DNA from: Hypoxylon rubiginosum
Taxonomy: Eukaryota > Ascomycota > Sordariomycetes > Xylariales > Hypoxylaceae
Assembly (NCBI GenBank): GCA_902806565.1
Contig: CADCXA010000066.1
Coordinates: forward strand, 992,001 to 1,056,000
DNA length: 64,000 nt
Direction: 5' to 3'
The position numbers and the translations under genes are program-made. The first letter of the stretch is position 1. Each line of letters opens with the position of its first letter. The notes beneath the pieces are model-generated. The model was not told the DNA's origin. It searched no databases and saw only the letters and a list, made by a program, of their open reading frames with translations. Positions 1 to 64,000 of the stretch are shown in pieces.

Positions 1-1034
1 AATATATAAAATATATATTTATTAAAATTTATAATTATAAGTTTTTTTTAATTAAATAAGTTATTTAAATTAAATTATATAATATTAGTTTTTTTTTTTT
101 AAGTTTTTTTTTAAAACGTTATTTTATAAATATAAAAATTTATAAGTTTTTTTAGTTATTATTAATAAAAATTTTTAATAAAATATTTAATTTTTTTATT
201 AAATAAATAATTATAAGGTTTTTAAATTTAATATTTTTTAATAAATTATTTTTTTTATTTAATTAAATATTTTACTTTTTTAAATTTTTTATAAAGTTTT
301 TTATTTCTTTTATTTAATAATTTTTTATTTTAATTAAAGTTATTTTTTATAAAATTTAATTAAAATTAAATAATATTTAATTATTAATATAATAAAGTTT
401 AATAAAAAAAATATAAAATAAATTATAGATTTTTTAGTTTTTAAGAAATATAAGTTTTATAACAATTAAAAAAATTATTTTTTAAATTTTAAAAAATTTT
501 AATATTTTTTAATTTAGCTTTTTTATAGGTTTTTTTATTTTTATATTTTTAATGTTTAATATAATTAGTTATTTTTTAATATATTTAAAATTTTTAACAC
601 GTTTTTTATTTATTTAAATTTTTATTTAATATTGGTTTTATTTAAAATATTTTTAAATATTTTTTTAGATTTAAATTATTTAATAAAAATATAATTAGTT
701 TTTTAAATTTTTAAAAGCTTTAAATAAAGAATTATATATTATAAAATAATAATTATAATTAATATAAAAAAATATTATATAAAAAAAAAATTTTATATTA
801 TTATAAATAAATTTAATTATAAAAAATAGATTTTTTTAATTATTTATTTTATAATTAATAAATAATTATAAATAAGTTTTAAAAGTTTAATTAAATTATT
901 TAATTTAATTATTAATTTAAAAATAAAAAGCTATATTTATATAAAATTTAATATTTATTAATTTAAAAAAGTTTTTTTATAAATATATTATAAATTTAAA
1001 GTTTTTATTAAAAATAATATTTAATAATATATTT

Positions 1035-1262
1035 ATTAAATAAATAAAATCTAGTTATATAATATATATATATATTAATATAAATTAAATAAATAAAGTT
1101 ATTTATAATAAAATAAAATAAAGTAAATATAAAATAAAAAAATAATTATTAATATTATAATTTTATTATAATTTAATTATAACTTAGTTTAAAAATATTA
1201 AATATAAATATATAATATAAAACTTATATAACCTTATAATTATATATAAAGTTTAAAACTTT
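1035..1262 (+). repeat. Left direct repeat (putative 5' LTR)
   Basis: This segment matches 11392-11607 over nearly its whole length, roughly 90% by eye. Shared landmarks include an AT-alternating run followed by repeated AAATAAAATA units and a shared AACTTATATA stretch. Similarity fades outside these limits. In a block this AT-rich short matches arise by chance, but a co-linear match over 200 bp does not. Confidence 0.6.
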
Positions 1263-2608
1263 ATATATATTATTTTATATAATAATTTTATTTATATTAT
1301 TTTATATTAATTATTTTTTTTTTTTTTTTTAATATAACATAATTACTATTTAAAGTTTTTATAAATCTTTTATAATTTAATTAATTTAATTAATTAATTT
1401 AATTTAATATTAATAAATTTTTTATTTTTTATTATATATATATATATTAATTTATTAAAATATTATATATAAAAATACCGTATATAAACTATATATAAAT
1501 TAAGTTAATTAAAAATTTAATTTAAAAGTTTAAAGTTTAATTTAAAATAAAAATAATTTAATTTATTTTATAGATTTTTTATATAGTTTAAATTAATATA
1601 TAATAAATAAAAATAATTAAAATCGTGATATAATAAATAAAAATCTTAGTAATTTAATAAAAAATTATAAAATTTATTTATTATTAAATATATTTTAAAG
1701 ATTTTTTATATAATTAAAATTTTAATTTTATAAATAAAAATTTTATTAATTTAATAAAAAGCTATAAAATTTATTTATTATTAATTTTATAAATTTAATA
1801 TATAATTAAAATTATATATAACTAGTTTTTTAAGCTACCTGTTTTATAAGTAACCAAATTATATCTTTTAAATAAATTATTACTTAATAATTTATAATCT
1901 TAATTAATTCTATTTAATATTAAATAATTTATTTTTTATAATAATTATATTATATATAATTTGCTTAGTTTATATTACCCGCGACCTACTTTTTATAAAT
2001 AGCTACAACTAATTATATTTTTTAATCCCTTTTACTTTTTTATAATATTTTTAAATTTTTTTTATTCTTTTTTTATTTTATTTTTTAATTTTTATTTACC
2101 ACACGTAAAAAATAATATTATATTTAAATTCCTGATATCTTTAGCTTCTTATTAATATTAATAACTTTTTATTAACTTTATTTATAGTTATTTTATTCTA
2201 AATAAGATTTTTTTAAAATTTATAATTTTTAAAAACCATTTTTATATATAATATTATAATGTTTTATATTTATTTAAATTATATAGTTTTAATTATTTAC
2301 TTTTAATTTTTATAAATCCTAGCTATATATTTAGATTTATTAATATATTAATCTTTTATTTATTTTATATTAAAAAGAATTAATTAAATTTTAAAATAAT
2401 TAATATAAATTTATTATAACCGATTTATATTTAGTAAAACTTTTTAAAAATCCTATATTAATTAATTTATTAATTTTAATTAAGGTCTCGCTTTTTTTTT
2501 AATTACTAATTTTATTGCTAGATTCTAATAACTTCTTATAGGTTTTTATTATTATTTAAAATATTACGTACCTGTAATAATACCAACTATTTAACTTATA
2601 TTAACCCG

Positions 2609-2713
2609 GAAGCCACCCGAGCCGATTTAAAAGCCACCTAAGCCGACTTAGAAACTACCCACGATAACTTGGAAGCCATTTATAGTAACCTAGAAGCTAT
2701 TTATAATAACTTT
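2609..2713 (+). repeat. 21-bp tandem repeat encoding heptads (gag-like remnant)
   Basis: Five consecutive 21-bp units read in one frame as seven-residue repeats of the form E-A-T-x-x-D/N-L (EATRADL, KAT-stop-ADL, ETTHDNL, EAIYSNL, EAIYNNF). One unit is interrupted by TAA where the pattern predicts a CGA or CAA-like codon. Perfect heptads predict a coiled coil. Coiled-coil segments of this sort are common near the start of fungal LTR-retrotransposon gag proteins. The following 0.4 kb continues with interrupted coding-like sequence. The repeat is seen directly; the gag assignment is inference. Confidence 0.55.
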
Positions 2714-5700
2714 AAAAAACTAGAAATATCTTTTATTATACCACTTTTTACACCTTATTAGTTGAATAATAAACGTACTTAAAACTAAACTAATAATAAT
2801 AATTATAATAATTCTTAATTAGGAGCTAGTAATTTTAACTGGGACGTAATAGTAACATTTAATTAAACTTTTAATATTTATTTACATTTTTTAACTTTAT
2901 ATAATAATAATTTTACACTATTTAATTTTATCCCTAAAAAACTCCTATTTAACCTTAAAAATAATTTTAATTATTAGTTATATTTAATTTAATATTTTAA
3001 TTATATTAAAAAAATACGTTTTAGTAATAACCTTACGAGTATAATTAATAATTTAAATGTAAAATTTATCCCTTTTAAAATTAAATTATATTTTTTTTTA
3101 GTTTTTAATAACTAATAAAATTAATAACTTTTAGTTAAATAATATTTATTTCTTTAGATTTTTTATAAAAATTAAGTTAAATATTTTAAAGAAGTTATAT
3201 TAACTTTTATTAATATTAATAACTATAAATATATATTTTCCAGTTCCTTATATTATTAATTATAAACTTTAATATTTTTTTAATTATTTATAGGTTTATA
3301 ATTAATATTGTTTTACCGTTTAAAATAACTTATAATTATTATAAAAAAAATAACGGTATTTTTAATTGTTATATAATTATTTTTAATCATTTTAATAAAA
3401 CTTATATTAACTATTATTATAATAATAATAATAATAAATATATTTATTAAATTAATATATTTTTTTTTCTCCTTTAATTTTCCTTAATTTTCCCTAATTA
3501 ATATTAATTATAAGTAAATAATAATTAATATATATATATATATACAGATATTAATAAACATATTAAAATTAAAAATATTTTTATTATTATATAAATAACT
3601 TTATTATTATTATTTTTATTAAAGCTGGTTAATAATAATAGTTTTAAACTAGTATTAGCTAAGCTTAAAATTTTTAAAAAAGATATTAATTATATTTATT
3701 TGGTTATATTTATTATAAAAACTATAGTTATTTAAAATAAACGTTAAAAGTGTTAAAATAAAACATTTTTACTTTTAACCGTTATCTTATAATCTAAAAT
3801 TATTATAAAGTTATTAACTTTTCCTTTATAATCTTAATTAACGGCGTTTATAGGAATTTATAAAAATATGGTTTTAATTATAAAAAGATTTTTAAAATTT
3901 AATTAGGTTTTTAATTTAAGGTAAAAAAAATATATATTATATATATAAACCTAATAATTTTTATTAACGCCGATTAATATTAAATTTTTATAAATAATTA
4001 TGTTATGATAAATACCTTTAAATTTAACTTTTTAATAAATACTTTTTTTTTTTTATATATATATATATATATGTGTATAATAATCTTTTACTATTTTTTT
4101 ATTAGTTTTTAATAACTATTTATATATTATTATTATTTTTTAACTTCTAGAAGATTTTAAGGTATACTATATTATAAATATTATTATTTAATCCTAGTAA
4201 CTTTAAAATTCCCAAACCTTAAATATTTCGTACCTTAAATATAACCATATAAAATTAACTATAAATAAAAACTAAAAACTGTAAATTAATATTAATAACG
4301 TTAAAAAATTACTTTTACATTTTATTTATAATTATTATAAAATAAATTAAAACCGGAAACTACCGTTTAAACCATGAAAATAATTAATTATTATTATTTT
4401 AAATTAATTTTATTTTAAAAATAATATAAACCTTACTATTAAAATCCCCTTTAAGCATTTTTATTTTAATATTATATTTTTTAAACTAAATTACTATTAG
4501 TTATATTTTATTATAAAAACTTTTATCTAGATTAAAATTATATAAAAATATAATAAACATGTTAATTTTTAAATATAATTTTATTAAAGGTATCCTACCT
4601 AGCTATAAAAACTATATAATTTTTATCAGTGGTTAATAAAAACTTACGTTCTTTATATAGAAATAATTATCTATTAATTAATATAATTTAACACCGCTAG
4701 GAATATTTTAAAGTAATTTATTATTAATTTTATTAATAAACATATTATATATAAATAAAATAAACCTAGTAATAAAAATAATAAAATCATGATTAGCTAT
4801 ATTTAAAAATACTAAAGAAAATATATAATTATATAAATTTTAACCACGCTTAAATATTTTTATAATATTTAATAATAAAGCTATTCTGTTTTAATTAAAA
4901 CTGTAAAATATTTTATAAAACTATTTTATAAACCGGATATTATTAGTATTTATTTATCTTATTTATATATTTTTTATAAAAATTAATTATTAAAGTTAAA
5001 TTTATATAAACAAATACTATAAATAAATATTAACAACTTATAAGTGTAATTTTTTTTAAACGATAGGTAAAATTTACGTAAAATCTCCTCTAAGAAAGGT
5101 AGGGATCCTGTTAAATAATAATTTATTTATTTTAATATTATATAACATTTTATAAATAACTTTAAAAACGTATTTATACTATATAATTATTTTATTTTAG
5201 ATAATTAGTAACATTTATTAAAAGAGTTTAATAGTTATTAATTTTTATTTTATAAAATAAATAAAGTTTAAATTTAACTGGATAGGAATTCTAAATCGTA
5301 AATAAGTAATTTTTCCGCCGGGTAGTAAAAGGGTTGTAATTTTAAAAAAAACAACATATAAAATTATTTTCTTTTTTAATTAGTAGTAATAGTAAAGAAC
5401 TAAATATAAAAAAATCTTTCCTATTTTAATAAAACTTTAAAGATAAAAATGTATATTTAAAAAATTATTTTATATTATTTTTATAATAATATTAAAGGCT
5501 AAACGTTATTAATTATTTAACTTTAAAAGTAATCGGTTCTATAAACCTTTTTCCTCGCTTTTATTATAATTTAACTTTTTCTTTAAAAAATAATTTTTTT
5601 TTATTTAATCTTAATTATATTTAAGGTTTAAAAGGTTAACCTCGGCTTAATTTTTGCCGTGTATAATATTTTGTTTAATAAAATAAAGCTTATAATTTAA

Positions 5701-8700
5701 GTAAATAGTTTTAAAAAAAATTAATAAGTTATAAAAGTAAGTAACTATCCTCGGTAAATCGTTATAAAAATACCTTTTAAATTTATCCTAGATATTTAAA
5801 AAGATTTAATAATTATTATTAATAATAATATATATGAATATAAGTTTTAGCTGCCGACTTATAATAAAAACATATATCTTTTTAAAAAAATAATTTTAAT
5901 AATTATTATTTTTTAATAAACTTTAGGCTTTATAAACTTATTAAAAAATATAATATTAATAGTTTTTATATTTATATAAATTAAACTAATCTGTAACTCC
6001 TAGGATTGTTATAAGTAGTATTTGTAAGTAAAACCTTTTTCCGGTTTTTAGGTAAACGAAATAAATCCGGTTAATTTTTTTTTTTATATTATATTAATAT
6101 TTAGTTTATTTTAATTTTGGATGTTATTAAAAGTTATTAAAAAAATCTTGATATAAGATATGACACCTGTTTTTATATTATTTATTATAGTTAAATTAAA
6201 TGGTTAATGTTAATTAGGATTAATTAATTTTGTTTATTAATATATTAAAGTTTTTAATAGTATTATATATTATTTTATTTTTTCTGGGTAAATAAATGGT
6301 AAGGGGTTAAATAACTAGTTTAATATTATAAATAAAAAATTTAAATAGTTAGTATATAACTTTAAAAAATCCTATAAATTAACTTTATAAATATTTGTTA
6401 ATTTTATCTTAATTTTAAAGTCCTTAATTAAGATTTTTTAAATTTTTATTAGTTTGTAAACATGCAATAATCCTGTTAGTATTTTTATATATATATTTAT
6501 AAATATATTTTACTATTTTTACTGTTATATAAATTTTAATATTAATATAAATTTAAAACTTTTAGCTTAAATAAAGGTTATATAGAATTACCTAGTTATT
6601 ATTATAACTTTATAACTTCGAATAGTTACTAGGGATTTTTATGGTAGGTTTTTATTTATAGATAAAATAGCTATTAAACTTAATTATAATTTTAATATAA
6701 AATAGTTTTAGGAACTTTTTAATATAACTATTATTTAATATATATAAAACATTTAATTTATCTAATTTATAAAATCTATATATTATATTTAAAAAAACCA
6801 TTTTTTATAAAACACTATTTAAATTAATATTAAACTTAGGAACTTTTATTTAAACCACTTTATTAATAATTTTAAACTATAAATATTATTCGTAGTTACT
6901 TTTTAATAAAAAAACCAAATAATATATATATAATAAACCTTATTTTTAATATTTAATATTTTATACCAATTTTATATAATCATTAAAACATTTACTATAC
7001 TTAATATTTTTTAGTAACATTACTCGCTTTTAATTAAAAACTCTTATATTAATATCCAGTTAATCACTTATAATTTATCCTAAAAAAAACTCGTTTTAAA
7101 TTTCTAGCTAATATAGATTTACTGTAAAAATAACAAACAATATTAACCAACTTTATTTATAAATAATAACTATTAAATTTTAATAACAACGAGATATAAA
7201 TCTTTTAAAACTAATAAACAATATTAATAAATATATAATATATTTAATAAATAACATATTAACATTTTTAACCAATATAATATTTTTAAAACCATCTTTA
7301 AACATTTTTTAAAAATCGTTTTATTTATATTTTAATTAATTCAAGGCATTCTAATTTATGATAACCTAAATATTAACTAAATACTATTAAAAGAGCTTTT
7401 TAAAAATAAAAAAAAGTAATTTCCACCGCTTTTAATTATAAAAATAATATTAAAAATATTATCTTAAAATTAAATTCGTTTTTTTACAATCCTTACTATA
7501 AATGGTTATATTTAAATCCCAGCCTATTTTTTTATTTAGCTATATTAAAAAATAAGAAAGCGGTATATATAACGGGTAAGAAACTAAAACGCGCGTGTAA
7601 AAATATATAAAAGCGCCTAAATAATTTTATTTGGTTAAAATAATCTCTTTTTACCATTATTTGGTACCGGACATATCCGGGATAATCTTAGTAACGTTGT
7701 TAATTATTAAAAGGTTTTTTTATTTTTAATTAATATTTTTTTTAATAATAAGGTTAAGGTTTATATTTAAAATCACTTAAAATCACGTTTAATTAATTTT
7801 AATTATTTTTATTTAACGCACGGTATCTTAAAATTATTCCTAGGTAATAATATATTTATTAATATAAAAATTTATAATATAAATTTCTTTAAATAACTGT
7901 GTTATAATATCTTAGTTTAAACTGTTATTATTTATAACTATTTAATAACTAAAGGCTATTTATAAATTATAAAAGTATAATTAAACATATTTAAATCTCT
8001 TATTTTTAGTTATTTTTATTAGGTTAGTTTAATAATATAAAACATTTTATATTAAAAAACAATTTAGTTTTAAATAACTTTTAAAAAAATCAATCAACTT
8101 ATAATATATTAATATAAACGTAAACGTTAAATTATAACGTTAAATATTTTTCCGAAAAAACCTAGTTTTAAAATTAATTTTAATTAGTAATAATTTTAAA
8201 AAGTTTAATAGTTTATAAGTTTTTATAAGTTTAATATCTTTATTTTTATAATAAAAAATAAAAGTTTTGTTCTTATTTAATTTATTTTTTAAATATTTAT
8301 TTAATTAATATAAAGTATTATATATATTATATTATTTATTTATAGTTTTAATATTATAAATTTTAATGTTTAAAAAACTATTCTTTAGTATTTAAACTGA
8401 ATAATAAATAGAAAATCTTGGTTGTTACTAATTAAAAAATTTAAAATATCTTATATTAAAAAAAGGTATAAAGGGGTAATTAAAAAGGTAATTTTGTTTA
8501 ATAAAAATAAACGGGTTTTTTTAAGGATATTTAAAACTGTAAAAGATATTTTAATTTAGTTTTTTTAACGGTAAACATTGTTTTAAAAAATAATATAAGT
8601 TATAAATATAAAAATATTAGCTTATATAGTTATTAACATTTATTTTAAAAAAAAACCAAACTTTTTTACATTTTAAATAAGTTTTAGTAAGTATAAAAAA

Positions 8701-11147
8701 GTTTATTTTATATTAATAATAACTAATTAAAAAATATAATAATAAGATTTATTTTTAAAATTAATTTTTATATCTTTTAATATATTTATATATATATATA
8801 TATACTTATTTACAATATCTCCTTTTTAATTTTTTCTTATTACACTTTTTATAAACTAATTAAAAATAAATATAACATTTAATAGATAGTTATTAGAATT
8901 AAAAGAAACATTTATAACTTTTAAAAAGCTTGTTTTTTAAGGATTATTAATTTTTCTTTTCTTAAATAAAAGTAAAAAAAAAGGCTTTTACTTAATAAAT
9001 ACGTTAAAGGAGTATAAATTTATATTGGAATTATTAGTTAGGTTTTTACTGGGTTTTTTTTTTAATAGTTCTTTTTAGTTATATTTATAAATTAAAATAA
9101 AAAAGTTTTAATTAATAATTCCAAATCTTATATAGTTTTTTTTTAATAAATTTTTATACCTAGGTTTTATTAAAATAAAAAGCATTTTATTAATAACTAT
9201 AAGTTTTAATGTTACGCGATTATCACTTATAAAAAAGCTTAAAGTTTTAATAATTAATATGGTTAACTTATTTATTTTATTTATTTAATTTAGTATAAAT
9301 AAAAGCTTTTTTTTAAAATATTAGAAATAATTTTAATAAACATTAAATAATAATTAAAATTTACTTTAATAATCGAATACTTATAATCATTTACATTCGT
9401 TTCTGAAAGTATAATATAGATATATTTTAAATTTTAAAATAGTAAATTAAATAATGTTTTATATAACTTAAAAACCTTTATATATAAATTAAATTTAAAC
9501 CCTTTTAAAGTTATAAGATCCTTATAATAATAATAATATTAAAAGTAATAGCTTTTTATAAGGTTTTAACAAGTAAAATAAATAAGATTTATAGTTAAAA
9601 CCTTAAACTATTTATAACTTTTCGATTATTTATAGAATTAATAAATCCTAGCTAGCTTTATAAAAAACTAATTATAATATAATAAATCTTTATATTTTTA
9701 GGTTATATTTTATTAATCTATTATAAGTTAAACCTTAAAAAAAAAAATACACTAAAAATAAAATGGTTTCTTAGTATATTTCTAGTTTAACAAAGCTTAT
9801 AAATTAATTTTCAAGATTTAAAAATAATAATTAGTTTTAAAAATATGACATAATAAACATATAATAAATATTTTAAAATAAACAATTTTAATATTAAAAA
9901 TATTATAAGTAAATTTTTAAAAAAAACCTAGAGATAACTTATTTACTTTTATTTATATTTATTATAATTAATAGATACCTTTTAATTTTAAAAATCATTA
10001 AAAAATATTTTTTAAAATTAATATAAATAATATAACATATAAAAATTATTATTTAAATTTTTTATATTTATTAACAGTAGTTAAAAAGCCTAAAAGAGGT
10101 TTATTAATTATTAAAAATTAAATAAGTGATATTATAAAAAAAAATTAATTAATAAAAATTACTATTAATTAAAATTATTTATTAATTAGAATTATATACT
10201 AATTAAAACCATTTAAAATAATTTAATATTATATAAAATCATAAAATTATATAGATTTTAGTTAAAATAAATTAATAAAATAAAAAGTAATATTAATAAA
10301 AATTATATAAAATCGTTTAAAAGTATAAAATAATAATTATATAATTAAATAATATATTATAAAAAAATTTATAAAAGGATTTACAAAAAAGGATATTAAT
10401 TAAAACCATTTAAAAACGGTTAAAACCATAAAATAATAATAATAAAATTAAATAATATAAAAAAAGATTTATAGGAAAGATTATTAATCAGGATTATTTT
10501 AAATTAAAAAACGTTAATTTATATTATAAAACTTGAAATTTTGATTATAAAAGTTTAAAAGCTTTTATTAGTTAAATTCTTCCTTATTTAAAACTTAATT
10601 AATAATTAGGTATATTATTTTAACGTTTTATTTTATTAGTTAAATTTTAATTATTTTATTAGATATTTAAACATATATTAAGTATATAATTAATTACATT
10701 AACCATTATATAATATATATTTAATTTATCTTTTTTTAAAATATAATATTAATATAAATCCTTTATAAAAACCTTAATAATTAATACCATTCAATAAAAC
10801 ATATTTTACATGGCCTTTTAAAGTTAGTTATATTATAATTAAAGTAAAAACTAAAATATAAAAGTAAAAAGAATATAAAAGTGTAAGGCGATTTTAAGTA
10901 TTTAATTGGCTTATAGATTTGTAGCTTAATTAATAAAATAATAAAAACTTAATAATTAAATTTTTTTTATTATAATTTATATTATTAATATATTTTATAA
11001 TATCCCGAGTAATTTACTAGTTTAATAAAAATTTAATATAAAAAACTTTTTTTATAAAATATAAATATATAGTTTTATTTTATAAAAACTTAAAAAACTA
11101 ATAAATTATAATTTAAATTATTTATATATAATAAATACGGCTTTATT

Positions 11148-11235
11148 AACGTATTTTATAATGTTTTAAATATCTTAAAATAATATAATTAATCACCGTA
11201 TTTATTAACGTATTTTATAACGTTTTAAAATATTA
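11148..11235 (+). repeat. Short direct repeat in AT-rich block
   Basis: Two units containing TTTATTAACGTATTTTATAA followed by T/CGTTTTAAA lie about 56 bp apart. They differ mainly by a single C/T change. This is probably a remnant of a tandem duplication within the degraded element; no function is apparent. Confidence 0.5.
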
Positions 11236-11391
11236 ATAAATTGTTTTTTTTTATTAAATATCTAGAAAAAATCATGGTAATAACTAATTAATAAAAGTTT
11301 TATTACTTAGATTAATTTTTAAATATTTCTTATATAAATATTTAATTAATTTATAATTAAACTAAGTTTTATTTAATATTTATTAATTAAT

Positions 11392-11607
11392 ATTAAATAA
11401 ATAAAATTTAATTATATAATATATATATATATTAATATAAATTAAATAAATAAAACTATTTATAATAAAATAAAATAAAATAAAAAATAATTATTAATAT
11501 TATAACTTAATTATAATTTAATTATAATTTTATTTAAAAATTTAAATATAAATATATAATATAAAACTTATATAATTTTATAATTATATATAAAGCTTAA
11601 AAATTTT
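11392..11607 (+). repeat. Right direct repeat (putative 3' LTR)
   Basis: This is the second copy of the 1035-1262 repeat, in the same orientation and 10.36 kb away. It lacks about 12 bp relative to the left copy. Sequence beyond its right end (from about 11,608) does not continue the similarity. Confidence 0.6.
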
Positions 11608-14600
11608 AATAAAATTATTAAAATTTTTTTTTTATTTTAAAAAAAATAAAATAAGTTATTTTTATAAAAAAATTTATTATTATTTATATAAAATCACATT
11701 TATTTAATAATAATAAATTTATAATAAAATTTATTATAATAATATATTAAAATTTATAATAAAGTTTTATAAATTAAAAAAAACTATAAAATATATATCT
11801 TAAAATTTTATTTTTTTAATATTTTAAATATCTTTTAATATATTTTTTAATTATATTTTTTAAATTAAGTTACTAAAAATTATAAATAATTAATTTTATA
11901 ATTTTATTTATTTTTATATAACTAGTAATATATATATTATATTTAAATTTTATAATTTCTTATTATAAAACTATTAATATTTATAAACGGTTTTTATAAT
12001 AAAATAAATTATTTTATATTTTTATGTTTTTTTTTTAATTAATTCTTTTTTTTTAATTAATTCTTTTTATTTTAAATAAATAAAATCTTTTAACGTGGTT
12101 TTTTTAAACTTTTTTATAAACTTTAATAATTATTATAATATTTTAAAATTATAAAGTTATTTTAATATAAATAAAATAATAGTTAAAATAATAAATATAA
12201 TTTTTTATAAATACAAAAAATGTTTTTTTTATAAAATTAAAATAATTAATTAATTTTTAGCTTTTTTTTTTTAAAGTAATATTATAATAATTTAAATAAA
12301 ATATTAGTTTTTTTATTTAAATATTTTAATTAATAATTAATAATAAACTAATATAAAGTAAGTTATTAAACTTATTAAATTTATTTTTAGTTTAATATTT
12401 TAATAATAATAAAATAAAATAAATTTTAATAATTAAAATAAATTTTAATTTAATAATATGTTTTTTTAAAATATTATTTTTATTTCTTAAAAAAGTTAAT
12501 AATATTTAATAATTCTTTATTATAAATTTTATAATTTATTTTAGCTAGGTTTAATTTTTAAAAATAAAATATTATAAAATAAAATTTCTTAGTTTTATTT
12601 TTTTAAAATAAAATTAATTTTATCGTAAAATTTAAAACGTTTATTTTAATATAAGTAATTAAGTTTAAATTAAAATAAGTAAAAATTAAAATAATTATAT
12701 ATTAATTTTTTAGTATTTTAAAAGTAATTAATATTAACTTTATTTATTTTTAGTTTTTTTTATTTCTTTTATTAATATTTAATAAAAGTTTAACTATTAT
12801 TAAAAAATTATAAATAAAATATTAATAAAAGTTTATAAATCTTATAAATTACTAGTATTTTTTAAAGTTAATTAAGTTTTTTTACTTTTAAATACTTTTA
12901 ATTTTATTTAAACTTATTAATATATTATTAATTTTAATAATATATTTTAAAAACTTAACTTTTTAAACTTTTTAAAAACACTTTCTTAGTAATATAATTA
13001 AATAATATTTTATTAATTATTTAAAAACTTTTTTTATTAAAATATTATATTTTTTTTAAATATTTTTATAAATAAAAATATTATTAAAATAAATAAACAT
13101 ATTAATATTAATTAAATTTTAAAAAATATTATTTATTATAATTTAAAAAGTTATTAAAATATTAATAAATTTAAAAAACATTACTAGATATTTATATAAA
13201 TTATATTTATATTTAAAAACTATTTTTTATTTAATTTTTTTTTTAATTTATATAAAGTTAAATTTAAACTTAAAATTAATTTTAATAAAAAACTTAGTAA
13301 TTTTAAATTATATTTAAAATTCTATAATTAAAAAAATTAAATAATAAATTAATATAATAATAATATTAAGTTTTTAATAGTTAATAATAAGTTATAATAA
13401 ATTTTTTAAATTTATTTTTTTAATAAATATTATTAAAATAATATATAATAAAATAAACTTTTTAAATTTTTTTATATTAATTATTTTTTTTAATTAAAAT
13501 TTTAAAATAAATAACTTTTTTTTATTTATAATATAAAAAAGTTTTTAAAAAAGTATTTTTTTTTTATAAAAGTTTATAATATAATTTTAAAATTAATAAT
13601 TAAGGAATTATTATTTTATTTTTTAAGTTATAATTAAATAAAATTCTTAAAATTCTTTAAAAACGTTTTTAAATATTTTTTAAATATTTATTTAAATTAT
13701 AATTAAAATAAAAAAAAGTGTTAATAAGTTTATTAAAATTTTACTTATATAATTTTTTTTATAATATTTAAAAGTAAATTAAATTCTTTAAATTTAAAAG
13801 AAAAAATAAACCGGTTAATATTATTTAAATTATTATTAAAATAAAATAATATTATATTTTTTATTTAAATTAATAAATTTAATGTTAAAATAAGTAAAAT
13901 AATTTTTTTAATATTAAAATATAAAAACTTTTAAATAAAACCTGTTTTTTTATTTAAATATTAAAATATTAAATTTCACTATAAATTAAAAATATTATTA
14001 TTTATAAATAAAGATTTTTTATTAATATATTTTAAAAAAATATATAATTAATATATTATTTTTTATATTTATAAGTATTTTTATTTAATATTTTTTATTA
14101 TTATAAATAAATGTTATTTTATAAATAAATTAACATTTAAAATATAGTTTAAAAATTAATTTATTAAAAGTTAAAAACCTTTTATAATTTATAATTTAAT
14201 ATATTAAAAAAAAATATAAAAACTTATTAATATTTTTTATAATTTTATATATTTTTTTTAATTTTAATTATTTAATAAATAAAGTTTATTATAGTTTTTA
14301 TATTTTAATTAAAATAAATTTATTATTAAATTATTAATTTTTTATTAATATAATAAAATAACTATTTAAAAATTTAAATTAAAGTTCTTTTTTTTAATAA
14401 TTTTTAAAAAAAAAAGCTTTATTTAAATTAAATTAATTTTCGTTTTTTTTATAAGTGTAAAAACCGGTGTTATATTATTATTAAGTTTTTATTTTATAAA
14501 AATAACTTTTTTTAAAGCTATAAATAATTTTTTTTTATTAATATTTTTTTTTATAAAATAAAATAAAATATTATAATTATTTTTTTTATAATATTAATAT

Positions 14601-17209
14601 AAATATTTATTTTTTTTATATTAGTTAATATTTATTTAATTATTTTTTTATAAAGCTTTTTTATTAAAAACTTAATGTTTATTTTTAAAATTAAATTAAA
14701 TATTATTTATTTATTAATTTTATTTTTTAAAAAATTAATTTTAATTAAATTTAAAGCGATTATTTTTATTATAAAATTAATAATTTAATTTTAATTATTT
14801 TATTATTAAATCAAGGGGTTTTTTTTTTAATATATTAAAATTTATAAATATATTTTTATAAATTTATTTAACTTTTTAAATAATATTAATAAATTTTTTA
14901 TTATTATTTAAAAAAGAATTCTTAAAAAAAATATATTAATTTAATAATTTTATTTAATAAAGTTTTAATAATATAATTTTAAAAAATAATTTTAAACTAT
15001 TAAATTAATTTATTAAAATCTAGTATTTTAATAAAATATTAAATTATATTTTTATTATATTTAAGTTTAAATATTTTTTTTAAGTTATAATGTTTTTTAA
15101 AAGGTTTTTAAAACATTTTTTTAAAGTAAATTTATAACTTATTTAAAAATCTATAAGTTTTATTTATTTTATTATTTATAATTTTTATTAATATTATATT
15201 TAAAATTTTTTTATTAATAAAAACCTTATTTAATTAATATAATAATAATTTTTTAAAAAGTTTTTTATATATATTTTTATATATAATTTTATTTTTAAAT
15301 ATTAAAATTAAAATTTAAAAAAGTTTTTATTATTATAAATAATAAGTTTATTAAAATATATAAAATTAATAATAATAAAAATAAAATAAACTAATTATTT
15401 AAATATTTAAATTAATTTATTTTTTAATATAATTAAAAAAGTTAATTTAATATATAAAATATAAAAAAGTAATAATTTTTATAAAAATCCTAGTAATAGT
15501 TTATTTTTTTTATTATTAAAATTATTTAAATTATTATTAAAATTATTAAAAAAAAATAATAAATTACTTTTTTTATTTTTTTTAAATATAAAAAGTTTAA
15601 TTTAAATAAAGTTAAATTAAACTTAAATATTAATAATAATTTTTTTAATTTAACTAGTTTATAAAGTTTAAATAAATAATTAATTCCTTATTTTTATTTT
15701 TAAATTAAAATATATAAATAAAAAATAAATATTAAAAATAATATTAATTTAAATTAATTATTAAAAGTTAAATTTAAATTTAATTTATTTTTTTATATTT
15801 TTAAATATTAATTATATATTAATTAATTAATTAATAATTAATTATTTAATAAATTTAATAAAAATAAATTTAATATATATTTAAAAATTTAATAGTTACT
15901 TTTAAAAAAACTTAGTTTAATTAAATTAAATTAATATATTTTTAAATAAATAATTTATTAATTTATAGGTTTTAAATAATAACTTATTTAATAATTTTAT
16001 TTTAAATTTTTTTATAAATATTAAAATTAATATATAATAATTTTAAAGTTAAATATTATTTTTAAATAATTTAAATTAACTTATTAATTATAATTTATTA
16101 TATAATATTATTATTTATAAATTTAATAATAATTTTTTAAATTTATTATAAAAATATTTAATTAAATTATTTAATTTAATATTTAAAACTAATAATTTAA
16201 ATAATTAATATTTTAATTTTTATATTATATATTTAAATAATAATATTATAAATTACGTAAAAAATATTATAGTTTTTATAAACTTTTTAATTTTTTTAAT
16301 AAATAATATTTATTTAAATAACTAAAATTTAAATAATATTATAAAAGTTTTATATTTAAATATAAAATTATAAAATTTATTTTAAAAAGTTAATAATAAT
16401 AATATTAAATATAATAAGGTTAAAAATATTTTTTATAATTAGTTTATAATTTTAAAACTAATAAAATATAAAAACTAAGTTTTTAAATTAAAATATTATT
16501 TTTATTTTAATAAGTTTTTAAATAATAAAAAAAATATTAAGTTTAATAAAAAAAATTTTAAATTTTTAATAAAAAAAAAATAAAGAAGATTTTTATTAAT
16601 ATTATTTATATAAAAAGTTAATTAATTAAAAGGTTTTTTTAATTAAAAAAATCTTAAATTTAAATTTTTTAAAAAATAAAATAAACTTTTTTTATTTTAA
16701 TAATTTTAAAATAAAATATAATAAAACTATTAATAAAAATAATAATAATATTAAATTATAAAAAAATTATATTAAAATAATAATATAAGTTATTTTAAAA
16801 AAAATATCTTTTAATAATAATAAAAAAGTATTATTTATTAAAAAAAAAAGTTTTAAATTATTAAAAAAAATTATAAAATAATTAATTTAAAATAAAAAAA
16901 TCTTAAAATATTTAATATTTTAAAAATTTATATTAATTATTTAAATTTAATATAGTTTTTAAAAAAAATAAAAATTATTTATAATAAAAATTTATATTAA
17001 AAATTTAAAATAATTTTAATTTAATATAATAATTTTTATAAATTTTAAAGTTTTTAATTTTTTTTAATTTAAATAAAAATTTAAAGTTTTATTTATATTT
17101 TAAAATTATTATTTAATTTTTATTTTATTATTATTTTAAACGTTTAATTAATATATATTAATTTTATTATTTTAATTTAAATTATCTTTATTTAATTAAC
17201 CTTAATTAA

Positions 17210-17229
17210 CTTATATATTAATATATAAG
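17210..17229. repeat. 20-bp perfect palindrome at the composition boundary
   Basis: The sequence CTTATATATTAATATATAAG equals its own reverse complement. It sits exactly where the AT-rich block gives way to sequence of normal composition. It may be chance in AT-rich DNA, a hairpin, or the end of an inserted element. Confidence 0.7.
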
Positions 17230-18522
17230 ATACATGCTTACCAAGATCTGTAACCATGGGTTTCTCTAATCAGGTAAGCCACTTGGATCGAGCCATGTAA
17301 CACCGTGCGATTTATAGAATGTGGAAATATCTCATAAAGCGTTGACCAAGTCACCCTATCCCAGAGACAGAGCCACGCCTTTTAAAGCATCCCTAACTAC
17401 CGCATTTTGTAGGACTAAGTATCGAGTAGCACGACGCAAAATCAACCCAACTACGAAGGGCTACCTATACACAAGGTAAACTCTCGACCTAGCCCTCCTC
17501 TCCAGACCCACAGGACTTATCTAAGGCGTCAAAGGATAGAAGACACTAAATAGCATAGCTCACCCTTAAACCTCCAGCCTTGAAGGCTTCCATCAGGTGC
17601 CTTCATTAACATCACTTGGATGCAAGGCCACAGCCTCTATCCTAATTGGAAGTAAAGTACCCAATAGAGTCAAGTCATCTCAGTAAAGCTGTGCACGGTA
17701 GGTTGAAAAATAGTAGTAAAATTTCCTCTGATGAAAAGTCTCTGCTCTCATCCATCCACTAGCCGCCCCTTTCTCTCGTCCTATAGCTGTCATACTCCCT
17801 CCACACGAAGTAGCAGTACTCCTAGTAAGCCGACCTCCTTCGTTGGATACCTTGGGTAGGTACATATATGTAACCGTGTGCCTAGTCGCAACTTTTTTTC
17901 TTCCCTCCACCATCGAAATTATATACGACGGCTAACGACGAGACACCTAGGGCTTAATACACGAGCCTCACCCTCTCTTTCCTCTTCTCCACTCATAACT
18001 TGTAAAAAAAACAGTTGTGCCTGCGTTTTGGGGATATCCGGGAAGTAGTTATAAGAAACTTTGACAACAAGAAAAATCCTAACATTTGCATAGAAAAAAA
18101 GGGGGAGCATTGTAGTGAATAGCAAAAGTGGTCCATAAGTTTCCCATTGCGTGCCAGCAATCGCCTGAGTAACTGAGTCTAGAATGCAGGAAGAAAACAT
18201 CATACAAAGGAATCGAATGGTGGACATGACACCATGAATTTGACGGTTGGGTCCCTCGACTCGAGAACAACCCTCCCAGGAGCTGACGTTGTGGATCGAA
18301 CCACAATGAAAAATTTTGTAGTAACCCCAGCCCAAAATCGACGCCTGGAGCTTTTTCCTGCTTTTTCTCCATCTGGCCGGAGCAAACAACATCGTGGTAT
18401 ATGAGAAAGAAAAACACAAACTTGGAAGGGGTATGCTATGACTGAACACTTAAGGGTCAAAGACCTGCTAGACATGCAGAAACACGCTTGATTATCAACG
18501 GCTCGTCGTTAACCATTCACTC
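17230..18522. other. Intergenic, nothing recognised
   Basis: This 1.3-kb stretch has normal base composition and lies between the AT-rich block and the 3' end of the septin-like gene. It contains several short open frames on the minus strand that resemble no protein I know and have no matching splice signals. Part of it must be the 3' UTR of the septin-like gene. I see no tRNA, repeat or other element. Confidence 0.6.
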
Positions 18523-20174
18523 TCATCGACGTCGGGATGCGGGCTGTCGGTGCTTGAGGCGGCTAGTTCTCCATCCTTCATACCACTGCTCTCTGCTAGC
18601 CTCGCGCAGCTCGCCGCGCCATTCGCTGAACACAGCATCCTTCAGGCGGTTGAAGTCACAGTGTTCCTCATTGTACGGGTCCGCAAACCCCCAAGGGAAC
18701 TTGCGGCCAACGACGCCAGGCTCGTAGATGTCCGGGCTGATTATAGACATCGGGATGAAGGGGGTTTCGTCGGCAGCGTCATCATCGGACGATTTGGGTC
18801 TACGGACCGAATTATTCGAGCGACGTTTCGAGGCCGGCGAAACTCTGCCCTGGATCGGAAGATCGTCGTCATCTGCATCAGGGCTATCGTCTTCGATAGC
18901 AGATTCATTTTGCTCCTTATCCTCTTGCAACTCCGCACGCTCCTCCAAGTCCTCTTCCTCTTCGACCTCGTCAATCCTGCTAGAATCCGGCGTGGCTTCA
19001 TCTTCGTCGTTTAGGCCTAATACTTCGAGGGGATCGAAGTTTGCCTTCTTGAGGCTTGCCCAGACTGTCTTCTTGAGGACGGCCATGTGAGCGGTCGTGA
19101 TAGTGTCGGCTTTCGAGATCACGGGGATCACCGTTGTCTTGCCTTGGAGGGTTCGCATAACCTGCAGATCAAGATCTTCATCTAGACCGCCAATAACACG
19201 ACCAGCATCTTGCTGGTACTTGCCGTTGTGACCATTAGCAGAGGCCGCCTTCGCGGCAGCTATGTTTCGGTCCAGGCGGGCGGGGTCCAAGATTAAAAAG
19301 ACTGCATGAATGTGCGTATCCTGAACGCCCGGAGATCGAACAACCTTCATCTCTTCTGCAAAAGTTTCTTCGAATTTGCTCTCCAAGAAAGTTGACATCT
19401 CTCTCAGTTGTAGGTCCACCACGTTCTTCTCGAGGCCCTCCGAATCCCATAGGGTCAACCCGACACGCTCGCCATCAATTTCGCTCTCGAGGTAATACGG
19501 TATGAAGTTGCCCGTGGGAGTTGCATTAGCAGTCACCTCCATCTCAATCTCGGTCGATCGTTGAGATCGTTTCTTAGGTGGAAGGGCTAGTGCCGTCTTG
19601 AGAAATTCGAGGAACGAAGTCTTTCCCGAGCCACGAGTACCGACGATCAAAACGCTACGCACTCAAGGTAAGCTTCTAGCCAGAGGGAAATGAGGAGGTC
19701 AACTTACTTGAAAGGAGTAGGGTCCTTTCTTCTTCGCACCCTTCTAGGGCTGTTGATAGTACTAACGGCACTACTCGCGTAACTATAACGGCCTCGGTGC
19801 GTCATGCTTTCGGTACGGGCGTACGGATCGACCCAGGCTCCGTTCGGGACAGGAGGCACGGGAGGATTGGCGATGGTAGAAGACATTGAAGGACGACCGG
19901 GATCGATGGAGGCCCTGGGAGGATAACGGTGAAACGAATGATCGGCTGTTCCGGAAACGATTGCAAGGGAATCTGGACGAGTGTCGCCTCCAAAGCTTTG
20001 TAGAGGTGCAGGAGGTTGAGCACCATTGTAGAGGGCGGGTAAACGAGGGGGAGACTTAGGAACGGTTTCCCGCTGCTGCTCTTTGTGGTGCTTCCTCCCC
20101 CCCTTACCGAGGTCGCCAGACTTACTGCGTCGAAGCAACATCCCGAAGCTAGATCGACGAGGCGGTTGGCTCAT
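18523..20174 (-). CDS. Atypical septin-like GTPase
   Basis: The product is a predicted 532-aa P-loop GTPase of the septin family, whose members form filaments at septa and the cell cortex. There are two exons, 20174-19708 and 19654-18523, split by a 53-bp intron with donor GTAAGT, branch CTTAC and acceptor GTAG. The join creates an Asn codon directly before the G1 motif GTRGSGKT (residues 161-168). G3 is DSEG (226-229) and G4 is SKAD (336-339), close to the septin form AKAD. The N-terminal 155 residues are basic, Ser/Pro-rich and look disordered. A strongly acidic insert follows G4 (about 370-423), which is unusual for core septins. The C-terminal EQWYEGWR region resembles the end of the septin domain. 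Length and divergence suggest a fungal-specific septin-like subfamily rather than Cdc3/10/11/12. The annotated start has an in-frame upstream context without a better ATG. Confidence 0.8.
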
Positions 20175-23046
20175 AATTTGATGGTTGCGAGCATGAACTC
20201 AAAAGGAACCGGACTCAGATGGCAGGCTCTGTCGAAAGTTCGAATAACGACGAAACGGTGACGGTAGTGGGTGACCAGTACCTTAGGGGCTTATCAGGGG
20301 TAAGTACCTTCGTGCGGGTACACGGGGCGAACAGGTACCGGCGTTGAGATGAATTGGGACTGAAAAGAAGGTTCAGACTACAAAGCCCTTTTGTTCAGAG
20401 TTCTAATGATTTCTCGGCGCGTACTTATGAAGGTGTATTCGTAATGATGTAAAGGAGGGTGTAGTTGACGACTAAAAAGAGGGTTCCGTTTGGGGCGAGA
20501 ACGACTTTCTAAGTCCAAGCTCGTATTCGATCTTCTTTTTTACCGTGGGGATATCCTGTTTGTATGGCAAGTATATCCGAAGCGATCGAAAGTTTTTGGA
20601 AATGTGCGCCTGTGAATGGTGCGATTCGTCCCTTATTCCCAGTTTTGATTTGGACGTTTGGAAAGAAAGTCGACCTAGGTATTTTCCAACTTGAACCGTC
20701 TTCGCTGCTAGGCAAAGATGGCAATAGGAAGGAAGAGTAAGGGAGGGACGCTGAACGTAATGGTACGAAACTGCAAATGCCTACAAATCGCAAACATTAA
20801 AGGGTCAGCCAGCTGTCAGAGTTGATGCGATGTCAATTTCTCGCCAATGCAAACATGCAAGTCGCATCGGCACCGATGACGAAGATAGAATGTAATTGTC
20901 GACGCTTCTTGTTTCCTTAGAAGGGCCTTTGTCGCGTTAAAGGAAATAGGCGCCTTCGCCTTCGCCTTCGACTTCGGAAAGAAAATGTTTGGGTGTAGGT
21001 ATATAGGTAAGGTAGAAAGGGGACCAAAGGGAGCTGCGGCAGCGACTTGGACCAACGAGCTTCGAGCTCTCGTCTCTCCTCACTTAGTAGCTTGCTTGAC
21101 GTTGGGTAATGCGTATGCGTCGGCGGTAGCGGGCACAGATTGGATTTGGACTTTAATTGGTACCTTCTCCAAGGTGCTACGTAAAGTATCTGGTGTCTGG
21201 AGGGGGGATGAACCAATCGAGAGTTTTCTTGACTGATCTGCCGTCTTTGCAGGAGGGCGCAAAAAAGTTGGCGATCATGCGACTTGACTTAAGCCGTATA
21301 TACCTGTACCCTTACAAACCGGCCTGCATCTGGGAATAAGTGTCGAATAGAGACACTTGTGGTATATGCGACAACACGACACACCGGGAATATGAGCAAT
21401 ATGGAAAGGGAATCACCAACCTTTGGGGAAAATGTAAATGAATGTCGAGTCACAAAAATGTGGTCAGATCGCGATGGCGCGCCTGGAACAGATCTTGGAT
21501 TGAAAGACGTGCGTTATTCGTGGGGAGGCGTTTAACGGTTGGCTGCTGCAAAATTGGACCGAACGATGCAGATTAGAGAAAAAGGAAAAAAAGGGTCTTA
21601 GGTGTCTAGTATCTTCAATGTACCTTGTATCTTGTACCCGTTGCGTTGCTCAGGTACCCAAGTATACCAAGTTTTAATCCTCAGGATTGAATCGATTTAA
21701 TTTTACCTACGCATTGGAAGGCATAAAAGAATGTAATATTCAGAAGGAAGAAACTGTTACAGCTCCCTGAGTAAATCAGATGACGGAGAACACACGTCAT
21801 GAATCGAAAAGGATTGAAAGAAAAAAAAAAGTTGATATGTGATGCGAGAGAATCAGAAGATTGAAGTCTCGCAAATCCATCACGAACAAAATGTACGGGG
21901 ATTGGGGACTTGGGACTTGGGACCGGGGACGAGATGAGCTGCTAACCTAAATTGTTCCCAAGGCCTAATCTGGATTAAAAGGGGGAAACGCTTAGCGTGC
22001 CCACCTCTACACTAATGGGTACTGGCAGCATGGCAGCCATGGCTGCTGCTTGACTGCTACTGGCTTGGAGTCGCAGAAGTGGGTGGCCGTTTCAAGTGAA
22101 ATTTCCATTCATGATTGGGCCATGCGACAGGCTAAGCAGGGCTAGTCGCAGTTGGTTTCGGAGCGAAGTGACACAGGAAAATATCCCGACGGCCTGGCTT
22201 GCACTGCACAGTGGAGAACACAGGTACCTTACCTACCAGGACGGGCTTAGCGTGCGATACCTAATTTCGAAGAAATGCAACGTACATTTGTATAATTTGT
22301 ACATATTGTACTATCGGAGGTTTCCTTGCGATACCTTCAATTTTCCTCATTTTTCAATTCAACACCTTAGCAGACATCATATCATATTCCTTTGCTACGT
22401 GTTGAATGGCATCGGCGCAGCCAATGGCTTGCTTACCTGATACTCGCTAGCTCGAATATCCACGCGGGCACTTGCATATGCGTTGATAAGCTCTACTGTA
22501 GCTCACCACCCGCGTGGGAAACAGGTGGACTCTCCCCCTCCACGTGCTGGTCCGACTAGCGAATTTCCTACAGAATACAAAATAGTTTGTCTCGGCTAGC
22601 GACAACGATCCAGCATCCCAACAAATCACCGGTACAGACTATAACCGCGATACGGGCTTATGCATCGTGCCGTCCGATGCCAGAGAGGACAAGACGTTTT
22701 CGACGTCCGAACCCAGTTCGCCGTCTCCGGTAGACGCATTCTTTATGTCGTGATACCTGCCTAGAGTGTCCAGAAGTTTGCAGTAGAGAGTTGTGCATAA
22801 GTAATGTCAAGGACACGAGTATGATGCATGCAAGTCGTGTCAACCAAGTAACCCCCGAGTAGCATGCAAATGAGTCAAGATGTGGCTTTTTAGAGGTACT
22901 TCTATACTTATTATACAAGTCGGCTTGACGCTCTAGTGTATATGAACCGCCGTTCTAACCCCTTTTCTATGCCGAATGATCCTATATGCTCCCCTTTTTT
23001 CCATTCAGCAGAGATGGTCTTCAAAAATCTAATAATCAAAGAGTCG
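20175..23046. other. Intergenic, nothing recognised
   Basis: This 2.9-kb stretch holds the promoter and 5' UTR of the septin-like gene on its left and the 3' UTR of the ADCK-family gene on its right. Open frames up to 114 codons occur on both strands, but none shows domain-like composition, splice continuity or a family I recognise. No RNA gene was seen. Confidence 0.55.
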
Positions 23047-25243
23047 TTAACCCTCGAACACCTCATGCTGTAATTCGACGCCAAAGTCCTTAGCCATATC
23101 CCTCATCCTGGCTTCGACTTCGTCTTCCATGCCCCCTCCCCAGCCCAGCCACTGCCGGACCTTGAAGGTGTAGAAGGCCACGTCCGTCGCGAAGAGCACC
23201 GTCTTGAAAAGGAGGTGCCGCCACGCGTTCGTCATGCGTTCTCTCAACGGCAGATTCGGATCTTGGAACAGACTACGGCTTGCCCAGTTGCCCATTATCT
23301 TCACGCGGTTGATAGGGGATCCCATGAACTGGTTGTTACCCTAGAATAATCCATCAGTAAGTTGAGCTCTGGCAAAACCAAGATGCGTAAAAGAAAAAAA
23401 AAGAACTCTTACCTGCACAATGCGCATATTACGGCCGATGAAGATAAGTTCTTGGGGCCACTTGTCCTCGTCCGCTAGAATCTCGCGAATGCCCTGCTTC
23501 ATCCGCTGCTGGGCCTCGAAATGCCGCTGCGCCTGCGTCTTGCGCTTATTCTCCTCCGAGGCTAAATTTATGATATGACCTTTTGTGCTCCCGTCGCCTC
23601 CGTCGTAAGGCCGCATGAGCGTTGCGCTCGCGAATAGGTCCGGCGCCTTGATCCCCCACTGCTCCGTAACCTCATTTATCATTTTGTTGTCGAAAGTCAT
23701 TAGCGACTTCCAGAAGAGAGCGTACTGATGGCGGAATTTGGGTGACATGTAAACGTAGAGTCCGTGATCGATGAGTACCAGTTCGGCCTTTCCTGACGGT
23801 AGACGCCTGATGAAGATGTTACCAGGATGGGGATCGCAATGTACAACGCCCCATTTGAAGATCTGTGCCGAGAACAGATCCACCATCGTAGTCATGACCT
23901 CCTTACTAGACAAGCCGAGTCCGCCCTTGCCATTCCGACCTTTCCAGGTATCTCGCTCGGGCTTCAGCTTTTCTTTCAGAGGGTTCTCTCGCAGCTCCCG
24001 TCGAGCATTCTCCCAGTCCGCCTGGGTGAACTCCAACTTGGCGCCATGGACGCCGGAAGAACCATTACCAGATCCTCCTAGCCAGCGGCCGCCTGTAGCT
24101 CCCTTATCCCAAAGCCGCACTCCTTCGATCCACTCCGTAACTAAAACTCGCTTCGTCGTGAATTCTGGGTAGACCTTGGGGACATATACTCTACCCTTGA
24201 GACTAGGCTCCGAGTTGACGAGATCTCGCATCACCTCCGAATTCCGAGCCTCCGATTCGAAATCCGTTTCGAGCATCAGTCGCTCAGTGATGAACGGCAC
24301 TATGCTATACAGCGGGAGGTCAAACCACCACGAGTACGTCTTCATTACGACCCTAGCAACAGGTTAGCATGTTTTATAGCAGACAAAACTCCCTCTTTCA
24401 TATGGAAATAAAAAAGACGTACTTGAAAGCCCAGAGATCCCAACCTACCTGCTTGGCGATCTCCGGCTTCTGCAGCTTGATCGCGACCTCCCTGCCGTCC
24501 GGCAGCCTCGCCCAGTGGACCTGGGCCACGGACGCGCTCGCCCTCGCGCGGCGCTCCATCAGCCCCTTTCCCGGCTCGCCGGCGAAGCTGACGCCGAAGA
24601 CCTCCTCGGCGCCGCGGCCGCCGAAGTCGCGGCGGACGACGCGCTCGACGGCGGCCCAGGGGTCCTGGGGCGCGTCGTCGAACATGCGGGCGAACATCTT
24701 CTGGAACTCGGGCGGCAGCACGGCGCTCTGCATGGCGATGGCCTGGCCGATCTTGAGGTAGAGCCCGCCGTTGGCGCGCAGCAGCTCGAACAGCCGCGCC
24801 GCGCTGCGCAGGTGCAGGTCCTCGATCGTCCCGCCCAGCACCGGCGCCGCCCGGAAGTTGAGCTTGTAGTCGAGCGCCACGAACAGGCCCGTGCCGAACG
24901 TCCGCAGCGACCGCCCCACGCCCGACGCGAACGCCTGCCGGTCGACCGCGTACAGCGCGCCGAGGACCGCCGACCAGACCAGCAGCCGCCGGCCCCATCT
25001 GCGGCTGCGCCTGAACTCGCGGGCCGCTCGGGGCTTGCCGAGGGACGCGGGGGAGGGCGGGCGCAGGGGTTCGAAGGACGACGTCTGTGTTTGTATCGAG
25101 CGCGATTGCGTTTGGTTCGCGCGGCGGCTCGAGAGGCGGTCGAGGGCGAGGGATCGGGTCGCGTGGGCTACATTGCAAGCCTGGATCCTCTGCCGGGCGA
25201 GGGCCTGGCGAGCGCAGAGGTTCGGCATCCGATTACGGAACAT
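23047..25243 (-). CDS. ABC1/ADCK (UbiB-type) atypical kinase, Mcp2/Cqd2-like
   Basis: The predicted 684-aa protein belongs to the ABC1/ADCK/UbiB family, atypical kinases or ATPases linked to mitochondrial lipid and coenzyme Q homeostasis. It most resembles yeast Mcp2 (Cqd2) and human ADCK1. Exons are 25243-24423, 24352-23413 and 23340-23047; the introns are 70 and 72 bp, the first with branch GCTAAC. The start at 25243 gives an Arg-rich, Asp/Glu-poor N-terminus that suits a mitochondrial presequence, followed by a hydrophobic stretch (about 86-100). The family KxGQ motif is KIGQ (164-167). An Ala-rich loop ASASVAQVH (235-243) replaces the glycine loop. The ATP lysine is in VAIK (256), the catalytic loop is HCDPHPGN (445-452), and DHG (469-471) replaces DFG. 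Exon 1 is far more GC-rich than exons 2 and 3. An in-frame ATG at 25393 is probably untranslated leader. Confidence 0.88.
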
Positions 25244-28200
25244 ATTAGCAATTATTGCTGCACAGAGGCGGAAGACGAGCTTCCGACCTCTTCGTAGTAC
25301 ATGTAGTTGACTGTTTGCTTTTTCTTTATTCTTTATTTTCAATATATCCCAAAGCTGACAAATAAATGACGGGTTTTTGGCACGGGTGAGCAAAAATTGG
25401 TAACGAGGCTACGAGCTGAGATCGATGACGATAAATATATCTTATCTCGTAATTCTTATCTCCGGCAAGCACCGTATCGGCCATGATTTAAGCCGAATTG
25501 TGCGCTCCGGTCGGGGCCGATTTTTTTTCGATTTTTTTTTCATCTTTAATGAGCTTCATTCATTTTCCTATATCTCAGTGCCAGCACGTATTTTTCCCTC
25601 GTTGCTTATATGTACATATTAGAAGTCGCCAAATTTAAGTCAATATCCCACGGTTTTATCGATTAGAGCTAACGGCTTCTTGGCAAACACATGTAAAAAT
25701 TCAGGATTAACTTGAGACTCTCAGTTTGCTACTTGGGAAATTTGACGAAATCGAATAAGCAAGCCCGGGAGACTGACACAATTTATCATAACGGACGCGT
25801 GATTCTTTGTACTGGGTATGTTTAGTTTCAATTCAAGCGAGCATATCTGCAATTTGACAATATGCACATGTGATATTTATAAATCGAGTTTCAAGATGGA
25901 CTCTATAGCCGCTTAACATATATCCCCTGCAATCTGAGGCTCTGCGTCAGAAGCTGCCCGTAGGCTGTAGATCATGTGTTTGATCAGGGGCCCTTGGGAG
26001 TTTGAGAAGGTTTACGCATGACAACACGCACATCACTGGCGCATCATGAGAAATTCAAGCTCGAATCAGAATCGTCGAATTCGAATCGCGAATTCGTAGC
26101 CCATAGATTGTAGAGAAGATCCTAGTCCTCGCGAACTAGGCACTGATACGAATAGCACCAGGGAACTTAAACACCGTGTTAATCATCTTATTAGGACGAA
26201 CCTCGTCGTCTAAGCCCTCGTATCACCTTGTAGATTGCTACTACGCACGTACGTGCATGCATATAGAGAAAACATGCCTAGGCACATATGCCAAGTTATC
26301 AAAGGTTATCAAGGGATAGGGATTGACTTGTAGTCTATCTAGGCTGCTTACACTCCCCGATAGCAGATTTAGTCCATCACATACTCTGCAACTTGGAATA
26401 AGTACTACTATGATTATTTGCCAAGTTGATATTTACCAAGTTGAAAGGAGACATAAAACAAGGACTTCGTTAGTGTTATGTTAACCTACGTACTATCTTT
26501 CCGAACCCTAGCTATGGCTTATAATTGGTCTCGGAATCTTCCCCGTATGATGGTACATGCCTATAGGCATTACGCAGTTCGGTTCGGAAGAATCCCACGG
26601 ACTTTGCATCAAAGCATTGCATTCGAGCTTGCTTCTAGAAAACGATAGGTTGCGTCACCAGCACCACATGGGTCTCGTCTGCGATATATTAGGTACTACG
26701 CCTCCTCGTGTCTACAACACGTCCCGCCTTCATTCATTGGTGGATTATCGTATTGAGATAGTCTAGTTGGTCGATTGGTCGAATCTTCTTCCTTTGTTCA
26801 CCGACCTTCTCCTTTTAGCAACGTTTGTCCCGATTGAAAATGGTCGTGGTACCATTGATAAGATTGCTTCTTAGTTTATCGAACTAATAGCAAGCTCATT
26901 AGTGTTTGCTCTATCAGACGCTTAGGTCTAGCGATGTAGATCTGAAGAGTCAAGAGTCTAGTTAGTATCAATGTCAACCACATTTCTCCCAGAGGCTACA
27001 TGTATACTGTAGTATATCAGAATATAACACAGCATCGCTTGTAGTCTGCACCGAATACCTATACCTGTTACAACGTCGAAGCCTGGCCGAGTATTGCTCC
27101 GAATGTTGACAGTAGGTATGCATACCTATCTGGTACTGTTCATCCAGTATGCCAACGGCATATCCCGCGACATTCAAGTTTAGGCTATCTGGAAACCTGC
27201 AGCAGTCCGGCTTTTTAAGTTATAGATAAGCTGCCAACAGTTCATTGTGTCAGAGTGTCAGATACCTAAGGTATGCGGTGACAGGAGCCGCCTTGGTGGC
27301 TTTATTCCGACGTTCGCTCCGTATAAATGGCTTCGAACTAGCTTGTTATCGTTTCTGTAGTGCCAGAATCACAACATGACTGCGCAAAGTGACCCGATAT
27401 GGCTTTCGAGCTTAGAAACTAGTGATAGCATGGGAAAGCCACAAAACTCTAGCTTACCGGGCTCTTCTTCTTTGAGATATAGTCGTGAAATAGGCTGTCT
27501 TAATAGCGCTACGCCTTTTCCGTAGACAGACTTAAGCCCGTAAGAGCACCGTCCTACTATGTAAATGTATCTGGCTGGAAACGTTTGCTCGAACCGGGCC
27601 TCTCCGGCCAGGTTTTACGCCGAGCTTACAGCGTACGTACATATGTAGCGGGGGGTTATGCATGCGCTACTGTATTGCTCGGTCATCATTGTCGATGTAA
27701 TACGTGTACTTGAGCAACGAATATATCTAATATTAAAAATATGCTGTTCGAAAGTCAAGTCTATCAAGATTTCGTTACAAAGAAAAGGGATTCGTTTAAA
27801 TTTAAAACTCGAGGCCCGCTAGGCTCCTTTCTCTTACCAATTCCGACTAGACCTATCGCTAGCTCCCTTAACCTTGGAAGCATCGCTAGACAGGTACAGG
27901 TTCCACTGTCCAGACGCTTAACGTAGGGGGTGAGTGAGATGTACTAGGGAAGTGCGTGGGCAAGTGGGCTTAGTGGACCACAAATCATTGCTAAGCCACT
28001 TTCCCACTTTGTCGACTCTGCGACTGTACAAGGGGTCCCCACAAATTCTCTCAAGTCCAGACCACCAAGTCCAATTGATTTACACCAAAGAAGCCCCGAA
28101 CCTGGCAGTTCCCCCTTCAGCCCTTTTTTTCTGTTGCTTGCGCTACGCACCTTTACGCATCTATGCACCCGCACCTGCAACTAAGCATAGGCGTAAGCAC

Positions 28201-28883
28201 CCTACAACCACTGTAAAGTACGGGTACCTAGCCTAAGCCTATCGCCCAGAAACAAGCCCACCTGGGCAAGATTTCCCACGTTCTCACAAGTCACGGTCTC
28301 GTCCCACCCACCCAAACACACACCACATTCTCACCAGCGATCTTCTCTTCCAATCAACTCGACTCTCCAAGTCGACTATCCGAACTTCAACTCCGTCACC
28401 ACTGGCTCTGGTACTGGCACTGCCACCTTCGCCAGTATAACCTGTTTCTGCCACTTGCATCGCAATCGTCCCGATCGCCTTTAGTCACTCGTTTCTGGAA
28501 AGCGGATTAGGTTGGCGATATTGCGACAACACGACAACACGACAACACTACAACACTACAACACTCCAGCACTCCATACCACAACGAACGAAACCGGGAA
28601 CCAAAGGGGATATTTCGAGATTTCGGTATTCACGAGTTAGGTAGCGAGCAGCATTGCATCTGCATCTGCATCACGGAGAAACAAACCTACGAGTTCTAGT
28701 TGGAGGACATCCGATTAATCTACATGTCGCCGCCGTCGATATTCCATTTCAATTGCCGGCCTTCACATACACAAGCAGATTGTCGTATCCTTTAAATTTC
28801 GACTCCGACACTTCGACTGAACGAAAAGATCACTTCCCAGGCGTCGCGACTCACTCGAGTCGGCGCGCTGCTAGGCCGTCATC
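25244..28883. other. Intergenic, nothing recognised
   Basis: This 3.6-kb region separates two divergently transcribed genes, so it contains both promoters. Only short open frames without family resemblance occur. The last kilobase before palI is C- and A-rich on the plus strand, typical of a fungal 5' UTR, and includes a short tandem repeat. I saw no clear GCCARG-type PacC site in the stretch scanned by eye. Confidence 0.55.
28523..28569 (+). repeat. ACAACAC microsatellite in the palI leader
   Basis: Three CGACAACA-like units followed by shorter TACAACAC units lie about 310 bp upstream of the palI start codon, inside the likely 5' UTR. Simple CA-rich tracts are common in fungal leaders. No regulatory role can be inferred. 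Confidence 0.6.
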
Positions 28884-31165
28884 ATGTTACGGCCGGCTAC
28901 ACCCTTGACGGTGCTGCTCTTTGCAGCATTCGCCATGCTATTACTCGCTGTCTTGTCAACTCCCATCATCAAAGCTATCCCTCTAGGCACATATAAGGGC
29001 GTGAACTTCGGGGTGTTTGGGTGGTGCGACAGCAATCAGTGCAGCCCAATCGAAATTGGATATGATACATGTATGGCTACCTCGATACTGTCTTAAACCA
29101 CAGAAAGCGCCATTTGGGCCGTCACTGACACTTTTCTTTGTAGCACAACGATTTTCTGCCGTGGACGCGGCGACCTTCGATCTTCCCGAGACAACAAGAA
29201 CGACGCTATCCGCTATCCTCGTCGTCCACCCAGTTGCGTGTTTCCTCACGTTGGTGATGCTGGTGCTCGCTATTGTGGCCCATTTTCATTCCCCTTCTCA
29301 CTCGTCACGTTACTTGTTACTACTTTTCATCTTTGGCATCATTACGTTTCTAGTATGCCTGCTCGCCTTCTTAATCGATGTCCTCCTTTTCGTTCCTCAC
29401 ATGGCCTGGGGCTCCTATATTGTCTTGGCCGCTACAATCCTTGTTTTCCTAAGTTTCATCGTTTCGTGTGCTATGCGCCGCACACTTGTTAGTAGAAAGG
29501 CGAGAAAGAGACGAATTGCGGAGAATGCTGAGATGAGCGGAGAGAATTACTACAACCGTCGACGGGAAGAGGAAGCGGCCACGGCAGCTTCGTCTACCCT
29601 ACAGCCAACTGTTCCTGTTGTCAGTGGAGCAAATGGACCAGGCGACAAGATGGGCTCGTTCACCACGTATGAGAAACGAGACGACCGCAGCAGTGACGAG
29701 CATGTACCTTTAACTGCAAGGACTCCTTCTGACACATCTCCGAGTCATGTGCCTGCCGATACCAACATTTCGGGCTCTACGTACAGTGCACCGCAACGCT
29801 CAGGCTCTAATACCTCAGTTCCTAGGGACCAGTACGGAAACCCGATAGAGCCTCAAGATGCCTATAAAATGCGAAGAGGGCCGTCTTTTGAGCGCATGAA
29901 CACAAGAGGTCGTGGCGGCCCGCCAGCTGGGTATAGGGGACGAGGAGGCTACGGCAGAGGAGGCTATGGAGGACCCTATGGACCACCTCCGGGTGGACGA
30001 GGTGGATACGGTCCGCCGCCGAATGGGAGAGGCGGGTATGGTCCGCCTGGCCGTGGTGGATATGGCCCACCCCCCAACGGGCGAGGAGGCTACGGCCCAC
30101 GTGGGGGTTATGGCCCCGGTGTAATGATGAGAGGCGGAAGGACGCCCCCGCCAACTTACCCTGGTCCCGGGCAATACGACCGAAGACCATCCCCAGCCAA
30201 CGGCTACGGGGACTATGGACAAGCGCGGCAACCATCTCCGGCACCTGGACCTCCTGGTGTCCCTTACGGGATGGAGCCTCCCGTTCCCAATGGCCCGATA
30301 GCAGCAACAGAAGCAACCAGCTATCAGGCATACACCCCTGACCGTAGTAGCGAGTTACCTCGAGCAGAGTCTCCTCCCCCGTTACCGGGTATCGACGATG
30401 CACATGAGGTACCAGTAGGTCAGGCAGTCGAGATGGATGCTTCTTCGGGAAGCCCTGCCCACACGCCTCGAGGCTTTGGTCAGTTCAACAACCAACTCAG
30501 GGATAGCGATGCAGACGTAGCGGGCATGTTAGCTTTACAGCAAGCAAGAACTTCTGCACAACGACACGACACTTTCACGAGCGAAGGAAGCAGATACAGC
30601 GAAGAGGAGTAAGTCGGATAATGCTTGTGAAAGTCTTCTATCGCTAATTTGTTATGTTAGTCAATATGTTCCGCCACGACAAGTATGGAATCAGGGACCT
30701 GGCCGCTCTTCTCCAGGAGTTCCTTCGCCTCTCCAAATTCCCGTTCATCCGCAACAACTCAACGGTGGGACGCCTCCGCCGCCACAACAGCCACCGGCGG
30801 CTGCTGATGCAGGCAACTACTACGAAGACGTAGACCCTCGCTTTACCGAGCCGGCTCCCAGACTGCAACAAGTAACACAGGACAGACCAGCGCATGGTTA
30901 CGAGGACGTGCCACCTCAGCCCAGAAGTCCGGCAATATCTGAGCAGTCGGCCTTTACTTCCGTCTCACAACGGGGTATAAACCCTCGCTGGAATCCGCCG
31001 CCTGGTCAAGGCTATAATCAACCGATGCCCCCGCGAAAGCCGGTCGGCCGAAACGAAGTGAATGTTCTTAATAGTAACCCTGACTTTCAGCTGCCATCGA
31101 GCCGTGGAGGGCCGAGTCCTGTAAGAGGAGGCATGATCCCTGGAAGCGCGTATCCGGGCATTTAA
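28884..31165 (+). CDS. palI: pH-response regulator PalI/Rim9
   Basis: The product is a 718-aa homologue of PalI/Rim9, the plasma-membrane assistant of the PalH/Rim21 ambient-pH sensor that leads to PacC activation. Exons are 28884-29070, 29144-30608 and 30661-31165; introns are 73 bp (branch CTGAC) and 52 bp (branch CTAAT). The N-terminal part begins MLRPATPLTVLLF and has four hydrophobic segments, at about 7-31, 86-112, 120-146 and 153-173, in the family's SUR7/claudin-like arrangement. A basic stretch and the motif AENAEMSGENYYNR follow. Residues about 319-390 form a Gly/Tyr/Pro/Arg-rich low-complexity repeat of GGYGP and PPNGRGGY units. The C-terminal exon ends with YEDVDPRF and NPDFQLP blocks that are also typical of PalI tails. 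The first-exon join restores EIGYDTS, matching the family. Confidence 0.93.
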
Positions 31166-34100
31166 AATTTTCACTCGTTCACCTCCTATTCTCCAAGTTA
31201 TGGGGAGCAAAAGAGTCATCCAGGTGGCTTCGCACGCGTAACCTCAAGCACGTCGATACCGCTATAGATGTCTAAATTAAGACACTCCGATGCTGCCCAA
31301 TCACCTTCTCTACCTCACCTCGAGACGCGATTCACCCGATTATACAGTCGACTACACTTTTCCTATCCTCCATTCCAATATACCCACATACGTACATGAT
31401 CCTTCTCTTCGACCCTTGACTTCTTTGACTCGACTTGTCGAACATCGGAAACGCAAATCTTCTCCTTAAACAATATGCTACAAATCACAGACGGAGAATA
31501 TTCGTCATCATTCACGAACCCCTAACTAGGTTACTCACCGGACGGATCAAAGGAAGTCATGGATATTTTCTCTTTCTACTAAGTCTTCGGGCTACGGCTG
31601 AGGACCCAGTCTCTACCGCCATTGATTGGAATGGAAGTTTGGAGACCGAAAACGCGATACAAAGTGGCAATCCGAGGGACGGGCCATCCAATAAAAATTA
31701 TCGGTTAATGTGTAAGGGAGGGTTTTGTGTATACAGCAATGCACTTCGTTTGCGGCTGGTCTATGTATGGGTAGCTACATGCAAATCCGGAAAGCAATCA
31801 TTTTGCCTTCTGCGTCATGAACAACAATAATCTTCGGAGTCAGCGAAGATAATCCAAGTGATGACTACGCTCATACGAATGTGATGCAACTCTATGTGAT
31901 CTGCTACATGCTTTTTTGCCGGCGGCAAGAGAACGATAAGGTATGACGACGAATGATAGGTCAGAGTCGGCCAAAGCCTACCCGGTTTTGCTTTTTCCAG
32001 CCTCTTCGAGCGTCGTAGCCCGGATGCTTATACGATGTACACCTCCCCTATATTGTTCTTGGATCGTAGTATATACGTTACCGACCAGTTGGCCCCCAAT
32101 GGTATGCTGTACACAGTAAGCACGTGTTGGGCTACCTAGAGAGAGCCGCGGTAGCGATATGCGGATCACAAAAGCAACCCAAGAAGACTTGCCGCCGGCA
32201 AACGTTGGTCGGGGGTTTACAACGACTCCCCGGACCATCTGGATCCACGTGCGGGCATATAACGTTGGCGACAATCGTTCCCGATGTGGCAGCTGTCATT
32301 AATTTCTCACTGCCTGTTGGGGCCGATCGAGTTAGGGGAACATCGGCGAGTATAGCTCAAAACGTGTGATCTACGGTTAAAGGTCTTGAGCCGCGCTAAC
32401 GTGCGTGTGCTGTATGCGCTTATACTCACCTGCCTCGTTCGAATTCACCGGCCGGAGGCCCGGTGTGGTTGGCGTGGCCCCTTTATGAGGCTGAGAAGAG
32501 TTGGTGATGAATGCTATACTAAGCTGAATAATGTCAGGTAGGTATACTTGGCTTATCACCTTCCTAAATCGATTATTACCTATGAAAAGGATACTGGATC
32601 TGAATTCCTCGTGGCGATATCTACTAGATACTTCTGGTGATTATTCTATGCTTGGTAACCTACATGTGTAATTTATACGCCTCCATTTGTCAGGTTCGAG
32701 GTAGCATAGGGCATAAAGGGGGAAAAGACATATTGTATTTACTTACGTTGCAATTTACCTTGGGACAGACTCCATGAAGTATTATAATATCTTCCCTAGT
32801 AGCATACCACTGCCGAAAAGCAGGTAGATGAAATACAAAGAAAACAATGATAGCATCGTGATCTCAAACATTTAGATGTAGCTCGGTCAACCTCATATAT
32901 TTCACCTGGATATACGAGGAAACGTGTCAGGTAACTCTAACTATGCTATAGCATGTAACTCAGACTTCTAGAACATAACTATATTAGAGTTGCAAAAACT
33001 ACATTATGAATAGCCTGTAATCATCTATAATAACAGAGTCTCTTCAACATACAAACAGCAATGTCATAGTGACATTGATTTAGGCAGGAGAGCAAGGCCT
33101 AGATTTGAACGACATAAGATGAATGAAATGTATACATCGAAATATCTGCCAAGTGAGTCTTCAGAGGCAGATAGCAGTGGGTGACAATGATGATATATCT
33201 AATGCCGGGAAAATACCACAATCGTAAACCTCCTTGGGGACATACAGTGTGCTAAGCAGCTACGTAGTTGAACAAATATCTAGTAATTCTAATCTAATCG
33301 TACACTTGTAGATGTACTAGCCGTACCTATTAGTTCCCCTGTTAGAACTCGCGTTCGGCCTAACATTCCTTCGATACATTAGTATTTTACCCTTAATTCA
33401 GTCGTCCACGATAATTATAGTAATACGGCCGACCGGATGCTTGAATGATGCTCCGGTTTGTCTGATGAATTCCCGGTTTGAAGACCCGTCATTATAGCGT
33501 ATCTGGATGGGTGAGTGAGGAGTGGATGATAAGAGGCTTCTTGGACTGGCTCTCAGGTGATGACAACATTCTAGCCCAGCACCAAGAGTGCTATCTGGTG
33601 TATACAGTAGTAGCGACCTGCTGCTTGTAAAGAAGGTGATATACATACATACAAGAGATGTATGACTCGAATATATCTAGACAGAGTGCCACTGGGCTCT
33701 CTCGAGTGAAAGAAATAAGAAAATCAAGCTCAAGAAGTGGATGATGAGACTACAATGACATGGTAAAATAGATACTCTGAGCACAAAACTGAAGCGCAAG
33801 ATTGAGAACTCCTATTTGGACCTTGTTTATCCCGTTAGGTTAGGAATTGATGTATTTTGTGACGGGCCAAAAGTGCTTGGGATCTATTACTATTAGGCAA
33901 TGGATGGAAGCAGAAGACCGACTATGGCTCGTGAAGCTATCGTGGGTCGGCTATGCTTCTGCATATAGACCTGAATCGTCTATGTCTACTGATTCTTAAA
34001 CATCTCTCTCATCTAGGCACCACATGTTGAGTACTCGTCTCCAGAGTAAACATTGATTCGATTCACGCGAGTTCAAGAGCATCTCTTTTGGCATTTGGTA

Positions 34101-34259
34101 TATTTTTGTCATTCCTCTAGGCATTGCCTATGTCCATCCATACCTTGCCATGCACAGAAGATCGATTCCTGGCCACGCGAAAGAAACCCCTAATGCAATG
34201 AGAAAAAGAGCAACCGGCAGAGAACCCAGAACACCACCACCCGACTTTCCCCCCTTCCC
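31166..34259. other. Intergenic, nothing recognised
   Basis: This 3.1-kb stretch contains the 3' UTRs of two convergent genes (palI and eL21). Open frames up to 131 codons lack splice continuity or recognisable composition. Base composition is ordinary with no RIP signature. No RNA gene, repeat family or transposon was seen. Confidence 0.55.
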
Positions 34260-34981
34260 TTAGATAGTCGTCTCGTATGGGATAGGGGTTACCGTCTCGG
34301 GGAGGTTGTCCTTCATGGACACTGTTCGTGCCTCGCGGGGCTGGACGGCTTGTCTCTTGACGGTCATGGAGGTACCCTCGGCCTTGGCCTTCTTCTTGTA
34401 TTCGGCGTTCTGCTTGACGCGCTTGAGGAAGTCCTCTCTTGATCGCGACCGGGTGATGTGCTCGATGCGGAGGTTGACGCGCTTCTCGATGTACCGGTGC
34501 TTCACCTTCTTGTAGATGATGACGCCGACGGCGTTCTTGGCGACGTTGTAGACGACACCCGTCTTGCCGTGGTAGACCTTGTGAGGCATACTGTTTCCTC
34601 CGAGTTAGCCCCAGTCCTTCAATAGTCATCTTTTCCGTCCTCGCCAAATTCGCAGTCTTCGTGTCTGGATTCGGTTCGGGTTCGATCGCATTCTTGGATT
34701 TGGATTGCCTTACCCCTTCTGAACAGCACCATTTGCCTTGATGTCAACGATGTCGCCAACCCTGCCCAATTGTTAATGATTTTTCTTCTCGTCTGATGTT
34801 CAGTTTCGAAGCATACTTGTACTGTTGTAGGTACGTGGAGAGGCGGATCATGCCCTTCTGGCGGAAGTTTCTGGAGAAGGCATACTACGGAAATGTCAGC
34901 TACAATTCCTCATTTAATAATTCGATCAGCAGCAATATAACATACGCGAGTGCCAGCGCGGAGACCTGCAGCGTGACCCAT
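34260..34981 (-). CDS. RPL21: 60S ribosomal protein eL21
   Basis: The predicted 160-aa protein is large-subunit protein eL21, the same length as in yeast. Four exons, 34981-34946, 34884-34817, 34761-34714 and 34590-34260, are joined by introns of 61, 55 and 123 bp. Together they give [12 protein letters not shown], then [28 protein letters not shown] and [16 protein letters not shown], all diagnostic of the family. Two introns interrupt codons after the second base. The protein is basic and small, as expected. The gene is divergent from uS4 across a 414-bp spacer that probably serves as a shared promoter. The longer open frame starting upstream of the last exon is intronic and should not be annotated. 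Confidence 0.97.
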
Positions 34982-35395
34982 CTTGCCGGTGTTGTGGTGT
35001 GGTGAGGGTTAACGATTGTTGTGATGAGGTTGAATTGATTTCTCTCGATTGCTGGGTCTCGCAAGAAATCTTTCAGGGCTAGCAACAAATTCGCTTAAGG
35101 AATATTTTTGGGGGGTGCTGTGCTTTGTCACGAGTTGTGGACTTTAGAAGTGGCTGCCCACTGGCTGCTCACTGGATTACCACCAATTAAGCGAGGGGGT
35201 AGCTTGTCCAATCCGGGTTTAGCTACATACTTGCCCTACTCCATTCCACAAACCCACTTTTCTCTTTTCTCTCTTTGACCTAAGTCGCCCTTCCACTTTT
35301 TCAGATTCCGCTTTCTCATTTCGCGAATCCCACGACATCTTCAATTCCTTCTTTTCTTCGTCAACACCTAACGACAAGACAATCGAGTCGCAACC
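34982..35395. promoter_or_regulatory. Shared divergent promoter of eL21 and uS4
   Basis: The 414 bp between the two divergent start codons must hold both promoters. The uS4 side is strongly pyrimidine-rich (TCTTTTCTCTC and CTTCTTTTCTTCG), a usual feature of fungal ribosomal-protein leaders. I could not assign a specific factor site with confidence. Co-regulation of the pair is inference from the arrangement. Confidence 0.6.
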
Positions 35396-36134
35396 ATGGC
35401 GCCTTTGTCTTATTCCAAGACCGCAAAGGTCCCCCGTCGCCCCTTCGAGGCCGCCCGTCTGTCAGTAATCACCGGCCACTGAGCTAGAGCTTGTCTCTGC
35501 TTAAGTCGTGAGAGTAAAAAACTGACATGGTCGCCTTCATAGTGATTCCGAGTTGAAGCTCGTTGGAGAGTACGGTCTACGCAACAAGCGTGAGGTCTGG
35601 CGTGTCCAGCTCACTCTCTCCAAGATTCGTCGTGCTGCCCGGTATGTTATGCTTGTTTATTTGATGCTGATGCTATGATCAGTCGATGCCTTAATAAGTG
35701 CTAATTAATATCGCGTCCACAGTCAGCTTCTTACCCTCGACGAGAAGGACCCCAAGCGTCTCTTCGAAGGCAATGCCCTCATTCGCCGTCTGGTTCGTGT
35801 TGGTGTGCTCGACGAGTCCCGCATGAAGCTCGATTACGTCCTTGCCCTTAAGGTCGAAGATTTCTTGGAGCGCCGCCTGCAGACCTGTGTCTACAAGCTC
35901 GGTCTTGCCAAGTCCATCCATCACGCCCGTGTCTTGATCCGTCAGCGCCACATCCGTGTCGGCAAGCAGATCGTCAACGTCCCGTCCTTCATCGTCCGTC
36001 TTGACTCCCAGAAGCACATCGACTTCTCCCTGACCTCGCCGTTTGGTGGTGGCCGCCCCGGCCGTGTCCGGAGAAAGAAGGCCAAGGCGTCCGAGAAGAA
36101 GGACGAGGGCGAAGAGGAAGAGGAAGAGGAGTAA
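35396..36134 (+). CDS. RPS9: 40S ribosomal protein uS4 (S9)
   Basis: The predicted 191-aa protein is small-subunit protein uS4, an early rRNA-binding protein important for decoding fidelity. Exons are 35396-35460, 35543-35641 and 35723-36134, with introns of 82 and 81 bp. The first intron uses GTCAGT as donor and AACTGAC as branch, and the join gives [18 protein letters not shown]. The S4 RNA-binding fold is clear around [20 protein letters not shown] and [12 protein letters not shown]. The C-terminus ends in a Lys-rich then poly-Glu tail. The ATG lies in a good context (CAACCATGGC). A GTAATC downstream of the first donor would break the frame and was not used. Confidence 0.97.
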
Positions 36135-36366
36135 ATGCATCGCGTTCTATGATGATTGCGTATGGATAGCTCTGCAGTGGTGGTGGGGAAAACGGATCAC
36201 ATTATGGGTATATGACATTAGATCATAACCCACGGCGTTAGGCCACGGGAAACGGAATGCATGAACAACTTTTCACCACCAGACTTTCAAGTGACTTATT
36301 CCTTCGAGTGATTTGACAAATTTTATTGCTATCATATAATATTCACCTGGTGAAGTGACTTGGTTA

Positions 36367-37818
36367 CTACCGGACTAACTCATCATTCCCTAAGAATTTT
36401 GCCATAGGATCGTCCGCTGCGGCTCGTTTCCTTCGATACTCATCGAGTTCGGCTTCCGAAACACCGCCCATCATCTCCTCTCTTGAACGTTTCACGCCGG
36501 TTTGCTGTGATGGCTCTTTAGCTTCGTCCGCCTTCCCATCTACTTCCTTCTCTTCCTCTTGATTCGGTGGCTCTTCTATCAGATCGGCACCTATTCTCTG
36601 CTTCTCGGCGGCCTCCCAAGCCTGCTTGCCCTCTTCGCCCGTGCAGTAGCTGTTCCTTATGAAGGAGTGGCAGCACGCGTAGCCCCACTTGAAGCTGGAC
36701 CACCAGCTGCCCCAGACCGAGGTGTGGTTGTTGACGTAGACGTCCTCGGCGTACTTGGACTTGGCGGAGACCCGGGGCGCGCCCTTGACCAGGCCCGTCG
36801 CCTCGTCGTACTCGACGAACTGCTCCGACTCGGTGACGGCGGCAGCTAAGAGGGCGGCCGGAATGACGTGCTGGTCGTCGTCGCCGCCGTACTTGTCCCG
36901 CAGCGCCTTGAGGTGCTCGGCCCGCTTCTGCTCGGCCTCGTCGCGCGCCTTCTTGCGGTAGAACTCGCCGGCCGTCGGGTTCGCCTGCATGTGCTGGCCC
37001 GTGTCGCCGCTGCGCTCCTGCTTCTCCCACGCGTACTGCTGCGCCCGCTCGAACTCGGCCGCGTCGCCCGACGCCCGCAGGAACCCTTCCTCGGCGAATA
37101 GCTGCGCGGCCTTGTCGGCCGTCGCGCCCGCGTCCACCATCGTGCGCGTCTTCGGGTCGTACTTGGCCGACTCCAGGTCCAGGTTCAGCAGGTACTTGGC
37201 CGTGTCCTCGCGTATGCGTAGCTGCCTTGTTGCTGTGCTCTGGTGCCGCCCCATGTCCGACTCTTCGGCGTACTTCTCGCCGGCGTCCTTGTTGTCCTCC
37301 TCCTCTCCCTCGCCGTCCTCGCCCTCGCCCTTGTCTTTGTTGGCCCCGGCGATTAGGCCCCGCAGCTCGTCGAGGTGGTTGTAGCGCTCGACCACCTGGC
37401 GGTACTCCTTGGGGTCGTAGCCGTTCCAGCGGTCGCGCTTGGCATCCCAGCCGAGTTGGACGTCCTGCACGACCTCGTCGGCTTGGATGTCGCGGCCCGT
37501 GTACTTGGCGCCCTTCGCGCGCGGGCGCTGCAGGCAGTCCTTGGCCTTGTGCGTCATGGCGCCGCAGTTCTCGCACGCGCCCTTGCGGTACTTAGTCGCC
37601 GCGGGGCCAAGCTTCTTGCCTCGGTCGTACCATTTCGACTGGTCGTCCTTGCTCTTGTGCAGGCGCTGATGCTCGAGGTAGTCCGACTGGTCGCCCTCCT
37701 CGCCCGCGTAGAACGGCCGCTTGCTAATGAAGGACGGGATGTAGATGTTCTCTTCCTTGGACGCGGCGGACGCCTTGGAGTCGTTCCGCCGTGACGGCGG
37801 CGGGGGTGGCGGCGGCAT
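36367..37818 (-). CDS. SLU7: Pre-mRNA splicing factor SLU7
   Basis: This intronless 483-aa gene encodes SLU7, a second-step splicing factor that helps select the 3' splice site. A Pro-rich start is followed by [13 protein letters not shown], corresponding to the family's N-terminal motif. A CCHC zinc knuckle has Cys82, Cys85, His90 and Cys95 ([14 protein letters not shown]). Downstream blocks [29 protein letters not shown] and [18 protein letters not shown] are SLU7 hallmarks. The C-terminus is Lys/Glu-rich. The middle of the gene is very GC-rich, which creates long open frames on the other strand and in other frames. It is divergent from REV3 with 492 bp between start codons. Confidence 0.95.
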
Positions 37819-38310
37819 ATTGTATGTGTGTTCGCTGGGATAGACGATAGTTGATGAGAGATGGACACGAAGATCCGCGGTCGTGGAAAGAAAAGTAGGT
37901 ACCTTGTAATGAAGTTCTTATCGATTGTGGCTTTCACAAAGAGGAATTCGAGGTGTGGCTGAGATTTCGGGCTGCTTTAGCCTTAAAGCAGCCCTGGCAA
38001 CAGGTAACTTTGCTGCTTTGTCAGACGACCGGACGGTTTAAGTACATATACGAGTATGCATTTACCAAGGCTGAGCGCCACATGACAGCGCGTCGCGCTA
38101 CAGGCTCTACTACCTTGGGTTTCTTTTAGTCAAACGCGCTCGCCGAATAGGCCCCGCGCGCCTAGGAGCATCTGAAGATCTGGACAAATTCCAAATTGAT
38201 ACTTCACTTCTCATAAGTAATTCGTACGATTCTAACTGATTTCACGCAAGTCGCTTCGGTATCCTCCATGTATCTGCAAAGCGCTCAGGCGCTTCCACGT
38301 ATAAGTCGTC
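37819..38310. promoter_or_regulatory. Divergent promoter region SLU7/REV3
   Basis: This 492-bp spacer separates two start codons pointing outward and so must contain both promoters. It is unremarkable in composition. No clear TATA box or known factor site was identified. Confidence 0.5.
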
Positions 38311-41300
38311 ATGGACGTCTTCCGCGTGCGGCTGAACTGCATAGACCATTATCAAGCCATCCCTACGAAATATGACCCCCAGCTTCGCAACGACATTCGC
38401 GCATCCCAATTGGGTAAAGAGCCCAGGGTACCTGTCATCAGGGTCTTTGGATCGACGGAAACCGGCCAGAAAGTATGTGCTCATATTCACGGCGCATTCC
38501 CGTATCTCTATATCGAGTATAATGGGAGTTTGCTTCCTGATGATGGTAAGGCGCCTGTGAACCCTGTGTAGCCTTGGTTCTAATTTGACATCTTAGTGGG
38601 TGCTTACATCTACCGGCTTCATCTCTCCATTGATCACGCCTTGGCCGTGAGCTACCGTCGTAATGTCTATGATGGGAAGAGCAAATATGTCGCTAGAATC
38701 ACCCTCGTCAAAGGAATACCTTTCTACGGATTCCACGTCGGGTACCGATTTTACCTCAAGATCTACATGCTCAACCCACTAGTAATGACCCGACTTGCCG
38801 AGCTGCTCCAGCAAGGGGTCATTATGAAGCGGAAATTTCAGCCTTACGAGGCGCATCTGCAATACTTACTGCAGTTCATGACTGACTACAACCTTTACGG
38901 GTGTGGATACATCGAGACTCAGAAGGTTTGTTTCAGGTCCCCAGTGCCCAACTATGAAGATGGCATGGAATCGCCCCATTTATGGCATAACCAGTCAGTG
39001 CCTCGAGCATTCATCACCGACGAAGACACAGATCTCCCTCGTGCCAGCCACTGTTCAATTGAGGTCGACATATGTGTCCAGGATATACTCAACAGACACG
39101 AGATTAAGGAGAGGCTGCTTCATCACGATTTCATCGAGAGGAAACACCCTTTACCTTCCGATATGAAACTCGTCCACAGTATGGCTGGACTCTGGAAAGA
39201 CGAGACTAAGCGTCGTAAAAGAAGGATGCTCGGTCGAACACCAGGAAGCAGTCCATTTCCTGCCGAAGCTTTGGTGTCTATGTCCGCAGATCCACGTAAT
39301 TCACAACCTCCTGGTTGGATTCACGAGGAAGAATACAGAGATCAGATACAGGAGCTAATACGACAAGAACGAGAACAAAACGGCGACAACAAAGTCACGT
39401 TCGACACATTTATGCAAACCACGCCGCTGGAGTCGACGGTCAACACTCTTTTGCAATCAGTCGAGGATTTATACCCTGGCCACCTAGATTCAGCGCTTGG
39501 CATGACTAGCCAAATCTTTGAGGATGACCAAAATCCTGCTAGCAGCATTATAGTAGATGACGATCGTATCCTTAATATTGGGCTGAATGATGATGGGGTC
39601 TTTCCAGACGACTCGGACGAGCAAATTGTCGGGGAGCCAGAGTCACTGAAAGAAAAGAGGGCCCTGGACAACAAGAAATCAAATAATGTCAACTTAGCGA
39701 AGGCGAGAAGGTTCCCGAACACAACCGTCCAAAGTGATGGCGGTCGCCATGGTCGATCTAAAGCACTAGACTCAAATGCCGATTTGGACAAGGAGAATAT
39801 CCCAGAACTGCTTGTTAATGGGGTGTACCTGAGCTGTTTGCGTGTGAAGGGCCGGCCACGTATTCCGATCTCAGACACTCTACTAGATGCGGCGAAGGAG
39901 CAAGGACTGGTGAGCAGGGCCCCCCGGGAAATGCAACCCATCCAATTAAACGGAACTGCAAAACGCCCGGCATCACTGTCTTTGGAGAAACAGGAAGCAA
40001 AGCGTCCCCGTGTAGAATTTGCTCCTCCTGTGGATGAACCGATAAGCCCTGCAAATAAGAAGCCAGCAGTGGACGTGAAGCATTCAGACAATCAAGAGAC
40101 ACGGCTGGTATCTTCTCAACCCACACAATTGAGACCGAAGAAACACTTCAAAGGATCCGGAAACCAAGTCCTCAAATTTCCAGTCGTTAAGAACCCTAAC
40201 GACCCGAGCACAAGGCTACGGCTAAGTCAACAGACAGGCTCCCAGCAAAGTGAAGGCAGCCAGCCCGGGAAGCATGTGACGTTCGGTCCATGGACCTCCA
40301 CAGAAGATATAGTTCACGACTCAACCTCACATATAGATAAATCAGAATCTGACAGCCCGACGTTAAGCATTACGAAGGAGGGGGCGCGCAGAAGCTTTAT
40401 CGATATCGGGTGTACCCCTCGTCAACAAGCACGTTTCTTCGTCCTTGATCGTTCCCCACCCTCAATTGAAGAAGTTGTCTCATCTCTAGACAGTCTAGGC
40501 CGTCCTAACGTCATATATCGAGATGCATACTATAGCAACGACAAAGATGTACCACAGAGAGTCCGAGAGTACGCAGGCCAGGAGTTTCGTCTCGAAGGCA
40601 ATACTCTCCCCTATCTCCCGGCTTTTGACCCGACAGGGGAGTCTCCAGCCAATTTCGGCATGAAGTCTGAGATTCCCTACGACGCGAATAGGGATCAGCA
40701 GATTTACAGAAGATTACGCCGGGAATGTTCGCTGAGGAGTTGGGAGATTGCTGAGCCTCCGCCTAGTTTTGATGAAGTTCAGACTTGGTGGAAGGAAACC
40801 CAGAATATCGCGAACAACTCGCAAGAGCCCGTAATGAGGCTTCATGACCCCGAGCTCAAACCGTATTTGTCCCAGATTGATGGTCCTACCCCTAGGAATA
40901 AACACGGGTTCAAATATTCCCAGAAAAAGAAGTCAACAAGCGTCCAGCATGAAGCCCAGTACATGAGTACAATGAGCTTAGAGATACATGTCAATACTAG
41001 GGGCAAGCTCTTCCCAAATCCCGAAGAAGACGAGGTTCAATGCATTTTCTGGTGTTCTAAATCAGATGAGAACTTTGCCACTGGCGATAATGCGTCTCTA
41101 GCAACACAGTCCGGCATCATCGTCCTCTCCGAGGACGGCTCCTTGACACGAAAGATGCAGAAGCAGAGTCCGAATCTGACTGAGGTCATCGAAGAAACAT
41201 CCGAACTTGATTTGATGGTTAGGATGGTTGAGATCGTCAGAACACATGACCCAGACATTCTCACTGGATACGAGGTTCATGGCAGTTCATGGGGGTATCT

Positions 41301-43527
41301 GATTGAGAGAGCGAGACTCAAATATGACTATAATCTATGCGACGAGTTCTCTCGAATGAAGAGCCAATCGTTCGGACGGTTCGGGAAAGAAGCTGATCGA
41401 TGGGGGTTCAACACTACTTCGACAATTCGAGTCTCAGGAAGACACATGATCAACATCTGGCGAGCTATGCGGTCGGAGCTTACTCTCCTCCAATATACAA
41501 TGGAAAATGTCGTTTGGCATTTATTACATCGACGGATCCCGCACTACCCCTGGGGTACTCTGACAGAGTGGTATGTTGAAGGCAAGCATGGAGACCTAAG
41601 CAAGCTCCTTCGATACTACCTGACACGAACGAAACTCGACATAGAAATTCTCGAAGCAAACGAACTCATCCCGCGGACTAGTGAACAGGCGCGGCTGTTA
41701 GGAGTCGACTTCTTTTCTGTCTTTTCTCGTGGCTCTCAGTTCAAAGTCGAGTCTATCATGTTTAGAATTGCGAAGCCGGAAAACTTCGTGCTTGTTTCGC
41801 CAGACAGGAAGCAGGTTGGGAGTCAGAATGCGCTTGAGTGTCTTCCACTCGTTATGGAACCTCAAAGCGCGTTCTACAATAGTCCATTGGTAGTGCTGGA
41901 CTTCCAGAGTCTGTACCCTAGTGTCATGATTGCCTACAACTACTGCTACTCCACCTTTCTCGGTCGCATTGTAAACTGGCGAGGCGCAAACAAGATGGGG
42001 TTTACGGACTATGAACGACAAGATCGACTCTTGGAGCTACTCAAGGACTATATTAACATAGCCCCTAACGGTATGATGTACTGCAAGGCAGAAATCAGAA
42101 AGTCCTTGCTAGCAAAAATGCTGACGGAAATTCTGGAAACACGAGTGATGGTGAAAAGCGGAATGAAGCAAGATAAAGATGACAAGACTTTGCAGCAGCT
42201 TCTCAACAACAGGCAGCTTGCTTTAAAGCTACTCGCAAACGTCACATATGGATATACGTCAGCGTCCTTCTCGGGTCGCATGCCCTGCTCCGAAATCGCA
42301 GATAGCATTGTGCAAACTGGGCGCGAAACTCTAGAGAGAGCAATAGCCCTGATCCACTCGGTAGAGAAGTGGAAAGCAGAAGTCGTTTACGGTGACACTG
42401 ACAGTTTATTCATTTATCTCCCTGGCAGGACTAAAGATCAGGCATTCGATATCGGTAATGAGATTGCCAAAGCGGTTACGGACATGAATCCCAGGCCGAT
42501 CAAGCTCAAGTTCGAAAAGGTCTACCATCCCTGTGTACTACTTGCGAAAAAGCGCTACGTCGGTTACAAGTACGAGAGCAAGGACCAAGCCAAGCCCGAC
42601 TTTGACGCCAAGGGCATTGAGACGGTTAGAAGAGATGGAACGCCTGCCGAACAGATGATAGAGGAGAAGGCACTCAAGATCCTTTTCGAGACAGCTGACC
42701 TCAGCCAAGTCAAATCGTATTTTCAAAAGCAATGCGAGAAGATAATGCGCGGAGCGGTGTCGATACAAGACTTTAGCTTCGCAAGAGAGGTCAAGCTGGG
42801 AACCTACAGCGAACGAGGACCGCCTCCGCCTGGCGCTTTGATCAGCACGAAGAAGATGCTCGAGGATGCTCGAGCAGAGCCCCAGTACGGCGAGCGTGTA
42901 CCCTACGTCGTTATTTCAGGGGCGCCCGGCGCACGTCTCATTGACCGTTGTGTAGCGCCCGAGGAGTTACTGAGCAACTCACACCTACAGCTCGACTCAG
43001 AATATTATATCTCTAAGAATCTAATCCCGCCTCTCGAGCGCATCTTTAATCTGGTCGGGGCTAACGTGCGGCAATGGTACGACGAGATGCCCAAGGTGCA
43101 GCGGATTCGTCGCGTCGACCCGACATTTTATGACGGCAACGCTGGGAAGAATCCCTTCGTTAAAAAGATGACGCTGGAGTCTTATATGAAGGCCGCGGCT
43201 TGTCTCGTCTGCAGCTCGAAGATGACTAAAAATGAGAGCGGTTCCTCGGTATGTGCGCGGTGTCGCCGGAACGCGCCGGCGTCACTCTTAAAGCTGCAGT
43301 CACAGCTTAACCGAGAGGAGAGAAAACTTACGGACGTGACCAAGATATGTCAAAGCTGCGCGGGCCTGACGCCTCTGGATGGCGTGCCGTGCGACAGCAA
43401 AGACTGCGCCGTATTTTATACGAGGATGAAGCAGGCGGCTCGTTATAGGTCGGAGAAGAGCGTCGTGGAGCCAGCTATTAAGCAGCTTCTGGAGGGCGAT
43501 ATTGGGATGGGGGAGTTGGGGTGGTAA
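38311..43527 (+). CDS. REV3: DNA polymerase zeta catalytic subunit REV3
   Basis: The predicted 1721-aa B-family polymerase extends primers past DNA lesions (translesion synthesis). Exon 1 (38311-38545) and exon 2 (38597-43527) flank a 51-bp intron; the join reads LLPDDVGAYIYRLHLSID. The N-terminal B-family domain includes HGAFPYLYIEY. A long poorly conserved Ser/Lys-rich linker of about 500 residues follows, then the exonuclease-like and polymerase modules. Motif A is DFQSLYPS (Asp1180), motif B lies in KLLANVTYGYTSASF, and motif C is YGDTDS with Asp1345 and Asp1347. Two C-terminal cysteine clusters, Cys1614/1617/1631/1634 and Cys1663/1666/1677/1682, correspond to CysA and CysB; in the family the latter binds an iron-sulfur cluster and accessory subunits. 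All key residues are present, so the enzyme should be active. The start has no nearby in-frame alternative. Confidence 0.97.
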
Positions 43528-44277
43528 AAGGGTGACGGTGCATTAAATCTGGAATACCCGCGGTCTCAAGGTATCATTTTCGATATGATATGTGTTATGA
43601 TGTGCATACATAGGCGTTGGAGGGCGCATAAAGCTATGATAGATAGCTGGTTCTTTGGTTGAGGAATTGCCTAAGCCTCCGAGATTACGGTGTCTTATGC
43701 CTGGGTAGCTGGCTGCTTTACAAGCTCTGGCACTCGAGAAATACGAAATCCACAAGGTCATGATATTGAAGCTTGCTAGATAGGTCAGATCTCTTATCGC
43801 GATCGTGCGTCATGGTGGTTGATAGTTGTCCAATTCAGCCCCCGGAGCACCTGATGACAGGGGTCTGATGCTAGGCTCTAGCACCCCTGGCACCTGGTCA
43901 ATCAGTCCTATCCCCCGCGAAACCTACAAAAAGCCCCACGTGTCTCTTACCTAGGTACCTAACTGCCTAAGTAGCCCTGCTGTGACGTTTTGTTTCCCGG
44001 CCAAGCCGCCTGGTGCCGTTGTTAACCTTCGCTGTATGCATAGCTTCACCTGGCGTACCATGTAAGCATTAAGCTCTTCTTGCACACCTCGCCTCATGCA
44101 CGTTGCATACATGTAGATACAATACATAACAAATCACACATCAACCGTCCACTCTAATTCAGAGCTCTCTTGTGTTGAGAGAGAACAAAGTCCGTTATCC
44201 ATGGTCTTCGAAATTCGACCGCCGTCGCAAAGGCTAGCAGACTCACGCTCTGCTACCCGCCATTGTAAGCCGGAGGT
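43528..44277. other. Intergenic: REV3 3' end and Nvj2-like promoter
   Basis: This 750-bp region lies between two genes on the same strand. It must hold the REV3 terminator region and the promoter and leader of the SMP-domain gene. The only item of note is an upstream open frame just before the next gene, listed separately. Confidence 0.5.
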
Positions 44278-44281
44278 ATGA
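44201..44281 (+). promoter_or_regulatory. Upstream ORF whose stop overlaps the main ATG
   Basis: An ATG at 44201 opens a 26-codon frame that ends in TGA at 44279-44281. This overlaps the start codon of the Nvj2-like gene as ATGA. If transcribed, it could couple termination to reinitiation or dampen translation. Transcription of this segment is assumed, not shown. Confidence 0.45.
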
Positions 44282-47200
44282 GCTGGACTACCTTTCTCCT
44301 GACCTACCTATTCGGTGGTGTCACTTTCATTCCTCTAGTGCTGGCCCTCGTCCTATATCATGCGCACCTTACCTTCCCTGTTCACGACGATAGCCCGCCT
44401 CAAGATGCCGAAAACGACGCCGACAGCATTGTGCAACCTGGCGATGACACGACCGCTCTCCAAGAGGCCCAGAAGGAAGAACTGAAACAGCGCCTCCTAG
44501 CCGAGTCCGACACCGCGGCCGGTTACTTCGCCGTATGCCGAGAATATGTTCCGATGGGAATCAATGCCAAACCAATCGAGCGATCTACTCCCGTAGGATC
44601 TACTACCGTCGCCGCGCCGAGTCAAAGTGTGTACCAGTCCATGTACAGAAGCATATTCGATAGGAAGCAGACTTCCGGTCCCCTCGATGATCATAAGAGT
44701 CTCAGCCAACGACCCAAGAAGGCAGGGAATGTCTTCTATGTCGTACTTAGGTATGTTACTAGCCGTGTTTGTTCGACGTAGGTTTCGAGAAAGGCGGACA
44801 TGCTGACACCGGGTTGATGACAGGCACGGTCACTTAATGCTGTTTGACGACGACGAACAACTCGAAGTCCGCCACGTCATCTCCCTAGCCCATCACGATA
44901 TTAGTATTTATTCCGGAGGAGACAGAACACCCGAAGGCGAACTGTTCATTAAGCGAAACGCATTATGCTTAAGCAGAAAGAGGGATGGGAAAGAGCTGGC
45001 TCCCGATGTTCTAGTTTCGAAACCATTCTATCTGTTCTCCGAGAACTGCTCTGCTAAGGAAGACTTCTACTTTGCGCTACTCAGAAATCAAGAGCAGACC
45101 TTTGCCGGCCAAAACCTGGCCCCGAAGCCCCAGCGGTTCGAGGTGAAGAATATCATATCACTAGTCCAGAAGCTACACTCCACCGACGAACACGTACACT
45201 CGCGATGGCTAAATGCTTTTATCGGGAGGATATTCCTCGGTATCTACAAAACTAAGGATATCGAGAACTTTATCAGAGAGAAGATTACAAAGAAGATATC
45301 TCGCGTCCATCGACCCTCGTTCCTCTCGAGGATAACGATCCAGAGCATTGACACCGGGGATTCGGCCCCTTATTTTACTAATCCTCGACTTAAAGATTTC
45401 AGTGTGGAAGGGGAATGTGGAATGGAGGCCGACGTTAAGTATACCGGCAATTTCAGATTGGAGGTCGCAGCTACGGCACGAATCGATCTGGGACCCCGGT
45501 TCAAGGCTCGTGAGGTAAACCTCATACTCGCCGTAGTATTGAGGAAGCTTGAAGGGCACATTTTCTTCAAGATAAAGCCACCGCCCAGCAATCGTATATG
45601 GTTTTCCTTCCAGTCCACGCCTAAGATGGAGATGACTATCGAACCTATTGTGAGTTCGAGACAGATCACGTACACAGTCATCCTCCGCCAGATCGAAAAT
45701 AGAATCAAGGAGGTAGTGGCCGAGACACTAGTGGCGCCGTTCTGGGACGATATGCCATTTTTTAATACCGAACACAAGGAATGGCGTGGAGGGATATTTG
45801 AGGGCGACGATCTGGTTGTGCGGTCGCCTGATCATGAGGCTATTGCTGCTCAGCTCGGACATGTAGACGAGGTTAGCCAGATCGAAGAGTCAGGCACCGC
45901 CTCCACCCCTGATCCGCCACCTACGTTGGAGAAGAGCCATAGTGTGCCTGTTTTGGAGACATTCCAGACACCTCAAACGCCGTCCTCGCAGGGGTTCTGG
46001 AGCAGGAGACTTAACTCAAAGAAGAGTTTAATTAATAATGACAGCAGCCAGAATCCGTCCACGTCCGCGTCAACTACTGCTCTTGACGCAAAGAGCCCAC
46101 GAAGTTCTGCGTCTGAAGTGTTGCTCCCTGCTCGATCAGGGTCTATCTCGGCATCGAGCCCCATTGTTAACGCGGACCTCGTACACGCTGATACATTCAG
46201 GCCTTCTTCAAGTCCTCCGGATCGAGACGACGCATTTAGTGCGATGGCGAATATCTCTGCTAAGTCCAAGAGTGGCTCGCCAGCGCATACTCCCGTTGGC
46301 TCACCTTCCAAATCGACTTCGATTGCACAGGAGGACAGCATCTCTGCAAACTCGTCGTCTGAAGCGATCCCTGAGATACGTGAAGATGAACATACTACCC
46401 CTACCGCAAAAGGAAGACGTCAGGACACCTCATCTACGGGGAGTATCGAGAGTGATGCTACGGCACCTTCGAGCAGCAGGAATTCGATCAAGAGTGGTAC
46501 TGGGTCCATAGGTAGGAGCTTCTTTTCGCGAAAAGACACGACACCCTCGCCAGTGCCTTCTGCAAACGGAACGCCCGAAGGGAACAAGCGTAACACTCTG
46601 GCAGCTATGTCCAATGCCGCCGCGACAGCGAAGCGCTGGGGTCTGAACGCGATCCAGCGGCAGGGCGATCGAAACGGACCTAACGGGAGGAAATTGTCTG
46701 ACCCTCCGGTAGATTTAAACCAGCCTATGGGACGCGGTCAGCCACTGCCACCACCGGGGACGCCACTCCCCGGGCCGGGGAAAAAGGTAACCTCTCCGAT
46801 GCCTGTGCCAAAACGGAAGCCCGTCGCTCCGCCGCCCTCGGTATCGCGCAAAAGCACCGGGAGCCTGAGCGAAACAAAAGGTGAACGGCGACCAGTGCCG
46901 CCGCCTCCGTTGCCCTCACGTCGAAGACGGGTTTCGCAGATCCATGTCGGCAACGAGGTGAATAGCGAAGATAATGTCTTAGTTGTCGAAGCGCCGCTGG
47001 CAGACTCGGAACCAAATAGCCCCTTGGTACAAGTCGAGCATGAACTTGAGAGCGAGGATTTGGCACCCGCGTACATCCAGCCTTGGGTTGAGGATGCCGA
47101 GGAGCTGGACGCTACTGGGAGTGAGGGATTAAGCGAGACAACAGCGAGGGGTAGCGAGGAAGAGATCTCGATAACAATGGCCGCGGCAGCGACAGCTCAC

Positions 47201-47413
47201 CTGCCACCGGATTTGCCGCTGAGGAGAACAGCTACGGAGAGCGAGGAGGGCTTATTAGAAGTATTAGACGAGTACCGCGAAGAAGCTCAAGAGGAGCAAC
47301 AGCATAATCCAACAGTGGTGGAGGAGGAAGACGACGATGACTATTCGAACTGGCTAGACAATCCCGAGTTTGCGTCGCCCTCCGAGCCCGAAGTCCACAT
47401 GAGGATATCGTAG
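44278..47413 (+). CDS. SMP/PH-domain lipid-transfer protein (Nvj2-like)
   Basis: The predicted 1020-aa protein matches the Nvj2/TEX2 class, ER-anchored lipid-transfer proteins at organelle contact sites. Exons are 44278-44750 and 44824-47413 with a 73-bp intron (branch GCTGAC); the join gives FYVVLRHGHLMLFDDDEQ. An N-terminal membrane anchor spans about residues 5-25. A PH-like domain follows (about 148-255), with FYVVLRHGHLMLF and DFYFALLRNQ as its edges. The SMP lipid-binding domain covers roughly 270-475, including RWLNAFIGRIFLGIYKT and WFSFQSTPKMEM. The remaining half is Ser/Thr/Pro-rich and disordered, with a polyproline zone and an acidic tail. A short upstream frame overlaps the start. 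The domain order anchor-PH-SMP makes the assignment firm; the exact membrane contact is inference. Confidence 0.9.
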
Positions 47414-48087
47414 GCATCTCAGTTGTAGCGGGACGGAGCTGAGGTTAATCAAGCATAATTACACCAGCGTTTTTTTATTGTCTATCAGACTAAGAACGTA
47501 CATTATATGAGACGGATTTTGTGTCTCACCTCGGGGGTTCGAGGGTAGCGTTGGTTTATGGATAGGTACTTTACTACTTTACAATGGGTCGGCAGTGTTG
47601 GTAACGGAGTCTTCGGTCTAGGAATATTGCGTAGATATATATTCTACTCACGCTTGCGTAGTGATAAATACCCACCTACTTCTTCACTTATGCAGTCTCC
47701 TTCCCATCTATGTACCATCTCGCGCTTTTGTGTTGCGTGGCAGAGACGTGCATTGATTTCACCAATTCTCAGACGGTAAACTTAGCTTTGAGGCGGATAA
47801 AAAATTGACGTATATACTAATATCTACATAGAGATCGTGTAGAAGACCTGACGTATGTATCACAAGCCAAAACGACTGATAGATTTGATTGGGTTAGATG
47901 CTTGGTTTTTGGATTTGGACAAAGGGAACAGCATATCTACACCAAGACGCGAAGTCTTGTCGAGAGCGACCCTGCTTGCTCTATCGACACCTCATTCTCT
48001 CCATGCTACGGACTCTCCTCGCAGCGTCACATCGTCTCTGTCGTCTGTAAGTCTGCGTATTCGGTTTCTGCTGACTTGAAGAGTTGC
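47414..48087. other. Intergenic between convergent genes
   Basis: This 674-bp stretch contains the 3' UTRs of the Nvj2-like gene and COX13, which converge here. Small open frames are present, but none is credible. No hairpin or repeat stands out. Confidence 0.5.
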
Positions 48088-48883
48088 CTAGGTGGTCTTG
48101 TCCTTGTTGTGGTAGTTGACGCTGTCGTTCCAGCTGTTCCGATCAGATTCTGTTAGCACGTCTCCATTTTCCTTTTCCCTTTTCTTCCTCTCCAACCGCG
48201 GGATATTATATAACTCGGACGGGGGAAAGGGGTGAAGGCACACGTACAACAGGGTCTTGTCTCCGTCGCCCCAGGGGAAGTTCTTGGTGCGGATGTTCTG
48301 GAAGGGGTACTCGACGCGCTCCTCTAGCGGGGGCATGTGGGACCAGTGCTCCCAGTGCTGGCTCCACAGGTTGTAGGCGTTGACGCCGGCGAGGATGAGG
48401 CAGGGGACGACGCCGCTGTGGTTTTGCGGTATTTTGTTAGCCTCTCTGTCTGTTCATTTTTCATTCTTTTCGATGCTTGAATCATAGATCCATTCCCAAT
48501 CGAATAATCGCGCCCGAATTGATAAAGTCTTCTCCATGTCATATCGTGCCTCGCTTTCGAATTGGCGGAATTCTTCACTCGTTGCTGGATCGGGTCAAGG
48601 GAATTGGGGGGAAGGCTTCTTACTAGATGGAGATCTTGCGCCAGAGCTCTGCAAAGAATGTTAGTAAGCCCAATCCGCCTACCCGTGTAAATCAGGGAAT
48701 TGAGCAAGGCTCACCAGTCGTGGCAGCAGCGTGGTCCTTGACGGCCTGGCGCTCTTTGATGAAGGCATTCTCGGTCGAGGCGAAGCGGCGCTGGAGGGTG
48801 GAGCGGAAGACGGGGTTGTTGGCGGCACGCAGCTGGGCCGTCAATCGCGGCGTCGCGCGGACGAGTTGTCGCTGAAACACCAT
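48088..48883 (-). CDS. COX13: Cytochrome c oxidase subunit VIa (COX13)
   Basis: The predicted 135-aa protein is a nuclear-encoded subunit of respiratory complex IV in the inner mitochondrial membrane. Four exons, 48883-48715, 48648-48624, 48415-48248 and 48133-48088, are joined by introns of 66, 208 and 114 bp. Exon 2 is only 25 bp. The first part, rich in Arg/Gln/Ala and lacking acids up to about residue 33, is a mitochondrial presequence. The ELWRKISIY join precedes a single membrane span (YGVVPCLILAGVNAYNLW). The family signature HWEHWSHMPPLEERVEYP and RTKNFPWGDGDKTLFW follows. In the last intron GCTAAC is the branch, so the AG just after it was rejected in favour of the one 18 nt on. COX13 adjacent to APN2 is a well-known flank of the MAT locus. 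Confidence 0.95.
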
Positions 48884-49503
48884 TTTTTAATGTCTATCGT
48901 AGTCGGAGGGGAGATGGTTCTGGTGGTTCGGTATTCGTAGGTTTCGTTCGTTCAAAGGTTGAGATTGAGAATCGGGGTTTGGGTGGTCTGATTTCAATTG
49001 TCGAATGAGGTCAGATTTGATTGGACCCGACTCGGAGCTAAAAGACAAGCTTCCTGTTCCTCGGCAAATCCGCGGGGATATGGTGAGTTGACAGGGGTTA
49101 CGGTACCATGACGTGGGTCACGGGATCTCGAGTCATTTTGGTGTATCTGTGCAACGCTGCTGACGAACGTTCGCGACTTCCTCGCGCATGCACCATTAGT
49201 GGAGTACGGGGTTGCTGCTGATGAATTAACTCACTGACAATGGCAATGCGGAATTATTGATGGGATAACTGGCAGGGGCACTGTATTGAATGGTTTGGGA
49301 AGGCGTTTTTGTCACCTTTGACCTTGCACCTCATTTTCTTCTCTACCTCAATGAACCCGAATCCATCTTACCGACACTCATCTCACCCGTCTCAGTACGA
49401 AACGGACAATTGTGATAGACCAAGAGGCGGAACTCAATAATGAATGGCGTTCCTGGATTTTTATTGAATTCCTTTTAAAAGTCTTCATCAAAATCTCGGC
49501 AGT
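48884..49503. promoter_or_regulatory. Divergent promoter region COX13/APN2
   Basis: This 620-bp spacer separates the divergent COX13 and APN2 start codons. The APN2 side contains two short upstream open frames: ATG at 49351 with stop at 49438-49440, then a TAATG overlap leading into a 12-codon frame. No TATA box or specific site was assigned. Confidence 0.5.
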
Positions 49504-51554
49504 ATGGGTGTGCGCATCACCTCGTGGAATGGTACGTAGTGCTCCCAAACATCTACATGTAATGCTACATCTCACTAATATCATATATAGTAAACGGCAT
49601 TCGGTAAGATATCATGCCTAGTACACCATGAACAGCTTCTAACCGAATCTCGTAGAAATCCCTTTGGGTACCAACCATGGAGGGAGAAGAGGACTTTCGA
49701 GGCCATGTTCGATATCCTCGAGGCCGACATAGTCGTCATGCAGGAAACTAAGATCCAACGCAAGGACCTGCAGGATGACATGGTGTTGGTGCCGGGATGG
49801 GATGTCTACTTTAGCCTTCCTAAACACAAGAAAGGTATGCAACAGATCCAAGCCGCCTTACCATTCATGGCCTATCTTAACAATGGCTATAGGCTATGCC
49901 GGCGTAGCAATATACACCCGGAACTCGGTGTGTATGCCGATCAGGGCGGAAGAGGGAATTGTCGGAGTTTTAAGTCCGCCAAACTCTTCAACTCAATTCC
50001 GAGACCTTCCTCAAGACCAGCAAATAGGAGGTTATCCAAAGCCTGGCCAACTCGCGGGTCTAGTTGACGACGTAACTCTTGACTCAGAGGGACGCTGCGT
50101 CATCCTCGAGTTCCCGGCCTTTGTCCTAATTGGGACATACAGTCCAGCAAATAGCGATGGGACCCGAGACGATTTCCGACTGGGCTATCTCGACGCGCTA
50201 GATGTTCGAATCCGCAACCTCATAGCCATGGGCAAGAGAGTCGTTCTGACAGGTGATCTCAATGTAATCAGATCTCCTGTTGACACTTGCAACCTTGTCG
50301 ACCGGCTGAAGAAAGAAGGAATGACGGTCAATGACTTTTTCTCCACGCCATGCCGCCGTCTCTTCAACCAGCTCGTATTTGAGGGAGAAGTGCTGGACCC
50401 GAGAGACGAGAATAGAGAGAAGCCGGCATTGTGGGACCTTGGTCGACTCTTTCATCCTAATCGCGAGGGCATGTTCACCTGCTGGGATACCAAGAGGAAC
50501 ACGCGCCCTGCCAATAACGGCAGTCGGATCGACTACGTGCTGTGCAGTGATAACATGAAAGAGTGGTTCACCGACTCAAATATCCAGGAAGGTCTAATGG
50601 GTTCTGATCACTGTCCGGTCTTTGCTACCCTAAAGGACGTCGTTACAGTCGACGGGAAGGACGTGCATATCAGGGATATTATGAATCCGCCTGGAGTGTA
50701 TAGAGATGGTGCTCGGCTCAGAGACTGGACGGTCAAAGACCTGCTGCCGTCATCGGCAAAGCTTATTCCAGAGTTTGACCGCCGTCGGAGCATCAAGGAT
50801 ATGTTCTCTAGAAAGCCCACAGCTTCGAAGTCGACACCGCCAGTACCAACCAGCCAGCCCTCAGAGAGTCCCAGTAAAGGTTTGACCAAAATCGAGTCAT
50901 CGATAGATGAAAAACAGGCCGAGGCTCCAGCGTCGCAATCCGAATCCGTAACATCAGCACCTTCTCCTGCGAAATCATCCCGTGTTCTTAAGCGTACACC
51001 TTCCAGTACCGCGTCAACCAGCAGACCACAGAAGAAGACGAAGGCAGCGTTAGCCAAAGAGCCTTCCTCCAAGGGCCAAAGCAGTCTGATGGGTTTCTTC
51101 AAACCCAAGACCACGGCGAGCCCGAGTACCAATCCTGATATAAAGGAGGACCCTGAACCAATCGGCGGACTCGACGGCACGTCAGATATTCAATTTCCCA
51201 CAGAATCAAACGATGAGAATGACCCGAAAGATGCGTCCGAAGCGACTAGTTCAGAAATGGTGTTTGACCCTATCCAAAATAAGGAATCCTGGTCTAAGAT
51301 ACTAGGCAAGAGGGTCATGCCTAAATGCGAGCACGGGGAGGATTGTATCAGCCTGGTAACAAAGAAGCAGGGCATCAACAGAGGCAAGTTATCTTAATCA
51401 TACCCGATGTGATATGCTAACCTTCCTTTTAGGTAGATCATTCTTCCTCTGCCCCCGGCCACTTGGGCCATCGGGTGAAAAGGAAAGGGGAACAGAGTGG
51501 CGCTGCGGAACATTTATATGGAGTAGCGACTGGAGCGGATCGCAAACAGAGTGA
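49504..51554 (+). CDS. APN2: AP endonuclease 2 (APN2/APE2)
   Basis: The predicted 610-aa class II AP endonuclease cuts abasic sites and trims 3' blocks in base-excision repair. Five exons are 49504-49531, 49591-49603, 49656-49834, 49893-51383 and 51433-51554. Exon 2 is a 13-bp microexon; together exons 1-3 read MGVRITSWNVNGIRNPFGYQ. Active-site blocks of the endonuclease/phosphatase fold are QETKI, GTYSPANSDG, GDLNVIRSP and GSDHCPVF. A PCNA-binding box, QSSLMGFF, lies at residues 469-476. A zf-GRF finger begins near Cys552 and is completed only by the last exon (FFLCPRPLG...EWRCGTFIWS). The last intron starts with GCAAGT, the standard GC-AG donor, giving INRGRSFF; a GTTATC donor with a shifted acceptor would also stay in frame but gives Lys for the conserved Arg. 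Its neighbour on the left is COX13 and on the right the HMG array, as at MAT loci. Confidence 0.95.
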
Positions 51555-52714
51555 GATTCGATCATGTACCGGTTGGGTCTTCATCGCCATTCATCTTGGC
51601 CGCCCTTGTAATCCACGTTTCCACTTGATGCCTCATTTACACTGCATGAGAATCAAGCTTGCTATAGCCTAGTGCGCTTAGCTTGAGAGCCGCGCCTCAG
51701 ATGCCAATGTAGCTAGTTCATAATTGCTAGATGTTCTCATGGCCAACCTATACGGCTATGTCAAGTAAAGAATTTCCACCAAGGTTTATATGAGATGGAC
51801 GCTGTTACCTATCACTGTGCTTACGTAAGACTTTATATTATGTAAGAATTTTCCTACATAAGAGCTCTGTTACGAAAGGCTTTCTATTATGTAAGACTGT
51901 ATATTACGTAATGTCCTGTGTTCCGTAAGCAGACCGCTACGAAACCCCCTTTCCTCGAGAAACAACAGATCTTAGAAACTATGAAACAACTAACTAGGGT
52001 GCCCTACACTTCATCCTACCGTACTTCATTCGTCATTACATTATAAGTTCAAAACAATAACTACCTACAGCTCAGGTAGATTGTTGTAAGTTACCATATG
52101 AGCGACGTGCCTAGAATCCAACCTTGTTCGAACGTACTCAAGTCATCAGTAGCCACCAACAGCAATGATGTCTAGAGATAGAATACTTCACATGGCATAA
52201 TCTAACAGAGAATAAATGAATAAAATTGGAATTCATTAATAAGACTTTCGAGTTGATACTCAACACGCGTTCGTGTTTTCCGCGTGTCACCCCCTTTTGG
52301 AGTGGCTCTATTACATAAGCTCATACATGGGGTGGCCGGCCGCAAGGAGGTGCTTACGGACGCCCGTGATGTCTTCGATGCAGAAGGGGTCGAACGAACT
52401 TATAGAGGCTAAGAGCCTGGAAATGATGATATTTAGTACGCCAAGTTCCCCCCATTCTAGCTTCTGGCAAAGCCCGTGTCTCAACTTATCATATGGCAAG
52501 CCTCCCAACTTTCTCAAGGACTCTTATCCTATGTTTCAACAAATAGCATGTCCAACAGCGTCACGTAATTACTTTCATCTCGGAGCAATGTCAAGGTTAG
52601 GTGATTCGTTACATACTGAGCGTCTAGGCTTGCTTTCTCCCTTGCGTCGAAAAGTAGAGTGTTGCAATGCGAGGTGTCCGTTTCATGATAGCGCATGGCG
52701 AGGGACAAGGATAA
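51555..52714. other. Intergenic, with palindromic site cluster
   Basis: This 1.2-kb stretch follows APN2. It holds a cluster of TTACGTAA-type palindromes (listed separately). Open frames at 52273-52722 (plus) and 52311-52517 (minus) have protein-like composition, the minus one including SRLLASISSFDPFCIEDI, but I cannot assign a family. It may be another gene relic. Confidence 0.45.
51815..51945. promoter_or_regulatory. Cluster of TTACGTAA-type palindromes
   Basis: Two perfect 10-bp palindromes, CTTACGTAAG (51820-51829) and ATTACGTAAT (51903-51912), occur with several TATGTAAG and TACATAAG half-matches between them. TTACGTAA is a known bZIP (AP-1/Yap-like, C/EBP-like) recognition sequence. 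Part of the cluster is an imperfect internal repeat around TTCTATTATGTAAGACTG-like units. Binding is inference. Confidence 0.4.
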
Positions 52715-53274
52715 GTCATTGATGAGGTCGATGATATAACTGCAGGGCAGCGTCTAACCAGCATCGTCCATCGCGCCGCTTACTTGCAAGAGCTTCTGGC
52801 CGATGTACCAAGAGAGCGCATGCACGCTTCTAAGAAGCTTGATAGAACTGACAGAAACACGGACGCTGGTAGCTCTGTTAAAATCTACTTCACTGACGGA
52901 ACCACCCACGAATGCGATATCCTCATTAGTGACGACGGTATTCATAGCGCCGTTCGAAAAATCATCCTTGGTAATGGCCCTGCGGCCTCGCCTAGGAACA
53001 CGGGCATGTGGCTTGTCATGACCCTTCAGCCCTACGCGGAAGCCCAAGCTAGCACCGACAATGGACTCGTGAATTCCGAAGATGCTCGCGAATACTCGTG
53101 GATTCAAGCCGGGGCACGGGCGTCATCCTGACGGGAAACGGGGAACAGACAGGTCTTGAGTTGAAGAAATCGGGCACGCTGCTGCGAAGATGGGATTTCA
53201 TTCTGGATATCGACATGGAAAAGCATCGCGATGAAGCTGTAAGGGCGATGGACGCTGAGTTGGCAATAGTGTAG
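52715..53274 (+). pseudogene. FAD-dependent monooxygenase relic
   Basis: This stretch encodes a recognisable middle part of a salicylate-hydroxylase-like FAD monooxygenase: RLTSIVHRAAYLQELLADVP, then YFTDGTTHECDILISDDGIH, then PRNTGMWLVMTLQPYAEAQA. The expected GADGIHS nucleotide-binding motif reads SDDGIHS, so a conserved Gly-Ala is lost. The frame ends soon after EYSWIQAG. A second frame continues with LLRRWDFILDIDMEKHRDEA, like the C-terminal part of this family, up to TAG at 53272-53274. The N-terminal FAD-binding GxGxxG region is absent. It is therefore a truncated, frame-shifted remnant between APN2 and the HMG array. The family call is moderate and the pseudogene call strong. Confidence 0.65.
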
Positions 53275-53522
53275 TACCCCTGAAGCCCCTAGCTTCGCCA
53301 AATATTGAAATGTGTACATTTAGACATATAAAATCAACTTAAACATCCAGTCACATTCACACGAAGAAAAGCCTCATAGCCCATTAGTGTAGACGCTAAA
53401 TTGCAAATTAAAGGGTATCTACCCAATAATCCCAAAACGCCCAAAGACAAAGTCCGCTGGTGCCAATCTGAAATCTAGACCTCTCTAATATGGGGTCCGT
53501 AATTGTAGTGCTGTAAAAGACC
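53275..53522. other. Short intergenic gap
   Basis: These 248 bp lie between the monooxygenase relic and the stop codon of HMG copy A. They probably contain the 3' UTR of copy A. The CCCAAAACGCCC/ACAAAGTCC portion resembles sequence just downstream of copy C (about 60,025), consistent with a shared duplicated unit. Confidence 0.4.
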
Positions 53523-55675
53523 CTACTTGTATATTTGTCCCTGCCAAATGTTACCCATATCGTAGTTGCCGAAATCGAGGTCGGCCAGGGGTTGAGAGTC
53601 GCTCATCTGGAAGCCCGGCAATTCGTACTGCTCGATGTTGCTATCACCCTGCCCGTTTTGAGTCAGGCCTTGGAATGGGTAAGCCATGTTGTCGAAATAG
53701 CCGTTGCCGATGGGGTTGAACGGCTGGTACTCTATGGGACCTGGATGTTCTGGTGCTGCCGGGATCGACCCAGACAAGTTATCCGGAAAGTCCTGTGTGC
53801 TGGCATTCCCCGATTGCTGCTCTGCGGGAGTTCGTTGCTCTTCGGGAGCCGGCGACGTACTAAAGAGGAAGTCTGATAGTCTGGAGCCTCCCAGTCGATG
53901 GGCCGTAGGGTCGTACTGTTCTTCTGCAGCCGGGGTCGAACCGAAGAGCTCTTCCGTAGAGCCTTGTGCGTTGGCGTCTTCTGGCTGGTGCTCTTCAACC
54001 GTCACGTCTAACCAGGCCATGGAATTGTCGTTGCTGTCGTCGGAAAGACCGCTGTCTAGTTGCTCGTGGCTAGTGCTATGGTCATGGACAGATTCCTGAG
54101 CGGCCGGCTGCTCATCAACGGGCTGCTCATCAACAGGTTGCTCGTGAACAGAAGAAGTCGGAACAGAAGAGGTCGGAACAGAAGAGGTCGGAATAGAAAG
54201 GGTTGGAATAGAAGGGCCTGGAATAGAAGGCTCTGATATCTGGGTCTGCTCAAGGGAGGGTGCTACAACTTGCATAGGAGCAGTCGTCAGTACTGCTCTC
54301 TGTGATACTGGCGCTGACTGCTCCTGACTAGTCTTGGGAGCCTTTCGAGACTGGTCGGACACAGTAGCCTTTCTCTTATTCCGGCCCGACGTTCTCGGAC
54401 CTGCGAGAATGGTGCCATAGAGCTCTGGCGCATTGTACTTCTCGAAACCCAGAGGATGGCCCTCTGGGACAGGATGGACAATGTTGAGATTGTTGCTCGC
54501 AAGGAATTGGTGGTATTCCCGAACCAAGTCGTCCATATTGAGAAACCCCGGAATATTGACCTCTGTAATACGCGCCTTTTTGACCTTGGGCTGAACGTTG
54601 CCAGCGTCGCGTTTGCCCTTCTTGCCCTTCTTCCTCTCTGGTCCATATTTGTACCAAGGATATGCCTTTTTGTGCAATGTCTCTTCCTCCTTTGCCTTGT
54701 CATCAAAAAACTTCTGTTGGATGAGCGGCAAGCGACATTTCCACTGGTCGCCGAGGATTTTGGCTGTTGAAAGGGGAGGTATGTTAGCAAACCTACGTGG
54801 CGGTAATGAAGGATATTTCTTTTCACGTACACATGTAACCATTGGGGACTGTCAGGCCCAAGTGTTCGATCCTCTTTGCAATCTCCTGATGGTGTACGGA
54901 TCTATAAAGGATGAAGTTGTTTCTGCTGCGTGGAAGCTGACTCCAGTGAAAGTTTTTTGGCCATTCCGCCGGGGCTACCTAGTCCCTCGGAGGTCCGCGG
55001 CCTTCTGGCTTACTGATCGCCTCTGCACCACATCGTTCTCCATCGGGGACTGGAGAATCGTTGTAGCTGTTGCAGCTAACATTTGAACTGCTAGAACCGT
55101 GCCGAACTGACAGAGTAGTGGCAGGAGAAGAAGAAGAGCCTATGACGGACGGAGACATCGTAGATAGAGACATCGTAGATGGAGACATCGTAGATGGAGA
55201 CATCGTAGATGGAGACATCGTAGACGGAGTCTGACTAGTACGGAGCGTCCCGGGCGTTGGATAATTATGGGTGGGTTGATTATCCACAAAGAGACCCATC
55301 ATCGGTTCTCCCGAGTAAAGGCAGGCTTCTATCCTGAGTTCAGGATGGTGAATGAGGATGTCTTGGACCACGCCTAGGATAATCCGGTCCGGGTGCGTAT
55401 TGTCAAGAAGAATCTGAATACACTTCCCACCAGATTGATGACTGCAAAACTCATTAGACATGTAATAGCTCGCGTAATAGAGAGGTGACTAGGTAAATGT
55501 AGGATTTATCGTTATATGGCGGGATAACTTACGTCGCTCCCTCAATGATTGCAGCCTTGCAATTAGGTAGATAGACATTCCAGACCGAAGCTGGGAAGGT
55601 CATCATGACGCCGGGTCCCTCGATACCAGATGACTGGCTCAAGCCGCTGGTGACACTTGACTGGTAGGATGCCAT
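53523..55675 (-). CDS. MAT-type HMG-box factor, copy A (in-frame TAG)
   Basis: This is a mating-type-like HMG-box transcription-factor gene. Exons are 55675-55533, 55441-54831 and 54763-53523, with introns of 91 and 67 bp, summing to 665 codons. The start MASYQ is shared with copies B and C. An N-terminal domain (IQILLDNTHPDR...LGVVQDIL) precedes five 15-bp repeats encoding STMSP. Codon 202 is TAG (54979-54981), yet the same frame continues into FHWSQLPRSRNNFILYR and the HMG box (about 218-295). The box contains the intron inside a Ser codon typical of MAT HMG genes, followed by GDQWK and YPWYKY. A conserved post-box block (IPGFLNMDDLVREYHQFL), a basic NKRKA segment and Pro/Glu/Gln-rich repeats lead to an acidic aromatic C-terminus. 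Apart from the TAG there is no defect. MAT1-2-1-like identity is likely; MAT1-1-3-like cannot be excluded. Confidence 0.8.
54979..54981 (-). other. Conserved in-frame TAG, copy A
   Basis: TAG follows GGA-CCT-CCG-AGG-GAC and precedes GTA-GCC-CCG in the same reading frame as the HMG box. The identical GACTAGGTA context occurs in copies B (58445-58447) and C (61340-61342). It lies between GC-rich arms that could pair. It may be a true stop, a recoded codon, or lie in an unrecognised intron. Confidence 0.85.
55151..55225 (+). repeat. 15-bp tandem repeat (five units) in copy A
   Basis: Five units of GGAGACATCGTAGAT, with two single-base variants, run in tandem. On the coding strand they encode repeated S-T-M-S-P pentads. 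They are absent from copies B and C, so they arose after duplication. Confidence 0.85.
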
Positions 55676-57090
55676 GATCGTCACTTGATTCGTGAATGAG
55701 ATATAGCGCGTCGACGATGTCTAGTGGAGGCTGCGAGTCAGTATGTGGAGAGGGTAAGATGAAGATACGGAGAGTTATGGGAGGGGACTTACGTACTATA
55801 TCCCGACAGGCGAAGGGCAATAAATTGAATGAGGAGAGGTGAAAATAGCGCGTCTATTTGGAGGCAAAGCTTGAAGTAGAAATATTTGCTGCGGCGCTGG
55901 TCAAAGTTGGTGCAAGTCCTTGTTGTAGTGGGAAGGATTTGCAGTTGGAAGGATGTTGTAGTGAGAAGGAAAGAAAGAAAATTTGTTGTCGGAGAATGGG
56001 TTCCTAGGGTATATTTATATGGGAGGGGGGAATATCTTTTGGTAGGACCTGCTTATCAGGTTAGTGATAGTTGCTGGGGACATTCAAGAGATATCGTACT
56101 AGTGCCGTTGCCGGTGTCTGATGTTGATGTTGATGTTGATGTTGACGACCTTTTCTAGTTATGGGACCTAGCTTCCGAGTGTCCTATCTTGCCCTCCCTC
56201 TTACTTGGCTTCACGAGGATTATTCCGTAGTCCACAGGGACGTCGTATTGTGAGTAGGGTGGGTGGTATTCTCGTGCTACTTCCTCTACGTGTCTTGCCA
56301 GGATAGTTCTCGTCTTGGAGGTAAACAGGTCTCTCGCCTCACTTCTTGAATTCAGTAAAGTTCATATTGTCGTCATATTGGATTGAATATAGCCAAATCT
56401 CAATACATCTGTAGACACTCCGTATTTCGCGATTCATAACTGATCGGCTATATTAGCCTCTGAAACTTCTTACACTTAGACGATAGATGATCCCCGTGAT
56501 CTAAGAGTTCACCAAACATAAAAAACCGAGCAATTAAGATGAATTCAAATATCAAAGAAGCAGGTAATTCAGGAAGAAGAGTCTTATAACTACTTAATTT
56601 GTTGAGGCACGAAAGTCTCAATCCGTGGAGTGCTTGTCCAGATCAACCGCATCTAAAAGATACCAAAAGTATCAATCCTTCAAAAGGTCCACCCGTATGA
56701 GTGCAGTATATTCCCACAATATGAGTATTATCCATCAATTTGGATCCTCCAACACGTCCAGCGAGGTATGCGAAGTATTCGGTGCGAAAGGGAGCAAGCG
56801 AATCTGCTATGAGGAAGATCCCCTCGAGTTGTAGATGTAAGAGGGGAGCGCCCTGCTGACTTTGTATAAAGGGGCCGTTCATATCCTGTCTTGAGATAGA
56901 GGTAGGTAGAGTGTGTGGGGTTTCTCCCCCCGGAAGTTGCCTTTTCGTCAGCGAGCGAAGATGGGGGAGAGGAAAGCGTTATTGAAATGTAAGGTATGTT
57001 GGTCTAGGCGATAGATAGAAGACGAAACCTCCAAGCTCAACCCATAGCCAAGGTGGCGACGCCGGAGCTAACATCCGCTCAATATCAACT
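55676..57090. other. Spacer between HMG copies A and B
   Basis: This 1.4-kb spacer contains the leader and promoter of copy A and the 3' region of copy B. It carries a GATGTT microsatellite at 56120-56146. Segments near 56,443-56,475 and 56,573-56,595 resemble the spacers near 59,789 and 62,591, and near 59,914 and 62,719. No further gene was recognised. Confidence 0.5.
56120..56146 (+). repeat. GATGTT microsatellite
   Basis: Four tandem GATGTT hexamers followed by GAC lie about 450 bp upstream of the copy A start codon. The other copies carry different simple repeats in the equivalent region. Confidence 0.7.
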
Positions 57091-59158
57091 CTATTCTTGA
57101 CTCGTAGGATCCTTCCCAAATAGCACCCCTGGGTCTAAGTCGGCTAAACCATCTTCTGACATAGAGGGACCGTCGAACAGAAAGTCTCCATAGCGCTGCC
57201 CATCCAAAGGCTGGTTCCAGGATGGCTCAAATTGGTTGGAACCGACATTTCCATCAGGATAGGATGGTTGGGATTCCGCGAGCGGTTGGCGTTCGACCGC
57301 AGGTTGGTGATCAGCAGAGGCCAGTTCTGATTCTACTATGGGGGCGAGACCGTCCGTGGAGCTTCCTGTGCTAGCATCTCGTGGCTGTTGCTGCTGACCT
57401 CGAAACTGGTCCCAGAAAGAAAGCAGGTTGTTGTTGTTGTTGGTCTCAATGTTGCCAGTCTCGATGTTGCTAGTCTCGATGTTACTGGTCCCGGTGTCGC
57501 TGCTCTCGGTATCGCTGCTTTCGATGTCGCTGGTCTTAGTGTTGCTAGTGGCGATGTCCCTGGCAGGTTGCTCATTTGTAATGGATTGTTCAAGGACAAC
57601 AGACTGCTCATTGACAGGCTGCTCATTGACTCTGGTCTCTTGGTTGAAGACAGGCTGCCCTTGCTGCTCGCGACGAAACAACTGCTCGTTTATAACTGGC
57701 TCATAGTCGACTACAGATTGCTCGTCGGCAGAAAACTCCTCGTTGAAAATTTCCTCGTTGAAAGGCTGTTCACTAGGGGAAGACTGCTCGTCGATGACAG
57801 GTGCGGATATCTCGGGAGATCTCTGTGCTATGCTCGGTGACTCATTCTGGAGAGTCTTCTGGGCCTTCCGGGGCTCATCAAGAGTGGTAGCCTTCCTCTT
57901 CCTCCCGGCTTCATACAGGATACTTGCGTAGAGCGTAGGGACGTTGTACTGATGAAGGCCCTCGGGGTGGTTCTCTGGGACAGGATATATAATGTTGAGC
58001 CTGTTTCTTCTCAGAAACTCATGGTACTCTATAATCAAGTCCTCCATTTTCAAGTAGCCCGGGAGGTTTAGGTCTGAAATTTTCGGCTTCTTAACGTCGG
58101 TCTTTCTAGCTAAGTATTTGTACCATGGATAGGTCTTCCGGTGCAGAGTCTTCTCCTCTCGAGCCTTGTTGTAAAAGAACTCTTGCTGGATTTGAGGTAT
58201 GCGTTTCCACTGATCGCCAAGAATGGTAGCTATGGAGGAACTCGATGAGTAACCCTATATAGTAATAAGAAGAGATGTATCTTTATTTACAAACCGCTGG
58301 ATTCCCACTCATGACAACGTTTCCTAAGAGTTCTATTCTCTTCGTAACCTCGTGACAATGTATTGCCCGATAGAGAATAAAGGCATTTCTGGTTTGCGGA
58401 AGGAGACTCCAGTCAAACCCTTCTGGCCATCCCGCCGGGGGTACCTAGTCCACCGGAGGTCCGCGGCCTTTGGGTCGACTGGTTGTCATGATACCGCCCT
58501 TCTGATTACCTCTAGTGGTAGCAGTGGCGTTTCCGTTGGGGATGGGCAAGTCGCTGTAGCTTCTGAGACAGCCACTGGTATTAGAAGCACTGGAGCTGAC
58601 ACTGCTGTGACGAGTGTCGAAGGTATCCTCGTGAGAAGCAGATATGCCCCGCTGAACAAATCGGGGGGTCATCGGAGAGTCATGCCTCATAATTGTACTC
58701 GGCATCACAACGGGAGCCTGAGCTGTGTAGGGAGATTGCGCCATGGGAGTTGACATAGGGAAGCTACCGAGGCTGGGAGTATGATAGCCAAAGTTCGGCT
58801 GGTTAGGGACAAGACCTAACATTGGTTGACCCATACATAGACGAGCTTCAAGGTGGAGATGGTGGTTATTACTGAGAATATCAGCAACCACGCCCAGGAC
58901 GACTCGGTCCTGGTTCGAACTGTCGATAAGAACCTCTACCCTCCTGCCAGGGGCCATTTGACTGTAAGCCCAGTTAGCACATACCTGCTCACATTTTTCG
59001 AGAGTAGGGATAACACAAACTCACCTCGCTGCGCTGAGTACTCCGGTTTTGAAATCTTGTGAGGAACTGAACCATTCCGAGGCCTGGAATGACATCAGGA
59101 CGCCAGGTAATTGGCTGATAGAGGGGGCACCAGCAGTGCCAAACTGGTAAGAGGCCAT
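57091..59158 (-). CDS. MAT-type HMG-box factor, copy B (in-frame TAG)
   Basis: This is the second copy of the mating-type-like HMG gene. Exons are 59158-59025, 58961-58291 and 58229-57091, with introns of 63 bp (branch GCTAAC) and 61 bp, totalling 648 codons. It starts MASYQFGTAG; the first join gives SAASQMAPGRR, and VEVLIDSSNQDRVVLGVVAD aligns with copy A. Codon 217 is TAG in the GACTAGGTA context, and the frame continues into GFDWSLLPQTRNAFILYR. The HMG box is split within Ser (T|CT) before TILGDQWK and ends YPWYKY. The LPGYLKMEDLIIEYHEFLRR block and RKRKA segment follow. The long C-terminal part is built from N/D-E-Q-P/S repeats and T-S-N/D-I-E-T/S repeats, ending LADLDPGVLFGKD. No other stop interrupts it, so this and copy A are the candidates for function. 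Confidence 0.8.
58445..58447 (-). other. Conserved in-frame TAG, copy B
   Basis: This is the same TAG in the same frame and context as in copies A and C. Forty-three of 47 bases centred on it are identical between copies A and B. Confidence 0.85.
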
Positions 59159-60070
59159 GATTCCAGATGTTGCACAGAAGACGTAGATGTTCAGTTTTGT
59201 CTAACGAGGGACGAAGTTTAGTATTTTCGCGTACTGGATATCTTGTAGGGAGAGATATGGGCTTATGAGAGATGGGTTCATAAGAAGCGGAGATACGTGA
59301 GACGTGAGAGACGTGAGAGACACGAGAGACGCGAGAGGGTGAGCACGCGAGAGCGATAGAGCAGGGGAGACGTGACAGTGATGGAGCGGCGGGGAGGCGT
59401 AAATGGTAAGACGTATCGGGAGATGGGGAGGACGTACGGTGGATGTTGACCAAGTTCTGAGAAGAGAAGTGTAGAAAATGGTTGAGTTTGGATGTGTGTT
59501 TAAAGTGGAGGTGGAAGAGTAGCAAAGGTTTTATAAAGGTTAGAAATTTAAAGAAATATTTAGTCCTAGGATTTGTTATAATGAGGAAGGGCCAGAAATT
59601 AATTGAGGAGGAAGAATACTCGTATATGGAAGGCAGGAAGCTACCTGCCTACTGAATAAGACAATATTAGTTCAATAATAACACCGGTAGCGTTTCATCG
59701 AATTAACATATACCTACTACGTTTATTTTGCTATAATTCTAATTAAAGAACCCCTGAAATATTGGTTGTCTAGTATTTCACGATTTGAAGTAATCCGCTA
59801 TGTTAGCCGCTGAAGTTCTTAACACATGGCTACCAGAATTTAAGAGTTCATTAAATACCGGAAAGGGGGCAGATGAAAGTAAGTTACATATTGAGTCAAA
59901 ACTCATTTATGAAGAAGAGTCTTACAGCCACTCAATATAGGTACGCAAGTATATTTGGTACTTGTCAAAGCTTCCTGAAACAGAGCTAGAGGTTTTCCCG
60001 ATCTAGTGTGTCGCTAATATCAAACGCTCAAAACACAAAGTCCACGAGCATCTCCTCGCCGTCAATTCAA
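59159..60070. other. Spacer between HMG copies B and C
   Basis: This spacer holds the leader of copy B with a GAGACGTGA minisatellite and the 3' region of copy C. The segments around 59,789 (CCGCTATGTTAGCCGCTGA) and 59,914 (GAAGAAGAGTCTTACA) have counterparts in the other spacers. An open frame at 58989-59525 includes the copy B first exon but its upstream part is not conserved. Confidence 0.5.
59290..59352 (+). repeat. 9-bp minisatellite in copy B leader
   Basis: Degenerate tandem units related to GAGACGTGA/GAGACGCGA occur about 130-195 bp upstream of the copy B ATG. They have no clear counterpart of the same sequence in other copies. Confidence 0.6.
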
Positions 60071-61973
60071 CTATTGACTTGTCGAATCCTCCCCAAAGAG
60101 CTTCTGGAAGTCGAGCGTATCATCATACAGCAAGGAGGAACTGTTGTACTGGATGCCGCCTAGGCCCTGTTCGTCGGAAGGCTGGAATGAGAATGACTCT
60201 GTTAGGTCGAGGCTGCCATTTCCATAAGAAGGAAATGGCTGGAGATCCTCCGACGGTTGGTACACAGCTGGGACCTCTTCTGCACCTGCTGAATGGCCGG
60301 GCTCGTCCATGGAGCCTGTTGTGCCGACATCTTCTGATCGGTATTGTTGGACCTTGAACTGATCCCAGAAAGACAGCATGGCATTGTTGGATGGAGCTTT
60401 GTTAGGTTCGGTGCTGCTAGCGACTGTGTCGTTGACGGCATGCTCGTTCATAACAGGTTGCTCGTTTGTGACGGGTTGCTCTGGAATAGTAGGCTGTTGA
60501 TTAACGACAGGTAATGGGTTAATGGCAGGTTGTTGGTTGGTTATAGGCGGTTGGTCGGGGAAAGCCTGCTCTTCCTGTTCGAGGGAGGACTGCTCGCTGC
60601 AGGAAGTTTGCTCGCTGATGGTGGGAGATTCTTCCCCACGATGCTGTATATCCTGGCTTGGAAGAGCGGGTGCTTCTTCAGTTCTCTGTGCCGTGGCCGG
60701 TGATTCGTCCCGACGAGTCTTCTGTGCCTTTCGGGGTCCATGGGAGCCGGTAGAGCGTCTCTTCCTTCCGGATTCACACAGCCTGGCTTCACATAGTATA
60801 CTCCCGTAGAGATTAGGGGCGTTATACTGATGCAGGCCTTTGACATCATCTTCTGAGACATGATGGATTATATAGAGCTCATTGCTTCTCAAAAACTCAT
60901 GGTACTCCCTAGCCAGGTCTTCCATATTCAGGTATCCGGGAAGACTTTGACTTTTCTGGGAACCGCGCTTCTTGACGGGCGTCTCGTCGGTACTCTTTAC
61001 CGCCAAGTATTTATCCCAGGGGTAGGTTCTCTTGTGAAGCATCTCCTCCTCTTCAGCCTTATCCTCGAAGAATTGTTTCTGGATAAGAGGTATGTGATCG
61101 CTTCATTGGTCACCGAGAAACTTGGCTATAGAAAATCTTAGTGGGCAAACTTATAGGTATATAGTAATAGAAGACATGTATCTTCACTTACAGGGCAGTC
61201 CAGGCAGCATAGCCTTTTCCAGGTGCTCCATTCTTTTAGCAAATTCCTTGTGGTGCAACGCCCTGTATAGAAAAAATGGATTTTTGGTACGGGGGAGGTG
61301 ACTCCAGTTGAAACCTTCCGGTATTCCTTCCGGGGCTACCTAGTCCGCCGGAGGTTTACAGCCTTGGGTTTCACCGCTCTTCACTACCTTTTCTTGCCTA
61401 TTGCCTCTAGTAGCAACAGCGACGTTGCGGCCCATGATGGTAGTTGGCATCATGACAACAGGAGTCTGAGCCGTGGACGACGATTGTATTAGAGAAGGAG
61501 TTGACAGGATGGGGCGGCCTGAACTTGGAGTACGATAACCGTAATTCGGTTGGCCAGCGCTGACAAGACTCAACATAGGCTGTCCATCTTGTAAACAAGC
61601 CTCAATTCGGACGTGGTGGTTATTATTAAGGATATCGGTAACGACACCCAGGATGACCCAATTCTGGCTCGTGCTATCAAGAAGAACCTGCACTCCTCTG
61701 CCATGAGCCATGTGGCTATAAAACTAGTTAGCACATACATACCTACTCGTGTAATTCGAGAGTGGTAGGATTAGACCGAAGTGATACTATCGGGGATACC
61801 GTGGTACAGCACATCAAGAGTATGGTAGAAATAAAATAAACTGACCTTGCTACGCTGAAGACTCCGGTTTTGAAGTCTTGTGAGGATTGGAGCCATTCCA
61901 AGGCGTTGAATGACATGAGGGCGCCAGATAACTGTCTTGGGTCGCTAGGAGCACCAAACTAGTAGGAAGCCAT
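60071..61973 (-). pseudogene. MAT-type HMG-box gene, copy C, inactivated
   Basis: This third copy keeps the full architecture: exons 61973-61846, 61715-61192 and 61125-60071, introns 130 and 66 bp, 569 codons in all. Three in-frame stops break it. Codon 5 is TAG where copies A and B have CAG (MASYQ), a C-to-T change in a CpA context as RIP makes. Codon 168 is the TAG shared by the array. Codon 225 is TGA (61103-61105) at the HMG-box tryptophan that is TGG in A, B and D. The remaining frame, including FNWSHLPRTKNPFFLYRALH, LPGYLNMEDLAREYHEFLRS, GRKRRS and an EQP/NQQP-repeat tail ending LDFQKLFGEDSTSQ, is intact, so inactivation looks recent. A shorter protein from a downstream ATG would lack a complete box. 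Confidence 0.8.
61340..61342 (-). other. Conserved in-frame TAG, copy C
   Basis: TAG lies in the GGCGGACTAGGTAGCCCC context, the same position and frame as in copies A and B. The flanking sequence is more diverged than between A and B, but GACTAGGTA is unchanged. Confidence 0.8.
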
Positions 61974-62917
61974 GATACGAAACGTCTAGATATGTCTATC
62001 AAGGGACACGGATCAGTATTTATGTGTACGAAATAGATCGTGGGAGACGGATAAGGTCGCGAAAGGTAGAGATGTGAGTAATGAAGAGTGGAGGGACGAG
62101 CGTCGAGCGTTGAGCGTCGAGGGTAACGATTAGAAGAAGCGATGACGCGATGACGCGATAACACGACGATTCGACGAAGCGATGAAGCGATGAAGCGATG
62201 AATAAATGGAGAGGAGATAGATGAAGCAGTTGCGAGATGTAGAGGACGTACACTAGAAGCTGGCTGAAACCAAGGGTGTGTTGTAAGTTTGCAGAGACTA
62301 GAAGGTTGGAGACGCGTTGGGTCACAGGACTTGTTGCAATGCAGATGAGTTAGAAAGTAATGGAGGAGGAAGAGTATTCGTATGTAGAAGGCAGAAAGCT
62401 ATCTAGGTGTCTATATATTTTCGAAAGGTCCCACTTGTCAATGGGCGGGAGATAGTTGCTGGGCAGACTGCCAGAAAGACCACATGATGTCACCGGAGAG
62501 ATAACCTGAGATGTAGGCTTGGTAGGTCGTTCAGAAATGTTATTTATCTTATACAACGGCGTTAGCAAAGATTTCCAGTCGTTTAGCTTAGGTTAACCTG
62601 CCGTATAAGCTAGCCCCTGAGTCTCTAACAGTGGGAAGGAGTCGGCAGAACCCAAGACTCCATCAAAGATTAAAAATGCCTATTTGGTCAAACAATACTA
62701 TCTTAGGTATGTATTCACGAGGAAGAGTCTATAACCGCTTAATATTGTGAAATACGACGTTATCCTACAACGCTCTCAGCGGTTGTGATCCTAAACTAAT
62801 ACTAAAGTATAGAACACCTAGAAGAGAGGCAAGGCCCACCAGAGCAAGCAATAGTTTGAATTTTCATCTTAGCCAAGAGTTGGGCTGTTAAACCGTAAAT
62901 CGTCAAAATTGGCCTGA
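61974..62917. other. Spacer between HMG copies C and D
   Basis: This spacer contains the leader of copy C with a GCGATGA-type minisatellite and the 3' region of the copy D remnant. Blocks near 62,591 and 62,719 (GAGGAAGAGTCTATAACC) match the other spacers. No gene was recognised. Confidence 0.5.
62136..62202 (+). repeat. GCGATGA minisatellite in copy C leader
   Basis: Tandem units GAAGCGAT and GACGCGAT, eight to nine bases each, occur 160-230 bp upstream of the copy C start. This again differs from the repeats of the other copies. Confidence 0.65.
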
Positions 62918-64000
62918 TTAACGTCGATGGCGATTGGCGTTGATGGGGCCGAGGTCAAAGTTGAAGTTGTTGATGTCGACCTCACCCCCAAAATAGAACA
63001 GGTTGTTATTATTGATATCTTGGCTAGTAAGGGCCTGAGGCTGGAGTAACTCTTCCCTTTTGTAGCTAACGTTGTTTTCGGGGTTGAGTGGTTACAGAAA
63101 CATCAGTCCTCCTTGTCCTTGTCGGGCTTGTTGTTCCTGTGCTTGCTGAATTCGATGGTCTTGGACTCGCTGGACTTCAAGTGCTGCGGTCGGAGCAGGA
63201 GACCCGAATATGGTGCCATCCTCAAAACTGGATCGGGCGACTGACTATAGAAGGATGCCCGGCTGTGGTAGGGTTAACGGCTGTACCAGAAATGACAGCA
63301 GGTTGCTAGTTGTTACTAGTTGCTGGTGTTTAGATCTGCTCTTGGTGAGGTTGTCCAACCTGTCTTTGAGGCGGTGTGAAGGATGCTGTTTGCGCAGCCG
63401 CCGCCACCGCAGCTTGAGGCGATTGGTTCTGATGGGTCTTTTGAGCCTTTTGACTCTGATGTAGGCTGGGTCGCTTTCTCTTCTTTCGCTCGATCTCGGT
63501 GGGATCAACGAGAATCGTGCTATAGTATTCGGGGACGTCATACTGAGAAAGGCTCTCTGGAGCGTCTGCCGGAATGGGGTACATAATGGAGAGACCGTTA
63601 CTTCGAAGAAACTGATGGTACTCTCGCATTAAATCTCCCATATTGTGGTAACCAGGGAGTTTCATCTCCGAAATGCGCACTTTCTTAACCTTGGCGTTAT
63701 CCTCGTCGTCGTCGGCAGCATTGTCCTTATTCTTGGCGGGTTCGTATTTATACCACGGATACGCCTCGCGATGGAGTCTTTCTTCTTCAGTGGCCATTCG
63801 ATCAAAGAATTCCTTCTGAACAGCTGGCATGCGATGTTTCCACTGGTCACCGGCAATCTTAGCTATCGGAGTGGTTAGTTGGTAGGTAGATCCATATAGC
63901 GAAGTTTCTTATCACTCACAGATTAGGCCGGTGGATGATCGTGGCTTTCCCAGATGTTCCAATCGCTTTACGACCTCATGGTATATCACAGACCGATACA
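62918..64000 (-). pseudogene. MAT-type HMG-box gene, copy D, partial and degraded
   Basis: The fourth copy runs off the right edge. The exon ending at 63920 encodes the middle of an HMG box (YRSVIYHEVVKRLEHLG). A 57-bp intron with branch ACTAAC splits the same Ser codon, and the next exon (from 63862) gives SKIAGDQWKHRMPAVQKEFF and YPWYKYEPAK, then LPGYHNMGDLMREYHQFLRS and the RKKRKR segment. The frame stops at TAA 63330-63332. The same frame then reads on through TAG with coding-like sequence, shifts by one base near FEDGTIFGSP, meets another TAA (63092-63094), and continues to a final stop at 62918. The stops fall in Gln-rich context, suggesting CAA/CAG changed to TAA/TAG. The region before the box, including the shared TAG site, is outside the window. 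Confidence 0.75.

Follow-up and report, generated by a model that had tools for sequence, protein, structure and literature searches.

A tandem array of MAT1-2-type HMG-box genes in Hypoxylon rubiginosum carries a conserved in-frame UAG that sexual-stage RNA editing may recode

Fungal sex is governed by mating-type (MAT) genes, master switches that are generally assumed to act straight from genotype; the usual flanks of the MAT locus are APN2 and SLA2. Arbuscular mycorrhizal fungi have expanded sets of MATA-HMG genes, which are dispersed. In Pezizomycotina, MAT1-2-1 is a single-copy gene, and its hallmarks are an HMG box, an intron across a serine codon of that box, and a place between APN2 and SLA2 (PMC3961304). 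In Hypomyces perniciosus, the available portion of the published account describes three MAT1-2-1 copies on three scaffolds, reports that the MAT1-1 idiomorph was not found, and makes no mention of a stop in these copies (PMC6627653). Edited genes of the PUK1 type in Fusarium and Neurospora carry an in-frame UAG in a conserved protein, within a predicted hairpin loop, and their annotation models evade the stop; false introns around the UAG are described for 69 edited genes (PMC4817773).

The Hypoxylon rubiginosum locus described here shows all three MAT1-2-1 features, HMG box, serine-codon intron and APN2-SLA2 location, but holds five copies in tandem rather than one, with an in-frame TAG before the box. 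Like H. perniciosus it has several copies; unlike it, these form a single tandem array within the APN2-SLA2 interval, and copies g1 to g4 carry the TAG. As in arbuscular mycorrhizal fungi, mating-type-like HMG genes are multiplied, although here they lie in tandem within a bounded ascomycete MAT locus. The likeness to PUK1-type genes extends to the in-frame UAG, the predicted loop, and the evasive annotation models. In contrast to those genes, the one here regulates mating type, each of its arrayed paralogues has a cassette of its own, and its editing is a proposal.

The array between APN2 and SLA2

The window, that is, the whole 64,000-nucleotide stretch analyzed, contains the left MAT flank, which a sequence-only reading had named and which profile searches confirm: a COX13 (cytochrome c oxidase VIa) exon (48091..48453, minus strand; PF02046 (COX6A), 103.7 bits) and the main open frame of APN2 (49733..51397, plus strand; PF03372 (Exo_endo_phos), 47.7 bits). 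Following the contig rightwards, as that reading had envisaged, reaches SLA2 and adds the rest of g4 and a fifth copy, g5. Because the contig continues past the window to SLA2, we can count five HMG-box gene copies in the APN2-SLA2 interval, all in tandem on one strand. Beyond the window edge lie 786 more bases of g4, then the degraded g5, and then SLA2, the right flank (I_LWEQ, 172.2 bits, C66:1060793-1061170), which is the single match in the genome by profile search.

Copy g1 (53523..55675, minus strand; exons 55675-55533, 55441-54831, and 54763-53523) has 664 codons, and g2 (57091..59158, minus strand; exons 59158-59025, 58961-58291, and 58229-57091) has 647. Each contains one internal TAG, apart from which they are the sole copies with both halves intact. 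Copy g3 (60071..61973, minus strand; exons 61973-61846, 61715-61192, and 61125-60071) carries the conserved TAG plus two private stops (TAG at codon 5 and TGA at codon 225), and is probably a pseudogene. The window includes the box of g4 and the block after it (63330..64000, minus strand); beyond the edge lie its start codon (at L009 786), the whole of exon 1, the larger part of exon 2, and the conserved TAG (L009 71-73), and its reading frame breaks down past codon 424. Copy g5 is a relic.

The sequence-only reading had counted at least four same-strand HMG paralogues, which is borne out: g1 to g4 have in common their start, an N-terminal domain, both intron positions, and a conserved block after the HMG box. 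The MASYQ start that it gave to all of them is found in g1 and g2, while g3 has MASY-stop and g4 has MESYQ. Neither the N-terminal domain nor the block after the box matches a Pfam family above its cut-off. On joined exons downstream of the TAG, the box scores 30.4 (g2), 27.4 (g1), and 28.4 bits (g4) against PF00505 (cut-off 25.4; g3 was left out of this scoring). It also shows constraint at the protein level, with pN of 0.21-0.31 versus pS of 0.71-1.03 across six pairs. The phase-1 intron inside a serine codon of the box (TCT or TCC), likewise noticed earlier, is present in all of g1 to g4. HMG intron number and position are variable in Pezizomycetes (PMC13152902).

By its APN2 and SLA2 flanks and its serine-codon intron, the locus is a MAT locus with a MAT1-2-type idiomorph whose HMG gene has multiplied in tandem. 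The earlier suggestion of an expansion at the MAT locus thus stands, whereas the picture of four working genes does not, given the stop before the box. When 419 residues of the g2 protein were used to query the genome, with scoring confined to the best candidates, 13 matches came up, 12 of them inside the APN2-SLA2 interval; the 13th is an HMG gene on contig C27 (28.3 bits). No second HMG array was found elsewhere among the scored candidates, and searches with PF04769 and an alpha-box sequence of N. crassa, run without a positive control genome, gave no alpha-box gene.

A conserved in-frame TAG before the HMG box

In four of four copies, g1 to g4, an in-frame TAG occupies the same homologous position and separates the N-terminal domain from the HMG box. 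It is codon 202 in g1 (54979..54981), codon 217 in g2 (58445..58447), and codon 168 in g3 (61340..61342), all on the minus strand. Frame and sequence are kept on either side, and 462 (g1) and 430 (g2) more open codons follow. Because this TAG precedes the box, no copy encodes an HMG protein from DNA alone. In the relic g5, a TGA occupies the matching site, its position set by eye. The TAG had gone unremarked in the sequence-only reading.

The neighborhood of the TAG is the most synonymously conserved part of these genes. Synonymous positions are identical at 32 of 38 sites within 6 codons of the TAG, compared with 499 of 1134 at more than 10 codons, and the neighborhood ranks first among 262 windows of 13 codons (column permutation, 0.0008). 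The similarity of the 44-base cassettes around it exceeds that of 200 of 200 shuffles in each of the six copy pairs.

These cassettes are predicted to fold as hairpins (g1, 54959..55002; g2, 58425..58468; g3, 61320..61363; all minus strand). The A of the UAG is predicted in the loop in all four copies, with probabilities of 0.67, 1.0, 1.0, and 0.68, and the loop reads CUAGRUA, with a U at -1 of the candidate A. The summed loop probability is 3.35, versus 1.55 in codon-preserving resamples, and only 2 of 300 resamples are as high. Copy by copy, the comparison with codon resamples gives 0.01 (g2), 0.07 (g3), 0.22 (g1), and 0.47 (g4), so that, taken singly, loop placement is clear in g2 only. Only 7 of 52 other TAG trinucleotides attain a loop probability of 0.67, but about 44 of 159 other sampled As (0.277) do so as well. 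Hairpin stability exceeds neither dinucleotide shuffles (z -0.52, -0.71, -0.44, and +0.04) nor codon resamples (0.18). Because the lowest-energy loops differ in size (7 bases in g4, 8 in g2, 4 in g1 and g3), g4 is the one copy for which the prediction itself gives an anticodon-like loop. Covariation analysis of the hairpin gave no information either way.

Nor is the array unique: at least three family members occur in Hypoxylon cercidicola and at least two in Hypoxylon texense. Trees indicate that the array is older than the split from H. cercidicola. In that species, the annotated protein P0005 ends in "..GHGPPAD", which is the same stop; P0006, ending in "..SSRD", probably stops at the same site, and the annotated model P0001 omits half of the HMG box. 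In the H. texense model P0007, the N-terminal domain leads straight on to the box and the stop block is missing, through either a deletion or an annotated intron.

RNA editing and the alternatives

We propose, with a probability of roughly 0.6, that the mating-type factor becomes complete through sexual-stage A-to-I editing, which would turn UAG into UGG (Trp). In vegetative cells, translation would halt at the UAG and yield a box-less protein of about 200 residues (201 in g1, 216 in g2, and 196 in g4). Once sexual development is under way, Ame1 would redirect the tRNA deaminase Tad2-Tad3 so that it deaminates the A of the UAG, in a hairpin loop whose sequence is reminiscent of an anticodon loop; the edited codon would then read as tryptophan, and the full HMG factor would be made. 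Since this change would complete the factor, RNA editing would switch on a mating-type regulator. The same stop precedes the box in an editing-like setting, and the regulator may therefore need its mRNA rewritten during sex. It is an even bet that in Hypoxylon species the HMG DNA-binding domain of the arrayed genes could not be made at all without A-to-I editing, in which case the editing machinery, and not MAT genotype alone, would set when and which factors exist.

The array shows an in-frame UAG with coding conserved on both sides, a predicted loop A, and a U at -1. The published editing preference is for U at -1, hairpin loops, and UAG to UGG changes (PMC11156358, PMC9600606). As a control, a kinase of the same genome reads CD-UAG-UGG-S, like the edited N. 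crassa PUK1 orthologue. RID, which reportedly undergoes editing in Fusarium, did not provide a further control. The genome has four DUF726 loci; at the two key positions, read by counting and without alignment, where Ame1 has the motif MV, the Ame1 candidate among them has GV and the others SL, AN, and AR.

The stop might instead lie inside an intron that is short or otherwise unusual and may be regulated by stage, with splicing fusing the N-terminal half to the box. This is unlikely, though g1 offers a donor (A/GTAAGC) that scores 3.3, equal to a real intron of g1, and acceptors in frame follow at 39 and 165 bases; the 165-base option would delete the first half of the box, resembling H. cercidicola model P0001, and the absence of the stop block from H. 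texense model P0007 points the same way. However, no donor-acceptor pair is common to g1 to g4, and no shared well-formed GT-AG intron removes the stop. The best listed donors of g1 to g4 score 3.3, 0.0, -1.0, and 0.5, versus 1.7-5.9 in eight real introns, and a CTRAY branch motif occurs in 1 of 32 candidates (the best 8 per copy; a 570-base one in g4), versus 6 of 8 real introns. The real introns of the array also drift faster than the cassettes: they beat every shuffle in 3 of 12 pairs, and between g1 and g4 they are no more alike than shuffles (z 0.1 and 0.0), against z 8.7 for the cassettes. A combined variant is possible, with editing plus alternative splicing of a stop-containing intron, for which FgBUD14 is the precedent (PMC11156358).

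Programmed readthrough, in which the UAG is passed at a low constant rate with the help of a conserved RNA element, would yield small amounts of HMG protein alongside abundant N-terminal fragment. A readthrough cassette would be equally expected to conserve the stop, its flanking codons, and the downstream frame, yet a UAG with G (or A) after it is not known as a favored readthrough context in fungi. Readthrough should also tolerate TAA or TGA, whereas TAG is kept in four of four readable copies at near-saturated synonymous divergence; we consider this explanation improbable. Least probable is a decayed, non-functional idiomorph, in which an ancestral stop was duplicated with the gene, or in which the N-terminal fragments alone have a role and the box is vestigial. 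Copies g3, g4, and g5 are visibly degenerating, and editing could hardly repair the private stops of g3 or restore its codon 5. Against decay stand the long open frames after the stop in g1 and g2, purifying selection in the box, the retention of three paralogue lineages in two species, and, in H. cercidicola, at least one copy whose protein ends at the same stop.

Timing and consequences of editing

If the editing reading is true, RNA editing would be placed upstream of the MAT master switch, not among its late targets. It would also raise the puzzle of how mating identity is set before fertilization when the factor reaches its full form in sexual tissue alone. Editing at the ascus stage would be late for a gene expected to fix mating identity before fertilization. 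In Fusarium, editing occurs chiefly in asci (PMC11087585).

Editing would also account for the garbled automatic annotation of Hypoxylon mating-type genes. The conserved UAG cassettes provide a natural multi-copy test set for recognition by the fungal editing machinery.

An array of HMG-box genes at the mating-type locus

The genome comprises 48.3 Mb in 70 contigs, and the window is C66:992001-1056000. The sequence-only reading had claimed at least four HMG-box paralogues here and taken APN2 and COX13 as markers of MAT. We find four copies on the reverse strand (g1 to g4) plus a degraded fifth (g5), with COX13 and APN2 on their left. The window's right edge falls inside the array. As read from the sequence, g4 is complete once adjoining bases are added, and g5 lies at about 1490-2880 of the adjoining stretch (L009), with frameshifts all along. 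The rightward extension proposed earlier passes the end of g4 and then g5 before it reaches SLA2; the I_LWEQ domain of SLA2 is the sole such match in the genome by profile search. Excerpts of PMC3961304 describe MAT as usually flanked by SLA2 and APN2. Because COX13 and APN2 lie on the left and SLA2 on the right, this interval is a standard MAT locus. A six-frame genome search with g2 (419 residues) returned, among the best candidates scored, 12 matches inside the interval and one weak match outside it, an HMG gene on contig C27. The array and its place at MAT are secure. Between APN2 and g1, open-frame pieces at 52715-53274 resemble, by eye, a FAD-dependent monooxygenase, and are probably a gene remnant.

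For exon limits, donors and acceptors were picked by reading and then checked by script. Copies g1 to g4 have two introns at matching places, as had been noticed from the sequence: one in the N-terminal part, the other in the HMG box, where it splits a serine codon in phase 1. This serine-codon intron is taken as confidence for MAT1-2-1 in excerpts of PMC3961304. With exons joined downstream of the TAG described below, the profile check suggested earlier places the HMG boxes of g2, g1, and g4 (30.4, 27.4, and 28.4 bits) above the Pfam cut-off of 25.4. The g1 and g2 models span 664 and 647 codons, respectively, and the frame of g4 is gone past codon 424. Besides the common TAG, g3 (60071-61973) has two private stops, a TAG at codon 5 and a TGA at codon 225; a TGA sits exactly at the Trp of GDQW in the other copies. 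These stops suggest a recent loss of function.

A conserved in-frame TAG

The codon alignment of g1 to g4 contains a single column with TAG in all four copies (54981-54979 in g1, 58447-58445 in g2, 61342-61340 in g3, and L009 73-71 in g4). It lies between two conserved blocks, '..GRGPPxD' before and '..PxGWPxGFDWxxLPRxRNxFILYR' after. Outside the TAG region, the copies have diverged strongly at synonymous sites (pS 0.53-1.03 across five other regions). Where two copies share an amino acid, the codon is also shared in 32 of 38 cases within 6 codons of the TAG and in 499 of 1134 cases at distances above 10 codons. For synonymous conservation, windows of 13, 17, and 21 codons on the TAG rank 1/262, 3/248, and 14/260 (permutation values 0.0008, 0.004, and 0.016). 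The ungapped 44-base segments round the TAG are identical between copies at 31-40 of 44 positions and exceed 200/200 shuffles in all 6 pairs, compared with 3 of 12 pairs for real introns. The HMG box is under purifying selection (pN 0.21-0.31). Thus, it seems that the RNA round the stop is kept, and the protein past it as well. None of these values corrects for the kinship between copies. There is good support for reading the UAG as a recoding site under maintenance and not as a sign of decay.

Passing the UAG

Excerpts of four papers (PMC11156358, PMC11087585, PMC9600606, PMC4817773) report that Sordariomycetes convert UAG to UGG through sexual-stage A-to-I editing (in F. graminearum, in PUK1 and 70 further such genes), which favours U at -1 and hairpin loops and runs via Tad2-Tad3 and Ame1. 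For the PUK1 orthologue of N. crassa, editing is described at a UAGUGG site. Scanning the kinases of this genome, we find one kinase domain (C24:815072-815362) that reads '..YDARCD-TAG-WSVGVILYECLYGHTPF..'; a conserved Trp immediately follows its in-frame TAG, giving the same UAGUGG motif, and the A lies in a predicted hairpin loop. This site is the best indication in our analysis that the fungus may use such editing. One of four DUF726 loci (C27:1500287-1500790) has GV, by residue counting, at the two positions that set Ame1 (MV) apart from its ancestors (KN), making it a candidate editing activator.

In g1 to g4, the A of the UAG always falls inside a predicted hairpin loop. By inspection, the loop core, CUAGRUA, resembles the anticodon loop of a tRNA bearing A at position 34, which Tad2-Tad3 naturally targets. 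In g4 alone, CUAGRUA makes up the entire lowest-energy loop (7 bases); the loop has 8 bases in g2 and 4 in g1 and g3, and the consensus fold leaves nine bases unpaired. The summed loop probability of this A is 3.35 versus 1.55 in codon-preserving resamples, with 2 of 300 as high (resampling values for single copies: g2 0.01, g3 0.07, g1 0.22, and g4 0.47). A loop probability of 0.67 is attained by 7 of the 52 further TAG trinucleotides in these genes and by a fraction of 0.277 of 159 other sampled As. Hairpin stability in g1 to g4 is not unusual against shuffles or codon resamples, and covariation is uninformative.

Splicing could instead excise the TAG, and only g1 has a fair donor (A|GTAAGC) with acceptors 39 and 165 bases downstream. 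The best donors in g2, g3, and g4 score 0.0, -1.0, and 0.5, compared with 1.7-5.9 for 8 real introns, 6 of which carry a CTRAY branch motif, and in-frame GT-AG intervals offer no solution common to g1 to g4. Among editing, splicing, and readthrough, we infer that editing is the best explanation of how the UAG is passed. Timing is a difficulty for editing. Because editing in Fusarium is mostly in asci (excerpts of PMC11087585), although Sordaria shows some already in protoperithecia (excerpts of PMC11156358), either editing is early here, or these genes do their work after fertilisation, or earlier stages are served by a minor unedited route.

Copies in related Hypoxylon species

Among named fungi, the closest relatives belong to Hypoxylon. 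Protein searches recovered family members in H. cercidicola (P0001, P0005, and P0006, apparently on one contig of 2,247,610) and H. texense (P0003 and P0007, apparently on one contig of 4,070,429). Trees of seven rows each were built for the two termini. The N-terminal tree pairs g1 with Hcerc_437800 (96/92) and g4 with Hcerc_455225 (98/98), and groups g2, g3, and Hcerc_455228 (100/99); the C-terminal tree pairs Hcerc_455228 with g3 (98/98) and P0002 with g2 (89/87). These groupings indicate that three copy lineages predate the species split.

P0005 ends in '..EGHGPPAD' where g1 to g4 have their stop. P0006 ends in '..ESSRD', probably at the same site; part of the block is absent from this protein, and its alignment in that stretch is uncertain. 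The P0001 model omits the first half of the box, and that of P0003 begins, by inspection, directly past the stop with its frame shifted. In P0007 (Hte_009279), the fold of the N-terminal domain (residues 21-100) is predicted fairly confidently (pLDDT about 84-89) as strand-helix-helix-strand-strand-helix-strand-strand; comparison of this domain with the PDB gave no convincing match. Here the N-terminal domain is joined to the box without the nine stop-bearing residues, whether by deletion or through an intron in the annotation. In both cases, this fusion supports the two halves being one protein, and P0007 may be a natural copy that has lost the stop.
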